A stretch of DNA of 64,000 nucleotides from a bacterium (GTDB taxonomy: Bacteria; Verrucomicrobiota; Verrucomicrobiia; Limisphaerales; UBA11358), in assembly GCA_021780905.1 (NCBI GenBank), contig JAJXXW010000050.1:48762-112761 (forward strand), given 5' to 3'. Below, in pieces: positions 1 to 64,000 of this stretch. The position numbers were made by a program, and so were the translations under genes. The notes below the pieces were generated by a model. That model made no database searches. It worked only from the letters and a program-made list of their open reading frames with translations, and had not been told where the DNA came from. Each line of letters opens with the position of its first letter. The stretch's first letter is position 1.

Positions 1-2993
1 AAAATCGAAACATTACAGAAGGTTAGCGCGGCAATTCCGTTAGCTCCGAAAAGAAGCCGGTCCTGGCTCCAGTTTGCTTCATCGAGATATTTGATTCTCG
101 TGGCCTTGGAAGATTCCTTCAGCTTGAGCGTCAGAATATTACCCGCCGTTGAGCCTGACGCGACTTTGCTTTTCTCCCCGTCGAGGTAGAACTCATTGGC
201 CAGCGTGTCATTCCAGACCACCGACTGGTCGAACTCCAGAGCGATCGCATCTTTGGCGGGGCTTGTGTAATACGCCTGCTTGAGATTCGGTGCCGAGACT
301 GGACCAATCGGTATTTTGCCGTAGAAGTCTCTCTCAATCATAGGCTGGAGCAGCCGCGCAAATTCGCTCCAGCCGGCCAGCGGATAATGGCAGCCACCGG
401 GCGGTTTGATGCCCAGCGTCGACATGGCATCCATGTGCGAGTAGAGAAAGGGAAGTGTCCGCTGCATTTCCCGTATCATGTCACCACGACCACCGCCGCC
501 CATGGCGCAGGAGTTCGGCCAGATTTGGAACACGTAATAATGTTGGAGGTTCGGAAAATCTTGTTTCCATGCCGCCGCCATGTCCACGAAGTATTTATGA
601 TAGGTTTCCCATCCGAATTTTCCGGTCGGGCCGGCCGATCCCTGATCATTCTCCCCTTGGTGCCATATCACGGCGCGGATGCCGTGGGTTAGTTTTGCCT
701 GTCGGACACGCCAGAGCATTCGTCCATAGATGGTATTCCAGTCTTCCGGATTGGTCTCACTCCTCTGGTGCTCGTCAATCCGAGTGCCGCCAACGGCGCC
801 ATTGATGATGAAGATTGGAACCTTCTGGCTCTCCACCAGACGCTTGGCGAGTTCCATTCCCCACCAGCCAAGTTCAGCCTTATGTTCGGCTTTCGCCTTC
901 CACACCGGATTGCACCAGAGGTTTTTATGGGGCCCCTTGGGGTCGCCCCCAGGGCGGCCATAGCTGCGGATCCATTCATTGGTGACACGCGGCGATTCCT
1001 CGTGAGTATCCGTCGCCAGTGCGTTTGACTGCCCGTCAATCAGGTAAGCGTCTCCGCAGACGATATTGCTGGCCGTCCTAAGGATCTTTTCCCTGGCGTC
1101 AGACTTTATCCCGAACTCCACCTTGTAATGGATCAAGCCGGGCTTGAGCTTAACTGTAAATGAATAGCGCTTGTCGGCTCCGGGTTTTTGCATTTCAGTC
1201 TTGATAAGTTTATCGTCAGCATAGTTTCGGAGAAACACTGTATCGGCGGCCTCATCGAGCGTTCCATTGTAAAAAAGTGTGCCTTCATTCATGTCGTCTC
1301 GAGCATAGAACTGGTTGTCCTCCGGCTGCTCGTCCTGCGCAGGCATCCGCTCAACCCAGGCATCTTTTGCCGGTTCCTTGACCGCCATCTGGATGGTCTG
1401 TTCCGCCGGTTTGCCGCCGTTGCTAAGCACGAGCTTTACGGTCAAGGTGCCGCTGTTCTGCGATCGTTTCAGCACGAGTCGGTCCGGCTTTATCTCCTTG
1501 ATTATGCCCATGCCGGAAACGATCCAGTCATATTTCAGGTCGCCGGCACCCTTGTCCTGCATCTCCTTGAGATTCGAGATCCTAGGCAACAGTTCCACGG
1601 TTTTGCGTCCGTCCCATCGGGTTGGCGCGCTCAGCGTAAAAACAGGCTCAGGAATGGCTTCCCGGATGGTCACCGGGATGTCGATGGTCTTGACCCTGTC
1701 GGCATAGACAGCCTTGAACTGCAACTTCAGCTCCTCGTCACCACTCACGCGGCCGGCGTCGAATGTGTAACTGAAGCAGTCTGCTGCCACAACGGATTCC
1801 TTCCCGCCACGTGTAAGTATCCAATATATTTTCTGGGCACCACCAGCCTTTGCCGTCAGCGTTACGGCTTTGCCTTCCAATACTGTAACCTTTTTGTCCG
1901 ACACCGAGAAATCGGAGCCGGGTTGTGGCAGGAACCCAACCAGCGTCTGCATGGGCTTCTGGTTTTCATAGGACAGCTTGATCCAGTCTGCGGATCTCGC
2001 CACTTTGGAGATACGCACTTCATCTATGTCACAGTCCGTCTGCCAAGAACCATACCAGCCGCCAATATACATTCGGGTGGGACTGATGAAGTTCATGTGA
2101 GCGTGAGTCTCCGCGCTAAGTTGGCCGTTGACATAAGCCTTTTGCACCCCTTTTTCATACGTATGCACCACATGATACCATTGGTTGAAGTTGACTTCGC
2201 CCGGACAATCCATGCCCAACCGGATGCGCAGCGGCCCGGAAAAGACACCCAGCATGAGATTGCATTTTCCCTCGATGCCCCAAGCGACAAAGCGGCTGCC
2301 CCACGGGCCAGGTAGCTCGTAGTCGCGGAACCAAAACTCGGTGGAGTTGGGGCTATCGCCCGCAGGGAAGTTGGTGATATTCTCGCCGCACATGATGCCG
2401 CATTTGTTATAAACGAAATGCAGGCATGGGCCGATGACTCCTGCCGTGGCGGTGCACCCTTTGTTTTGCGGGGTCAGTGTGCCCACCTCGTCCTTCACCG
2501 CTGCGGGACTGTCCAGGTGCATGACGGTGACATATCCATTCGATTCGTTGAATACCGACTTGCCGTCCGACTCGCTGGTGGCGTCCGCCTTTCCCCAAAG
2601 CATCTGAATTTCCTGGCGGGAGTTTCCCTTGATCGTTGGAATCCTCACCCAGATGCTGGCATTACCATTTACCACATCCCACTCCTCGATCTGGTAGGAC
2701 AAAGCTTTTCCACCGGCAGAGAAACGGATGTCTTCGCCATGAGCCTTCGCCTGCTTGAAATCAAACCACTCCTTGCCGAGCCGCACCAAGAGCGGAAAGT
2801 CATTCTCAGATGCGGAGGCCGGCAGGTTCGCACCCTCAGGGGTCGTGAGAATACTTAACGTTCCTGAATATTGCCACCCTTCGTAGGGGTGCATTTCCTT
2901 TGCCGCTGGTGGGACGTTGGCGGGCTGCACAGACTGCGCGAGATGCGTCCCGCCCATGAGCAGAATAAAAATAAGTGTAGCGAATATCTTCAT
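1..2993 (-). CDS. Secreted sialate O-acetylesterase-like (SASA/SGNH) protein with N-terminal DUF2341/LamG-like region; C-terminus runs off the left edge
   Basis: Hand translation from ATG at 2993: signal peptide MKIFATLIFILLMGGTHLAQS, LamG-like YIGGWYGSWQTDCDIDEVRIS, SGNH blocks CGDAYLIDGQSNA and PIFIINGAVGGTRIDEHQ. Missing from the ORF track because it has no stop within the window. Confidence 0.8.
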   Translation of the reverse strand, partial: MKIFATLIFILLMGGTHLAQSVQPANVPPAAKEMHPYEGWQYSGTLSILTTPEGANLPASASENDFPLLVRLGKEWFDFKQAKAHGEDIRFSAGGKALSYQIEEWDVVNGNASIWVRIPTIKGNSRQEIQMLWGKADATSESDGKSVFNESNGYVTVMHLDSPAAVKDEVGTLTPQNKGCTATAGVIGPCLHFVYNKCGIMCGENITNFPAGDSPNSTEFWFRDYELPGPWGSRFVAWGIEGKCNLMLGVFSGPLRIRLGMDCPGEVNFNQWYHVVHTYEKGVQKAYVNGQLSAETHAHMNFISPTRMYIGGWYGSWQTDCDIDEVRISKVARSADWIKLSYENQKPMQTLVGFLPQPGSDFSVSDKKVTVLEGKAVTLTAKAGGAQKIYWILTRGGKESVVAADCFSYTFDAGRVSGDEELKLQFKAVYADRVKTIDIPVTIREAIPEPVFTLSAPTRWDGRKTVELLPRISNLKEMQDKGAGDLKYDWIVSGMGIIKEIKPDRLVLKRSQNSGTLTVKLVLSNGGKPAEQTIQMAVKEPAKDAWVERMPAQDEQPEDNQFYARDDMNEGTLFYNGTLDEAADTVFLRNYADDKLIKTEMQKPGADKRYSFTVKLKPGLIHYKVEFGIKSDAREKILRTASNIVCGDAYLIDGQSNALATDTHEESPRVTNEWIRSYGRPGGDPKGPHKNLWCNPVWKAKAEHKAELGWWGMELAKRLVESQKVPIFIINGAVGGTRIDEHQRSETNPEDWNTIYGRMLWRVRQAKLTHGIRAVIWHQGENDQGSAGPTGKFGWETYHKYFVDMAAAWKQDFPNLQHYYVFQIWPNSCAMGGGGRGDMIREMQRTLPFLYSHMDAMSTLGIKPPGGCHYPLAGWSEFARLLQPMIERDFYGKIPIGPVSAPNLKQAYYTSPAKDAIALEFDQSVVWNDTLANEFYLDGEKSKVASGSTAGNILTLKLKESSKATRIKYLDEANWSQDRLLFGANGIAALTFCNVSI

Positions 2994-3082
2994 AATTTCA
3001 ATCATTGCTGACCCACAGCGTTGAGGGTTGAGGGGTAAATAAAGGTTGGCTTGCGGGTTTGCGCCCTGCCACAAGGTAGGGC

Positions 3083-3604
3083 ATGAAAAATCAAACTCGA
3101 AACACGCCAACTGCCGGCAAGTTCTCCTTGCTGCGCCAAATTTGCAACTTCATTCCGCCGCATCTGGTGCCCAAACTGGCCCGCGACACCGGCGTGGAAA
3201 AACAGTGGCGCAGGTTCTCTCCCTGGAGCCACGTCGTCAGCCTGCTTTACGCCCAACTGACTCACAGCCTTGGTCTCAATGACGTCTGCGACGCGTTGCG
3301 CCTTCCCTCCGGCCCCTTGTCGGCGTTGCGCGGCGCGACGGCCCCGCCCAAGAACACGCTCTCGCACGCCAACCGCACCCGTGACCCGAAAATGGCCGAA
3401 CAACTCTTCTGGGCCGGGCTGGATCATTGGCAAACCTTGCAGCCGGCCTTTGGCGGCAAACGCCGCCCGAGATTCGCCTTCCGTTTCAAACGCCTCTGGC
3501 AATACTGGGAACTGCGGAGCCTCTTGATACTCTATGGGACAGCCGGTGGCGGCGGCCGCTTTCTGGGCACACCCCAACAAGCCGATCTGGCGGGCTTCGG
3601 CTAA
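3083..3604 (+). pseudogene. Truncated IS4-type transposase with DUF4372-like N-terminal domain
   Basis: FSLLRQICNFIPPHLVPKLARDTGVEKQWRRFSPWSHVVSLLYAQLTHSLGLNDVCDAL resembles the N-terminal domain of IS4-family transposases; stops before the catalytic domain. Confidence 0.7.
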
Positions 3605-3847
3605 ACCGGTGGGACAGCCGCCCCGCCACAACCATGAATTCTTAAACCGCTTTTTCATCCAGCCTTTGGTTTTTCAGGAAATTCCGCACGGAAATGTCGC
3701 GGCAGCACTCGTTATTGACCGACACTGTGTTTTATTGGCAATTGCATTTTGCCATCGATTCACACCGCGACTTTGCGCCTTTGGCCCGCTGCTTGGCAAG
3801 CCGTTTTTCTTTGTGTCCTTTGCGTTATTTGTGGTTAAAATTTTGCC

Positions 3848-4813
3848 ATGCGCATTTTGTCCGGCATCCAGCCCAGCGGCACGCTGCACCTCGGAAACTA
3901 TTTCGGGATGATGCAGCCCGCCATCGCCCTCCAGGAAAACGGCGAGGCGTTTTATTTTATCGCCGATTACCACTCCATGACCTCACTGTTCAATGCCGAG
4001 CAGCGTCGAAAAAACTCGCTCGATGTGGCGCTAGATTTTCTCGCGTGCGGTCTTGATCCAAAGAAATCTGTATTCTTCCGCCAGTCCGACGTGCCGGAAG
4101 TTTGCGAACTGGCTTGGATTCTTTCCACGCTCACGCCGATGTCCATGCTGGAAAAAGCGCACTCGTTTAAAGACAAGGCTGCCAAAGGAATCCCCATTAA
4201 CCACGGCCTTTTCGCGTATCCCGTGCTGATGGCGGCGGACATTTTGATCTACGATTCCAACATCGTTCCCGTCGGCCAGGATCAAAAACAGCATGTTGAA
4301 ATGACGCGCGATATCGCCATCAAATTCAACGAAGCCTACGGCGAAACTTTTGTGATTCCTGAGCCGCAGATCAAAGGTGAGACGGCGAAAGTGCCCGGTC
4401 TTGACGGTGAAAAAATGAGCAAAAGCTACGGCAACACGCTGGAAATCTTCGGTGAGGAAAAGCCGCTGCGCAAAAAAGTCATGGGCATCAAGATGGATTC
4501 CCGCACGCCAGAGGAACCTAAGCCGGACGCCGACCAGAATCTCGCCATTCAGTTGCTCAAGCTCGTCACGCCGGCTGAAACCGCCAAGGATTTTGAAAAC
4601 CGCCTTCGCGCCGGCGGCTTCGGCTACGGTGATTTGAAGAAAGGCTTGTTCGAGCATTATTGGAATCACTTTGCCGAAGCGCGGGAAAAGCGCGCGGAGC
4701 TGGCTGCCAACTTGGATTACGTCAACGGCGTGCTGGCCGATGGCGCGAACAAAGCCCGGACACTGGCGCAAAAAGTCCTGAAGCGCGCCCGCAAGGCGAG
4801 CGGACTCGAATGA
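3848..4813 (+). CDS. trpS: Tryptophanyl-tRNA synthetase
   Basis: [14 protein letters not shown] (HIGH-type) and [10 protein letters not shown] (KMSKS) motifs. Confidence 0.97.
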
Positions 4814-6036
4814 GCCAACCTGCCGCAAATCAAACTGCGGCACGTTTGCGCCTGCGTCTCACGAACACCGCCGAATCCATCGTTCGCGCAGGCCATCCGT
4901 GGCTGTTTGCCGACAGCATTCGCGAGCAAAACCGCGAGGGGAAAGTCGGCGAACTAGCCGTCATCTACGACCGCAACGACAAATTTCTCGCCGCCGGCTT
5001 GTTTGATCCGGATTCGCCCATCCGCGTCCGCATCTTGCACGCGGGCAAGCCGGCGACGATTGACGCGGCGTGGTGGCAAGCGCGATTGGGGCAGGCGCTC
5101 TCCCGGCGGGCCGGATTGTTTGACGCGACGACCACAGGCTATCGATTGATTCACGGTGAGAGCGACGGCTGGCCCGGGTTGGTGTTGGATCGCTACGCAA
5201 CGACGCTGGTGATGAAACTTTACACGGCGGCGTGGCTGCCGCGCTTGGAGGAAGTGCTGGCGCAATTCAAAGAACAGATTGCCTGCGAACGCATCGTGCT
5301 GCGCTTGAGCCGTAACATCCAAGCGCTCGCGCAAAAACAATTTCGCAGAAGCGACGGGCAGATTCTCTTTGGCGCCCCGCCGGAAGGTGCGGTGATCTTT
5401 TCCGAGAACGGCGTGCGGTTCGAGGCTGACGTTTTGCGCGGACAAAAGACAGGTTTTTTTCTCGACCAACGCGAGAGCCGGGCGGCAGTGGAAAGATTGG
5501 CGGCCGGCAAGAAAGTGCTGAACGCTTTCAGCTTTTCCGGGGGTTTCTCGGTTTATGCTGCGCGTGGCGGAGCAAGGTTGGTGACGGATTTGGACATCAG
5601 CGCCCATGCGCTGGCATCGGCCAAACGGAATTTCGAGCTGAATAAAAACTATCCGGCTGTTGCGGCGGGCCGGCATGAAATGGTGCAGGCAGACGCCTTC
5701 GAATGGATTGAAAAAACTCCGGCCAGATTTGACCTGATCGTGCTCGATCCGCCGTCGCTCGCCAAACGGGCGGGGGAACGTGAAGGCGCCATCCGTGCTT
5801 ACGAGCGATTGAATTTACTCGGCATCAATCTGCTGGCACGCGGGGGCATTCTGGTGGCGGGATCCTGCTCGGCCCACGTTCCGGCGGCTGAATTCTTTGA
5901 CGCCGTGCGCCGGGCGGCGATGAAGTCAGGCCGGAAATTTATCGAGTTAAAAACCTTGCAGCATCCACCGGATCATCCGGCTGGTTTCAAGGAAGCGGAG
6001 TATTTGAAGGTGATTTATTTGCGGTTTGCGACGTAA
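4810..6036 (+). CDS. rlmI: Class I SAM-dependent rRNA methyltransferase (RlmI/RlmK type)
   Basis: ATGA overlap with trpS stop; PUA-like N-terminus ([10 protein letters not shown]), [37 protein letters not shown]. Confidence 0.85.
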
Positions 6037-6041
6037 AAAAA

Positions 6042-6107
6042 CTCACGCAAAGGCGCAAAGCCGCAAAAGAAAAAGTTTTGGGTGTCTTCTTCGCGCCTTT
6101 GCGTGAG
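6042..6107. repeat. Inverted repeat CTCACGCAAAGGCGC / GCGCCTTTGCGTGAG between convergent genes
   Basis: Exact 15-nt arms at 6042-6056 and 6093-6107. Confidence 0.8.
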
Positions 6108-6109
6108 GT

Positions 6110-7117
6110 CTAAACAATTTTCAGCTTCGGCAAATCTTGCGAATCCACCAGGCCCACCGGCTCGTTCTTCGAGTTCACGACGATGAGATCGTCAATGTTC
6201 CGCTCGTTGAAAATTTTCAGCGCCTCGACGGCTAGCGCGGTGTCGCGGACACAAATCGGATTACGCGTCATGATTTTTTTGAGCGGCTGTGAGAGGAGAT
6301 TCTCATCGGCGGCCATGTGCCGGCGGAAATCGCCGTCGGTGAATATACCTGTCAGCTTGCCGCGAGAGTTCACGACGGCGAGGCTGCCGGATTTGGCGTG
6401 TGTCATAACGAGCAAGGCCTCTTTCACCGTGAGATGTTCTGACGCAATCGCATTGCGTTCGCCACGGCGCATGATTTCGCCGACTTTCAGCAGCATGGCG
6501 CGGCCAATCGCGCCACTCGGATGATACTTGGCAAAATCATTTTGCGTGAAACCGCGCGCAGCCAGCACCGCCATCGCCAGCGCGTCGCCCATTACCAGGG
6601 TCGCCGTCGTGCTGCTCGTCGGCGCGAGGTTGAAGGGACACGCCTCTTGGTCCACTTTTAGGTTTAGCGCCAGATCACTGTGGCGCGCGAGCGACGATTT
6701 CAAATTGCCGGTGAGCGAAATAATTTTAATGGAAAATCGCTTCAGTGCGGGTAGGAGATTTAGCAGTTCATCCGATTCGCCGGAATAGCTCAACGCAAGA
6801 ATCACATCGCCATCATTAACGATACCCACATCGCCGTGCAACGCGTCCACGCTGTTGAGCACGACGGCGCTGGAGCCAGTGCTCGTCAACGTTGCGGCGA
6901 TTTTGGCGCCGACGTTGCCGGATTTGCCGATGCCAACGATGACGATTTTTCCGCGACGCTTCAACGTCTCGACCAGCAACTCGACGGCAGCGGCAAAATT
7001 TCCGTCCAGAAGTGAGCGGACTTTTTTGAGCGCAGCAATTTCGATATCAAAAACTTTTCGGGCCTGGGCGATGGGCTTCACGGCCGGAAGCTTGCCCGTA
7101 ACCGACCTTGAATTCAA
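6110..7117 (-). CDS. kdsD: KpsF/GutQ-type arabinose-5-phosphate isomerase (SIS + CBS domains)
   Basis: GIGKSGNVGAKIAATLTSTGSSAVVLN, DALHGDVGIV, GAIGRAMLLKV and CBS repeats. Confidence 0.92.
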   Translation of the reverse strand: MNSRSVTGKLPAVKPIAQARKVFDIEIAALKKVRSLLDGNFAAAVELLVETLKRRGKIVIVGIGKSGNVGAKIAATLTSTGSSAVVLNSVDALHGDVGIVNDGDVILALSYSGESDELLNLLPALKRFSIKIISLTGNLKSSLARHSDLALNLKVDQEACPFNLAPTSSTTATLVMGDALAMAVLAARGFTQNDFAKYHPSGAIGRAMLLKVGEIMRRGERNAIASEHLTVKEALLVMTHAKSGSLAVVNSRGKLTGIFTDGDFRRHMAADENLLSQPLKKIMTRNPICVRDTALAVEALKIFNERNIDDLIVVNSKNEPVGLVDSQDLPKLKIV

Positions 7118-7306
7118 CCGCGAACGGTTGTCGGGTTACCAGGCGATGTGGGAGAGCCGCTGGCTGTTGTCTCGGATATACTGGCCAGTGTGTTAACCAC
7201 AGCCTGCCAAAAAGGTCGCCAACGCGGATACTGCGTGGGGCTCTGCTGGCTACGACATCCATTGGCCGCAGGCCTTGGTCGAGCAGTGCCCGACGAATAT
7301 CCCCGC

Positions 7307-8983
7307 TCATTTCAAAAGGTAGAAGCCGATGCGGTTGGTAGCCGTGTTCAGGAGATTGGTCGTCAGCTGGCCATTGACGTCATAAAGGCCGGTGCAATTG
7401 GTCTCCCATTGGCTGACGGGCAATGTCAGGTCCGTGCTTTGCAGCAAGGTCCACACGCCGCCCGGTGTGCCGTTGGTCACGGTGAAACTCAGCGTCGTCC
7501 CGCTCACATTGATGGCGCTAAATCTCGGCCGGCTGGCGCGCCAGCCGGTGAAGTCACTTATCCCAACCCGGTTGTTGCTGACGTCCCAAAAATAAACCGG
7601 GCAGAAAAAATAAATCGAATTGCCGAGGCTGATTCGGGTGGGCGGAAAGTCGGTCTGGACGGTCCACGGCACACTGCTGTTCCAGTCGCCGGCAATGACG
7701 ATGCCGGGAGCAGGCGGCGCGGAAAAGTTATCGGTGCTCGAATAATTGTAGTAAATGGTTTTTCCAGTGTCAGAGGTGAAGTTAACCCGGACGTTTTGGC
7801 CGCCGACCAAACACCGCGATTGTGCGGCATAGGTCCCCGTTCGCCAGGGCGGCCCGTTGGTGGTGAAGTAAGCGCTGTAGGCATTCCGCTGGGGATCATT
7901 CGTCGCGATTTTCATGTTTAGCTCCGGCGCCCCACAATCCACCGTCGCCGTCAAGCCAGTCACCACGAGGTCCGGCACCGCATTGGAAAAGCTGAAAGTG
8001 ATGCCAAATCCCGGGACCCGATACGGGCAGTAACCCGTGAAGCCGGTCATCGGCGGCAAATCGGAACGCCAGTTCAGGTTGGTCGTGAGTTGGGGATTCG
8101 GCCCGATTTGCAGATAGGATTTGGCGCACGCCCAGCTCAATTGAAAATTTTGCAACACCTCGGAAACCATCCCTAGGCCAACATTGTTTGTGGGCGAATA
8201 TTGTTGCGCTAGGGCAAATGGGAACGATGGCCGTGACACCGCCCAAGGCGTCAAACTCGGGAAAGCGCCCATGATTGAATTTCCAAATGAAGCCGTCCGG
8301 TCATCTGGCGCGTTCAAACGCGCGAAGAAGACAAAGTTGGTCAGAGTGTAGGTTGCGGTGCCGTCGGCACTTGCCAGGGCAAGCGTGCCTTGGACCAAGT
8401 CGGCGGGTTTGCCCCAACTGTCGGTGGTGTTCGTTTGCAGCACGGTAATGTTGTTGGTGTTAATAGCTCCGTAGGGAATGCAGGTGTCCCAGCTTCCAGT
8501 ATCAAAGAAAATTTCGTAGGGCGTCGTGCCGCTAATGGCGGGACCGGAGAGCGAAACGCAAAAATCGTTTTTCCGGTAAAGCGCATCCCGCAGCGGAATC
8601 ATTTTGGCGTAGGCCGGGTTGAGCGGAAGGGTTGCCTTGTAGAATTCAGAATTGAAGGTCAGCCCCCGAACCTGGGTGCTGCCATCCGCCAGCACCACCA
8701 CCGCCAGGGGCACAGTTTGAATACCGTAAGGACAATCCGTCTGCGTTTGCAACACGCCATTGCTGAGCGTGAGGCCCCAACTCGCGCCCGCCGAGTTGGT
8801 CCAACGCAGGTTGGAGCCGTTGAGGACAATATCCACTTGGTGCCAGCCGTTCTCAACGGGGTAATGGGTGTAGTGCTTGACTAAATCTGTCGGCTGGATG
8901 CTTTGCGCCCGTGCCGAGACGCTCGTGAGCAGGCAAAGGCACAGCCGGGTGAAGGTTTTTAGTGAGCTAGCCCTAATTGTCAT
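7307..8983 (-). CDS. Secreted protein with aspartic-protease-like DTGS motif
   Basis: Signal peptide MTIRASSLKTFTRLCLCLLTSVSARAQ; PYEIFFDTGSWDTCIPYGAI and a second TVDCGAPELNMKI motif. Confidence 0.6.
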   Translation of the reverse strand: MTIRASSLKTFTRLCLCLLTSVSARAQSIQPTDLVKHYTHYPVENGWHQVDIVLNGSNLRWTNSAGASWGLTLSNGVLQTQTDCPYGIQTVPLAVVVLADGSTQVRGLTFNSEFYKATLPLNPAYAKMIPLRDALYRKNDFCVSLSGPAISGTTPYEIFFDTGSWDTCIPYGAINTNNITVLQTNTTDSWGKPADLVQGTLALASADGTATYTLTNFVFFARLNAPDDRTASFGNSIMGAFPSLTPWAVSRPSFPFALAQQYSPTNNVGLGMVSEVLQNFQLSWACAKSYLQIGPNPQLTTNLNWRSDLPPMTGFTGYCPYRVPGFGITFSFSNAVPDLVVTGLTATVDCGAPELNMKIATNDPQRNAYSAYFTTNGPPWRTGTYAAQSRCLVGGQNVRVNFTSDTGKTIYYNYSSTDNFSAPPAPGIVIAGDWNSSVPWTVQTDFPPTRISLGNSIYFFCPVYFWDVSNNRVGISDFTGWRASRPRFSAINVSGTTLSFTVTNGTPGGVWTLLQSTDLTLPVSQWETNCTGLYDVNGQLTTNLLNTATNRIGFYLLK

Positions 8984-9019
8984 TATGACTGAATGATGCC
9001 CGCCCGACAGGAATAGTTT

Positions 9020-10081
9020 TTAATCCACGTTCGGATAGGAGCCGAGAATTTTCACGAAGTTGCAATGTTTGCCGAGATGCGCGATGGCGTTGGCGACTTT
9101 GGCGTCCTGATAATGTCCGGCGCAGTCAATGAAGAAGAAATATTCCCACGCCTTGCGTTTGCTGGGGCGGGATTCAATCTTGGACATGTTGATCTTGAAT
9201 TTCTTGAACGCCGCGATGGCCTCGTGCAGCGCGCCGGATTTGTCAGCCACGCTCAACATCAGGCTCGTGCGGTCATCGCCGGTCGGCGGACTGCACGTGC
9301 GGCCAAGAACAATGAAGCGCGTGACATTGACGAAATTGTCCTGGATGTCCTGCGCCAAAATCTTCAGCCCGTATTTTTCCGCCGCCAGCACGCCGCCGAG
9401 CGCGGCGGAGAATTTTTCCCTGGCCGCCAGTTCCGCCGAGCGCGCATTGGAGGAGGTTTCGACGATTTCCACGCGCGGCAGATTTTTCGCGAGCCAGCCG
9501 CGGCATTGCGCGAGCGACTGCGGATGCACATAAAGCTTTTTAATTTTTGCACGTGGCGAATTGCTCATCAGGCATTGCTGAATCTTCAGCAGCACCTGCG
9601 AGACGATTTTCAAATCGCTGTCCACAAACATGTCGAGCGTGTGCGTGACAACGCCTTCGGTGGAATTTTCCACCGGCACCACGCCGTAATCCGCGCTCTT
9701 TTTGGCGACCTCGGTAAACACGTCGCCGATGGTTTTCTGCGCGGAGTAATTCAAACTCGCGCCAAATTTTTGAATCGCCGCCTGATGGGTGAACGTCGCC
9801 TCCGGCCCGAAATACGCGATGGTCATCGATTTCTCCAGTGCGAGGGCGCTGGACATGATTTCGCGGTAGATGGCGCGCAATTGTTCCGCCGTCAGCGGCC
9901 CGGTGTTTTGCGCGCAGACGCGGTCGAACACGGCGCGCTCGCGGTGCGGCGCGTAAATCTCCTCGCCCGCCGCCAGCTTGATGTCGCCGATGGCGAGAAC
10001 GTGTCGAGTGCGGGCGTTCAGCAGCCGGACAATCTGCGTGTCCAGCTTGTCAATCGCCTGACGATGCTTGGAAAGGCTCAT
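9020..10081 (-). CDS. pheA: Bifunctional chorismate mutase / prephenate dehydratase
   Basis: N-terminal CM helix (MSLSKHRQAIDKLDTQIVRLLNAR), PDT domain (YFGPEATFTHQAA, VVPVENSTEGVV), ACT (ESRPSKRKAWEYFFFID). Confidence 0.95.
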   Translation of the reverse strand: MSLSKHRQAIDKLDTQIVRLLNARTRHVLAIGDIKLAAGEEIYAPHRERAVFDRVCAQNTGPLTAEQLRAIYREIMSSALALEKSMTIAYFGPEATFTHQAAIQKFGASLNYSAQKTIGDVFTEVAKKSADYGVVPVENSTEGVVTHTLDMFVDSDLKIVSQVLLKIQQCLMSNSPRAKIKKLYVHPQSLAQCRGWLAKNLPRVEIVETSSNARSAELAAREKFSAALGGVLAAEKYGLKILAQDIQDNFVNVTRFIVLGRTCSPPTGDDRTSLMLSVADKSGALHEAIAAFKKFKINMSKIESRPSKRKAWEYFFFIDCAGHYQDAKVANAIAHLGKHCNFVKILGSYPNVD

Positions 10082-10230
10082 GCCGAGAAAGAATGAAGAA
10101 TGAAGAATGAAGAAGCAAGCACCGTGGCATTCGCCGTTTTGCGCCGAGGATCCATGTCGGTTTGGCGGGCCGGTCCGATTTCAGCAGGCTTCGGGCTTTT
10201 ATTTTCCACCGGCATCGGCTAAAATGACTC

Positions 10231-11733
10231 ATGTATTCGCCGACTGCCGATGACTTTTTGAAGCTCGCGACCCAGGGAAACCTCATACCCGTCGCGCGCC
10301 GCATCCTGGCCGACCTCGAAACGCCGCTCTCGGCCTACCGCAAAATCCGCGGCGCGGGCGAATCGTTTCTGTTCGAATCCGTCGAGGGCGGCGAGCACAT
10401 CGGGCGCTACTCGTTCGTCGGCTGCAACCCGCGCGCGGTCATCCGGCAGGACGGCCAGCACGTCCAGGTCATCGAAAACGGCCGCATCATCGAAAGCGCC
10501 GTGGTCGGCCAGGACGTGAAGGACGGACTTGAAATCGTCGAGCGCATCATGAAGAAATATCGCGCCGTGGCGGTGCCTGGTTTGCCGCGTTTCACTGGTG
10601 GTGCGGTCGGTTTTATCGGCTACGAATTCATCCATGACGTCGAGCCGTCCGTGCCGCGCCCGGCGCACGACGAGCTGAAAACGCCGGTGATGTATTTTCT
10701 CGTGGCCGACCAGCTTCTGATTTTTGACCGCGTGCAGCAGACGATCACGATTCTGGTGAACGCGATTTTGGATGACGCTGAAAATCCCGCCGAAGCCTAC
10801 GAAAATGCCACCGGCGAAATCGACCGCTTGGTCGCCTTGCTCGAACAACCGAGCGAGCACGCGGCCATCAGCGTGACTCGCGAAGTGGCAAATGTGGATT
10901 TTGTCTCCAATCAGACCAAGGAAAAATTTGTCGCCAACGTCGAGGCGTCCAAAAAATTCATCACCGCCGGTGACATTATCCAGGTGGTCGGCTCGCAGCG
11001 TTTTTCCGCGCCGGTCACGGCGTCGCCGCTGGACATTTACCGCGCGGTGCGGAACGTGAACCCGTCGCCGTATCTGTTTTTGTTGGAGCTGGACGGCTTT
11101 GCGCTTGTGGGGGCCTCGCCGGAACTTCATGTGCGTTGCGAGGAAGGCAAAGTGGAGATCCGCCCGATTGCCGGCACCCGGCGGCGCGGCAGGAGCGAGA
11201 CCGAAGACGCCGCGCTCGAAAAGGAACTGCTCGCCGACCCGAAGGAGCGCGCCGAGCACGTCATGCTCGTGGACCTAGCGCGCAACGACATCGGCCGCGT
11301 ATGCGATTTCGGCAGCGTGTCGGTGAAGGATTTGATGTTCATCGAGCGATACAGCCACGTCATGCACATCGTCTCACAGGTGGAAGGCCAATTGTCCGCC
11401 GGCAAATCAAACTACGATCTGATGCGCGCGACGTTTCCCGCCGGCACGGTCAGCGGCGCGCCGAAAATCCGGGCCATGCAGATCATTTCCGAACTGGAAC
11501 AGACCACGCGGGGCACCTACGCCGGCTGCGTCGGCTATTTTTCCTTCAACGGCAACCTTGATACCTGTATCACCATCCGCACCGCGCTCATCAAGGATGG
11601 CAAAGCTTATGTGCAGGCCGGCGGCGGCTGGGTGAATGATTCCACGCCGGAAGGCGAGTTTCAGGAGACCGTCAACAAATCCATGGCCATGCGGAAAGCC
11701 ATCGCAATGGCGGAGAATTTTTCCAAGGCGTGA
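10231..11733 (+). CDS. trpE: Anthranilate synthase component I
   Basis: PIAGTRRRGRSETED, LVDLARNDIGRV, FPAGTVSGAPKIRAM, YAGCVGYFSFNGNLDTCITIRT. Confidence 0.93.
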   Translation: MYSPTADDFLKLATQGNLIPVARRILADLETPLSAYRKIRGAGESFLFESVEGGEHIGRYSFVGCNPRAVIRQDGQHVQVIENGRIIESAVVGQDVKDGLEIVERIMKKYRAVAVPGLPRFTGGAVGFIGYEFIHDVEPSVPRPAHDELKTPVMYFLVADQLLIFDRVQQTITILVNAILDDAENPAEAYENATGEIDRLVALLEQPSEHAAISVTREVANVDFVSNQTKEKFVANVEASKKFITAGDIIQVVGSQRFSAPVTASPLDIYRAVRNVNPSPYLFLLELDGFALVGASPELHVRCEEGKVEIRPIAGTRRRGRSETEDAALEKELLADPKERAEHVMLVDLARNDIGRVCDFGSVSVKDLMFIERYSHVMHIVSQVEGQLSAGKSNYDLMRATFPAGTVSGAPKIRAMQIISELEQTTRGTYAGCVGYFSFNGNLDTCITIRTALIKDGKAYVQAGGGWVNDSTPEGEFQETVNKSMAMRKAIAMAENFSKA

Positions 11734-11764
11734 AACCCGGGCGAGCCAATCGCCGTGCTCCTCC

Positions 11765-14209
11765 TCACCAGGGCTGACGGAGGCGGAAGAAGCGGTTGCC
11801 TTCAGTCACCGGTAGATTCAAGGTGGCTCCCTCCGGGCCGCCTACCGGCAGATTGGTCACCACCGTCCATTGCGCGCCGGAACCCAGCGTCGCCGATTGT
11901 TCCACCACGGCATCGGGCAAAAGGGACGGCCAAGCCAGGCTTAAAGCCGCATTGGTTGTCGCGGCCAGCGCCAAGGCAACCGGGCCGGTGACGGGCAGGC
12001 TGCCGCCGTTGGTTGCACTGGCGTTGCCAATGGTCGCCACGACGCTCCACGAATAATTTCCCGGCACGGCAAAGGTATGCTGGGCGAACTGGTTGGTGTT
12101 GGCGGCCGAACCGTCGCCGAAATTCCAGATGAACGTCACTGCGTTGGTATTATTCGTCACCGTCGGGACCGCCGCGAAGGCGACGGGCCAGCCGGCCGGG
12201 GCGTCCGGCGCAACGTGCGTGACCAGGCCCAACGAATACGGCCCTTGCGCCACGGTCACGGTGCCGGTGGCAAGCAACGAATTTTTCGAGCCGTCCCACG
12301 CCGCATAGGTGAACGTGTCGCGGCCGACAAAGCCGGCGTTCGGGAAATAGGTCAGCACGTTGCTGCTCACGCCGAGCGAGCCGTTGGCCGGCTGCGAAAT
12401 CACCCGCAGCGTGTAGTTGGTGATGGCCGTGACGGCGACCGGCAGCGCCACCGGCGTGGCGTTGTCCGTGTTGGTCGCGACAATGCTGACGACCGGCGCG
12501 GCGTTGGTGTTGGAGGTGTCGTTGGACGGACCTTCGTGACAGGTGTAACAGCCGATGATTGCGCCACGGAAAAACGCCGTAGAGTTCATGGTGCGGTCGG
12601 CCTGCATCCGTGAGAGCACGGTGCCGCGATAATCCCTGCCGTGGCAGGGCTGGCATTGGGTGCGCGACAGGACGCCGTTGTTGACGAGGTCGTGATGGTT
12701 GCTGACCCAGGTGGTTCCGACGGGATGCATTCCGTGCGGTCCGCCCAAATAATTCGTCGAGGTGGTGGTGTGGCAGACGGAACATTCCGCCAGCACGCCG
12801 GCATGACCTTGGAGCTTGATATTCCGCACATTGTCGTTGGCGTGGATGCTGGGAAATTCCGCGTGCGTCGAGCCGTGGCAGGCCGCGCATTGCAAGCCCC
12901 CGTGACCGACGGAAAAACGGTAGAGCGAGAGATTCCACGGCGTCGGCGGCGTGTTGGCCGACGTGGCAAAAGTCAGGTCCGAGTTCGTGCGATAAATCCC
13001 GTTGTTCGTGTCCGTAAATGCGGAGGTGAAACGGATGACCGGGTTGGTCGCGCTGACGTGGCATTGGCCGCAATTCGGCTCCATGAACCAGCCGATGCGC
13101 TGCGGAAACGGCGTGCCGACGCTGCTCATGTTGCCGTGACAGCTCTGGCATTGCATTTCCATCGAGCCATCCGCCGCAATCGCGCCGCCCATCGCGCCGC
13201 GCAGACAGCGCGTCGTCGAACCGGGATGACAGCGGTAGCAGGCCGAACGGTTGGCGGAACTGTCGAGCGTCATGTTGGAAATGGGGTCAATGGCGTGCGC
13301 GTGAAATTTGTGAACCGCTTCCGTCAACGGCGGAATGCCGGCGATGCCGCCGCCGCCGAGCGCCTCGCTCGCGTGGCACGCCGCGCAGAGCACCGGTTTG
13401 CCCTCCGCCACCACGCCGCGATAAAGTCCCTGCGGGTTGAAATGATTGGCCGCCAGTGCGGCGGCATAAACCACGGCGTGGGACGCGAAGTTTCTTTCGT
13501 CGTGCAGCCGCAAGATGTTCAGCCGGAAATCGCGTTCCTGAAGGCCGTCCCAAACCCAGCCGGCGGCCGGTTGCGCGGCAGCCACCGAGCCGGAGGCGTG
13601 GCAGGCGCGGCAGTCCATTTCGTCGGAGACGGGCAGCACGATGTCGTTCGTGGCGATGGGCGTCGCGCCGTTCCAGGCGATTTGCCGCATCATCGGATAC
13701 GGATTTTTTTTGCCGGCGTCGTCGTAGGGCGTAATCGGAATGCCGTAGGCGTGGAACCAGTTGACCGGCGTGAAGACGCCGGCCACCGGCGCGTCATTTT
13801 GCTCAAAAATCATGGCCTGCGGCGTGTTGTTCGCGCCAGGCATCATCCAGAATAAATTCGTGTTTGGGAACGGCAGGCCTTGGTCGGCGGCCACCGCGCC
13901 GAACAGTTGCGGCGCGTATTGCAGCCAGTTCCCCTTGCCGACGGAGGACTTGTTGATCGAGCCGGCCGGGTCGGCCACGGCCTGGTAGGTGACGGTGTAG
14001 CCGGCACCGTTGGTGACGAGCTTGTCGCCGACAATCAGTTGCGCCTCAATCGTGTTGTAAGGCGGCAGAATGCTGAACACCGAGTAATCACTGTCCATGC
14101 AGTGCATGCCGAGATTGTTCCAGCCGAGCACCTGGTTGCTGGCGGCCCCGCTGATCGAGGCGCTGGTGCAGAGCAGAAGCGCCAGCCGGAAGCACGAGAA
14201 TTTTTTCAT
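11765..14209 (-). CDS. Secreted nine-heme c-type cytochrome with C-terminal Ig-like and PKD-like domains
   Basis: Nine CXXCH motifs (CRACH, CAACH, CYRCH, CQSCH, CGQCH, CAACH, CSVCH, CQPCH, CYTCH), signal peptide, PNAGFVGRDTFTYAAWDG and FIWNFGDGS...GNYSWSVVAT. Confidence 0.85.
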   Translation of the reverse strand: MKKFSCFRLALLLCTSASISGAASNQVLGWNNLGMHCMDSDYSVFSILPPYNTIEAQLIVGDKLVTNGAGYTVTYQAVADPAGSINKSSVGKGNWLQYAPQLFGAVAADQGLPFPNTNLFWMMPGANNTPQAMIFEQNDAPVAGVFTPVNWFHAYGIPITPYDDAGKKNPYPMMRQIAWNGATPIATNDIVLPVSDEMDCRACHASGSVAAAQPAAGWVWDGLQERDFRLNILRLHDERNFASHAVVYAAALAANHFNPQGLYRGVVAEGKPVLCAACHASEALGGGGIAGIPPLTEAVHKFHAHAIDPISNMTLDSSANRSACYRCHPGSTTRCLRGAMGGAIAADGSMEMQCQSCHGNMSSVGTPFPQRIGWFMEPNCGQCHVSATNPVIRFTSAFTDTNNGIYRTNSDLTFATSANTPPTPWNLSLYRFSVGHGGLQCAACHGSTHAEFPSIHANDNVRNIKLQGHAGVLAECSVCHTTTSTNYLGGPHGMHPVGTTWVSNHHDLVNNGVLSRTQCQPCHGRDYRGTVLSRMQADRTMNSTAFFRGAIIGCYTCHEGPSNDTSNTNAAPVVSIVATNTDNATPVALPVAVTAITNYTLRVISQPANGSLGVSSNVLTYFPNAGFVGRDTFTYAAWDGSKNSLLATGTVTVAQGPYSLGLVTHVAPDAPAGWPVAFAAVPTVTNNTNAVTFIWNFGDGSAANTNQFAQHTFAVPGNYSWSVVATIGNASATNGGSLPVTGPVALALAATTNAALSLAWPSLLPDAVVEQSATLGSGAQWTVVTNLPVGGPEGATLNLPVTEGNRFFRLRQPW

Positions 14210-14281
14210 GGCGTGAAACCGGGGCGTGGACGTTCGGTTTAAACTTGCCGCCGGCTCAAGGTTTTATTATTCTTATATCAC

Positions 14282-14303
14282 CATATTCTTATTTGGCAAT
14301 ATG
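14282..14303. promoter_or_regulatory. Candidate ArsR operator, palindrome CATATT-N10-AATATG
   Basis: CATATTCTTATTTGGCAATATG; last three bases are the ATG of the downstream arsR-type gene; matches 26863-26884 in form and position. Confidence 0.55.
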
Positions 14304-14648
14304 TCAAGCGCAAAAAATAAAAAAAACCTTTCGCCCGCCCAGTTGGCGGCCGTTTCCCGGGTGTTTGCCGCCCTGGCCGAACCCAGCCGGCTGGTGCTGC
14401 TGCAAACCTTGCAGGGCGGGCCGCTCACGGTGACCGAACTGGTCGAGGCCTCCGGCCTGAAGCAGGCGAATGTGTCCAAGCACCTGGCGCTTCTGCATGA
14501 TCACCGCTTGGTGAAGCGCCAGCGGGACGGCATTTTAATCCGCTACGAAATCGCCGATCCCCTGATTTTTTCCCTGTGCAACCTGGTCTGCAGCAAGATG
14601 GAAAAAGACGTCAAACAGGCGGCCGCCGTGTTTCATCCCGAAATTTGA
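14301..14648 (+). CDS. ArsR-family winged-helix transcriptional regulator
   Basis: VFAALAEPSRLVLLQTLQGGPLTVTELVEASGLKQANVSKHLALLHDHRLVKRQRDG. Confidence 0.88.
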   Translation: MSSAKNKKNLSPAQLAAVSRVFAALAEPSRLVLLQTLQGGPLTVTELVEASGLKQANVSKHLALLHDHRLVKRQRDGILIRYEIADPLIFSLCNLVCSKMEKDVKQAAAVFHPEI

Positions 14649-14666
14649 ACTGCCCCGGCCGCGATT

Positions 14667-15662
14667 TCAATAACTCATTCGGTCCAGCTTCACCTTGCCC
14701 CGGAAAATCCAGTAGATGCAAATGGTGTAGGCGATCACCAGCATGATGCCGAGTGTTTTTGGCGACGACGTGGCATCTTAAATCATCAGGCTATTCTCCG
14801 GATTCGGCAGGCTGTAAATCATGTTCGGAAAAATGTTGAGCGCGAACAACGCCATCAGCGTCACGATGGTCGCGCACGACGAAAGAAACGCCTTGCCGTT
14901 GTTGCCGTGATGAAATTCGCGCGGGATGTTGGCGATGGCCAGCATGTTCGCCAGGGCAACGCTGAACAGCCGCGGATTTTCCCGGACGCGCGCCGCCGTG
15001 TGCGGCACATACAACAACGTTACCATCGTGAGCGTCACGGCACAGACGACGAAGAAGATGATGCAGCGCATGGCCCAGACGCGCAGCTGGTCGTGCAGTT
15101 CGCCTTCCGTTTTCATCACGCCGCAAATCGCGCCGTGCATCACGAACAGCGCCACGGTCGTCACGCCGACCAGCAGCGGATACGGTGACAGCAGGCCGAG
15201 GAACGTTCCGGCAAATTCGCCGCTGGCGTCCACCGGCACGCTCCACGCGATGTTGCCCAGCGCCGTGCCGATGAGCAGGGACGACACGATGCTGCCGACG
15301 GAAAAACTCACGTCCCACATTTGCCGCCACCAGCGCTCGGGGCGCTTGCTGCGGAACTCAATCGCCACCGCGCGGAAAATCAGTGCCGCGAGCAGCAGTA
15401 TCAGCGCGAGGTAAAAGCCGGAAAACGCCGTGGCATACACGTTGGGAAACGCGGCGAACAGCGCGCCGCCGCCGATGACGAGCCAGACTTCGTTGCCGTC
15501 CCACACCGGGCCGATGGAATTGAGCATGACGCGGCGCTCTTCATCTTTGTTGGTGAACAGATGCAGCGCGCCGATGCCAAGGTCAAAGCCGTCCAGCACA
15601 GCATAGCCGGTCAACAAAACGCCGACGAGGATGAACCAAATCGTATTGAGATCGAGGTGCAT
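14667..15662 (-). pseudogene. cydB: Cytochrome bd oxidase subunit II remnant with premature stop
   Basis: MHLDLNTIWFILVGVLLTGYAVLDGFDLGIG... reads to TAA at 14778-14780; the same frame continues DATSSPKTLGIMLVIAYTICIYWIFRGKVKLDRMSY to a second stop at 14667-14669. Confidence 0.8.
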
Positions 15663-15678
15663 GTCCAGGCGATGGTGA

Positions 15679-15981
15679 TTAATCTTGGCCGTAGCTTCGT
15701 TTTGCTGCTGCGCTCACGCCGGCGTGGTCAACACGCTGGATTACGTCCGGCATTTGACCGGCGGCAAAGCCGTGCGCGCCGTGATTGGCGGTCTGCATCT
15801 GGGGTCGGCGCGCGAAGGACGAATTCAGCAAACCATCGCGCGGCTGCGTGACGCCGGGTTAACAATCCTCGCTCCGTCCCATTGCACCGGCGCTCCGGCC
15901 ACGGCCCGGTTGTGGCGGGCATTCCCTGAAATTTTTCACCCGGCCGGCGGGGGGACGGTGTTTGAATTCCAGCGGGATTAA
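15679..15981 (+). pseudogene. C-terminal fragment of MBL-fold metallo-hydrolase
   Basis: CAHAGVVNTLDYVRHLTGGKAVRAVIGGLHLGSAREGRIQQTIARLRDAGLTILAPSHCTGAPA; N-terminal metal-binding half absent; in-frame TGA at 15676. Confidence 0.7.
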
Positions 15982-16020
15982 TCGGTTCTTTGCGTCCGTC
16001 ATTTAAAGCCGGCGGCGCCA

Positions 16021-16064
16021 TTTTCATGTAATTTTCATCTCCTGTTCATCTCTTGTTCATCTTC
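16021..16064 (+). promoter_or_regulatory. Four tandem 11-bp direct repeats, PhoB/OmpR-type binding-site architecture
   Basis: TTTTCATGTAA TTTTCATCTCC TGTTCATCTCT TGTTCATCTTC. Confidence 0.6.
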
Positions 16065-16149
16065 AGGGCGTCTCATGTATTAGAGGATGATGGCGGGAAG
16101 ATGTGGCAGGCCAGTCAAGCCATCTCCTCGGAATCTGAGGAACCATGTT

Positions 16150-18789
16150 ATGAAACGCTTCTTGAATTCACTCACGGTGATGGCCGCCGGGGTTTTGCTT
16201 TTGTCAGATACCACGATGGCCACCGGCCAGTCAGCTAATGACCCAGCTTCTTCCAACGCCGCAAGCGCCGCAGCCGTCCAAGCGGATGCCAATGCTGCCT
16301 GGCCGGTGGTGTTCAGCAGCGGCGAAGCCACCTATACGGTTTTCGCACCGCAAAGCGATTCCTGGGACGGTCATGATCTCGCGGCCCGCAGCGCGGTCAG
16401 CGTGCAATCCGCCTCCGACTCGGAGCCCACTTACGGCGTCGTAAGCTTCAACGCCATCACACTGGTGGACAAGACCGCGCGCACCGCCAAGCTGGCGGAT
16501 GTCCAAATCACGCGGGCGGATTTTCCCACCGCCCGCGACCAGACGCCGACCTATCTGGCGGGGCTGCGGCAGGAATTTCCCAAGCGCGCACCGGCGATGG
16601 CGCTGGATCGTTTGGAAACCAGCTTGAACCTGGCCGCCACGCCGGCCAAAGCGGAATCGCTTAACAATATGCCGCCCAAGATCATCATCGCCACGCGGCC
16701 GGCGGCGCTGGTTTACATTGACGGCCCGCCCGCGTGGAGGCCGGTGGCCGGCACCGAATTGGAGCGCGTGATCAACACCCGCATGTTGCTGCTGAAGGAT
16801 GCGGCGGGCCGCTATTATCTACATTTCTTTGACGGCTATCTTCAGGCTCCGTCGTTGGATGGTCCGTGGAGCGTGGCCCACCAGCCGCCCGCCGGCGCCG
16901 ACACCGCCGAGAAAGTGGCGGCGGATTCGGGGCAGGTGGACTTGATGCGCGGCCAGCCGGATGCGACGACCCAGAAAGCGCCGTCGTTGAGCACGTCGCC
17001 CACACCGGACATTTTCGTGGCGACCCAGCCCACCGAACTGATCTCTTTCAATGGCCCGCCAAATTACGCCTCGATTCCGGGCACGGATCTGTTGTATGCC
17101 GAAAACACGTCCGGCAACGTGTTCACGTTATTGACCGATCAACAGAATTACATTTTGATTTCCGGCCGCTGGTATCGCGCGCCTTCCTTGAAAGGGCCGT
17201 GGCAATTCGTGCCGGGCAATGCATTGCCGGGCGATTTTGCGAACATTCCAGATACCAGCGCCAAGGAAAACGTGAAGGCCAGCGTGCCCGGAACGCCGCA
17301 GGCGGAGGAGGCGCTGATTGCCAACAGCATTCCGCAGAGCACGGCGGTGGCGCGGACCACGCAGATGGCCAGTCCGCAGGTGGACGGCGCTTCGCAGCTT
17401 GCCGACATCGAAGGCACGCCGCTCCATTATGTGATGAACAGCGCCACGCCGATCATCGAAGTGGATCCGCAAGCCTGGTATGCCTGCCAGAACGGCGTGT
17501 GGTATGCCGGCACCTCCGCCAGCGGGCCGTGGACGGTGGCCACCGAGGTGCCGCAAGTGATTTATTCCATTCCGACGTCCTCGCCGCTGCACTACCTGAC
17601 TTATGTGCAAGTGTATGCCTCCACGCAGAGCGAAGTCTATGAAGGTTACACGCCCGGTTACTTTGGCACGGAAGTGGAGCCCGACGACACCGTCGTCTAT
17701 GGCACCGGCTATGATTACCAGCCGTGGATTGGTTCGGCGTGGTATGGGCCGCCGGTTACCTGGGGCTGCGGCTTTGCGCCTTGCTGGGCGCCGTGGTGTG
17801 GTTGGGGCTTCGGTTGCGGTTTCGGCTGGGGCTGCGGCTTTGGCGGGTTTGGTTTGGGATGCGATTTCTTCCCGCCAACCCCGTGGTGGGGCGGTTTTTG
17901 CGGCGGTTATGGCGGTTATGGCGGGTTTGATCACGGCGGGTTTGATCACGGCGGGTTTGATCACGGCGGGTTTGATCACGGCGGATTCGATCACGGCGGA
18001 TTCGATCACGGCGGATTTGGTCAAGGCGGATTTGGTCGCGGCGGTTTTGCCAATACCGGCAATAATCTTTACCACCACGGCGGAATTGGCGGGAGTGATT
18101 CACGCGGGCAGTTTGCGGGAAATGGTTTCCATGGGACCGGACGCCAGGGGCTTTCCGGCCAATTTGGCCATGCTTACAATTCGCGGACCGGTCAACTCGC
18201 CGGCGGCCAGCGGGCGCAGGTGGGCAGCGTGACCGGCAGCGCCTGGCATCCGCAGAGCCGCGCTGGTTTTGCGGGGAGCAGCCATTTATTCGGCGGCAGT
18301 GGCGCGTTGGCCAGCAGTCGCGGGTTCACCGGCTCGAGCCAGGTGGGCGCGGCTCGCTCGTGGTCAGGCAGAAATTTCAGCTTCAACGGAAATGTGCCGC
18401 ACGCGCAAAATTTTGGCGGCTCGGGCAGCGTGAATCGGAGTTTCGGCGGTTTCTCACGCGGCTACTCCGGTGGAGGTTCCAGCGGCAATTACCGTGGGGG
18501 AAGTTTTGGTGGTGGAAGTTTCGGTGGCGTCTCGCGCGGCTATGCCGGCGGCAACTTCGGTGGTTCCCGCAGTGGCAACTTTGGCGGTTTCAGTGGCGGA
18601 TCTCGCGGTGGCAGCTTCGGCGGTGGCGGCGCTTTTCGTGGTGGTGGCGGCGGCGGTTTTCATGGCAGTAGCGGATTTGGTGGAGGCTTCCACGGCGGCG
18701 GTAGTTTTGGCGGCGGCGGTGGCGGAGGTTACCACGGCGGGGGCGGGTTTGGCGGCGGCGGACACGGTGGTGGCGGCGGACGCAGATAA
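16150..18789 (+). CDS. Large secreted protein with Gly-rich repetitive C-terminus
   Basis: Signal peptide MKRFLNSLTVMAAGVLLLSDTTMATGQ; N-terminal half has recurring PxWxxVxGTxLxxxxNT / YYxxxxGxWYxAPSLxGPW-like units; C-terminus GGFDH repeats and poly-Gly tail. Confidence 0.8.
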   Translation: MKRFLNSLTVMAAGVLLLSDTTMATGQSANDPASSNAASAAAVQADANAAWPVVFSSGEATYTVFAPQSDSWDGHDLAARSAVSVQSASDSEPTYGVVSFNAITLVDKTARTAKLADVQITRADFPTARDQTPTYLAGLRQEFPKRAPAMALDRLETSLNLAATPAKAESLNNMPPKIIIATRPAALVYIDGPPAWRPVAGTELERVINTRMLLLKDAAGRYYLHFFDGYLQAPSLDGPWSVAHQPPAGADTAEKVAADSGQVDLMRGQPDATTQKAPSLSTSPTPDIFVATQPTELISFNGPPNYASIPGTDLLYAENTSGNVFTLLTDQQNYILISGRWYRAPSLKGPWQFVPGNALPGDFANIPDTSAKENVKASVPGTPQAEEALIANSIPQSTAVARTTQMASPQVDGASQLADIEGTPLHYVMNSATPIIEVDPQAWYACQNGVWYAGTSASGPWTVATEVPQVIYSIPTSSPLHYLTYVQVYASTQSEVYEGYTPGYFGTEVEPDDTVVYGTGYDYQPWIGSAWYGPPVTWGCGFAPCWAPWCGWGFGCGFGWGCGFGGFGLGCDFFPPTPWWGGFCGGYGGYGGFDHGGFDHGGFDHGGFDHGGFDHGGFDHGGFGQGGFGRGGFANTGNNLYHHGGIGGSDSRGQFAGNGFHGTGRQGLSGQFGHAYNSRTGQLAGGQRAQVGSVTGSAWHPQSRAGFAGSSHLFGGSGALASSRGFTGSSQVGAARSWSGRNFSFNGNVPHAQNFGGSGSVNRSFGGFSRGYSGGGSSGNYRGGSFGGGSFGGVSRGYAGGNFGGSRSGNFGGFSGGSRGGSFGGGGAFRGGGGGGFHGSSGFGGGFHGGGSFGGGGGGGYHGGGGFGGGGHGGGGGRR
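17921..18055 (+). repeat. 15-bp coding tandem repeat (GGFDH x6, then GFGQG/GFGRG variants)
   Basis: gcgggtttgatcacg repeated in tandem, drifting to gcggattcgatcacg and gcggatttggtcaag. Confidence 0.9.
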
Positions 18790-18871
18790 AGCTCGCAACC
18801 ATCGGGTGTGAACATCGCTCCGGTGCCGCCGGCTTACGATCCGAAGTTTCTCACCAAATTTGCTCCACGAT

Positions 18872-19033
18872 TCAGTGTTTGCGGACCATCCGCAGCATTT
18901 TAAGGTTGAGCACCATGAAGCGGAATAGCTGCCAGAGCAGATTGGTGCGCATCGCTTTTGTGAACCGCGTGGGCACGGCGGGATAAAAGCTCTGCTCATA
19001 AGGCTGGCGTTCAGGCTGGGATGACTTGGTCAT
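18872..19033 (-). CDS. Small 53-aa basic/amphipathic protein downstream of SQR
   Basis: MTKSSQPERQPYEQSFYPAVPTRFTKAMRTNLLWQLFRFMVLNLKMLRMVRKH*; below the ORF-track cutoff; same strand as the upstream operon. Confidence 0.55.
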   Translation of the reverse strand: MTKSSQPERQPYEQSFYPAVPTRFTKAMRTNLLWQLFRFMVLNLKMLRMVRKH

Positions 19034-19090
19034 GGCGATTCTCCTTTGGTTGCTTGGTTGTTTTCTGTCAGGCGGATCATGCGAAAAAAG

Positions 19091-20548
19091 TTATTCCGGC
19101 ACCACCCGCCAGAACGGGTTGGCCTTGGCTTTGTAGATGAAGGCGAAGTGCAGCAGGTGTTTGATCCAATGGCCGGCCAGCCCGATTTCTCCCGACGTGT
19201 AACGCAACTGCCGCCCGGTGTCGGGATAGGTCTGAAAATCCGGCACGATGGGATACATCGTCATGGACACGGCGGTGCCGCTCCAGAAATTGGAACCGGC
19301 GGAAGCGATGCAGGCCGCGCCCATCTTGGCCAGCGAGGCATGGCGAGTCGGCGCCTCGCTCCGGCCCTGCATCAGGTCGGTGATGTTGAACGCCACCTGC
19401 CGGGCCATGACGCCGGATGGCATCCCAGTGCGCGGCGGCGCGGGAAAAATCGGCGTGCCCTTCGGATTGGTCATGGGCTTGGAAATGGCGTGTGGTGGGG
19501 CAAAGGCGATGCCGACGGCGAAAATGTTTTTGTATTTTGGGCTCTGGTAGGTGCTCGGCCAGTCGGTCGGCAGCCATTGGTCGTAAGGTTTCGGTTCGTA
19601 ATGGCCGTCCACGAGCATGAAACCGCTCTTCGCAAACATCGTGGTGGTGATGTCCGCGCCTTGCTTATCGAACGCCTTGAGGCCGACGCCGGCGAACGGC
19701 GGCAGGAGCATGGCAAAATCAAACTTCACGGTCATTTCGTTGCCGTCGAGGTCTTCATACAAAATGGTGTCCTGGCCGACCTCCTTGACGTGGGCGCGGG
19801 TGATCCATTTGACGCCCCGTTCGGTGTAGAGCGATTCCGTGAACACGCGCGAGTGCGTGATGTAGCCGCCGCGTTGGATGTGCATGCCGCCGATGCCGAA
19901 ATCGCCCAATTCCTGTTCGTTGGAAATCCAAATGATGTTCGCCATGTCGCGCACTTTGCGGCGGCGCAACACAAATTCCACGTTGAACAGATATTCAAAC
20001 GCCGCGCCCTGGCAGGTGCAAGTCCCGTGGCCCGTGCCGATGACAATCGTCTTCTTCTCGCCGCGTTCCATCCGGGCGACCAGTTCGTCCAGCGCTTTGG
20101 CGGCATGAGCGGCGTGATCAAACGTGCAGACCGACTGGCTGTGGTGCAGCGGTCCCAGGCCCGGCGTGGCGTCGAAATTCAGCTTGGGGCCGGTGGCATT
20201 GATCAGATAATCGTAAGTGACTTTTTCACTTTGCCCTTTTTTCTCCGGAGACGTGTGTTCGACGGTCACAAACGGCTGCGGACTTTCGGCGTCGCCTTCG
20301 GGATGAAGGCTGACCGCCTTGGCTTGATAATAAACGATGCCCGTTTTTTTATAGACCGGTGCCAGTGGAAACGTCACCTGTTCCGGTTTCATTACGCCGA
20401 CGCCAACCCAAATGTTCGAGGGAATCCAGTTCCACAAACTGTTGGGCGTGACGACCACGACTTCATGGCTGCCGCCCAATCGTTTCTTCGCATGCAGCGC
20501 GGCGGTCTGGCCAGCGATGCCGCCACCGAGAATAACGAGACGTGCCAT
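19091..20548 (-). CDS. FAD-dependent oxidoreductase, sulfide:quinone oxidoreductase-like
   Basis: RLVILGGGIAGQTAALHAKKRL (FAD-binding), GTGHGTCTCQGAAFEYLFNVEFVLRRR, NIFAVGIAFAPP. Confidence 0.8.
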   Translation of the reverse strand: MARLVILGGGIAGQTAALHAKKRLGGSHEVVVVTPNSLWNWIPSNIWVGVGVMKPEQVTFPLAPVYKKTGIVYYQAKAVSLHPEGDAESPQPFVTVEHTSPEKKGQSEKVTYDYLINATGPKLNFDATPGLGPLHHSQSVCTFDHAAHAAKALDELVARMERGEKKTIVIGTGHGTCTCQGAAFEYLFNVEFVLRRRKVRDMANIIWISNEQELGDFGIGGMHIQRGGYITHSRVFTESLYTERGVKWITRAHVKEVGQDTILYEDLDGNEMTVKFDFAMLLPPFAGVGLKAFDKQGADITTTMFAKSGFMLVDGHYEPKPYDQWLPTDWPSTYQSPKYKNIFAVGIAFAPPHAISKPMTNPKGTPIFPAPPRTGMPSGVMARQVAFNITDLMQGRSEAPTRHASLAKMGAACIASAGSNFWSGTAVSMTMYPIVPDFQTYPDTGRQLRYTSGEIGLAGHWIKHLLHFAFIYKAKANPFWRVVPE

Positions 20549-20575
20549 AAGGTTCCTTTCTATTTGTTCATGGAA

Positions 20576-20944
20576 TCAGTTTTGTTGGTTCAAAATGTTT
20601 TCCGCCCGGCTATAACCGCCAAGGTTGAAAGCGTTCGGGTAGCCCATGCCGTTCAATTTGCTTTTGGCCATGCCGCTGCGCATGCCGCTGGCGCAGTGCA
20701 GCAACAGCACCTGACTTTTATCCTTCACGCGCTTCGGCAGGGCGGTTTCGATTTCATCCAGCGGGATATTGATGGCCTGAGCCAAATGACCAGAGGTAAA
20801 TTCGCCGGCACTGCGCACGTCAATCACCAGCGCGCCTTGTTTCAGATACGCCGCCGCGTCCCTGGCCGAAATCTGCCCAGCCTTGGACAAGGTGAGAAAA
20901 ATCGCCACAACGACCACCATGAGGCCAAGGACTGTCCAGTTCAT
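20576..20944 (-). CDS. Membrane-anchored rhodanese-like sulfurtransferase
   Basis: N-terminal TM (VLGLMVVVVAIFLTL) then ALVIDVRSAGEFTSGHLAQAINIPLDE and active-site loop HCASGMRS. Confidence 0.9.
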   Translation of the reverse strand: MNWTVLGLMVVVVAIFLTLSKAGQISARDAAAYLKQGALVIDVRSAGEFTSGHLAQAINIPLDEIETALPKRVKDKSQVLLLHCASGMRSGMAKSKLNGMGYPNAFNLGGYSRAENILNQQN

Positions 20945-20948
20945 AAAA

Positions 20949-23900
20949 TTATTTGAAACGATTTGCCAGTTGGTGGCGTTCGTTCGCCATGAAATACAGC
21001 AGCGGCACCAGCACCGGCGCGGTGAACATGGAAATCAAACTTCCCGCCATCAGCGCGATCGCCAAGCCCTGAAAAATCGGGTCGGACAGGATTACCGTCG
21101 CACCCGCCACCACGGCCAGCGCCGTGAGCATGATGGGCCGGAACCGCACCATGCCCGCCTCCACCACCGCCGCCGCCAGCGGATGCCCCTCCGCCAGCCG
21201 CAGTTCGATGAAGTCCACGAGGATGATGGAGTTGCGCACCACGATGCCCGCGCCGGCCATGAAGCCGATCATCGAAGTCGCGGTGAAAAAGGCGTGCAAA
21301 ATTCCGTGTGCCGGCAGCACACCAATGAGCGAGAACGGAATCACCACCATCACGATCAGCGGCGTGAGGAAGGACTTGAACCAGCCAACCATCAAAACGT
21401 AAATCAGCACCAGCACGGCGGCGAACGCCAGGCCCAAATCGCGGAACACTTCGATGGTGATGTGCCATTCACCGTCCCACTTCATGCTGGGCTGCTGATC
21501 AGTGAACGGCAGCGTGGCATTGAGAATTTTCAACTTTGCCCCGTCGCCGCCGAATTCGCGCGTGTCGAGTTTCTCCAGCGCCTGGTTCATTTTCAGGATC
21601 GCATACACCGGGCTTTCCACCACTCCCGCGACATCGCCGATGACGTAGGTGACGGGCATGAGATTTTTGTGATAGATGCTTTTGTCGGTGATGGTCTGCT
21701 TTACTTTCACCAGCTCGCGTAATGGCACGAGCGGCCCGGTGCCGTCGGCGCTGGAACGCACGCGCAAGGCGAGCAATTCCTCCGGGGTGCTGCGGCTGGC
21801 GAGCGGCAGTTGCAGGACGATGTTCACGTCCTCCTTCTCGCGCGGGACGTGCAGCAGATCCACCGAGTCGCCGCCCACGGCGATTTTCAGCGTCTGGGAA
21901 ATTGTTTCCGCGCTGATGCCGTTCAGCGCCGCCTTTTCCTTGTCAATCACAAACTCGACCTTGGGTTGGTCGGCCTCGATATACCAGTCGGTGTCCACCA
22001 CTCCAGGCGTGCTGTGGAAAATATCAATCACCTTCTGCGCCAGCGCGAGACGGTCATGCTCGGTGGGTCCGTAAACTTCGGCAACCAAAGTTTGCAGCAC
22101 TGGCGGGCCGGGCGGCACTTCGGCCACGGCCACCCGCGCGCCGAATTTTGCGGCGATTTCCGCCACGCGCGGCCGGACCCGCTTGGCGATGTCGTGGCTC
22201 TGCGCCTTGCGTTCGTTCTTCGGCACGAGGTTGATTTGCAAATCCGCCACGTTCGCGCCGCGTCGCATGAAGTAATGGCGCACGAGTCCGTTGAAATTGA
22301 ACGGCGACGCCACGCCCGCGTAAATTTCGTAATCCGTCACTTCCGGTTCCGTGCGAACGCTGGCGGCAATTTCCCGCGCGACTTGCGCGGTGCGTTCGAG
22401 CGAACTGCCTTCCGGCATGTTCAGGATGATTTGAAATTCGCTCTTGTTGTCGAATGGCAGCATTTTCACTTTCACCCAACCGGCATAGACCAGCGCCATC
22501 GAGCCAAGCAGCAGCACGCAGAGCACGCCGAGAAAAATGTAGCGCCGTTTCGGACTGGCGATCAGCGGCTGCATCAGCCCGCGATACATCCGACCAAAGA
22601 AATTTTCACTCGCCGATTCACGATCCGGAGTGTGGTCGTCCGCCGCATGAAATTTCTTCCGCCACTGCAAAATGCGGATGGCTGCCCACGGCGTGACGAT
22701 GAAGGAAATGGCCAGCGAGAAGAACATCGCCGCGCTCGCGCCAATCGGAATCGGCCGCATATACGGTCCCATCAGCCCGCCGACGAACGCCATCGGCAGC
22801 ACGGCGGCGATCACCGCGAACGTCGCGAGAATGGTCGGGTTGCCCACTTCACCCACGGCTTCGATGGCAATGATGGCGCGGCTGCGGCCCCTGCTCGCCG
22901 GCAAATGAAAATGGCGGACGATGTTTTCCACGACCACAATCGCGTCATCCACCAGGATGCCGATGGAGAAAATCAGCGCGAACAGCGTGATTCGGTTCAG
23001 CGTGAAACCGTAGAGGTAAAAAATCAGCAGCGTCAGCGCGAGCGTCGCGGGAATCGCCAGCGCCACGATGAGGGACTCGCGCCAGCCCAGCACCAATAAA
23101 ATCAGCACCGACACGCTCACCACCGCGAGCAGCATGTGCCAGAGCAGTTCGTTGGACTTGTCCTCCGCCGTCAGGCCGTAGTTGCGCGTGACGGTGACCG
23201 GGACACCGGCGGGAATGATGTAGCCCTTGAGCGTGTCAATTTTCCTGAGCACTTCGTTGGCCACCGAGATGGCATTCGCGCCGGGCCGCTTGGCGATGGA
23301 GAGCGTGACGGCCGGCTCATCGGCGGAAATTTTATTCGCCGCGCCGGAACCAAAGAACACATACTGGCCCGGTTCTTCCGCGCCGTCCACGATGGTCGCC
23401 ACGTCGCGCAGATAGACCGGCTTGCCGCCATACACGCCCACGACCACGTTGCCCACGTCCTGGGCGGTCTGCAAAAACGCGCCGGTTTCCACGATGACAT
23501 CGTGATTGTCGCTGGTCAGGTCGCCGGCGGAATACTGCCGGTTGGCCTGCTGCAACATTGGCGCCAGACCGGCGGGCGAAAGATTGCGCGACGCCAGCCG
23601 CACCGGGTCGAGCAGCACGCGCAACTGGCGGTGCGCGCCGCCGATGATCGTCGTCTCGGCGACCAGCGGCACCTGCTTCACCGCATCGTCCACCTGCGCG
23701 ACCAGCCGGCGCAGCGCGAGATGATCGTAACGCGCACTGTGAAACGTCAGCGCCAGGATCGGCACGTCATCAATCGTCCGCGCCTTGATCAGCGGCGTGG
23801 AAACGCCGTGCGGAATCTTGTCGAAATTCTGCTGCATCTTCTGGTTCAGCTTCACCAGGCTGCTGTCCATGTCTTCGCCGACCTTGAACCGCACGATGAC

Positions 23901-24215
23901 CATCGCCTGGCCTTCGCTGGAGGTGGAGTAGATGTATTCGACGCCGGGAATTTCCCAGAGCAGTTTTTCCATCGGCCGCGTGGCGCGCTCCTCAACTTCC
24001 TTCGCGCCGGAGCCGGGCATGGAAACCAGCACGTCCACCATTGGCACTTTGATTTGCGGCTCCTCCTCGCGCGGCAACATCACCACGGCAAACACGCCGA
24101 GCAGCAAGGACGCGATGACGATGAGCAGCGTCAGCTTGGAATCAATGAACGACTGCGCGATGCGGCCGGCAATGCCCAGAGGCGCGTCCGCTGGATTGTC
24201 GTGGCTGGCTTTCAC
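20949..24215 (-). CDS. Efflux RND transporter permease (AcrB/AcrD/AcrF family)
   Basis: 1088 aa; [43 protein letters not shown] and AcrB-type architecture. Confidence 0.95.
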
Positions 24216-25270
24216 GGCTTGATATTCACTGGTTGTCCGTCGGCCAGGGCGGAAGCATTTTCCGTCACGACTTGCTCGCCGGAGTTCAAGCCGGAGACCA
24301 CTTCCATTTCATCACCGACGCGGTTTCCAGTTTTGACCAGGCGCAATTCTGCGTGGCCGTTGGCGACCACAAAAACTATTTCCATCTGCCCGCGCTGAAC
24401 GACGGCGGAACCGGGAACGCGAATCGCGCTCGTTTCGCCAACGGGAACCGAGACGCGGCCAAACTGTCCCGAACGCAAACCCGTCGCGCCGGGCAAATCC
24501 AGTTTCACCAGATAGGTGCGGCTGTTCGGGTCGGCCGTTGGTGACAACTCGGCAACGGTGCCTTCCATGTCACCGGCAACGGAGGCGATGCGCACGGCAA
24601 GTTTCTCGCCGGGCTTCACATTGCCAATCAATGCTTCCGGCACGTCGGCTTCGAGCCGCAGCGTGTCGGGGTTTTCGATTTGCAGCAGCGGCTTGCCTGG
24701 TGTGGCGAGGTCGCCCACGTCGGCGAGCTTGCGGGTGATGACGCCGTCGAATGGCGCGAGAACGTCGCAGTAACTCATCATCGCTTTCGCTTCCGCCGCG
24801 GCTGCTTTGGCCATGCTAAAATGGGCGTCGGCGGCATCATACTCCGATCGGGTGGAAGCCTGTTGCTGATACAGGTTGGAGATGCGTTTCCAGTCCTGCT
24901 CCGCCTGCGCCAGCGCGGCGTTGGCTTGATCCAGTCGCGATGAAATTTCGGCGGCGTCCAGATGGGCCAGCAGTTCGCCCGCCTTCACCGTCTGGCCGGG
25001 AACGACCAGCATTTGGTCTATGCGTCCGCTGACTTTGGCCTCGATGGTGGCGCTCAATTTCGGGCGCACCGTGCCGACCACGTCTTCCGTGGCCGCGCGC
25101 GACTTGCGCTCGACGGTCTGCGCGCGAACCTGCGCGGTCGGCAGGCTGGATGAATTGTCGCCGGATTTTTCCTTTTTTGCGCCGCAGCCGGAAAAACACA
25201 GCGCCGAAGCGAGAAGTATTACCGCGGCGGTAACAAAAGACAGGCGGGGAATTGGCATCAATCGTTTCAT
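24212..25270 (-). CDS. Efflux RND transporter periplasmic adaptor subunit
   Basis: [58 protein letters not shown]; 4-bp overlap with the permease. Confidence 0.93.
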
Positions 25271-25271
25271 A

Positions 25272-26585
25272 TCATTTAACGCTCATCTGACTGTCGAGCT
25301 GGGGCAACGCGAGCGCTTTTCGCAACGCGGCCACGGCAATGCGCTGGTCGGATTCAGCTTCGGCGCGGCGCACGCGGGCGGCAACCAGCGCGGTTTCGGC
25401 ATCAATCAATTGCGTCGAAATGGCCAGCCCTTGCTCAAACCGGTCACGGGTCAGCTTGGCGCTTTCCGCCGCCTGTTCGACGGATTTTTCGGTGACGGCC
25501 AGGCGTTCGTTCACCGCCGTGAGAGTGAGTCTGGCTTGTTCCACTTCAAAGTCGAGCGCCAGCCGCAGTTTGCGTTTCTCCTCGCTGGCCGATTCCAAAT
25601 GGGCTTTGGCCTCGCGGGTTTTGGCGCGGCTGGAAAAACCATCCCACAAATCCCATTGCACCATCACGCCGGCGGAGTAGCTGTTGCCATCGCCGCCGGT
25701 GACCCAGCCGTAATCATGATCCAGGCTGCCGAACGCGCTCACCCGCGGCTGGTAGCCGCTTTTTGCGCCTTTGATTTCTGCTTGGGCGGCGCGCTCCTGT
25801 TCGCTGGCTGCGGCCAGTTCGGGGCGATGCGAAAAATCACCACCGATTGGCACCGGTGCCACCGGTGCTACTTCAACGACCGAAAAATCCTCCGACTCGA
25901 TGCCCAGCAAGTTGCGCAGCGTCAGAACCGCGAGCGTGTTGGCATTGCGGGCACGCACGAGATCTTCGCGCGCCTGCGTCAGCCGGACTTCAATGTCCAG
26001 TTCATCGGATTTCAGCAGCGTGCCGCCATCGAGCCGTTTCTTGGCGACGGCCTGGTTGCCCTCGAACGCCGTCACCGCCGCCTCGGTGGCATTGATGAAT
26101 TGTCTGGTCTTCAGAATGGTTTGGAAGGCGCGCACCACTTCAAAGCTGAGTTCATTGCGGACGGCCGCGCTGGTTTGTTTGGCGGCTTCCGTGTTGGCTT
26201 GCGCCGCTTCGCGTCCGGCGGTGATTTTTCCGCCGGCATACAGCGGCACCGTGACCAAGCCGCGCACATTCAAGTCGTCCACGCCGGGCACGTTATTGAA
26301 ATTGAGCGACGAATTATAGGCGCGCTGGTTGAGGATGCTGCCGAACACCAGCATCGGATTATCCGTGCGGGTGTAGCTGGACTGGAATTGGAGGTGCGGC
26401 CAGAACGTGGAGTCAGCCTGTTCCAACCCGGCTTGCGCGGCCAGGATTCGCTGTTGTGCCAGGCGCGCGTCCGGACTGTGCGACAACGCGTAATCCAGTG
26501 CGCGTTCCAGCGTCCACGGCTCGGCGGCCCCGGCGGCCAGCGAACACGACAGCGACAAGGCCAGAAAGCCCGGGAGTATTTTCAT
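25272..26585 (-). CDS. TolC-family outer membrane efflux protein
   Basis: Signal peptide; LERALDYALSHSPDARLAQQRILAAQAGLEQADS; GVMVQWDLWDGF. Confidence 0.92.
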   Translation of the reverse strand: MKILPGFLALSLSCSLAAGAAEPWTLERALDYALSHSPDARLAQQRILAAQAGLEQADSTFWPHLQFQSSYTRTDNPMLVFGSILNQRAYNSSLNFNNVPGVDDLNVRGLVTVPLYAGGKITAGREAAQANTEAAKQTSAAVRNELSFEVVRAFQTILKTRQFINATEAAVTAFEGNQAVAKKRLDGGTLLKSDELDIEVRLTQAREDLVRARNANTLAVLTLRNLLGIESEDFSVVEVAPVAPVPIGGDFSHRPELAAASEQERAAQAEIKGAKSGYQPRVSAFGSLDHDYGWVTGGDGNSYSAGVMVQWDLWDGFSSRAKTREAKAHLESASEEKRKLRLALDFEVEQARLTLTAVNERLAVTEKSVEQAAESAKLTRDRFEQGLAISTQLIDAETALVAARVRRAEAESDQRIAVAALRKALALPQLDSQMSVK

Positions 26586-26815
26586 TTGGCGCAGCTGGAG
26601 TCTCCTGATTTTCCAGCTTCACCGCAAGACCCGCCGACGCCCATTTTCCTCAACACCATTTCCAGCGGGCAGAAATTCGTGAACGACGATTGCAGCAGGT
26701 TGAAGCCGACGAACGCGGTGAACCAGAGCCAGTTTTGGCTATGGTAATGCGCGAGCAATAGGCTGACCAGAATGAACGCGCCGGCAAACCGGCGGATAAG
26801 CAGGTGTATTTTCAT
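26582..26815 (-). CDS. DUF2892 (YgaP-type TM) membrane protein
   Basis: RRFAGAFILVSLLLAHYHSQNWLWFTAFVGFNLLQSSFTNFCPLEMVLRKMG plus Cys-bearing tail GGSCGEAGKSGDSSCAK. Confidence 0.85.
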   Translation of the reverse strand: MKIHLLIRRFAGAFILVSLLLAHYHSQNWLWFTAFVGFNLLQSSFTNFCPLEMVLRKMGVGGSCGEAGKSGDSSCAK

Positions 26816-26833
26816 GGCAGTGTGTTTTTTTTA

Positions 26834-26862
26834 TTGAGCAATTTCAATTCTTGTCGTATAAT
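26834..26862 (+). promoter_or_regulatory. Sigma-70-type promoter for arsR: TTGAGC-N17-TATAAT
   Basis: -35 TTGAGC 26834-26839, 17-nt spacer, -10 TATAAT 26857-26862, 19 nt before the ATG. Confidence 0.65.
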
Positions 26863-26884
26863 CATATAACTATTTGTTTATATG
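26863..26884. promoter_or_regulatory. Candidate ArsR operator, palindrome CATATAA-N8-TTATATG
   Basis: CATATAACTATTTGTTTATATG directly follows the -10 and ends at the arsR start codon. Confidence 0.65.
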
Positions 26885-27193
26885 TCAAACAAAAAACGGC
26901 CGCGCCGACTGACCGACGGGGAACTCGCCGGCGTTGCGCAGCACTTCAAGCTGCTGGGCGAGCCGATGCGGCTCAAGATTTTGCAGGCCGTCTGCGGTGC
27001 GCCGCGCACGGTGAACGACATTGTGTCCGCGGTGGGCGCCACGCAGGCGAATGTGTCCAAGCATCTTTCCCTGCTGGCTGCGGCGGGCATCCTCACGCGC
27101 AACAAAGACGGCCAATGCGTCTATTATGGCATGAAGGACCCGCTGACCTTGAAGCTGTGCGAACTGGTGCATACGCAACTGGCGGACGGCTGA
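26882..27193 (+). CDS. ArsR-family regulator, candidate thiol/persulfide sensor
   Basis: HFKLLGEPMRLKILQAVCGAPRTVNDIVSAVGATQANVSKHLSLLAAAGILTRNKDGQCVYYGM...LKLCELV; cysteines at 38, 79, 93. Confidence 0.88.
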   Translation: MSNKKRPRRLTDGELAGVAQHFKLLGEPMRLKILQAVCGAPRTVNDIVSAVGATQANVSKHLSLLAAAGILTRNKDGQCVYYGMKDPLTLKLCELVHTQLADG

Positions 27194-27354
27194 GGACTGG
27201 CGCCCCGGAAACGCCGCGTGTGCGCAGGGCGGGAGCCTGGCGACGTTGGAAATCGGCGGTCAGACGCTATGCGAAAATTGCATTGCGCTGGCCGTATGTG
27301 GCAGTGCGGGGCATGGTGATGGCGGCGGCGGATGCCGGACTGCGGCCGGAAAGA

Positions 27355-27399
27355 TTGCAATTTCTCTTTTCACGGCTTGCAATTTTTTGTTTCACCGGC
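27355..27399 (+). repeat. Two-copy 22/23-bp tandem repeat upstream of gltA
   Basis: TTGCAATTTCTCTTTTCACGGC followed by TTGCAATTTTTTGTTTCACCGGC. Confidence 0.6.
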
Positions 27400-27445
27400 A
27401 AATTCCCATTCATTAAATTGAATCATTTAACTTAAAAAAGCAGCC

Positions 27446-28741
27446 ATGAGCAACACAGCCAAACTGGAACTGGACGGAATAGCCTACACCCTGCCGACGC
27501 TGACCGGCAGCGAGAATGAAAAAGCGGTGGACGTGTCGGCGCTGCGCGCGACCACCGGCTACATCACGATTGACGACGGCTACGGCAACACCGGCTCCTG
27601 CACCAGCAACATCACGTTCATTGACGGCGACCAGGGCATCCTGCGCTACCGGGGCATCCCCATTGAGGAACTGGCGGAAAAATCCAATTTCATCGAAACG
27701 GCGTATCTCATCATCTACGGCACGCTGCCGACCCAGCCGCAGTTGAAGGTGTTTTCAGACCTGCTGACGGACTACCAGTATCTGCACGAGGACATGAAAT
27801 ATCATTTTGAGGGCTTTCCCTCGGGCGCACACCCGATGGCGATTTTGTCCTCGATGATCAACGCGGCAAGCTGTTTCGACGAGGGCCTGATGAACTGGAA
27901 ATGGGGCAAAAACAAGCTGTTTGACATCTATGTGGCGAAGCTGATTTCACAGGTGCGGACGATCGCGGCATATTCGTATCGCAAGTCGAAGGGACTGCCG
28001 CTGATTTATCCGAAGCAGAATTACAAATACACGGCCAACTTTCTGCACATGCTGTTCTCAATGCCGTATGAGGATTTTGATTTGAAGCCGGAGGTGGTCA
28101 AGGCACTGGATTTGATTTTCCTGCTGCACGCGGACCACGAGCAAAACTGTTCCACCTCGACCGTGCGCATGGTGGCGTCGTCCCAGGCAAATCTGTTCGC
28201 GAGCTGCGCGGCGGGCGTGTGCGCGCTGTGGGGTCCGCTCCACGGCGGCGCGAACCAGGCAGTGCTGGAAATGCTCGCCGACATCCACAACTCCGGCGAC
28301 GACGGCTCGAAGTTCATCACGGCGGCGAAGGACAAGAACAGCGGTAAGAAGCTCATGGGCTTCGGCCATCGCGTCTATAAAAACCACGATCCGCGCGCCA
28401 AGATCATCAAGCGGGCCTGCGACGACGTGCTGTCCAAATTGCACATCACCGACCCGTTGCTGGACATCGCCAAGAAACTGGAGGAGACGGCGCTGAAAGA
28501 TCCCTATTTTGTCGAACGCAAGCTGTATCCCAATGTGGATTTTTACAGCGGCATCATCATGCGCGCCATCGGCATTCCGATGGAGATGTTCACGGTGATT
28601 TTCGCGATTGGCCGGATGCCGGGCTGGATTGCGAATTACAAGGAAATCATGGAGGAACCCAAGAGCCGCATCTACCGGCCACGCCAGATTTACACGGGCA
28701 AGACGACGAATCACTACATTCCGATGGGAGAGCGGAAGTAA
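27446..28741 (+). CDS. gltA: Citrate synthase
   Basis: [66 protein letters not shown]. Confidence 0.97.
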
Positions 28742-28812
28742 GAATTGCAGCGGCGCCGGCGCACTGATCGGAAATCAGGCGCGGAAATTGCTTCGTGGGA
28801 AAAACCTTTTTC

Positions 28813-29916
28813 ATGAGCAAAATTCTGGTCATTGACGACGAATCCTGGCTGCGCGAAATGATTCGCATGGCATTGGAGCAACAGGGCTTTGAGGTCGCCG
28901 AAGCCGTCGACAGCCACGATGGCGTGACCCAGGCCCGCGCTGGTCTGCCGGACCTCATCCTCTGCGACGTCAACATGGACAAGCCCGGTGCCGGCTATGT
29001 CACGCTCCAGAAGCTGCGCGAGGACAGCAACACGGCCGCAATCCCCTTCATCCTGATGACCGGCATGGCGGATTCCGTCGGCATGAGGCAGGGCATGGAT
29101 CTGGGCGCGGACGACTACCTGCCCAAACCGTTCAAGGTGGAGGAACTTTACGCCGCCGTGAACGCGCGGCTGCGCAAGATCAAGACCGTCCGCGACGACG
29201 CCGAGCGGAAACTCACCACCCTGCGCACCCAGATCTCGATGATGATGCCGCACGAGTTGCGCACGCCGCTGAACGGCATCATTTCCAACGCGGAATTGCT
29301 GGCCGCCGACGCCAGCGCGCTCGGCGTGGAAACCGTCACCGAAATCGGCCGCGAAATCTCCCAGTCCGCCCTGCGCCTGGAGCGGCTCATTGAAAGTTTC
29401 CTGTTTTACGCGCGCCTGGAAATGGTGGCCACCGACGCCGAGAGCGTCATTGCCATGCGCTCGGCCAAGATCACCGGGGCGGCGGAAATCGTCGGCGCCA
29501 CCACCTCGGCAACGGCCGAAACCGCCGGCCGCCGGAACGACCTGAAACTGGAATTATCCGACGGTCCGGTGGCGATGGCCGAGGAGTATTTCAAGAAAAT
29601 CGTCGGCGAGCTGGTGCAAAACGCGTTCAAATTTTCCCAACCGGGCACTGCGGTGCAGGTCGGCTTGAAGACCTCGGGCGGAGAAATTGAATTTTCCGTG
29701 CATGACCGCGGCTGCGGATTTTCCAGCGAACACATTGCGCGGATTGATGCCTACGTCCAGTTCGAGCGAAAAATGCGGGATCAGGAGGGGCTAGGCCTCG
29801 GGCTGGCCATCGCGAAAAAACTGGCCGAAATGCACGGCGGCCGGCTGGGCATCACCAGCCGCCCGGAAGCGGGCACCACCGTGACCGTCAAGCTGCCCCA
29901 GCCGAAAAAAGCATGA
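28813..29916 (+). CDS. Hybrid response regulator / histidine kinase (REC-HisKA-HATPase)
   Basis: REC (ILVIDDESWLREMI, LILCDVNMDKPG, LPKPFKVEEL), H-box PHELRTPLNGIIS, HATPase (EGLGLGLAIAKKLAEMHGG). Confidence 0.92.
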   Translation: MSKILVIDDESWLREMIRMALEQQGFEVAEAVDSHDGVTQARAGLPDLILCDVNMDKPGAGYVTLQKLREDSNTAAIPFILMTGMADSVGMRQGMDLGADDYLPKPFKVEELYAAVNARLRKIKTVRDDAERKLTTLRTQISMMMPHELRTPLNGIISNAELLAADASALGVETVTEIGREISQSALRLERLIESFLFYARLEMVATDAESVIAMRSAKITGAAEIVGATTSATAETAGRRNDLKLELSDGPVAMAEEYFKKIVGELVQNAFKFSQPGTAVQVGLKTSGGEIEFSVHDRGCGFSSEHIARIDAYVQFERKMRDQEGLGLGLAIAKKLAEMHGGRLGITSRPEAGTTVTVKLPQPKKA

Positions 29917-29920
29917 CCGG

Positions 29921-30745
29921 TCAGAATGGCAGACGGCCGTAAAGCAGCGCCAGGCCGCGCCCCACGAACTGCGCCAGCAGAAAAACCAGCGCCAGCGCCA
30001 GCACCGGCGCGAAATCCACCTTGCCCAACCGAAGCGGAATTTTTTTGAGCGGCAACAAAATCTTTTGCGCGGTGACGTTGCCGTATTTCCAAAGCGGGTG
30101 CCGGCCAAAATAGATATAGCTGTTCAGCAAATGCAGCGCGAGCAATGCGCCCGCTGGAAACTGCCAAACCAAGTAGCTGGCCAGACCGATGACCGCCGAT
30201 TGTTCCAGGCGTTGCGCGACCGAGACCGGCGGCGGCAGAATCTGCAGCCAAACCAGCAGCCAACTGGTCAGCCACCAGGCGGTCGCCGCGCCAAAAAATG
30301 GCTGCACCATTTTCGCCCAGCGCGGCCAGCCATCCACGCTGCCCAGCGGGATTTTCACCAGACTGTGAACCGGTTCCGGTCCGGCCAACAGCGACAGGAA
30401 CAGCAGCCCGACATAAAAAATTCCCAGGGTCAAAGCGAAGCTCAAAAAGGAAAACACCAGCATGCCGGAAAACCAGTCGCTCCTGAACGATGACACGATC
30501 ACCCCCAAGTCCAGTTTTCCAACCCAGAACGGCGCGAGCCAGCGATAAAGAATGGCCCGCAGGAAGAGCAGGGCCGCGAGAAATACCAGCAGATGCCAGC
30601 GGCGCAGCTTCTGGGGTGCCGCCGGCCGCAGCGTGCCCATCAGCGTCGCCGGCGTCCGCTTCAACAGCGGGTCAAAGCGGATCGAGCGCCAGTTCAGCCA
30701 GAGCAGCAGCCCGGCCAGATTCAGGATGAGATCAACAAAGCCCAC
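29921..30745 (-). CDS. YggT-family integral membrane protein
   Basis: Hydrophobic, repeated YggT-like segments (LLNSYIYFGRHPLWKYGNVTAQKILLPLKKIPLRLGKVDFAPVLALALVFLL). Confidence 0.75.
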   Translation of the reverse strand: MGFVDLILNLAGLLLWLNWRSIRFDPLLKRTPATLMGTLRPAAPQKLRRWHLLVFLAALLFLRAILYRWLAPFWVGKLDLGVIVSSFRSDWFSGMLVFSFLSFALTLGIFYVGLLFLSLLAGPEPVHSLVKIPLGSVDGWPRWAKMVQPFFGAATAWWLTSWLLVWLQILPPPVSVAQRLEQSAVIGLASYLVWQFPAGALLALHLLNSYIYFGRHPLWKYGNVTAQKILLPLKKIPLRLGKVDFAPVLALALVFLLAQFVGRGLALLYGRLPF

Positions 30746-30750
30746 GGTTC

Positions 30751-30814
30751 GTTAAATGGTTGAAAAGTTAAATTGTTGAATCGCTCCAACCATTCAACGA
30801 TTAAACGATTCAAC
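30751..30814. repeat. Inverted array of 8-bp units (GTTRAATN-type)
   Basis: GTTAAATG GTTGAAAA GTTAAATT GTTGAATC then CATTCAAC GATTAAAC GATTCAAC. Confidence 0.75.
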
Positions 30815-30817
30815 AAA

Positions 30818-31720
30818 TCACATCATCTTCAACAGCGTGTCCGCCATTTCGCTCGGCGTCACGGCGATGCCGATGCCGGCGTCCTTGAACGCCGCAATTT
30901 TCGCCGCCGCCGTGCCCTTGCCGCCGCTGACAATCGCGCCGGCGTGACCCATGCGGCGTCCGGGCGGCGCGGTGGCACCGGCGATGAATCCGGCGACGGG
31001 CTTCTTGCAATTTTTTTTGATCCACTCGGCGGCTTCTTCCTCCGCACTGCCGCCGATTTCGCCGATCATGATGATGCCCGTCGTTTCGGGATCGTCATTG
31101 AAGAGTTTGATCACGTCAAGATGCGACGTGCCGTTCACCGGATCGCCGCCGATGCCGACGCAAGTGGACTGGCCGACGCCGCGCGAAGTGAGTTGCCAGA
31201 CGGCTTCGTAAGTCAACGTGCCGCTGCGCGAGACCACGCCGATGTTACCCTTTTTGTGAATGTAACCCGGCGCGATGCCGATGCGGCAGCCGCCGTGCGA
31301 ATCCTTGCCTTCGCCGGGAGTGACGATCCCAGGACAATTCGGTCCAATGAGCCGCGTCTGAGTGTTGCCTGCCAACGCGCGTTTCACGCGCACCATGTCG
31401 CGCACGGGAATGCCTTCGGTGATCGCGACGACGAGTTCAAGACCGGCATCCGCGCCTTCAAGAATCGCATCGGCGGCGAACGGCGGGGGAACAAACACGG
31501 CACTGGCGGTCGCGCCGGTTTGTTTCACGGCGTCGGCGACAGTGTCGAAAATGGGAACTTTCTTGCCGCCGTGTTCAAAAAATTGTCCACCTTTGCCCGG
31601 CGTGACGCCGGCGACGGCTTGCGTGCCGTAGTCAATCGAAAGTTGCGCGTGCTTGGCCCCGAAGCTGCCAGTGATGCCCTGGATAAGGACCTTGGTTTGG
31701 GGTGTTACTAGAATAGACAT
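30818..31720 (-). CDS. sucD: Succinate--CoA ligase (ADP-forming) subunit alpha
   Basis: [59 protein letters not shown]. Confidence 0.96.
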
Positions 31721-31728
31721 GGTAGAAT

Positions 31729-32097
31729 TTACGATTTCTTGCGTTTGTGAATGCCAATGCTGTTGCCGTCGGGATCAAAAATCATGGCCATCCGGCCGAC
31801 GGGCGTGGCCATTGGCTCGATGCGAAACTTGGCGTGGTGCTGCTTCAATTGCGCCATGGCGGTGTCAAAATCCTCAACTTCCGACGCCACCGAACAGCCG
31901 GCGGGTCCCGGTTCAAAATCGGGTGCCGAACCGATTGAAAGGCAATGCGGGCCGAATCCATATCCCGCCCACTGGCCGGACTCCGCATCAATCACCTGCG
32001 TGGGCTGGAGGCCGAGCTCGCCCTCATAAAGTTTCCGCGCCCGCGCCATGCCGGTGACGGCAGGGCAACTGAACGCGATTTCGGTGACCTTGAGCAT
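31729..32097 (-). CDS. VOC-family (glyoxalase/bleomycin-resistance-like) protein
   Basis: [31 protein letters not shown] ... [18 protein letters not shown]. Confidence 0.88.
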
Positions 32098-32145
32098 AAC
32101 AGAGCCGACAGGGTAAGTTTTTTTGGCACCAAAACTCAACTCTTT

Positions 32146-35100
32146 TCAAATCGCCAGCAGCAGCCGCTTGATCTCCTTCAATTTTCCCTTCGCATCATTT
32201 TTCGTGAGGCGCGGAAATTTGCCGCCGAGCTGGATGTAATCACCGCTGCGGACGAGCTTCAGCTTGTCGTCTGCGACCTCGATGCTCGTCACATTTTTGG
32301 CACTCGCCAGAATCTTCAATTCGCCGACGGCCAGCAGCAACTCCACCGTTTCCGGCAATTTGCCGAAACGGTCGCGCAATTCTCTTTGCAGCGCGTCGAG
32401 CAACGCCTTTTCGTTCGCCTGCGCCAGCTTGCGATAAATCTCGATGCGATGATGCGGCTCGGTGACGTAGTTCTCCGGCAGCGTGCCGGCGGCGGCGAGA
32501 AAATCCAGCGTCACGCGCACTTCCACGCGCGGTTTGATTTTCTCGCCTGTCATCGAAGCGACGCTTTGCTTGAGCAACTGGCAATAGAGTTCAAAGCCGA
32601 CAGCGGTGATGTGGCCGCTTTGTTCCGCGCCGAGCAAATTTCCCGCCCCGCGAATTTCCAGATCGCGCATCGCGATTTTGAAACCGCTGCCGAGGGAGGC
32701 GTATTGTTTCATCGCGCTGATGCGTTTGCGCACATCCGTCAGCAGCCGCGCGTGGCGCGGCAGGAGCAGATACGCGTAGGCCTGATGCTTGTAGCGCCCG
32801 ACGCGGCCGCGCAACTGATACAGATCGCTCAAGCCGAAGCGGTCGGCGCGGTCAATGATGATGGTGTTCGCGTTGGGAATATCGAGACCGCTCTCGATGA
32901 TGGTCGTGGAAAGCAGGACATCAGCCTCGCCATTGACGAATTTAGTCATCACCTCCTCCAGATCGTCCGCGTGCATCTGTCCGTGGCCGACGACGATGCG
33001 CGCCGACGGCACAAGCGATTTTAATTTCGCCAGCATCGTGTCGATCGTCGTTATGCGGTTGTGCAGGAAGAAAACCTGTCCGCCGCGATTCAGTTCACGC
33101 TGAATGGCATCGCGGATTGTGCGTTCATCGTAAGGCGTCGCAATCGTCTCGACCGGCAACCGGTCGTGCGGCGGCGTTTGAATCGTGCTCATGTCCCGCG
33201 CGCCGGTAAGCGCGAGGTAGAGCGTGCGTGGAATCGGCGTGGCGCTCAGCGTCAACACATCCACCATCGTGCGCAGGCGCTTGAATTTTTCCTTGTGCAG
33301 CACGCCGAAGCGCTGTTCTTCGTCAATCACCACCAGCCCCAAATCCTTGAAGGCGATGTCGTCCTGAACAATGCGGTGCGTGCCGATGACGATGTCCACC
33401 GCGCCCGCCGCCAAATCCGCGATCACTTTTGATTGCTCGCGTTTGGTGCGGAAACGCGAGAGCAATTCCACGCGGATCGGATAATCCGCCATGCGCTCGC
33501 GGAAATTATTGAAATGCTGCTGCGCCAAAACCGTCGTCGGCACGAGAATCGCAACCTGTTTTCCGTCCATCACGCATTTGAAGGCGGCGCGAATCGCCAC
33601 TTCCGTTTTACCGAAACCCACATCGCCGCAAATCAAACGGTCCATCGGCTTGGCGCGCTCCTGATCCGCCTTCGTCGCGGCGATGGCGGTGATTTGATCC
33701 GGCGTTTCCTCGTAAACGAACGCGCTCTCGAACTCGCGCTGCCATTGCGTGTCCGGCTTGCACGCGTGGCCCGGCTGCGTTTCACGCACGGCCTGGATGC
33801 GCAACATTTCCGCCGCGATGTCGCGCACGGCCTTTTCCGTCTGCTCCTTCGCCTTCGCCCAGCGCGTGCCGCCGAGTTGGTTCAACGGCGGATTCGCCTT
33901 GCCCGCGCCGACGTATTTGCTGACGAGATGCGCCTCGCTGACCGGCACGTAAAGCTTCGGCGGCTCCACGGCGTCGCCGCCCGGCGCGTATTCAATAACG
34001 AGACATTCCGTTTCGGATTGAGGATGGCTGGTTGCCGGTTGCCGATTACTTACGGTCGTCGGCAAATTTTTCAAACCGAGATAACGCCCGATACCGTGCT
34101 GCAAATGCACGACCAAATCGCCTTCCGTCAAATCCGTGAAATCAATGTCGAGCGCGGAGCGCGCCGCGAGCGCATGGGCGTTTTTCTGCCGGCGCGGCCG
34201 CTGGATTTTGCAGCGGCCGAAAATTTCGGCGTCGGTGACGACCACCAGCTTCGCCTCGTCGCAAATGAAACCGCGAGCCAGCGAGCCCAGATTGATCGCA
34301 GGCTTTGCAGTTTCCGGCAGTCCCAGTTCTTGCCAGACTTCCTCAAAGCGCTGTTTTTCGCCGCCGTTGTTGCAAAAAACGTGAACCGAAAAATCCTGTC
34401 GCCGCCAGCGGTGCAACTGCTGGAAAAATTCCCGCCGCCGAGCCTCGGCGACTGGCGGTTCCGGCGCGCGCTCGGCCAGCGGTCGAAACGCGTCGAGCGA
34501 ATCAAATTTCGGACGGGCGTTTTCGGATTGCGGAATTTGCACTTCGACTTCGTCGGTCAATTCCACGGACGCAAACCCGCGACGGTTCAACTCGGTTAAA
34601 AAATCCGGCCATGAAATGTGAAAGGCGTCGTCCGCCGGAATTTGTTGAAAGTGATTTTCCGCGTGGGCCGCGAGCGATTCCGGCTCGCAAAAAACAAAAA
34701 TGGCTTCGCGCGGCAGATGATCGAGCAGCGTGGCCGGCGGTTGCTTTTGCCCGGCGCGGTTCAGGATGCCGATTTCGCCGGCGGGCGGCAGCGTGACTTC
34801 CGCGACTTCGCCGCGCGACACCTGGGTTTGCGGGTCGAATTCGCGGAGGGACTCGAGTTCGTCGCCGAAAAACTCCAGCCGCACCGGCCACGGACTCGTC
34901 GGCGGAAAAATGTCCACGATACCGCCGCGCAACGCGATTTCGCCGCGCTGCGAGACCTGCGCCTCGGGTTCGTAGCCCTGTTGCTCCAGCCATTCAATGA
35001 AGTCGAGCGGCGCGATTTTGTCCCCGCGCAGAATTTGCCGTGTGCGATCATTCAAATCGGCCGGCGCAAAAGTTTTTTGCAGCAACGCAGCAACGCTTGT

Positions 35101-35544
35101 CACGACGATTGTGGTTTGCGGATTGCGGTTTGCGGCTTTACCGGCCAGCGACACGAGCGTTTGCAGGCGGTCACTGATGACATCGGCGTGCGGCAATTTG
35201 CCTTCGTGCGGCAGGCTTTCCCAGGCCGGGAAAAACAGCGGGTTGCAAGCTGCAGGCGACAAGTTGCGGGTTGGATATTCGCGGGCAACAACCGTCAACC
35301 AAGTTTCAATGTCCTGCTGGCAGCTTTCCTGCGCCTTGAGGTTTTCCGTGACCACGACGATGGGCCGCAGCGGAAATAATTTTTGCAGCCAGACGGCGAA
35401 AAACGGTTGCGCGGACCCGGCGATGCCGGAAAAAGTCTGCGCTCCACCCGGCTCCACGCGCCGGGCCAGGAACGCCGCGGCGGGAGTTTTCGAGATGTCA
35501 GCGAACAAGTTGCTCGTCGCCTTTGCTGTTGAATCCTGCGGCAA
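32146..35544 (-). CDS. mfd: Transcription-repair coupling factor
   Basis: CarD-like [20 protein letters not shown]; helicase [55 protein letters not shown]. Confidence 0.97.
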
Positions 35545-35569
35545 GCGCGGGCAAGTTCGCAGCGAACCG

Positions 35570-37255
35570 TCAGGGCGTCAAGTCGCGCCTTGCCGGCGGG
35601 GCGGTTGAAAAAACGGCAGCGGGCGGCGCGCCCGGGGTTGCCAGCTTGCGGCGGTAAAGTTTCAAACACGGCAGTTGCAGCTTGCCGTGCCGGACGGCAT
35701 CCGCGCCCCAGAAATAATGGGTTGCCACCGGCGAGGCGATTTCGGCGAGGCCCACGAGGTCGTAGTTGGTCTGGTAAGCCGACCACCAGTTGAACAGGGT
35801 CGGATCGGACTGCGGCTGTTGGAGCCAGGAATAATTGACGTTCACAAAGACGGCGAATTCCGGGGCGGCGGTCTCGGCCTCGTGGATCATTTCCGTCTGC
35901 ATCTGCCGGGCAAACGGCTGCGGCTCCATCAGGGCAAACACCAGGATGTAGCCGGTGGCCGAATGGCGGCGGGCGAGAAATGGCAATTCCGGCTCCGAAC
36001 CCAGCACGATCACGCGCGCAGCGGGCGGAGAATGATCATGGATGTATGCCGCCGCCACTTCCGCCTCCTGAAACGGCTCGATGCCGTAGAGCGCATGACT
36101 TCCCACGCGGGTCAGCACCGAAACCACGTCGGCGTCCTTGAACAAAGTCGCCGCGACCGCCAGAATAAAAATCCCCGCCGGCCATCTGCGGAATCTCGCC
36201 GCGAAGTTTTTTTCTTTCAACGCCTGCGCCGCGCCGCTGACCGCGCAACCGGCCAGCAGCGCCGCCGCCGGCAAGGCCAGCAGAAAATAATGCGTGCGAA
36301 AATAAAAGCCCGGCGCGGTGGTCAGAAACGAGGCCAAGGCCAAACCCAGCAGCGGGCGGCGTTGGTCGCGTAACCGCTTGTCCCACCAGACCACGGCCAC
36401 GCCCGCGACGGCAAACCACCACAGCCAGCAGTCCGAAAAAATCGAATGCAGGCTCCAGGTCAGATTGGCCGCCGCCGCCGAGGGCCGGATGATCGAAACA
36501 TATTGCCGGGCATAATCCATCGTCCAGAACCAGAATTTTCCGAACACGCCCGCCCGCCAGAGCATCAAACTGCACAGGCCGAACGGCAAGACCACCGCCA
36601 AGCCGAACAGCAAAAGCCCGCCGGCACGTCGCGCCCAGGAGATTTCTTTTTCACGAAAACACTGGGCCAGTATAATGCCCCCCGCCCACAGCGCCACGAA
36701 CGCTGCGTGCTGCTTGGTCAGCACGGCGCAGCCGAAAAAAATTCCCGCGCCGGCGGCGGCCAGCCAGTTGCGCATTTCCCGGGCCAGCCACAACAGGCAC
36801 AGGCCGGCCGTCACGCAAAACGCGCCGAAATGCGTCGCGTGGGCAGCGAAGCCAAACATGGCCGTGCTGATGGCCAGCAGCGCATACGCAGTGGCGGCCA
36901 CCATGCCGGCGGTTTCATCGAGGATTTTCTGGCCCAGCCAGAACAGCATCACCGCCGTGGCCGTCGTCAGCAACAACAGTCCGAAATGAATTCCCGCCGG
37001 CGTCTCGCCGAACGCCGCCATCAGGGCCGCATAGGCGTAATACGTGCCCGGAAATTTCATGTTGTAGGCGAGCGCGTAGGGCGAGATGCCTTGCAAAATC
37101 AACTGACCGTTGTAGGCGTATTCGCCCTCGTCGCGTTCCAGCGGAAAATTCAGCAGGCGCAGGCGCGCGACGGCCACGAGGGTCAAGACGACCAGCGTGA
37201 ACCACCAAGTCCAGGAGCGCTGGAACCATCGCGGACGGATTGCGAGCGGCGTCAT
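35570..37255 (-). CDS. ArnT/PMT-like (GT39/GT83) membrane glycosyltransferase
   Basis: NFPLERDEGEYAYNGQLILQGISPYALAYNMKFPGTYYAYA (DE motif), many TM segments. Confidence 0.82.
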   Translation of the reverse strand: MTPLAIRPRWFQRSWTWWFTLVVLTLVAVARLRLLNFPLERDEGEYAYNGQLILQGISPYALAYNMKFPGTYYAYAALMAAFGETPAGIHFGLLLLTTATAVMLFWLGQKILDETAGMVAATAYALLAISTAMFGFAAHATHFGAFCVTAGLCLLWLAREMRNWLAAAGAGIFFGCAVLTKQHAAFVALWAGGIILAQCFREKEISWARRAGGLLLFGLAVVLPFGLCSLMLWRAGVFGKFWFWTMDYARQYVSIIRPSAAAANLTWSLHSIFSDCWLWWFAVAGVAVVWWDKRLRDQRRPLLGLALASFLTTAPGFYFRTHYFLLALPAAALLAGCAVSGAAQALKEKNFAARFRRWPAGIFILAVAATLFKDADVVSVLTRVGSHALYGIEPFQEAEVAAAYIHDHSPPAARVIVLGSEPELPFLARRHSATGYILVFALMEPQPFARQMQTEMIHEAETAAPEFAVFVNVNYSWLQQPQSDPTLFNWWSAYQTNYDLVGLAEIASPVATHYFWGADAVRHGKLQLPCLKLYRRKLATPGAPPAAVFSTAPPARRDLTP

Positions 37256-37348
37256 GCGCGGGCATTGGACAAAATCGCGCCGGCAAATTCAATGTCGTTT
37301 GTGGCGCTTTCGGTTTGACCCGTTTACGCCGCGCCGCACAATTCCAGG

Positions 37349-38605
37349 ATGACTGCGGCTGAATTCGGGTTGCTGCTGCCGTTCGCGCTGCTGCTCGGCA
37401 CGATGGCGACTGCGCCCGTCGTCGCGCCGAAATGGTGGCTGCGGCATTACGCCAAGGTCGCGCTCGGCCTCGGCGCCATCACCGCCGGCGGTTATTTTTT
37501 TGGTTTGCACGACCTGCACAGCCTCGGCGCGGCGGCGCATGAATACATCAGCTTCATCGCGCTGGTCGGCTCGTTGTTCGTCGTGTCCGGCGGCATCCAC
37601 ATCGGCGTCAAGGGCGAAGCCACGCCGCTGGCGAACGTCGTCTTCCTGCTCGCCGGCGCGCTCGCCGCCAATTTGCTTGGCACGACCGGCACGGCGTTGC
37701 TGCTGATCCGCCCATGGATCCGGATGAACAAAGACCGTGTGACGGCGCATCATGTGGTTTTTTTTATTTTTCTCGTCGCGAATGTCGGCGGCTGTTTGAC
37801 GCCCATCGGCGATCCCCCGCTGTTCCTCGGCTATCTGCAGGGCATTCCGTTCTGGTGGGTCGCGGAAAAGTGCTGGCCGATGTGGCTGGTCGGCGTGGGC
37901 CTGTTGCTCGCCATTTTTTATGTTTGGGACCGGAAAGATTTTCTCCGCGCCCCGCGCCCCGTCCGCGACCGCGAAACCGCGGCGGAAACGTGGAAAATCG
38001 AGGGGCTGCCCAACCTGTTTTTCCTCGCGGTGATTCTGGGGGCCGTGTTCGCACCCAGCCCGCCGCTCCTGCGCGAAGGACTGATGCTGGCGGCGGCGGG
38101 CGGGTCGTATTTCACCACCCCCAAATCCGTCCACGCGGCGAACCGGTTCGATTTTCATCCGATTCAGGAGGTGGCGGTCTTGTTCGCCGGCATTTTCGCC
38201 ACCATGCTGCCCGCGCTAGCCTGGCTGGATCATCATGCCGCCGCGCTGCTTGGGGACCGGCCGTCGCCGGCGGTTTTCTTCTGGGGCACCGGCGTCCTGT
38301 CGAGCACACTGGACAACGCGCCGACTTATTTGGCATTTTTAAGCGCACTGCACGGAACCGCCGGCGCCGAGGCCGTTTCCAGTTTGCCTGTCACGCACCC
38401 ACAACAAGTCCTGGCCATCAGCATCGGCGCGGTGTTTTTTGGCGCGGCCACCTACATCGGCAACGGTCCCAACTTCATGATCAAGGCCGTCGCCGGGCAA
38501 AACCAGGTGCGGATGCCGTCGTTCCTGGAATTCATCGTGAAATTCACCCTGCCCTGCCTGCTGCCGGTGCTGGCCCTCCTCTGGCTGGTTTTTTTCCGGG
38601 ATTGA
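37349..38605 (+). CDS. NhaD-like sodium:proton antiporter / citrate transporter superfamily protein
   Basis: GVKGEATPLANVVFLLAGALAANLLGTTGTALLLIRPWI, VGGCLTPIGDPPLFLGYLQGIPF, GVLSSTLDNAPTYLAFL. Confidence 0.85.
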   Translation: MTAAEFGLLLPFALLLGTMATAPVVAPKWWLRHYAKVALGLGAITAGGYFFGLHDLHSLGAAAHEYISFIALVGSLFVVSGGIHIGVKGEATPLANVVFLLAGALAANLLGTTGTALLLIRPWIRMNKDRVTAHHVVFFIFLVANVGGCLTPIGDPPLFLGYLQGIPFWWVAEKCWPMWLVGVGLLLAIFYVWDRKDFLRAPRPVRDRETAAETWKIEGLPNLFFLAVILGAVFAPSPPLLREGLMLAAAGGSYFTTPKSVHAANRFDFHPIQEVAVLFAGIFATMLPALAWLDHHAAALLGDRPSPAVFFWGTGVLSSTLDNAPTYLAFLSALHGTAGAEAVSSLPVTHPQQVLAISIGAVFFGAATYIGNGPNFMIKAVAGQNQVRMPSFLEFIVKFTLPCLLPVLALLWLVFFRD

Positions 38606-38666
38606 AATGAAGTTACATTTTTGAAACAATTTCCCGCGCTGGTCGTTTGCTTCTGGCAATTGGTGG

Positions 38667-40010
38667 TTGAGGAAATTCAAAGTGCGCACGCTTTACAATA
38701 TCCTGTTCCTGGTTTTTTTTGCGCTGTCGTCGCCATATTATTTCTGGCGGATGCAGCGGCGCGGAAACTGGCGCGCCGGCTTCGGCCAGCGGTTTGCGCT
38801 TTACGACGCCCCCGTCAAACAGGCGCTGACCAACCGCCATGTCCTCTGGCTCCACGCCGTCAGCGTCGGCGAGGTCAACCTCTGCACGCAGCTCATCCAC
38901 GCGCTGGAGACGCGCGTGCCGAACGTCAAAATCATCGTCTCCTGCACCACCACCACCGGCATGGCGGAACTGCGCCGCCGGCTGCCGACGCGCATCACCA
39001 AGATTTATTACCCGGTGGACCGCCGCAAATTCGTCCGCCGCGCTCTTGCAACCATCAATCCCTTGGCCATCATCCTCGTCGAGGCGGAAATCTGGCCGAA
39101 TTTCCTCTGGCGCGCGAAAGATTTGGACATCCCCGTTTTTCTGGCCAACGCCCGGCTGTCCGACCGCTCGTATCCGCGCTACAAACGATTTGCCATCCTG
39201 TTCCGGCCGCTGTTTCGGGCGTTTGCCGGCGTCGGCTGCCAGAGCGAGGCGGATGCGGCGCGGCTGCGCGCGGTCGGCTGCCGCGAAGCCGCCGTGCAGG
39301 TGGTCGGCAACCTTAAATTTGACGCGGCCCAGCTGACCGAACGCAGCACGCTCGACGTGCGCGGTCTGTTGCAACAACTGGGCGTGCCCGCCGACGCGCC
39401 GGTTCTGGTGGCCGGCAGCACGCATGACGGCGAGGAAATTCTTCTCGCGGACATCGCGCGGCGGCTGCGCGAGAAATTTCCCAACCTGTTTTTAATCCTC
39501 GTGCCGCGCCATTTTGAGCGCGCCCGGGACGTCGCCCAAAAACTGAAGCAGCGCGGGGTGAAGTTCGCCTTTCGCAGCGAAATTTTCGGCCACACCCAGT
39601 TTCCTCCCGGCGAGCTGGACTGCCTGCTGGTGAACAGCACTGGGGAGCTGAAATTTTTCTATGAGCCGGCCACCGTGGTGTTCGTGGGCAAAAGCCTCAC
39701 CGCCTTCGGCGGCCAAAACCCCATTGAACCGGCCGCGCTGGGCAAGCCGATCGTGTTCGGGCCGAACATGCAGAATTTTGCCGATGTCACCCGCGCATTT
39801 CTCCACAAAGAGGCCGCCGTGCAGGTGAAAAATTCGGGCGACCTGGAGCGGGTCCTCGGCGGGCTGCTGGCGGACGCGCCACGCCGCGCCGCGCTCGGCC
39901 ACGCCGCCCGGGAACTGGTCGGGGAAAATCTCGGGGCCGTGGAGCGGACGGTAGCGATGATTCTGCCCCACCTCGAACGCCAGGGCATTTTGGTGGTGAA
40001 AAATAAGTGA
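38667..40010 (+). CDS. waaA: 3-deoxy-D-manno-octulosonic acid transferase
   Basis: WLHAVSVGEVN, TTTTGMAELRRRL, VEAEIWPNFLWRAK, GGQNPIEPAALGKPIVFGPNMQNF. Confidence 0.94.
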   Translation: MRKFKVRTLYNILFLVFFALSSPYYFWRMQRRGNWRAGFGQRFALYDAPVKQALTNRHVLWLHAVSVGEVNLCTQLIHALETRVPNVKIIVSCTTTTGMAELRRRLPTRITKIYYPVDRRKFVRRALATINPLAIILVEAEIWPNFLWRAKDLDIPVFLANARLSDRSYPRYKRFAILFRPLFRAFAGVGCQSEADAARLRAVGCREAAVQVVGNLKFDAAQLTERSTLDVRGLLQQLGVPADAPVLVAGSTHDGEEILLADIARRLREKFPNLFLILVPRHFERARDVAQKLKQRGVKFAFRSEIFGHTQFPPGELDCLLVNSTGELKFFYEPATVVFVGKSLTAFGGQNPIEPAALGKPIVFGPNMQNFADVTRAFLHKEAAVQVKNSGDLERVLGGLLADAPRRAALGHAARELVGENLGAVERTVAMILPHLERQGILVVKNK

Positions 40011-40090
40011 GCGGATGGTGTTTCGCCGCTTGACGAAGTCGCCGGCAATTTTCATATTCGCTCCACTCCGGCTCGATTGCGCCGGAATGT

Positions 40091-41800
40091 ATGCCGAAAC
40101 TCAACGCCAGGAAAAAATCCCCGTCCGTGCCCGCGCCGGCAGGTTCGCAGTCCGCACCGGCGGATCGCGCCACGGAAGTGGCGGCGAAAATCCGGGAGCT
40201 GGTCCAACTCGCCAAGGAACAGGGCCACCTCACCTTCGACGACATCAACGAGGCGCTGCCCGAATCGCTTTCCACGCCGGAGGGACTGGATGACATTTTC
40301 ACCAAGCTGCGCAAACTTGAAATCGAGATCGTGGATCAGCCCGAAGCGGATCCCGCCAAAGAAGCCGAAGATGAGGAAATCGAGCCGCGCCACCTCGACG
40401 CGCTCGACGACCCGGTGCGGATGTATCTCAAGGAGATGGGCGCGGTGCCGTTGCTGACGCGGGAGCAAGAGGTGGAGATTTCCAAGCGCATCGAAAAGGC
40501 GGAAAACGAACTGCGCGCGGCGGTTTACAGCTTTGGTTTTGCGGGCAAGGAACACCTGGCCCTGGCCGAAAAACTCCTGGCTGAGCCGCCGCGGGAACGT
40601 TTTGACCGCGTGGTGCTGGACCAGCAGGTGGCCGGCCGCGAAGCCCACCTCAAGACGCTGACCCGGCTGGCGGCGCTGGCGCGCCCATTGGACGCGGAGG
40701 TGGACCGGCATTTCAATCTGTGGCGCACCGCCCATCAGGGCGCCAAACGCAACCGGGAGCACGACGCCTTCGTCAAGCTCGACAAAAAGTTGCAGGCGCT
40801 GTTCCCCAAATTTTGTTTCAAGCAGAAGGTGACCGAGGAAATCGCGCTCGTGGCGGAAAATATCCACGACAAATTCCAATACACCCTGCGGGCGCTGGCC
40901 GACGCGCAGAACCAGCGCGAATCCTCGGCCCAAATACACCTCCTTGAGGCGGAAGAACAGAAGCTGCGCGCGCTGGAGGAATTCGTCCGGATGCCGGCGG
41001 ACGATTTTCTGAAGGCGTTTGACCGGCTGCGCGACGCGGCGACACGGTCGTTACAGGCCAAAACCGAGATGGTCGAGGCGAACCTGCGCCTCGTCATCTC
41101 CATCGCCAAGAAATACACAAACCGCGGGCTGTCGTTCCTGGATCTGATCCAGGAAGGCAACATGGGGCTGATGAAGGCGGTGGAGAAGTTTGAATACCGG
41201 CGCGGCTACAAATTTTCCACCTACGCGACGTGGTGGATCCGGCAGGCCGTTACGCGCTGCATCGCAGACCAGGCGCGCACCATCCGCATTCCGGTCCACA
41301 TGATCGAAATCATCAACAAGCTGCTGCGGGCGCAGAAAAAGTTGTTTCAAGAGCTGGGCCGGGAAGCCACGCCGGACGAGATCGCCGACGAGCTGCAAAT
41401 CCCGGTGTTCCGCGTGCGGGCGGTGCTGCGAATGTCGCAGCAGCCGGTCTCGTTGCAGACGCCGGTGGGGGACGGCGACGAAGCCAGCTTCGGTGATTTT
41501 ATCGAGGACAAGGAGGCGGACAATCCGCTCGACATCACCAGCTTCAGCCTCTTGAAATCCCGGATGGGTGACGTGCTGTGCAGCCTGACCGAACGCGAGC
41601 GGCAGGTGCTGGAGATGCGCTTTGGCATCGGCGACGGCAACGCGCGGACGCTGGAGGAGGTCGGCCAGCAGTTCCGCGTCACGCGCGAACGCATCCGCCA
41701 GATTGAGGCCAAGGCGCTGCGCAAGATGCGCCATCCGACGCGGCTGCGCCAATTGAATGGTTTTCTGGAACTGGGCAGGGAAAATCCCAACGGCCCATAG
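40091..41800 (+). CDS. rpoD: RNA polymerase primary sigma factor
   Basis: [100 protein letters not shown]. Confidence 0.96.
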
Positions 41801-41896
41801 GCACCCGCAGAAAACCGCCGTGGAAAACACCCGGTGCGACCGCTCGTCCTTCCTTTCCCGCCGCCGGTGCCGTGGTGCGAAAATGGGAGCCGGAGT

Positions 41897-43114
41897 TCAG
41901 CCGACAAACGCCGCGTGGACGGCCTTCACCGCCTGTTCGCCCTTGGCCAGGTCGATGACAACGGAAATTTTGATCTCGCTGGTCGAAATCATGTCAATGT
42001 TGATGCCCTCCTTCGCCAGCGTTTCAAACAGCTTGCCGGCGACGCCGGTGTGCGATTTCATGCCGACGCCGACGATGGAAAGTTTGCCGATCTTTTCCTT
42101 GGTGATGACCTCGCGATAGCCGACTTCTTTTTTCAGGCTTTCAATCACCTTCTGCGCCTTGAGCAAATCCGGCTTGTCGGCGGTGAAGGAGATGTCGGTC
42201 GCGGGCGCGCCGGCGCCGTGGCTGAAGTTCTGCACGATCACGTCAATGTTGACCGTGGCATCGCCCAGGGCCTTGAAAATCGTGGCGGCCATGCCGGGTT
42301 TGTCCGGCACGCCGACGAGCGTGACCTTGGCCTGGTTTTTGTCAAGCGCGACGCCGCGCACGACGACGCCTTCCATGCTTTTCGTTTCTTCTTTCACAAT
42401 CGTTCCGGGGTTGTCGTTCAAGCTGCTGCGGACTTCAAACACGACGCCAAATTTTTTGGCGAATTCCACCGAGCGGCTCTGCATCACCTTCGCGCCGAGG
42501 CTGGCGAGTTCGAGCATTTCGTCGTAGGAAATCTCCGGCAGTTTTTTCGCCGTCGGCACGATGCGCGGATCGGTGGTGTAGACGCCGTCCACATCCGTGT
42601 AAATCTGGCACAAGTCCGCCTTGAGCGCGGCGGCCAGCGCAATCGCCGTCAAATCCGAACCACCGCGGCCGAGCGTGGTGATCTGGCCGGCGGCCGTCTC
42701 GCCCTGAAACCCGGCGACGATGACCACGTTTCCGGCGGCCAGCGCTTCGTGAACCTGCTTGGGCGTGATGTTGTGAATCTTCGCCTTGGTGTGGACGCCG
42801 TCGGTGACAATGCCCGCCTGCGCACCCGTCATGGAAACCGCCGGCACCCCGAGCGTGTGCAGCGCGATGGCGGTAAGCGCAATGGTCTGCTGTTCACCGG
42901 TGGCGAGGAGCATGTCCATCTCGCGTTCGCTCGGCAGCGGCGCAATGTCTTTCGCCAGTTTAATCAAGCCATCGGTAACGCCGCTCATCGCGGAGACGAC
43001 CACCACGACCGCATCGCCGCGCGCACGGTATTCCGCCACGCGCCGGGCGACGTTTTTGATGCGGTCGGTGCTGCCGACCGACGTGCCGCCGTATTTTTGA
43101 ACGATCAAAGCCAT
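41897..43114 (-). CDS. lysC: Aspartate kinase
   Basis: IVQKYGGTSVGSTDRIKNVA, GFQGETAAGQITTLGRGGSDLTA, ACT domains. Confidence 0.96.
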   Translation of the reverse strand: MALIVQKYGGTSVGSTDRIKNVARRVAEYRARGDAVVVVVSAMSGVTDGLIKLAKDIAPLPSEREMDMLLATGEQQTIALTAIALHTLGVPAVSMTGAQAGIVTDGVHTKAKIHNITPKQVHEALAAGNVVIVAGFQGETAAGQITTLGRGGSDLTAIALAAALKADLCQIYTDVDGVYTTDPRIVPTAKKLPEISYDEMLELASLGAKVMQSRSVEFAKKFGVVFEVRSSLNDNPGTIVKEETKSMEGVVVRGVALDKNQAKVTLVGVPDKPGMAATIFKALGDATVNIDVIVQNFSHGAGAPATDISFTADKPDLLKAQKVIESLKKEVGYREVITKEKIGKLSIVGVGMKSHTGVAGKLFETLAKEGINIDMISTSEIKISVVIDLAKGEQAVKAVHAAFVG

Positions 43115-43322
43115 AAGAACCGGAAGCGCGCGCCGAACTTGAAGCCGCCGGCATCCAGTCGAAGTGACAGCATAGCGCGGCGCGGCGGTCTTGAAAAGAC
43201 GGAATTGATCCGGGCGGACGCGGAATCTTAATTTAGTCTTGCCAAACCGGGAGGCTTGGGTTTGAAATGCCAGCAGTCATCAATCCCGCTTGGCAAACAA
43301 CAACCGCAGGTGAATCTGACTT

Positions 43323-45422
43323 ATGAAAAATTATTTGCCCGCTGACATCCGCAACTTCGCTCTCGTCGGCCACGCCTCATCTGGCAAAACCCTGTTGAGC
43401 GAGGCGATGCTGCGCTGCGCCGGGGTCATCTCGCGCCTGGGCAGCATCGCCGACGGCACCACCGTGTCCGATTATCACGTCAGCGAAAAACAGCGGCAGA
43501 TTTCCGTCTCCGCCACGCTGATGCACGCCGACTGGGCCGGGAAAAAGTTCAACCTCATTGACACGCCCGGCTATCTGGACTTCATCAGCGAGGGCCTCGG
43601 CGCGCTGCGCGTCGGCGATTTCGCGCTCGTTGTCATCCACGCGCAGCACGGTTTGGGCGTCGGCACCGACCGCGTTTGGAATTACGCCACCGGCTACGGC
43701 ATTCCGAAAATGATCGTCGTCAACGCGCTGGACCGTGAGAATGCGGACTTCGCCGCCGTGCTGAAATCCGCGCAGGAACATTTCGGGCGGCACGTTTTTC
43801 CGCTGAGCGTCCCGGTGAACGCCGGCCCCGGCTTCAATCGCACGCTCGATGTGCTGCGGAATGAGATTGTCACCTACGCCACCGACGGCTCCGGCCAATA
43901 CACCGAGGAACCCGCCACCGGGGAACTCGGCGAAAAAGTCAAAGCGCTGCACCGTGAACTCATCGAGCACATCGCCGAATCGGACGACGGGCTGATGAAT
44001 AAATATTTCGAGCAAGGCGGTTTGTCGGAGGAGGAATTCCGCGCCGGCATCCATTCGGCGGTGCAAAAACAGTTGTTCATCCCGCTCTTCGCCGTTTCGG
44101 CGGAAAAAAACATCGGCGTGGCGCGGCTGATGGATTTCATTGCCAAATACGGCTCGTCGCCAGTGGACCGCAAAAACGTTCCGGCGATTGACGCCAACGG
44201 CAATGAAACCGAGGTCAAGCTCGACAACGCCGAAACCGTGGCCTACGTCTTCAAGCACATGACCGAGGCGCAGTTCGGCGAACTGTCGTTCTTCCGCGTC
44301 TATTCCGGCAGCGTGACGACCGGCACGGATTTGTTCAACAGCGACCGCAAGATCACCGAGCGCGTCGGCCAGATTTTCCTGCTCAACGGCCAGACCCGCG
44401 AACCCGTCCACTCGCTCGGTGCCGGCGACATCGGCGCGGTGGTGAAGCTCAAGGACACGCACACCGGCAATACGCTTTGCACGTTGAAACATCCGGTGAC
44501 GCTGCCGAAAGTCGTTTATCCCAAGCCGAACATTCACGCCGCGCTCATCGCCAAGGTGAAAGGCGAGGAGGATAAAATTGCCACCGGCCTCGCCGCCTTG
44601 CACGAGGAGGATCCGACATTTCTTTATTTCGTGGATGACGAGTTGCATCAGACAATTATTTCCGCGCAAGGCGAATTGCATCTGGAAGTCGTCGCCGACC
44701 GTTTGCGCCGCCGGCACAACGTCCACGTCGAACTCGCCGAACCGCGCGTGAAATATCGCGAAACCATCAGGGGCAAGGGCGAATCCAAATATCGCCACAA
44801 AAAACAGACCGGCGGCGCGGGCCAGTTCGCCGAAGTCTGGATGCGCGTCGAACCCAAGCCACGGGACACCGGCGTGGAGTTCACCCAGTCGCTGGTCGGG
44901 CAGAACGTGGACCGCAATTTCGTGCCGTCCGTCGAGAAAGGCGTCCAGCAGGTTTGCACCGAGGGCGTCCTCGCCGGCTGCCGCGTGACCGACGTGAAGA
45001 TTGATTTCTACGACGGCAAGATGCACCCGGTGGATTCCAAGGACATCGCGTTTCAGATCGCCGGTTACTTCGCGTTCAAAGAAGCTTTCACCGCCGCCAA
45101 GCCGTGTTTGCTGGAGCCGATCGAGATTGTCGAAATCCGCATCCCCGAAGATTTCATGGGCAAAGTCATGGGCGACCTGTCTTCGCGGCGCGGAAAAATT
45201 CTCGGCATCGAAGCCGAAGGCGCCTTCCAAGTCATCAAAGCCACCGTGCCGACGGCGGAACTGTATCATTACTCCAGCACGCTGCGTTCGCTGACCGGCG
45301 GCGCGGGTGTCCACACCGAGACGTTCAGCCACTACGAGGAAATGCCGCCCGCCGCCGCCGAGAAAGTCGTCGCCGAGGCCGCGCAGAGGAAGGCGAACCA
45401 CGACAGCCACAATTCACACTGA
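43323..45422 (+). CDS. Elongation factor G-like GTPase (EF-G paralog type)
   Basis: LVGHASSGKTLLSEAML, IDTPGYLDFISE; EF-G domain II-V order; starts MKNYLPADIRNFALVGHA as in EF-G-like paralogs. Confidence 0.9.
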   Translation: MKNYLPADIRNFALVGHASSGKTLLSEAMLRCAGVISRLGSIADGTTVSDYHVSEKQRQISVSATLMHADWAGKKFNLIDTPGYLDFISEGLGALRVGDFALVVIHAQHGLGVGTDRVWNYATGYGIPKMIVVNALDRENADFAAVLKSAQEHFGRHVFPLSVPVNAGPGFNRTLDVLRNEIVTYATDGSGQYTEEPATGELGEKVKALHRELIEHIAESDDGLMNKYFEQGGLSEEEFRAGIHSAVQKQLFIPLFAVSAEKNIGVARLMDFIAKYGSSPVDRKNVPAIDANGNETEVKLDNAETVAYVFKHMTEAQFGELSFFRVYSGSVTTGTDLFNSDRKITERVGQIFLLNGQTREPVHSLGAGDIGAVVKLKDTHTGNTLCTLKHPVTLPKVVYPKPNIHAALIAKVKGEEDKIATGLAALHEEDPTFLYFVDDELHQTIISAQGELHLEVVADRLRRRHNVHVELAEPRVKYRETIRGKGESKYRHKKQTGGAGQFAEVWMRVEPKPRDTGVEFTQSLVGQNVDRNFVPSVEKGVQQVCTEGVLAGCRVTDVKIDFYDGKMHPVDSKDIAFQIAGYFAFKEAFTAAKPCLLEPIEIVEIRIPEDFMGKVMGDLSSRRGKILGIEAEGAFQVIKATVPTAELYHYSSTLRSLTGGAGVHTETFSHYEEMPPAAAEKVVAEAAQRKANHDSHNSH

Positions 45423-45541
45423 TCTGGCGGCGACGCCCCGTCGTCTGCCGCAGTGATTCCAGGCTGCAAGCTGCCGATTAAAATTCTCCGGGAAATGGCG
45501 CGGCGTTCTGCCGAAGCGCCGCCCCGCAACTCCATCAGCGC

Positions 45542-45940
45542 AGCTATAACCTGGACCAGTCCGTCAACGGATATTTGGCGTATCTGGATAATTACCCGGA
45601 CGCCGCCAACCTGCCGGCATTCAGCCGCATGAGCCAAATCCAGACGCCCTGCCCAAGCGATTTGTTTGTGTTCATTGACGAACTGCCGGCCACGCAGTTT
45701 GACGCTTCCTTCGGGAAGCCGCCCAAAGGTGCCACGAACTATCAGGATTGGCCGAACTGCTGGTTTGACCTGCCGGCCGACCGGCATAGTCGGGGCGGGA
45801 ATCTGTCCTTTGCCGATGGTCATGTGGAACACTGGCGCTGGCAGGCGTCCAAAGTCTTCACGCAATTCGGTCAGGCGGTGGCGGCGGCGGAAATGCCGGA
45901 TTATGTGCACAACCAAAATGCCATGAAGCAGCCGTTGTAA
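45542..45940 (+). pseudogene. C-terminal remnant of a prepilin-like H-X9-DG protein
   Basis: SYNLDQSVNGYLAYLDNYPDAANLP...HSRGGNLSFADGHVEHWRW (H-X9-DG); no prepilin leader or start upstream. Confidence 0.65.
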
Positions 45941-45978
45941 CGCGGGCGGCGGGCTTGGTCATCCGTGGCGGCGGCGAA

Positions 45979-46389
45979 TTATATCACGAGAAACGGTTTC
46001 AGCTTCTCCACCAGTTCCGCCGGCAGGCGCTTGGGCTTTTCGTCGCGGCCGGTGCAGCAGTGGAAGGTTTCGGCTTCGAGAATGAGTTTGCCGTCCTGGT
46101 TCAAAATGCGGTGGCCGAAATTCAGCCGCACACGCTCGACGAGCGTCAGCCCGACTTCAATCGACAGCCAATCGTCGTAGCGGGCGGGAAACTTGTAGCG
46201 CAGCCGCGCCTCGATGACGGGGAAGATATAATCGGCATTTTGCAGTTCCAAGACCGGCGTGCCGAGCGACCGCAGAAATTCCCCGCGCGCGGCCTCCAGC
46301 AAATCCAGGTAGCGCGAATGGTAAACGTGGTTGCCGACGGTGCATTCGGCATAGCTGACGCGGTGATGATGACGGAACGGTTCGGCCAT
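45979..46389 (-). CDS. Acyl-CoA thioesterase (4HBT/YbgC-like)
   Basis: HHRVSYAECTVGNHVYHSRYLDLLEAARGEFLRSLG. Confidence 0.88.
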   Translation of the reverse strand: MAEPFRHHHRVSYAECTVGNHVYHSRYLDLLEAARGEFLRSLGTPVLELQNADYIFPVIEARLRYKFPARYDDWLSIEVGLTLVERVRLNFGHRILNQDGKLILEAETFHCCTGRDEKPKRLPAELVEKLKPFLVI

Positions 46390-46515
46390 GCGGCAAGTTT
46401 AAGGTTCGGGGTTCAGGGTTCAAGGTGCAAAATTGTTGCCGGCAGGGCAGAAAATGGCCGGGGGCCGGCGGAAAATTCCATTTGCGCGGCGGCGGTTTGC
46501 GATTATGTTGCCGGC

Positions 46516-46674
46516 ATGACTTGGCCGGATATGCTGACGCTGTTAATCGTTGTAGGTATGGCCGCTTTCTTTGTGTGGCGCAGTTCGGGAAACAAACCCC
46601 ACCGACACGGCGCCCATTGCGGCTGCGATCACGGCGACGCAGCCGCGAAGTCCAAGGACGAGACGGCGAATTGA
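46516..46674 (+). CDS. Small single-TM protein with His/Cys-rich tail (FeoB-associated Cys-rich-like)
   Basis: MTWPDMLTLLIVVGMAAFFVWRSSGNKPHRHGAHCGCDHGDAAAKSKDETAN. Confidence 0.65.
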   Translation: MTWPDMLTLLIVVGMAAFFVWRSSGNKPHRHGAHCGCDHGDAAAKSKDETAN

Positions 46675-46725
46675 CCCTTTTTTATCAACGGCAAACCACT
46701 GGAAAAATTTCAACTAACCTTTCGC

Positions 46726-47136
46726 ATGGCCGTCACCAAGTCCAGTTCAGCAAACCATTTCATTCATCGCAGCGCGGGCAGCGAGCCGGTGACCGGCCGC
46801 TGGACGCCCAACACGGACATTTACGTCACGGAGGGCGGTCTGGTCATCAAGGCCGAGCTGGCCGGCATGAAAAGCGACAGCCTGGAGATCACCGTGGAGG
46901 GCCAGCGTCTGCGCATCAATGGCGTCCGCCCCGACTGCTGCCGTTCGGCGCACTGTAGTTTTCTGGTGATGGAGATCAGCTACGGCCCATTTGAAACCGT
47001 GCTGGATTTGCCGGCCGGCTACGACCTTAGCCAGGCCCGGGCCATCTATGTAAACGGCTTTCTGCGCGTGGACGTGCCGGCGGCCCAAAAGCCGGCACCC
47101 AAGACCACCAAGGTTCCCATCAGCGAAGGCATCTAA
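46726..47136 (+). CDS. Hsp20/alpha-crystallin family small heat shock protein
   Basis: WTPNTDIYVTEGGLVIKAELAGMKSDSLEITVEGQRLRINGVR ... VNGFLRVDVP. Confidence 0.92.
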   Translation: MAVTKSSSANHFIHRSAGSEPVTGRWTPNTDIYVTEGGLVIKAELAGMKSDSLEITVEGQRLRINGVRPDCCRSAHCSFLVMEISYGPFETVLDLPAGYDLSQARAIYVNGFLRVDVPAAQKPAPKTTKVPISEGI

Positions 47137-47183
47137 CCGGGCATGAACTTTTCCGGCGCGAAGTCATCTAAACTGACCAAACG

Positions 47184-49583
47184 ATGATGAAATCGGGAGA
47201 GACAGAATTCGTCAGCATCCTCAACTCCAACGAAAAGAGCGAGGTGCCCAGCCGTGTCTCGTCCCGGTCGCTGCCGGATACGCTACCCATTCTGGGCCTC
47301 TCCGACATTGTGATTTTCCCCGGCGCGATCGTGCCGTTGCTGGTCGAAACCGGCCCCAGTCTCAAGCTGGTGGACGACCTGGTGGGCGGCGACCGGCTGT
47401 TTGCCGCCGTGCTCCAGCTCAAGCCCGACGTCGCCGAGCCGGGCCCGGAAGATTTGCACCGGGTCGGCTGCGTCTCGCGGCTGAACAAAATGGTGAAATT
47501 TCCCGACGGCACCGTGCGCATCCTCGTCGAGGGACTCTGGCGCATCCGGCTGGACAAATTTCTGCCGGCCAACCCCTATCTGCGCGCCAATTTTGAACTG
47601 CTCCGCGACGAAACCGAGGATTCCATCGAACTGCAGGCGATGCTCCGCAACGCGCACAAGCAGTTTGACGAGATCGCCAAGATTTCCACCGTGCTGTCCG
47701 AACAGGTCAAGATCGCCGCGCTCAATACCGAGCATCCCGGCCACTTCGCCGACCTCATCGCCGCCAACCTCGGCCTGCCGCTCGACGAAAAACAGAAGCT
47801 GCTCGAAACCGTTTCTGTCCGCGAACGCCTCCAAAAACTGCTGCCGCTGCTCAACCGCGAACAGGAGGTCCTGAATTTAAGCTCCAAAATCCAGAACGAC
47901 GTCGCGTCGAACATCTCCAAGACCCAGCGCGACTTTTTCCTCCGCGAACAGATGCGCGTCATCCAGCGCGAACTCGGCGATACCGACCCGAACGCGAACG
48001 AAATCCGCAATCTTCGCGAGAAAATCGAGCAGGCCAAACTGCCCGAGGAGGCGCGCAAGGCGGCGAACCAGGAACTTGACCGGATGCAGCAGACTTCGCC
48101 CGCCGCCGCCGAATACGGCGTCTCACGCAATTACCTCGACTGGATACTCGCGCTGCCGTGGGAAACGGAAACGCCGGACAAGTTAAACCTCAAGGCGGCG
48201 GAAAAAATCCTGAACGAGCAGCACTTCGGCCTGGAAAAAGTCAAGGACCGGCTGATTGAATTTCTCGCCGTGATCCAGCGCCGCAAGAAAATCAAAGGTC
48301 CGATCCTCTGCCTCGTCGGCCCGCCCGGTGTCGGCAAAACGTCACTTGGTAAAAGCGTCGCCGACGCGCTCGGGAGAAAATTCGCCCGCATTTCGCTCGG
48401 CGGAATGCGCGACGAAGCGGAGATTCGCGGCCACCGCCGCACTTATGTCGGCGCGCTGCCGGGACGGATTTTGCAGACGCTCCGCCGGGTCGAGAGCCGC
48501 AATCCGGTGATTCTCCTCGATGAGTTGGACAAAATTGGTTCCGATTTTCGCGGCGACCCGGCAAGCGCGCTGCTCGAAGTTTTGGATCCGGCGCAGAACC
48601 ACACCTTCACCGATCATTACCTCGATCTGCCGTTTGATTTGTCGCGCGTGCTGTTCATCGCCACCGCCAACTGGCTCGACCCGGTGCATCCCGCGCTGCG
48701 CGACCGGCTGGAAGTCATCGAACTGCCCAGCTACACCGAGACGGAAAAATTGCAAATCGCCAGGCGCTACCTCGTGCCGCGCCAGTTGGAGGAACACGGC
48801 CTGACGCGCAACGATGTAAAAATTTCCGACGCCGCGCTGCGCGAACTCATCCGCGAATACACTCGCGAAGCCGGTGTGCGCCAGCTCGAACGGGAGATTG
48901 CCGCGCTCGCCCGCAAAGCCGCGCGCAAGATTGTCGCTAAAAACGGCGCGGCGCAGTTGATCAAGCTGGAGCCGAAGGACGTGAAGGATTTTCTCGGCCA
49001 CGCGAAATTTGTGGCCGAAAGCGCGGAGAAAATCCCTGAGATCGGCATCGCCACCGGGCTGGCGTGGACGCCGGTCGGCGGCGATGTGCTGTTCATCGAG
49101 GCCACGCGGATGCGCGGGCGCGGCAGTCTGATTCTCACCGGCTCGCTCGGCGAGGTGATGAAGGAAAGCGCGCAGACGGCGGTGAGTTATTTGCGGTCGC
49201 AGGCGAAAAAGCTCGAGCTGGATTTTGACGATTACGGCAAGCACGATTTGCACATCCACGTGCCCGCCGGCGCGACGCCGAAGGACGGGCCGAGCGCGGG
49301 CGTGACGATTTGCGCGGCGCTGGCGAGCCTGATGAGCAAGCGGCGCGTGCGTTCCGACGTGGCGATGACGGGCGAAATCAGTTTGCGCGGCCGCGTGCTG
49401 CGCGTGGGCGGCATCAAGGAAAAGGTGATCGCCGCCTCGCGGTTCGGCGTAAAACAGGTGATTTTGCCGGAAGGAAACAAGCCGGATTGGGAAGACGTGC
49501 CGACGGAAGTGCGCGCGAAGTTGAAGGTGCATTTCGTGAAGCAGATTTCCGAGGTGCTGCAACTGGCGCTGGCGGCCAAATGA
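47184..49583 (+). CDS. lon: ATP-dependent endopeptidase La
   Basis: LCLVGPPGVGKTSLGKSVADALGR, RGHRRTYVGALPGRILQ, catalytic PKDGPSAGVTICAALASL. Confidence 0.97.
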   Translation: MMKSGETEFVSILNSNEKSEVPSRVSSRSLPDTLPILGLSDIVIFPGAIVPLLVETGPSLKLVDDLVGGDRLFAAVLQLKPDVAEPGPEDLHRVGCVSRLNKMVKFPDGTVRILVEGLWRIRLDKFLPANPYLRANFELLRDETEDSIELQAMLRNAHKQFDEIAKISTVLSEQVKIAALNTEHPGHFADLIAANLGLPLDEKQKLLETVSVRERLQKLLPLLNREQEVLNLSSKIQNDVASNISKTQRDFFLREQMRVIQRELGDTDPNANEIRNLREKIEQAKLPEEARKAANQELDRMQQTSPAAAEYGVSRNYLDWILALPWETETPDKLNLKAAEKILNEQHFGLEKVKDRLIEFLAVIQRRKKIKGPILCLVGPPGVGKTSLGKSVADALGRKFARISLGGMRDEAEIRGHRRTYVGALPGRILQTLRRVESRNPVILLDELDKIGSDFRGDPASALLEVLDPAQNHTFTDHYLDLPFDLSRVLFIATANWLDPVHPALRDRLEVIELPSYTETEKLQIARRYLVPRQLEEHGLTRNDVKISDAALRELIREYTREAGVRQLEREIAALARKAARKIVAKNGAAQLIKLEPKDVKDFLGHAKFVAESAEKIPEIGIATGLAWTPVGGDVLFIEATRMRGRGSLILTGSLGEVMKESAQTAVSYLRSQAKKLELDFDDYGKHDLHIHVPAGATPKDGPSAGVTICAALASLMSKRRVRSDVAMTGEISLRGRVLRVGGIKEKVIAASRFGVKQVILPEGNKPDWEDVPTEVRAKLKVHFVKQISEVLQLALAAK

Positions 49584-50428
49584 ACGCAGACTGCCACGAT
49601 GGGACGAGCGTCCTCGCGAGCCGGTGCTGGCGCACGGCCGCCATTTTTGATTCGGCTCGCGAGGACGCCCGCCCCACCAATTGTTTTTCACTGGTTCTGG
49701 CTGCGCTGGTTTTGTTTTTTGTCGTGGGCGCGAAGGCGCAGACGAACACTTTGTCGAATGCGGAACTTCAAGGCCGCCAACTGGCGCAGCAGCTTTGCGA
49801 TGCGAAGCCGGAAGGAAACTTTACGAACTCCGGTATTATGATTGTCCGCATTGCTTCAGGCAAGCGTCTGCAACTTTCATTGACAGCGGGAACCTTAACC
49901 GACTCCAACTGCTGGAAAACACTTTATGCCGCCAGATACGCTGATAAAGACTTGTTTGCATATGCGCTTATTGTGACTCATTCGCCCGCAAAACGAAACT
50001 CCTACCACTCAATCGAAGATAATTTCGCCGGACATTTTCAAAAAAGTTTGTCGGGCGACGAAACCATGATTCCATTTGCCGGTTCCGATTTCTGGCTGTG
50101 CGACCTCGGCCTAGAATTTTTTCACTGGCCGGCGCAGAAGCTTTTGCCGAAGACGACGAACCTGAAACGCGGGCGCGACTACACGCTGCTGGAAAGCACC
50201 AATCCGAATCCGCCGCCCAACGGCTATTCGCGCGTGCTCTCGTGGATTGACCGGGAATCCGGCGGCATCCTGGAAGCCGAAGCCTACGACGCTAAGGGAA
50301 AATTGCTGAAGGAGTTCGAGCCGAAGTCGTTCAAGAAAATCAACGGCCAGTGGGAACTTCAGGAAATGGAAATCCGCAACGTCCAGACCGGCTCGCGCAC
50401 GCGGCTGGAATTTGATTTGAAGAATTAA
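49580..50428 (+). CDS. Secreted LolA/outer-membrane lipoprotein-sorting-like protein
   Basis: ATGA overlap with lon; hydrophobic CFSLVLAALVLFFVVGAKAQ after an atypical N-terminal extension; YSRVLSWIDRESGGILEAEAYDAKGKLLKEFEPKSFKKINGQWELQEMEIRN. Confidence 0.65.
   Translation: MNADCHDGTSVLASRCWRTAAIFDSAREDARPTNCFSLVLAALVLFFVVGAKAQTNTLSNAELQGRQLAQQLCDAKPEGNFTNSGIMIVRIASGKRLQLSLTAGTLTDSNCWKTLYAARYADKDLFAYALIVTHSPAKRNSYHSIEDNFAGHFQKSLSGDETMIPFAGSDFWLCDLGLEFFHWPAQKLLPKTTNLKRGRDYTLLESTNPNPPPNGYSRVLSWIDRESGGILEAEAYDAKGKLLKEFEPKSFKKINGQWELQEMEIRNVQTGSRTRLEFDLKN
49601..49676. repeat. Imperfect palindromic element GGGACGAGCGTCCTCGCGAGCCGG ... TCGGCTCGCGAGGACGCCCGCCCC
   Basis: 24-nt arms around a 28-nt loop, inside the 5' end of the 49580 ORF. 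Confidence 0.8.
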
Positions 50429-50440
50429 AGGATCGCGGCA

Positions 50441-50540
50441 GTCATGTTCCGCAGGAACAAATGACAATAGCCCGACATTTCAACGCCGGGGTGGATCGGA
50501 AACATCGTGAGTCCTGGCGGGACACCGCTTTCCAACAATT
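50441..50540. repeat. Candidate dispersed intergenic repeat
   Basis: Contains TGTTCCGCAGGAACA (50445-50459) and CCCGACATTTCAACGCCGGGG; non-coding gap. Confidence 0.4.
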
Positions 50541-50626
50541 CACCATGGGTAATGCCGCATTGCGAATAACTCTTCCCGCCGGAAACTTGACATCGTTTTA
50601 TCTGCTGCCACGCTGTTTCCACGGGC

Positions 50627-51535
50627 ATGAATTTTCATCGGACGATTTTGGCGATGGGTGCCGGCCTGCTGCTGGCGGCCAAGGTGTTGGCGGCGGACAC
50701 GAACAATGCGTCCGCCCAGGTGCCCGCCTTCACGCGCGACGAGATGGCAGGCAATTATCTGCAAATCCAGGAGCAGATCCGCGCCTCGCAGCTCGCCCTC
50801 GAGCAGAGCCAGCAGGCGGCGGCCGAGGCCGCCAAAAGCAATGCCGACGCGCTGGCGGCGCGATTACAGTTGCTGGAGCAGACGGTCGCGGCGCAACGCG
50901 CGGCCGACGCGGAGGCGGCGCACAAGACGCAGCAGTTGACGTTGTTTCTGGCGGGCGCGTTCGGGCTGGCGGGCCTGGGGATTATGCTGCTGATGGTTTA
51001 TTTCCAGTGGCGCGCATTTTCCCAGCTCGCGGAAATTTCCTCGCAGCAGCACGCCGCGCTGGCCGGCGCCAGCGGCCTGCATCACCTGGCCGCCCCAGGC
51101 CGGGCAACGGTGGAAACTTCCAATGCGCGGCTGCTGGACGTGGTGGGGCAACTCGAAAAACGCATTCACGAACTGGAAAGCGGCCAACGGACGCTGCCGG
51201 AAAACGGGGCGGCCAAGACCGCCGACCCGCTGGCGCAAACACAGGCGCTGCTCGACGCCCGCCAGCCGCTGCCGGCGCTGGAAACGGTGGAAAAATTTCT
51301 CGCGACTCATCCGGACGATGCGGGAGCCTGGGTCCAAAAAGCCGCCGCGCTGGAACGGCTTGGGCGCACCGACGAGGCGCTGGCGGGTTATGACCGCGCG
51401 CTGGCGGCGGATGGTTCGCTGGCGATTGCGCACCTGCACAAGGGGGGGCTACTGAACCGCCTGAGCCGGTTTGACGAGGCGCTGGACTGTTACGAACGGG
51501 CGCTGGCGGCGCAGGAGAAAAAGGCGAAGGGTTGA
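50627..51535 (+). CDS. Secreted/membrane TPR protein
   Basis: Signal peptide, coiled-coil QEQIRASQLALEQSQQAAAEA, TM LFLAGAFGLAGLGIMLLMVYF, C-terminal TPR units. Confidence 0.8.
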   Translation: MNFHRTILAMGAGLLLAAKVLAADTNNASAQVPAFTRDEMAGNYLQIQEQIRASQLALEQSQQAAAEAAKSNADALAARLQLLEQTVAAQRAADAEAAHKTQQLTLFLAGAFGLAGLGIMLLMVYFQWRAFSQLAEISSQQHAALAGASGLHHLAAPGRATVETSNARLLDVVGQLEKRIHELESGQRTLPENGAAKTADPLAQTQALLDARQPLPALETVEKFLATHPDDAGAWVQKAAALERLGRTDEALAGYDRALAADGSLAIAHLHKGGLLNRLSRFDEALDCYERALAAQEKKAKG

Positions 51536-51561
51536 TTTGAACTTTTGGAGTGCGGCGGGAA

Positions 51562-51618
51562 GCAAGGTGCCACGCCGCTTTTGTCTGCTCGCAAGCGGCG
51601 TCGCGTCCGGTGCCTTGC
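51562..51618. repeat. Imperfect hairpin GCAAGGTGCCACGCCGCTT ... AAGCGGCGT-N7-GGTGCCTTGC
   Basis: Arms visible in the gap between convergent genes. Confidence 0.5.
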
Positions 51619-51746
51619 TACTGCAGTCCCAAATGCGCTCTCATCCGGAAAGGTCGGCGCGGCGGTTAAAAATGAATCGGTGGGAAACTTTTGGGCAGAC
51701 CGCAAAGCCGGTCGCGCTTCCATTGCCAAGCCGCGCGCCATCCTCG

Positions 51747-53021
51747 CTATGGCTCAAACCGGCTACGACAAGCCCACAGTCCAAGCGCGGGATTGGAGAT
51801 GTAAAAAATCTTTTCGCCGTCCGGCAGCGTGTTCCATCCGTTCTTCAACTGCGCCGGATCGTAACGCTGCCTCATCGTATTGAGAGCGGCGTATTTGAAG
51901 CCGACACCTTCGATTTCCTGTTGCGTCAAATGACCGGGACAATAGGTGATGCCAAACCGGCCTTCGCTGGAGCCGTGAATCAAATGCGCCGCCGCGCTCA
52001 AATTATTTTGCAGCTCGGCGTTCGCCTTGGCCGCCGCCAGCGTCGCGGGCGTGCCGCGATAGCCGTATTTGCGGATGAGCCGGTCAATCTCGTGGTCTTC
52101 GCCGAATTCCTTCAAGCCCGGCGCGAGGATGATGAGTTCGCCGCCGTCGGCCATCGCCATGCGCGTGCGATAAACCGCCTTGTTGCCGAGCCAGGTGCTC
52201 TTGAATTCCGACGGATCGAGATAAACGACAACTTTTTTGATCGGCTCGGCGAGCATCTCAAAATTCACTTCGAGCGAAAGTTTTGCCGCCAGTTCGAAAC
52301 CGGACGCATCATCGCTCACAAACAAGCCGCGCACGACGAGTTTGCCGCCGTCGCCGCGACCGATCACGGTGTGAACATAAACAATCGGCAGATGCCTCGT
52401 GAAATGCTCCGAGGCGTAATTTAAAATTTTACGAACCGGCGTATCCGCGCGGCCCATCATGCGTTCCATGCCGAAGGCCGCGCCAACGTAATGGCTCTTG
52501 TTGATGCCCTCGACGCCGCCGGTGCCGACAAAAATATTTTTGTTGTAGTTCGCCATGCCGATGACTTCGTGCGGCACGACCTGGCCGATGGACAAGATCA
52601 AATCGTGTCCGCCGCCGGCGATGAGATTGGCGACCTGCGCCGGCCAGGGAAAATCCACCGCGCCCTCGGAAACTTTCCTCACAAACGCCGCCGGCACTTC
52701 GCCGACCGTCGTGATGCCGGTGCGCCAGTTGTGAACGCGGAACAGTTTTTCCGGCACACCGGGAAACATCTCGTGAATCTGCTCGCGGGTCATCGCGGTA
52801 TGCGTGCCGAGCGCGGGCAGGATGTCCGTCAACTGATTTCCGTAAAAATCGAAGGCGAGCCGCGTCAGCTTGCCAGCCTGCGAATGGAAGCGCGTGAAGT
52901 CCGGCGGCACCGCTAGAACGTGTTTGCGCGGGCCGAGCTTTTTCAAAGCTTCAAACAGACCGGCGCGCAAATCGTCCTTGGACAATTTGTCGGTGATGGA
53001 GCCGCGCGCGAAATAAAGCAT
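51747..53021 (-). CDS. LarA/DUF2088-family nickel-dependent racemase/epimerase-like protein
   Basis: VLAVPPDFTRFHS, ILPALGTHTAMT, ILSIGQVVPHEVIGMANYNKNIFVGTGGVEGINKSHYVG. Confidence 0.8.
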   Translation of the reverse strand: MLYFARGSITDKLSKDDLRAGLFEALKKLGPRKHVLAVPPDFTRFHSQAGKLTRLAFDFYGNQLTDILPALGTHTAMTREQIHEMFPGVPEKLFRVHNWRTGITTVGEVPAAFVRKVSEGAVDFPWPAQVANLIAGGGHDLILSIGQVVPHEVIGMANYNKNIFVGTGGVEGINKSHYVGAAFGMERMMGRADTPVRKILNYASEHFTRHLPIVYVHTVIGRGDGGKLVVRGLFVSDDASGFELAAKLSLEVNFEMLAEPIKKVVVYLDPSEFKSTWLGNKAVYRTRMAMADGGELIILAPGLKEFGEDHEIDRLIRKYGYRGTPATLAAAKANAELQNNLSAAAHLIHGSSEGRFGITYCPGHLTQQEIEGVGFKYAALNTMRQRYDPAQLKNGWNTLPDGEKIFYISNPALGLWACRSRFEP

Positions 53022-53031
53022 ATCGAACTAA

Positions 53032-53109
53032 TGGCACAGGCGTCTCGCCTGTAAGTTTCTGTTGTAATTGGCACTAAACTAGAGTCGCACCGGCGAGACG
53101 CCTGTGCCA
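53032..53109. repeat. 78-bp palindromic element TGGCACAGGCGTCTCGCC ... GGCGAGACGCCTGTGCCA
   Basis: Exact 18-nt inverted arms between the LarA-like and PfkB genes. Confidence 0.85.
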
Positions 53110-53124
53110 CTACAGTCTTCAAAA

Positions 53125-54207
53125 TTAGCGTTGGATGCGGGCGGAACCGCCCTTGGCGAAGGCCTTGACTTGTTCGACCGTCGCCATCGTGGTGTCGCCA
53201 GGGAACGTGGTCAGCAACGCGCCGTGTGCCCAGCCGAGGTTGACGGCTTCCTGCTCGGACGCGCCGGATAAGAGGCCGTAGAAAAATCCGGCCGCGTAGC
53301 CGTCGCCGCCGCCGACGCGGTCCACGACGTCCAGTTCGCACATCGGCGATTGATAGGTTTTGCCATTGACCCAAGCGACCGCGCCCCAAGTGTGGCGGTT
53401 GGTGGAATGCACTTCGCGCAGCGTGGTGGCCACGGCTTTGACATTCGGAAATTTCTTGGTGGCTTTCTCGATGACGGCGTAGAACGCCGACGGGTCGAGC
53501 TTGGACTTGGCTTCCACGTCCTGACCTTCAATGCCAAGACCTTTCTGCAAATCCTCTTCATTGCCGACGAGCACGTCCACATGCTGCACGATGCGGCCGA
53601 GCACGTCGAGCGCCTTGGACTGGCCGCCCCAGATGTCCCAGAGTTTCTGGCGATAGTTCAAATCAAACGACGTCACTGCGCCGCTGGACTTGGCGGCTTT
53701 CATGGCCTCGACAATGAGTTCGCCGGTGGTTTCGGACAAGGCAGCGAAAATGCCGCCGCTGTGGAACCAACGGACGCCGGCACCGAAGATTTCGTTCCAG
53801 TTGAAATCACCGGGCTTAAGCTGGCCGGCGGCCTCGTTGCTGCGGTTGTAGAAAACGACTGGAGCGCGCACGCCCTGGCCACGGTCAGAATAAACCGTGG
53901 CCATGTTCGGGCCGCGCACGCCGTCGTGCTTGAATTTTTTGTAGAACGGCTTCACGCCCATCGCGCGGACGCGTTCGGCAATCAAATCGCCGATGGGATA
54001 ATCCACCATCGCGGTCGCGACGCCGGTGTTGAGGCGGAAGCAGTCGGCGAGGTTGGCGGAGACATTGAATTCGCCGCCGCTGACGTGGATGTCGCAGTGG
54101 GTCGCCTTGCGGAACGGGATGATGCCCGGGTCAAGGCGGTGGACGAGCGCGCCGAGCGAAAGGAAGTCGAGCGCGCCGGTCGGTTTGAGGTTCAGGCCGT
54201 ATTTCAT
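53125..54207 (-). CDS. PfkB-family sugar kinase (2-keto-3-deoxygluconate kinase-like)
   Basis: VSGGEFNVSANLADCF, SFDLNYRQKLW, VDRVGGGDGYAAGFFYGLL. Confidence 0.88.
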   Translation of the reverse strand: MKYGLNLKPTGALDFLSLGALVHRLDPGIIPFRKATHCDIHVSGGEFNVSANLADCFRLNTGVATAMVDYPIGDLIAERVRAMGVKPFYKKFKHDGVRGPNMATVYSDRGQGVRAPVVFYNRSNEAAGQLKPGDFNWNEIFGAGVRWFHSGGIFAALSETTGELIVEAMKAAKSSGAVTSFDLNYRQKLWDIWGGQSKALDVLGRIVQHVDVLVGNEEDLQKGLGIEGQDVEAKSKLDPSAFYAVIEKATKKFPNVKAVATTLREVHSTNRHTWGAVAWVNGKTYQSPMCELDVVDRVGGGDGYAAGFFYGLLSGASEQEAVNLGWAHGALLTTFPGDTTMATVEQVKAFAKGGSARIQR

Positions 54208-54323
54208 GAATAATTTGATTTAAATCTTTTGCTAAACTGGATTGTGAACCAATCAAATCTGGCCGTCAAAAAAATTACCCCGAACACGGGTCCGGGGTGG
54301 CATTTCAAGTTTGAACGGCCAGA

Positions 54324-54659
54324 TTATCCGGCGCCAAACTCCGAGCGCGCCATCGCGCCCAGCTGCTTTTCCGCCGCCGGCGTCAAACTGGTGAACAGCA
54401 TCGAGACGTGGTAGCCGGTGTGCTTGCTGCCGGCGCAGCCCACCACCACGCCGTGACAGGACACGCGGCTGCCGTCCTGCGGCGACCGCAGCGAAACGGT
54501 CATTTCTGACCACTCGTGAAAGGGGGTGGGACTGCAAAACTCGATGCCATTTTTGTGGACCGAGACCTTGTCCGCGCCCAGCGCCAAAGAAGATTCACGC
54601 CCGGCCACACTGACTGAATTGCCCATCGAACCCAGACTTCCGATTTTCTTTGCACTCAT
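54324..54659 (-). CDS. PilZ-like domain protein
   Basis: FHEWSEMTVSLRSPQDGSRVSCHGVVVGCAGSKHTGYHVSMLFTSLTP. Confidence 0.6.
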   Translation of the reverse strand: MSAKKIGSLGSMGNSVSVAGRESSLALGADKVSVHKNGIEFCSPTPFHEWSEMTVSLRSPQDGSRVSCHGVVVGCAGSKHTGYHVSMLFTSLTPAAEKQLGAMARSEFGAG

Positions 54660-54705
54660 AAGTTATTCAAATTAGCACGTTGGGACCGGGCGTCAAATTG
54701 AAGTT

Positions 54706-55719
54706 TCACCATTCAATCACCGCCGCGCCCCAAGTCAGTCCGGCGCCAAAAACCACCAGTAGAATCAGGTCGCCGCGCTGAAGCCTGCCGGAAGCCACCG
54801 CCTCGTCCAGCGCGATGGCCACGGAGGCGGCGGAGGTGTTGCCGTATTTGTGGAGGTTGATGAAAAGCTGCTCCGGCGTGGCCTTCAGCCGGTCCCCGAC
54901 CGCGTCCACAATGCGCTGGTTGGCCTGGTGCGGAATGACACACTTGATCTGGGTGATGTCAATTTCGCAGCGACGCATCGCTTCGTTCGCGGCGGAGACC
55001 ATGGCATTAACCGCGTTCTTGAAAGTCTCCTTGCCGTCCATCCGCAGATAGTGCATCCCGTTCGCGACGGATTCCGCCGTGGCCGGGCACGCGCTGCCGC
55101 CGCCGGGCATCGAGAGCAAATCCGCCTTGTTGCCGTCCGCGCCCATCACGGCCGTGAGGAGGCCGTGGGAATTTTCGCGGTGCTGCAAAATCGCCGCGCC
55201 CGCGCCGTCGCCGAAGAGGACGCAGGTGTTGCGGTCCTTCCAGTTGACGATGGACGAAAGCTTCTCCGCGCCGACAACCAAAACGGTTTCGCAAGTGCGC
55301 GACAAAATAAACTGCTGCCCAATTTCGAGCGCGTAGATGAAGCCGGAACAGGCGGCCTCAATGTCAAACGCCGCCGCGCGCACCGCGCCAAGCTTGCGCT
55401 GCACCAAACACGCGGTGGACGGAAACGGCATGTCCGGCGTCAGCGTCGCGATAATGATCAGGTCAATCTGGTCGGCGGTGACCCCGGCCATTTCCATCGC
55501 GCGCGCGGCGGCTTTCGCGGCGAGATCGGAGGTGAACTCGTTCGCGGCGGCGAGGCGGCGCTCCTTGATGCCGGTGCGCGTGGTGATCCATTCGTCCGAA
55601 GTCTCGACCATTTTTTCGAGTTCGGCGTTGGTCAGGATTTTTTCCGGCACATACGAGCCGACGCCGGTAATGGAGCAGGTGCGGCCCACGAAATTGTGCC
55701 TGGCGCGGGGGTTTTTCAT
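54706..55719 (-). CDS. fabH: Beta-ketoacyl-ACP synthase III
   Basis: ITGVGSYVPEKILTNAELEKMVETSDEWITTRTGIKERR, DIEAACSGFIYAL, IPHQANQRI. Confidence 0.96.
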   Translation of the reverse strand: MKNPRARHNFVGRTCSITGVGSYVPEKILTNAELEKMVETSDEWITTRTGIKERRLAAANEFTSDLAAKAAARAMEMAGVTADQIDLIIIATLTPDMPFPSTACLVQRKLGAVRAAAFDIEAACSGFIYALEIGQQFILSRTCETVLVVGAEKLSSIVNWKDRNTCVLFGDGAGAAILQHRENSHGLLTAVMGADGNKADLLSMPGGGSACPATAESVANGMHYLRMDGKETFKNAVNAMVSAANEAMRRCEIDITQIKCVIPHQANQRIVDAVGDRLKATPEQLFINLHKYGNTSAASVAIALDEAVASGRLQRGDLILLVVFGAGLTWGAAVIEW

Positions 55720-56750
55720 GCAATGACGGCGGCGGTTTCCGCCTGAAGAATTGTGTTCGCCGCCGCAATCTCGCGCGCAATGATCTGGTTGATCTGGGTT
55801 TTCACCGCGTTGGCGGTGACGCGGATGGCGCTGGTTACGGCGCGTTCGCGCGCGGACGCGTGCGCCTTGAACACCAGCCCGTTGAAGCCGAGGAGCGGCG
55901 CGCCGCCGTAAACCTCCGGATCCATGCGGCGGCGGATGCTGTGGAACGCCCCTTTCGCGAGATAGGCGCCGAGCTTGCGCTGCGTCGTATGCATCAGCTC
56001 GCGCTTGAGCATCGAAAACATCGCCACGGCGAGGCTTTCGACGCTTTTCAAAACGATGTTGCCGACGAAACCATCGCAAACGACGACATCCACGCGGTCT
56101 TTGAAAAGGTCATGGCCCTCGACATTGCCAATAAAATTCAAATCGAGTTTCTTGCAGAGCTGGAAGGTTTCGAGCGTCAGCTCGTTACCCTTGTTGTCCT
56201 CGGTGCCGATGCTCAAAATGCCGACGCGCGGATTTTTCCGTTTCAAAACCTCCCGCGAATAGACGCTGCCCATGACGGCGAATTGGGCCAGGTGCAGAGG
56301 CTTGCACTCGATATTCGCGCCGGCGTCGAGCAGCACAAATTCATTGGTTTGCCGCGGAATCACTGTGGCGATGCAGCCGCGGTCCACGCCGGCAATGCGG
56401 CCGACCTTGAAGGTGCCCGCCGCAAAAATCCCGCCCGTGTTACCGAGGGAAATCAGCGCGTCGGCCTCGCCATCCCGCACCAGTTCAGCGGCACGGGCGA
56501 TGGAGGAATCCTTTTTCTTGCGCAGGGCGATTGCCGGCTTGTCCTCCATCTCCACGACCTCGCTGGCGTGGACAATGCGGACGCGGTGGTCGCGGAAGCC
56601 GCGCGGCGGCAGCGCGGCATGGATGTCGGCCTTGTTGCCGACGAGGTAGATGGTTGTGAGGTCCTTGCTTTCCTCCAGCGCGCTTTTCACGCCGGCGATG
56701 ATGACACCACAGCCATGGTCACCACCCATGACATCCACTGCGATTCGCAT
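55716..56750 (-). CDS. plsX: Phosphate acyltransferase
   Basis: RIAVDVMGGDHG, LISLGNTGGIFAAGTFKVGRI, VVCDGFVGNIVLKSVE, GGAPLLGFNGLVFKAHASA. Confidence 0.96.
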   Translation of the reverse strand: MRIAVDVMGGDHGCGVIIAGVKSALEESKDLTTIYLVGNKADIHAALPPRGFRDHRVRIVHASEVVEMEDKPAIALRKKKDSSIARAAELVRDGEADALISLGNTGGIFAAGTFKVGRIAGVDRGCIATVIPRQTNEFVLLDAGANIECKPLHLAQFAVMGSVYSREVLKRKNPRVGILSIGTEDNKGNELTLETFQLCKKLDLNFIGNVEGHDLFKDRVDVVVCDGFVGNIVLKSVESLAVAMFSMLKRELMHTTQRKLGAYLAKGAFHSIRRRMDPEVYGGAPLLGFNGLVFKAHASARERAVTSAIRVTANAVKTQINQIIAREIAAANTILQAETAAVIA

Positions 56751-56841
56751 GCTGGTTTTTAGCTTTTAATTTTTCATTTGGAGTCGAACGGCCAAAACCG
56801 CCGGCTTCAACTCAAAATTCAAAACTTAAAATTAAAAACGG

Positions 56842-57030
56842 TTACGCGCCCGCCGTGACAGTCAGGACCTGGCGGCCCTTGTAGAAGCCGCAGGCCGGAC
56901 AGACGCGGTGCGGCATCGCCGGCGCGTCGCATTGCGGGCACTTGCCGAGCTGCGGCAGTTTGAGAACGCTGTTGTAAGCCCGGCGCATACGCTGCCGGCT
57001 CGTGGATGGTTTTCTTTTGGGAACGCCCAT
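56842..57030 (-). CDS. rpmF: 50S ribosomal protein L32
   Basis: MGVPKRKPSTSRQRMRRAY...CPQCDAPAMPHRVCPACGFYKGRQV. Confidence 0.96.
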   Translation of the reverse strand: MGVPKRKPSTSRQRMRRAYNSVLKLPQLGKCPQCDAPAMPHRVCPACGFYKGRQVLTVTAGA

Positions 57031-57117
57031 AAATCAATAAATTTTGCCTGATTATTTTGAGTTTTGAGTCCGGAACGAATCGCGTTCCCATCAAGATTCA
57101 AAAGTCATATTTAAAAA

Positions 57118-57591
57118 CTACAGTTTCAGTTGGTCCAGTTTGGCCCACACGGCGGCCGCCGGTTTTTCAACGGCGTTCGCCTTGGGGGCGGCTTTCTTTT
57201 TCAATCCCGCACAGTCCGGTTGACACAACGGATGTTGCGGAAAGTTGAGCAGCATATCCTCCCGCACGAATGGCGTCAAGTCCACACAATCGTTCTCCAC
57301 CGGCACCTTGTCCTCGCCCTCCAGCGGCAAATGCGCCGCCCACCCGGTCAATTTCAGTTCGGTTTTGAACTTTTTCAGGCAGCGGCTGCACTCACACTCC
57401 AGCGGCAAGACCAGCGAACCGGTCGCCAAAATGGCGTCGTGCAGCCATTCCACCGACAAATCGTAGCGCAACGGCCTGTCCGCGTGGATTAGCTCGTCGT
57501 TCACGCCCAGATCCATCTCCGCCACCGGCAGTTCACCTTTGAGGTGCAAGCTATGCTTTTCCAAATGGCGGAGATTGACTCTTAAAGACAT
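57118..57591 (-). CDS. YceD/DUF177 family protein
   Basis: LPLECECSRCLKKFKTELKL, DLTPFVREDMLLNFPQHPLCQPDCAGL; upstream of rpmF. Confidence 0.9.
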   Translation of the reverse strand: MSLRVNLRHLEKHSLHLKGELPVAEMDLGVNDELIHADRPLRYDLSVEWLHDAILATGSLVLPLECECSRCLKKFKTELKLTGWAAHLPLEGEDKVPVENDCVDLTPFVREDMLLNFPQHPLCQPDCAGLKKKAAPKANAVEKPAAAVWAKLDQLKL

Positions 57592-57634
57592 GATATCCTC
57601 CCACTCAGACACAAAGGCGCAAAGAGAAGTAATT

Positions 57635-58141
57635 TCATTTCTTGGCGCTGCTGAGTCTTCGCGGTTCAAGTTTTTTCCCCAACGCGACCTGCACGTTCGG
57701 CGGCACGAACGAACTCACATCGCCCCCGAGGCGCGCGATTTCCTTCACGATGCGGGAACTTAAAAACGTGTAGGTGTCCTTCGGCATCATGAAAATCGTC
57801 TCGATTTTCTCGTCCAGCTTCCGGTTCATCAGCGCGAGCTGGAACTCGAATTCAAAGTCCGACACTGCGCGCAGGCCGCGCACAATGGCCTGCGCCTGGC
57901 ACGACGCGACATATTCCACCAGCAAGGTGCTGAACGAATCCGTCTCGACATTGGGCAGCTTCGCCACGGCGGATTTCACCAGCGCCACCCGCTCGGCCAG
58001 CGTGAACAGCGGGCGTTTGCCCTCGTTTTTCGCCACGGCCACGATGACGCGGTCAAACAATTTCGCCGCCCGCTGGATCACGTCCAGATGGCCGTTGGTC
58101 AGCGGGTCAAAACTGCCGGGATAAATCGCGGTGCGCTTCAT
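57635..58141 (-). CDS. coaD: Phosphopantetheine adenylyltransferase
   Basis: AIYPGSFDPLTNGHLDVIQRAAKLFD, IVRGLRAVSDFEFEFQLALMNRKL. Confidence 0.96.
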   Translation of the reverse strand: MKRTAIYPGSFDPLTNGHLDVIQRAAKLFDRVIVAVAKNEGKRPLFTLAERVALVKSAVAKLPNVETDSFSTLLVEYVASCQAQAIVRGLRAVSDFEFEFQLALMNRKLDEKIETIFMMPKDTYTFLSSRIVKEIARLGGDVSSFVPPNVQVALGKKLEPRRLSSAKK

Positions 58142-58236
58142 TGTTTGTGAATTTTGAATTTTGTGAGTCGGGTTGAAACGGCATTTACCACCGCGCCAAC
58201 GCCTCTAACTTAAAATTAAAAACTCAAAACTCAAAA

Positions 58237-60480
58237 CTATTTCCACGGCACCTCGTAAATCCGCACCGCGTCGCGAAAGCCTTTCGGGGTCACCGGTGCC
58301 AGCTCCGTGCAGCCGGCGGCAAGCTGCGGATCCAGCCGCAGCAAATGCTGGTAAGTTGCGTCGCTGACAATGATGCGGCCGCTGCCGGAAACGCCTTCGA
58401 GCCGGCTCGCCAGATTCACCGCGCGTCCAAACACCGTATAATTGAAGCCATGCACCTCCGAGCCCATCAGGCCGACCGTGACCGCGCCGGTGTTGATGCC
58501 GGTGCCCAGTTGCAGCGCCACATGCAGCGGCAACGGCATCAATCCCGCCGCCACGCGCGCCTGGTTTTCAAATTCCCGCGCCGCATTTTGCGCCAGCCGC
58601 TGCCGGTTCAAATCCAGGATCGCCCGTTGGGCGTGGATCGCCGCCTGCACGCTGGCCAGGGCGTGTTTTTCGTTCGGCGCCGGCGCATTCCAAAAGGCCA
58701 TCACGCAGTCGCCGATGTATTTGTCGAGTGTGCCGCCGCTGTTTTTAACCGCTTCCGCCACCGCCGCCAGATAGAGGTTCACCGTCTCCAAAGTTTCGCG
58801 GGCCGATTCCTCGTAGCATTTTTCCGCCGCCGCTCCGACCACCTTTCTCTCGCGGATGAATGCCGCCACCTGTTCCTGCATCTGGTCAGTCAGTGTCGTG
58901 AAGCCGCGCACGTCCGCGAAAAAGACAGACACCTCGCAATGCGCGCCGCCCAACGCCAGTTTTTCCGCGCCGAGCAGTTCGTTGACCACGTCGGGCGAAA
59001 GCATCTTGGAAAAAATGGCTTTGACGTGTCGCTTTTCCCGCTCTTCATACACCACGCGGTAAGTCACCAGACAGATGTGCTCAACTAAAATCGCGCCGCC
59101 GACCGGGACAACCAGCGGCAGCCACAGCCGGAATTTGATGAAGACAATGAAGGTGATCGCCGTGTAGCTGGTGACGAGCAAAATGGTTCCGCCCGCCGCC
59201 GCAAACGCGCGCAGTTGCCACGTCAGAAATGCGGTGAGCAGGCCGAGCAGGAAGATGATGGCCAGGTCCTCGCCGAATGTGGTGGGGCGGATGAACTGGC
59301 CGGTGATGACCGAACTGGCGATGTTCCAGTGTTTGCTGACCAGCAGCGTGTCGCGTTCGAGCGGCGTGGCCCCGTGGTCGGTGAGATCATTGCCCTGCAC
59401 GGCGGAGCCGACGACCACCAGTTTGCCGCGCAAATCGTCGCGCAAGCCGTTGGTCTCGCCGAGCAATCGCTGGCGATCCTGCCAGAGCAGGTCTTCGACC
59501 GGCACGCGCAGCAGGCGTGGGTCATCGGGCGTCAGCCGCCAGTCCACAAAAAAATAGCCGTCGGCATCCACGGGTATCACCCGCTGGATGCCGTTCGCGC
59601 CGGGCAGGATGATTTTTCCGCCCGGCAAATCCACGGTGGCTTTGGCAAGGTCGAGCTTGAGTTCCCGCGCGGCGAGCAGGATACCCATGTGCCAGACGCG
59701 CCCGGTAGTGAATGCCCGGGCTGTGGGCGCTTCGCCGGGGAGAAGTTTTCCCACGCCAAAATCGGCGAGGGTGAAATTATTTTTCGCATCCACCGGAACC
59801 TCGACGCAGTTGGTCGTGCCCGTCTGTGGCAGGATGATTTTGCCGGGGACAATTTTGGCGGCGGACAAATCGAGATCGAAGTGGGTGGCGGCCATTTCAA
59901 TAAGTGGATGCCAGCGGCGCAGGTCGCGGAAGGCTTTGACGCGGCGGAGCGTGCCGTCGGTGTCGGGGTCGGTGGAGATGTCGCCGAGGGCGAGCGCGTT
60001 GGTGGCGAAGAGTGCCGGCGGGATGACTTCCGGGGTCCGGGCGAGAATGACGTTGCCGGCGCGGCGCAAATGGGTGGCAAAAAAAACGTCGGATTCCTGA
60101 AATGTTCCATTCGCCAACTGCACCGGCGGATGGTCGGGCCGCAGTTCGCCGAATAGCACGTCAAAGCCGATGGCCCCGGCTCCCTGCGCGGCCAGTTCAT
60201 CGACCAGGTGGCCGTAAACCTGCCGCGGCCAGAGCAGTCCAAAACGATAGCCCAACTTGCCGCTTTGGACGGTCTTGAGGCTGGCTTCCTCAATGGCGAC
60301 AAAGGCCAGATTGGTCGCCGCCGGCGCGGGAAAATGATGGGCAGCCCGGACGCGGAGATCGTAGGTCATCCATTCCAAGCGCTCGGGAAAATCCAGATGC
60401 CAGGCGTGGAAACCTGCTACCAGCGCCAGCACGGAAAACGCAATGAGGAGCGGCGTGAGCTTGGGGCGCTTGAATTTCAC
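58237..60480 (-). CDS. Adenylate/guanylate cyclase with CHASE2 sensor domain
   Basis: CHASE2-like N-terminus, three TM segments, class III cyclase domain (VSVFFADVRGFTTLTDQMQ, YIGDCVMAFWNAPAP, NYTVFGRAVNLASRLEG). Confidence 0.92.
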   Translation of the reverse strand: MKFKRPKLTPLLIAFSVLALVAGFHAWHLDFPERLEWMTYDLRVRAAHHFPAPAATNLAFVAIEEASLKTVQSGKLGYRFGLLWPRQVYGHLVDELAAQGAGAIGFDVLFGELRPDHPPVQLANGTFQESDVFFATHLRRAGNVILARTPEVIPPALFATNALALGDISTDPDTDGTLRRVKAFRDLRRWHPLIEMAATHFDLDLSAAKIVPGKIILPQTGTTNCVEVPVDAKNNFTLADFGVGKLLPGEAPTARAFTTGRVWHMGILLAARELKLDLAKATVDLPGGKIILPGANGIQRVIPVDADGYFFVDWRLTPDDPRLLRVPVEDLLWQDRQRLLGETNGLRDDLRGKLVVVGSAVQGNDLTDHGATPLERDTLLVSKHWNIASSVITGQFIRPTTFGEDLAIIFLLGLLTAFLTWQLRAFAAAGGTILLVTSYTAITFIVFIKFRLWLPLVVPVGGAILVEHICLVTYRVVYEEREKRHVKAIFSKMLSPDVVNELLGAEKLALGGAHCEVSVFFADVRGFTTLTDQMQEQVAAFIRERKVVGAAAEKCYEESARETLETVNLYLAAVAEAVKNSGGTLDKYIGDCVMAFWNAPAPNEKHALASVQAAIHAQRAILDLNRQRLAQNAAREFENQARVAAGLMPLPLHVALQLGTGINTGAVTVGLMGSEVHGFNYTVFGRAVNLASRLEGVSGSGRIIVSDATYQHLLRLDPQLAAGCTELAPVTPKGFRDAVRIYEVPWK

Positions 60481-60493
60481 CCTCTGGGATTAA

Positions 60494-60528
60494 ACAAAAA
60501 ACCAGCGCAACTCAAGGCTGCGCTGGTT
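60494..60528 (-). terminator. Rho-independent terminator downstream of FecR-like gene
   Basis: AACCAGCGCA/TGCGCTGGTT stem; U-tract on the minus strand. Confidence 0.8.
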
Positions 60529-60570
60529 GAAACAAATTTCTATTGAAACAATTGAACAGTGTCCGCAGCC

Positions 60571-61449
60571 TCACTTTTGATTGTTTTGGTTGCCTTGGTT
60601 GCCCTGACCGCCTTGGTTGCCTTGGCCACCATGCACCGGGGAGACGTAAATAGTGGTGCAGTCCCGGGAAACGAAAGCCACGGGAGAGTAAACCGTTTGC
60701 AACGCCGAGAACAATCGGTCCAAAAACGTCGTCACGTCGCCGGGATTGACGGTCAGTTGGCCGGCCGTGGGATCGTAGCTGAAACCGGACCCGACCACCG
60801 TGGTTTGAGGCGCTCCGCTGGGCAGAATCAACGTCAGGATCACCCCGCCGCCGGTGCTGTGATAGACGGAGACATGGCCGTCCACGTCTATGCTGAACTG
60901 GGTGCCGCGCACGCCGGCAATGCCGCTGGGCAGCTTAATCAGGTATTGGGAGGCGCCGTTGAGTTTCTTGACGCTGCAAAAGATTTTGCCCTTGGTCAGG
61001 TTCAACTCTGTGTCGCTAACGGTATCCATGCCGGTGTCAGTGACAGTCAATTTATCAATCGCCAAGGTGGTGTCCGGGGTAAGACGCACGACGTTTTGTT
61101 CCGCCGCCGGCTTGTAGCTGATGATGCCGCGGACCGGCTCGTCTGCAGCGGGACCGGGACTTGAGGGTTCCCAGTGCGCCTGCCAAGCTCGTTGGGGCAG
61201 GTTAATATCCTTGCCCAGCACGGCGTCCACCGTTCCATTGTGTCCAGTGCGTATGATGGCACCGGCGGGGAGACTTTTGCCCGCCACCAGCGGCGTCCAT
61301 TTGTCATCGCCCAGCGAATAGCTGGCTACACCTTCCACGCGCACCACGGTGGCGTAACCGGAACTGCCAGCTTGGGCAAAGAGGCTAGAACTTGCACTGA
61401 TAAAAAGGCCACAAAAAAACGTGCCGACGAGGAATTGAAACTTTTTCAT
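60571..61449 (-). CDS. Secreted FecR-domain protein
   Basis: MKKFQFLVGTFFCGLFISASSSLFAQ; LIKLPSGIAGVRGTQFSIDVDG; tail GGQGNQGGQGNQGNQNNQK. Confidence 0.85.
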   Translation of the reverse strand: MKKFQFLVGTFFCGLFISASSSLFAQAGSSGYATVVRVEGVASYSLGDDKWTPLVAGKSLPAGAIIRTGHNGTVDAVLGKDINLPQRAWQAHWEPSSPGPAADEPVRGIISYKPAAEQNVVRLTPDTTLAIDKLTVTDTGMDTVSDTELNLTKGKIFCSVKKLNGASQYLIKLPSGIAGVRGTQFSIDVDGHVSVYHSTGGGVILTLILPSGAPQTTVVGSGFSYDPTAGQLTVNPGDVTTFLDRLFSALQTVYSPVAFVSRDCTTIYVSPVHGGQGNQGGQGNQGNQNNQK

Positions 61450-61818
61450 ATAATTTGTCTTTCGCACATCACTTCATAAACAGATTAACCGCTGTGCCGG
61501 CGAATTGTCAACCGTTTTTCACCTCAATTCTGCGCCGTGCGCCGGGGCGCAAATCAAAAACGGGGCGGCATGGGGCGAAGGATATCTGAGGCCGACCGGA
61601 GCAACGGTCGTGTGAAAACGGTTTTTCCCATAAACCCGGGCGGCCGGCCCGGCTGCGGTTCAGGGGTTGCTTCAAAGTTGTGTGCGTCAAGTTCTGCGAA
61701 TTGGTTCGGGTGAATCACACCCCGACAGCGGGTGCGAACGGTGGCCGGACCCGTGCGGATTGCTGGCCATTTTACTCTGTGCGCAGCCCGGAGTCTGGAT
61801 TATAATCCCGAGCGGTTT

Positions 61819-62916
61819 ATGTCCATCCAGCTACGCCACCAAGCCACAGGCGCGTTTGACCAGATTTCTCTGGGCGAAGTCATGCTTCGCCTCGACCCCG
61901 GCGAAGGGCGCATCCGCACCACGCGCTCCTTCACGGCGTGGGAAGGCGGCGGCGAATACAACACCTCCCGCGGCTTGCGCAAATGTTTCGGTCTCAAAAC
62001 TGCCGTCTGCACCGCGTTCGTGGACAATGAAGTTGGCCGTCTCATCGAAGATTTCATCCTGCAAGGCGGCGTCAGCACGGACTTCATCAAGTGGCGCGAG
62101 GATGACGGCATCGGCCGCACCATCCGCAATGGGCTGAATTTCACCGAACGCGGTTTCGGCATCCGCGGCGCGGTGGGCGTGTCGGATCGTGGCAATTCCG
62201 CCGCCTCGCAGCTCAAGCCGGGCGATTTTGATTGGGATTTGATTTTCGGAAAAATCGGCACGCGCTGGCTGCACACCGGCGGCATCTTTGCGGCGCTGTC
62301 CGCAACCACTGCGGCGTTGACCATCGAAGCGGTGCAGGCGGCGAAGAAACACGGCGTCATTGTCAGCTACGATTTGAATTATCGTCCGTCGCTCTGGAAA
62401 TCCATCGGCGGCCTGAAAAAGGCGCAGGAAGTGAACCGTGAAATCGCGAAATACGTGGACGTGATGATCGGCAACGAGGAAGACTTCACCGCGTCGCTCG
62501 GCTTCGAGGTGAAAGGCGCGGACCCTAACTTGAGCAAGATTGAAACCGACGCGTTCAAGGCGATGATCGCGACCGCCGTGAAGGCGTATCCGAATTTCAA
62601 GGTCGCCGCGACGACCCTGCGCCGCGTTATCACCGCGACGAAGAATGACTGGAGCGCGATCCTCTGGCACGACGGCAAGTTCTTCGAGAGCCGGAAATAT
62701 CCAGAGTTGGAAATTTTGGATCGCGTCGGCGGCGGCGACAGTTTTGCCAGCGGGCTGCAATTTGGTTTTCTCGAATTCAACGATCCGCAAAAGGCCGTGG
62801 ATTATGGCGCGGCGCACGGCGCGCTGGCCTCGACTACGCCGGGCGACACGAGCATGGCCACGCGCAGGGAAGTGGAAAAAACATTTGGCGGCGGCAGCGC
62901 CCGCGTGCAGAGATGA
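61819..62916 (+). CDS. PfkB-family sugar kinase, paralog of 53125-54207
   Basis: WEGGGEYNTSRGLRKCFG, SYDLNYRPSLW, LDRVGGGDSFASGLQFG. Confidence 0.88.
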   Translation: MSIQLRHQATGAFDQISLGEVMLRLDPGEGRIRTTRSFTAWEGGGEYNTSRGLRKCFGLKTAVCTAFVDNEVGRLIEDFILQGGVSTDFIKWREDDGIGRTIRNGLNFTERGFGIRGAVGVSDRGNSAASQLKPGDFDWDLIFGKIGTRWLHTGGIFAALSATTAALTIEAVQAAKKHGVIVSYDLNYRPSLWKSIGGLKKAQEVNREIAKYVDVMIGNEEDFTASLGFEVKGADPNLSKIETDAFKAMIATAVKAYPNFKVAATTLRRVITATKNDWSAILWHDGKFFESRKYPELEILDRVGGGDSFASGLQFGFLEFNDPQKAVDYGAAHGALASTTPGDTSMATRREVEKTFGGGSARVQR

Positions 62917-62997
62917 AGCCGCAGACGGGCACAAATTGACACAAATAAAAATATTCCTTCCCGGAAAATCTGTGGCTCAATTTAACGAATACGATTT

Positions 62998-63771
62998 ATG
63001 AAAAATCCAGCAGAACTGTTCTCACTCAAAGGCAAAGTGGCGGTCGTCATCGGCGGCACGGGCGTGCTGTGTGGCGAGATGGCCGAAGGCATGGCGGCGG
63101 CCGGTGCCACTGTCGCGCTCGTCGGCCGCGATCCGGCCAAGGCCAAAGACCGGCTCGATAAAATCGCCAAGGGCGGCGGCACGGCGGAATTTTTCCCGTG
63201 TGAAGCGACTTCCAAGCCGGCGTTTCAGCAACTGCTGGCAGACGTTTTGAAGAAATTCGGCCGTGTGGACATCCTGGTGAACGGTGCGGGCATCAATTCG
63301 CCGACGCCGTTTTTTGATATTCCCGAAGACGAATTTGACCGCATCATCACGGTGAATCTTAAAGGCGTTGCTCTCGCCTGCCAGGTTTTCGGCAGGCATC
63401 TGGTCGAACAAAAATCCGGCAGCGTCATCAACCTTGGCTCGGCGTCCGGCCTCACGCCGCTGTCCCGCGTGTTCACTTACTCGGCGTCGAAGGCGGCGGT
63501 GCATAATCTTTCCAAAAATCTCGCGCGCGAATGGGCGACAAGCGGTGTGCGCGTAAATGTTTTGGTGCCCGGCTTTTTCCCGGCGGAGCAAAACCGCAAG
63601 GTGCTCAATCCCGAGCGCGTGGCGCAGATCATGGGCAAGACGCCGATGAAACGCTTTGGCGAACCGCAGGAACTGGTGGGGGCGACGTTGTTGCTGGCGT
63701 CGGACGCGGGCAGCTTCATTACCGGCGCGGAGCTGGTGGTGGATGGCGGTTTTGACGCAATGAGCATCTGA
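62998..63771 (+). CDS. SDR-family oxidoreductase (mannonate/fructuronate oxidoreductase-like)
   Basis: [77 protein letters not shown]. Confidence 0.88.
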
Positions 63772-63803
63772 TGCCATCTTGTTGCCGCGAAAGCCACGCA
63801 TCA

Positions 63804-63845
63804 CACAAAAACCCGTTGGAGCCGGAGCTTCAACGGGTTTTTGTG
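63804..63845. terminator. Bidirectional rho-independent terminator
   Basis: CACAAAAACCCGTTG / CAACGGGTTTTTGTG, exact 15-nt arms with a 12-nt loop. Confidence 0.9.
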
Positions 63846-64000
63846 TTCGAAAGTTGTTTTAGCCCGGATATTTCTAGCAGGCCGTTGAAAAACGGGTGAT
63901 TTTTCAGCGCCACGATTTTTCATGGGTGATTTTTTCAAAATTCAGTGTGCGAACCGTGGTAACGGCTGCCCCAACCGCAGCCACAAGTTGGCGGTTGGCC

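Follow-up and report, generated by a model that had tools for sequence, protein, structure and literature searches.

Four phased 11-bp repeats upstream of a secreted Gly-rich protein gene: a candidate operator of a CusR/CopR-like two-component regulator

The repeat array and its promoter

The window, by which we mean the whole 64-kb stretch of DNA that was analysed, contains a gene for a secreted Gly-rich protein that is preceded by a set of short direct repeats. The features of this region are:

16021..16064, + strand: four 11-bp direct repeats, proposed operator, with half-sites TTTTCAT, TTTTCAT, TGTTCAT and TGTTCAT
16065..16084, + strand: conserved downstream block AGGGCGTCTCATGTATTAGA, with the presumed -10 region inside it
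16150..18789, + strand: ORF of the 879-aa secreted Gly-rich protein, presumed target gene; homologs begin near 16150

Direct reading places the four units at 16021 (TTTTCATGTAA), 16032 (TTTTCATCTCC), 16043 (TGTTCATCTCT) and 16054 (TGTTCATCTTC), the last base being 16064. TTCAT is present in every unit, the 11-bp phase is exact, and 85 bp lie between the end of the array and the ATG at 16150, which bears out an earlier note on this DNA that described four phased TTCAT repeats at this distance from the start codon. There is a second in-frame ATG at 16087, but the starts of homologs sit near 16150 instead. The array has the arrangement of a direct-repeat operator of the OmpR family, namely at least two half-sites in the same orientation, with a phase of 10–11 bp, upstream of a gene.

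Three consecutive TTCAT-N6 units occur nowhere else in the window, where 0.15 occurrences are expected by chance even with two mismatches allowed, and a genome-wide pattern search that allowed up to one mismatch found no second copy of the array in the assembly (3.89 Mb, 96 contigs). Units 2–4 are alike beyond TTCAT, which could suggest that the array is a product of chance or of recent tandem duplication and has no function; this is extremely improbable given the expectation of 0.15 and the three units that stand in matching register before a 72% ortholog, described below.

The downstream block contains GTCT at 16070-16073, 9 bp past the last TTCAT, which is its position in related promoters. 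Candidates for the -10 region are TCATGT (16073-16078, by register) and TATTAG (16078-16083). A search for a sigma70 consensus at the window promoter found none, which fits, without proving, an activator-dependent promoter.

Pho promoters of the same genome

The earlier note had attributed the array to a PhoB-like regulator, with phosphate starvation as the likely signal, and had suggested looking for TTCAT arrays in front of pst-type genes. Pho boxes are likewise 11-bp direct repeats (PMC3978041), and the genome encodes a PhoB/PhoR-like pair, on contig C79, as well as pst genes, on C77. Among the NCBIfam models the regulator fits PhoB best and the kinase PnpS/PhoR, in each case with a score below the cut-off. 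The likeness to a Pho box extends to the type of regulator, which is of the OmpR family in both cases, and to the placement of the array just ahead of the -10 region.

The half-sites are different. The phoB promoter carries 11-bp TGTMAC repeats (TTGTCACCCAA, TCGTCACCCAT, TTGTCACGGGA), as does the promoter of the porin-like gene preceding pst (TTGTCACACAA, CTGTAACAATT, CCGACATTTGT, TTGTAACAAGC), and the gene after the porin-like gene has ACGTCACCCAA, TCGTAACAAGC upstream. When the genome was searched for a TGTMAC triple, the phoB promoter ranked first and the porin promoter was among the best; the total at three mismatches was not above the control, and the top matches alone count. The Pho-box unit TTGTCAC differs from the window unit TTTTCAT at two of seven core positions, and the genome's TGTMAC box is missing from the window promoter. 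No similarity was found between the window promoter and either the phoB or the porin-pst promoter (514/600 and 365/600 shuffles, respectively, score as well), and the pst and phoB promoters contain no comparable TTCAT array, which in this genome is found only in the window. PhoB/phosphate control was thus rejected as a candidate on account of the different motif and the absence of promoter similarity, and it is highly unlikely that phosphate starvation induces the gene through a Pho box at this position. What stands of the earlier proposal is the class of regulator: the tandem 11-bp half-sites are of OmpR/PhoB type, but PhoB itself is not indicated, and phosphate control of the Gly-rich gene is left unsupported because the Pho promoters carry another motif and the window promoter is unlike both of them. 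The guess of phosphate starvation gives way to a specific candidate regulator.

The Pho boxes (TGTMAC-N5 repeats) are located as follows, together with a further candidate:

L052 about 6502-6540, - strand: Pho box of phoB
L050 about 11410-11480, - strand: Pho box of the porin-pst promoter
G000:C54:18181-18208: candidate TGTMAC-N5 Pho box on C54

A two-component locus with a second Gly-rich gene

A search of the assembly for OmpR-type DNA-binding domains found only three, belonging to PhoB, a regulator on contig C33 and a regulator on contig C78. With the assembly about 91% complete, a further regulator of this type could be absent from it. The C78 locus is of particular relevance here:

C78 26028-26711: CusR/CopR-like response regulator, with histidine kinase, RND efflux genes and Gly-rich paralog
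L051 10133-10178 (+), 6729-6776 (-), 13013-13059 (+) and about 10006-10051 (-): cluster of three to four regulator sites around the C78 locus

The Gly-rich paralog (64%) comes first, with the regulator directly downstream, followed by the histidine kinase and the RND efflux genes. One of the site copies precedes a gene for a small CBM48-like (AMPK1_CBM) protein. The regulator has the domains PF00072 and PF00486 (Trans_reg_C). The closest family of regulator and kinase is that of the CusR/CopR/CzcR/AgrR heavy-metal regulators (TIGR01387), with which the locus also shares the linkage to RND efflux; however, both proteins fall under the curated cut-offs (257.2 bits against 279.2 for the regulator with TIGR01387, and 262 against 292.55 for the kinase with TIGR01386). 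The score of the regulator against PmrA is lower, at 174 bits. Kinase and regulator resemble heavy-metal sensors, at scores below the family cut-offs.

Likenesses between the promoters were first noticed by eye, and for this reason they were then tested blind, by comparing the best ungapped segment with those from 600 shuffles. Two promoters resemble that in the window. The first belongs to the 72% ortholog, in genome G045 from another family of the same order, and reads TCTTAATGCTT, CTTTCATCTGG, GGATAATGTTC, GTGGGGTCTAA; it is intermediate in sequence (TTAAT/TTCAT/ATAAT). Its blind best match to the window upstream region has 28/40 identities (16045-16084), and 0/600 shuffles were as good. 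The second is the promoter of a small lipoprotein gene on C78, which lies ahead of the paralog operon, on the opposite strand, and reads TTTTAATCGTG, GGTTAAGAGCT, TTTTAATCTTC, GGCACGTCTGC, with GTCT placed as in the window; here the best match has 34/53 identities (16032-16084), again with 0/600 shuffles. Both segments cover the array and the downstream block. The canonical promoter of the C78 regulator gave a weak match to the window (39/600 shuffles), while the paralog-operon promoter on C78, a looser version of the array with 3 mismatches, was non-significant in the blind comparison (88/120 shuffles).

At orthologous promoters, to which the earlier note had drawn attention, the 72% ortholog has three units in matching register, and no such array was found in the 260 bp upstream of distant homologs (up to 55% identity), several of which lie directly behind another gene. 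The array was also not found at the promoter of a second paralog in G045.

An 11-bp period is also seen inside an intergenic element that occurs dispersed, with the core TTTCATCTGYGGTTCATCTGTGGCTAAA; copies of it were noted in the assembly and in genome G184:

L055 6063-6107 (C21)
L054 7580-7624 (C29)
L052 5672-5715 (between phoB and phoR)
L094 (G184)

The copy on C21 has 17/19 bases identical to the window inside the array, and the array could in principle be a diverged copy of this element, with no regulatory role at this position. We regard this as unlikely: the ATCTGTGGCTAAA part of the element is missing from the window, and the likeness ends within the array, whereas the likeness to the ortholog and C78 promoters continues in register through the downstream block.

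The regulator site across the order

A pattern, (TTMAT-N6)x3-N9-GTCT-N4-TA, was drawn from three loci, namely the window, the ortholog promoter and the C78 lipoprotein promoter. Across 320 genomes of the order it matches 24 times, its reversed control not once. The window array fits with 0 mismatches, as a locus from which the pattern was partly drawn; the blind promoter comparison points the same way. Many of the other matches read TTAAT-N6-TTCAT-N6-TTAAT, and many are located directly before orthologs of the C78 regulator or, adjoining these, before small lipoprotein or CBM48-like genes. By comparison, TTCAT-only arrays across the order are heterogeneous and number 29, against roughly a dozen in the control.

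Orthologs of the regulator were fetched independently by protein (n = 30). The array is present upstream of the regulator gene in 28 of these genomes, within about 25 bp in 27 and at 115 bp in one. The canonical site consists of four phased half-sites (TTCTGAA, TTTTAAT, GTTYA, TTTTAAT), which are kept in 26 aligned rows, and is followed by GTCTATT; a TANNNT-like -10 (TATTCT) starts 12 bp beyond the last TTAAT. Twenty-five sites, all from other genomes, served to build a sequence model. In 22 genomes whose site was outside the training set, this model locates sites 10-38 bp in front of the regulator, this being a count of the coinciding cases listed and not a rate. In the genome studied here its significant sites number three, each of them on C78, at the promoters of the regulator, the lipoprotein gene and the CBM48-like gene. 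The regulator's own promoter carries a canonical site, and for this reason the C78 regulator is probably autoregulated.

The PmrA/PhoP box of enterobacteria likewise has half-sites of the TTAA type, arranged as an 11-bp direct repeat near the -10 region, but two of them where there are four here. The box of the related AgrR of Cupriavidus is a 6-4-6 inverted repeat, ATKACAN4TGTMAT (PMC7380067), in contrast to the direct half-sites with 11-bp phase in this clade. The promoters of the C78 regulator's orthologs show four direct half-sites and not such an inverted-repeat box.

Compared with the canonical site, the window array has C for A in half-sites 2 and 4, TTCAT rather than TTAAT; this A is the most conserved base of the site, invariant in the model alignment and nearly so in the wider set. 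In the genome-wide search with the strict model the window array is missed. With a weight matrix derived solely from the regulator promoters in other genomes, it takes first place in the 64 kb at 19.0 bits, the next distinct site having 5.1 bits and the null maximum being 16.9 bits in 60 x 128 kb. The all-TTCAT half-sites might alternatively indicate the operator of another OmpR-family regulator, and C33 indeed encodes a CopR/PmrA-like regulator with its kinase, besides the one that may be missing from the assembly. There is however no such array upstream of the C33 regulator, and the downstream block and register of the window promoter fit the C78-type set, so that this explanation is also rather improbable. 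We consider it likely, on the basis of the promoter sequences, that the array is an operator of the CusR/CopR-like OmpR-family regulator encoded on C78, in the form of a variant and perhaps weaker site.

The phosphorylated C78 regulator would then bind the four half-sites head-to-tail, as two dimers on one face of the DNA. Bound in this way it would abut the -10 region on its upstream side and turn on expression of the secreted Gly-rich protein, possibly in response to an envelope- or metal-type signal. Its predicted targets would be its own gene, the pump cluster and the Gly-rich secreted proteins.

On balance, though by a narrow preference, the observations suggest a two-component regulon that is autoregulated, extends across the order and has an operator grammar of its own (the canonical half-sites plus GTCTATT). 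It would control RND efflux and small lipoproteins as well as CBM48-like and secreted Gly-rich proteins, and the window gene would belong to it as a relocated paralog by way of a variant all-TTCAT array. Such a regulon appears not to have been described before; no description of the motif for this group was found in the open-access literature. For a two-component system present in many genomes of the order, the prediction thereby specifies a concrete binding motif.

On the minus strand of the window, near the Gly-rich gene, ORFs at 20949-26585 look like an operon for RND efflux, with pump, adaptor and outer-membrane factor. The weight matrix did not find the regulator site upstream of these ORFs.

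The Gly-rich protein itself matched no family in Pfam or NCBIfam. Homologs were found in 27 of the 320 genomes of the order, and a wider contig scan gave one weak and uninformative match, in Streptomyces. A tie to a regulon of efflux or envelope type would be a first functional lead for this family. The C-terminal half of the protein contains a tandem GFDHG-type repeat.
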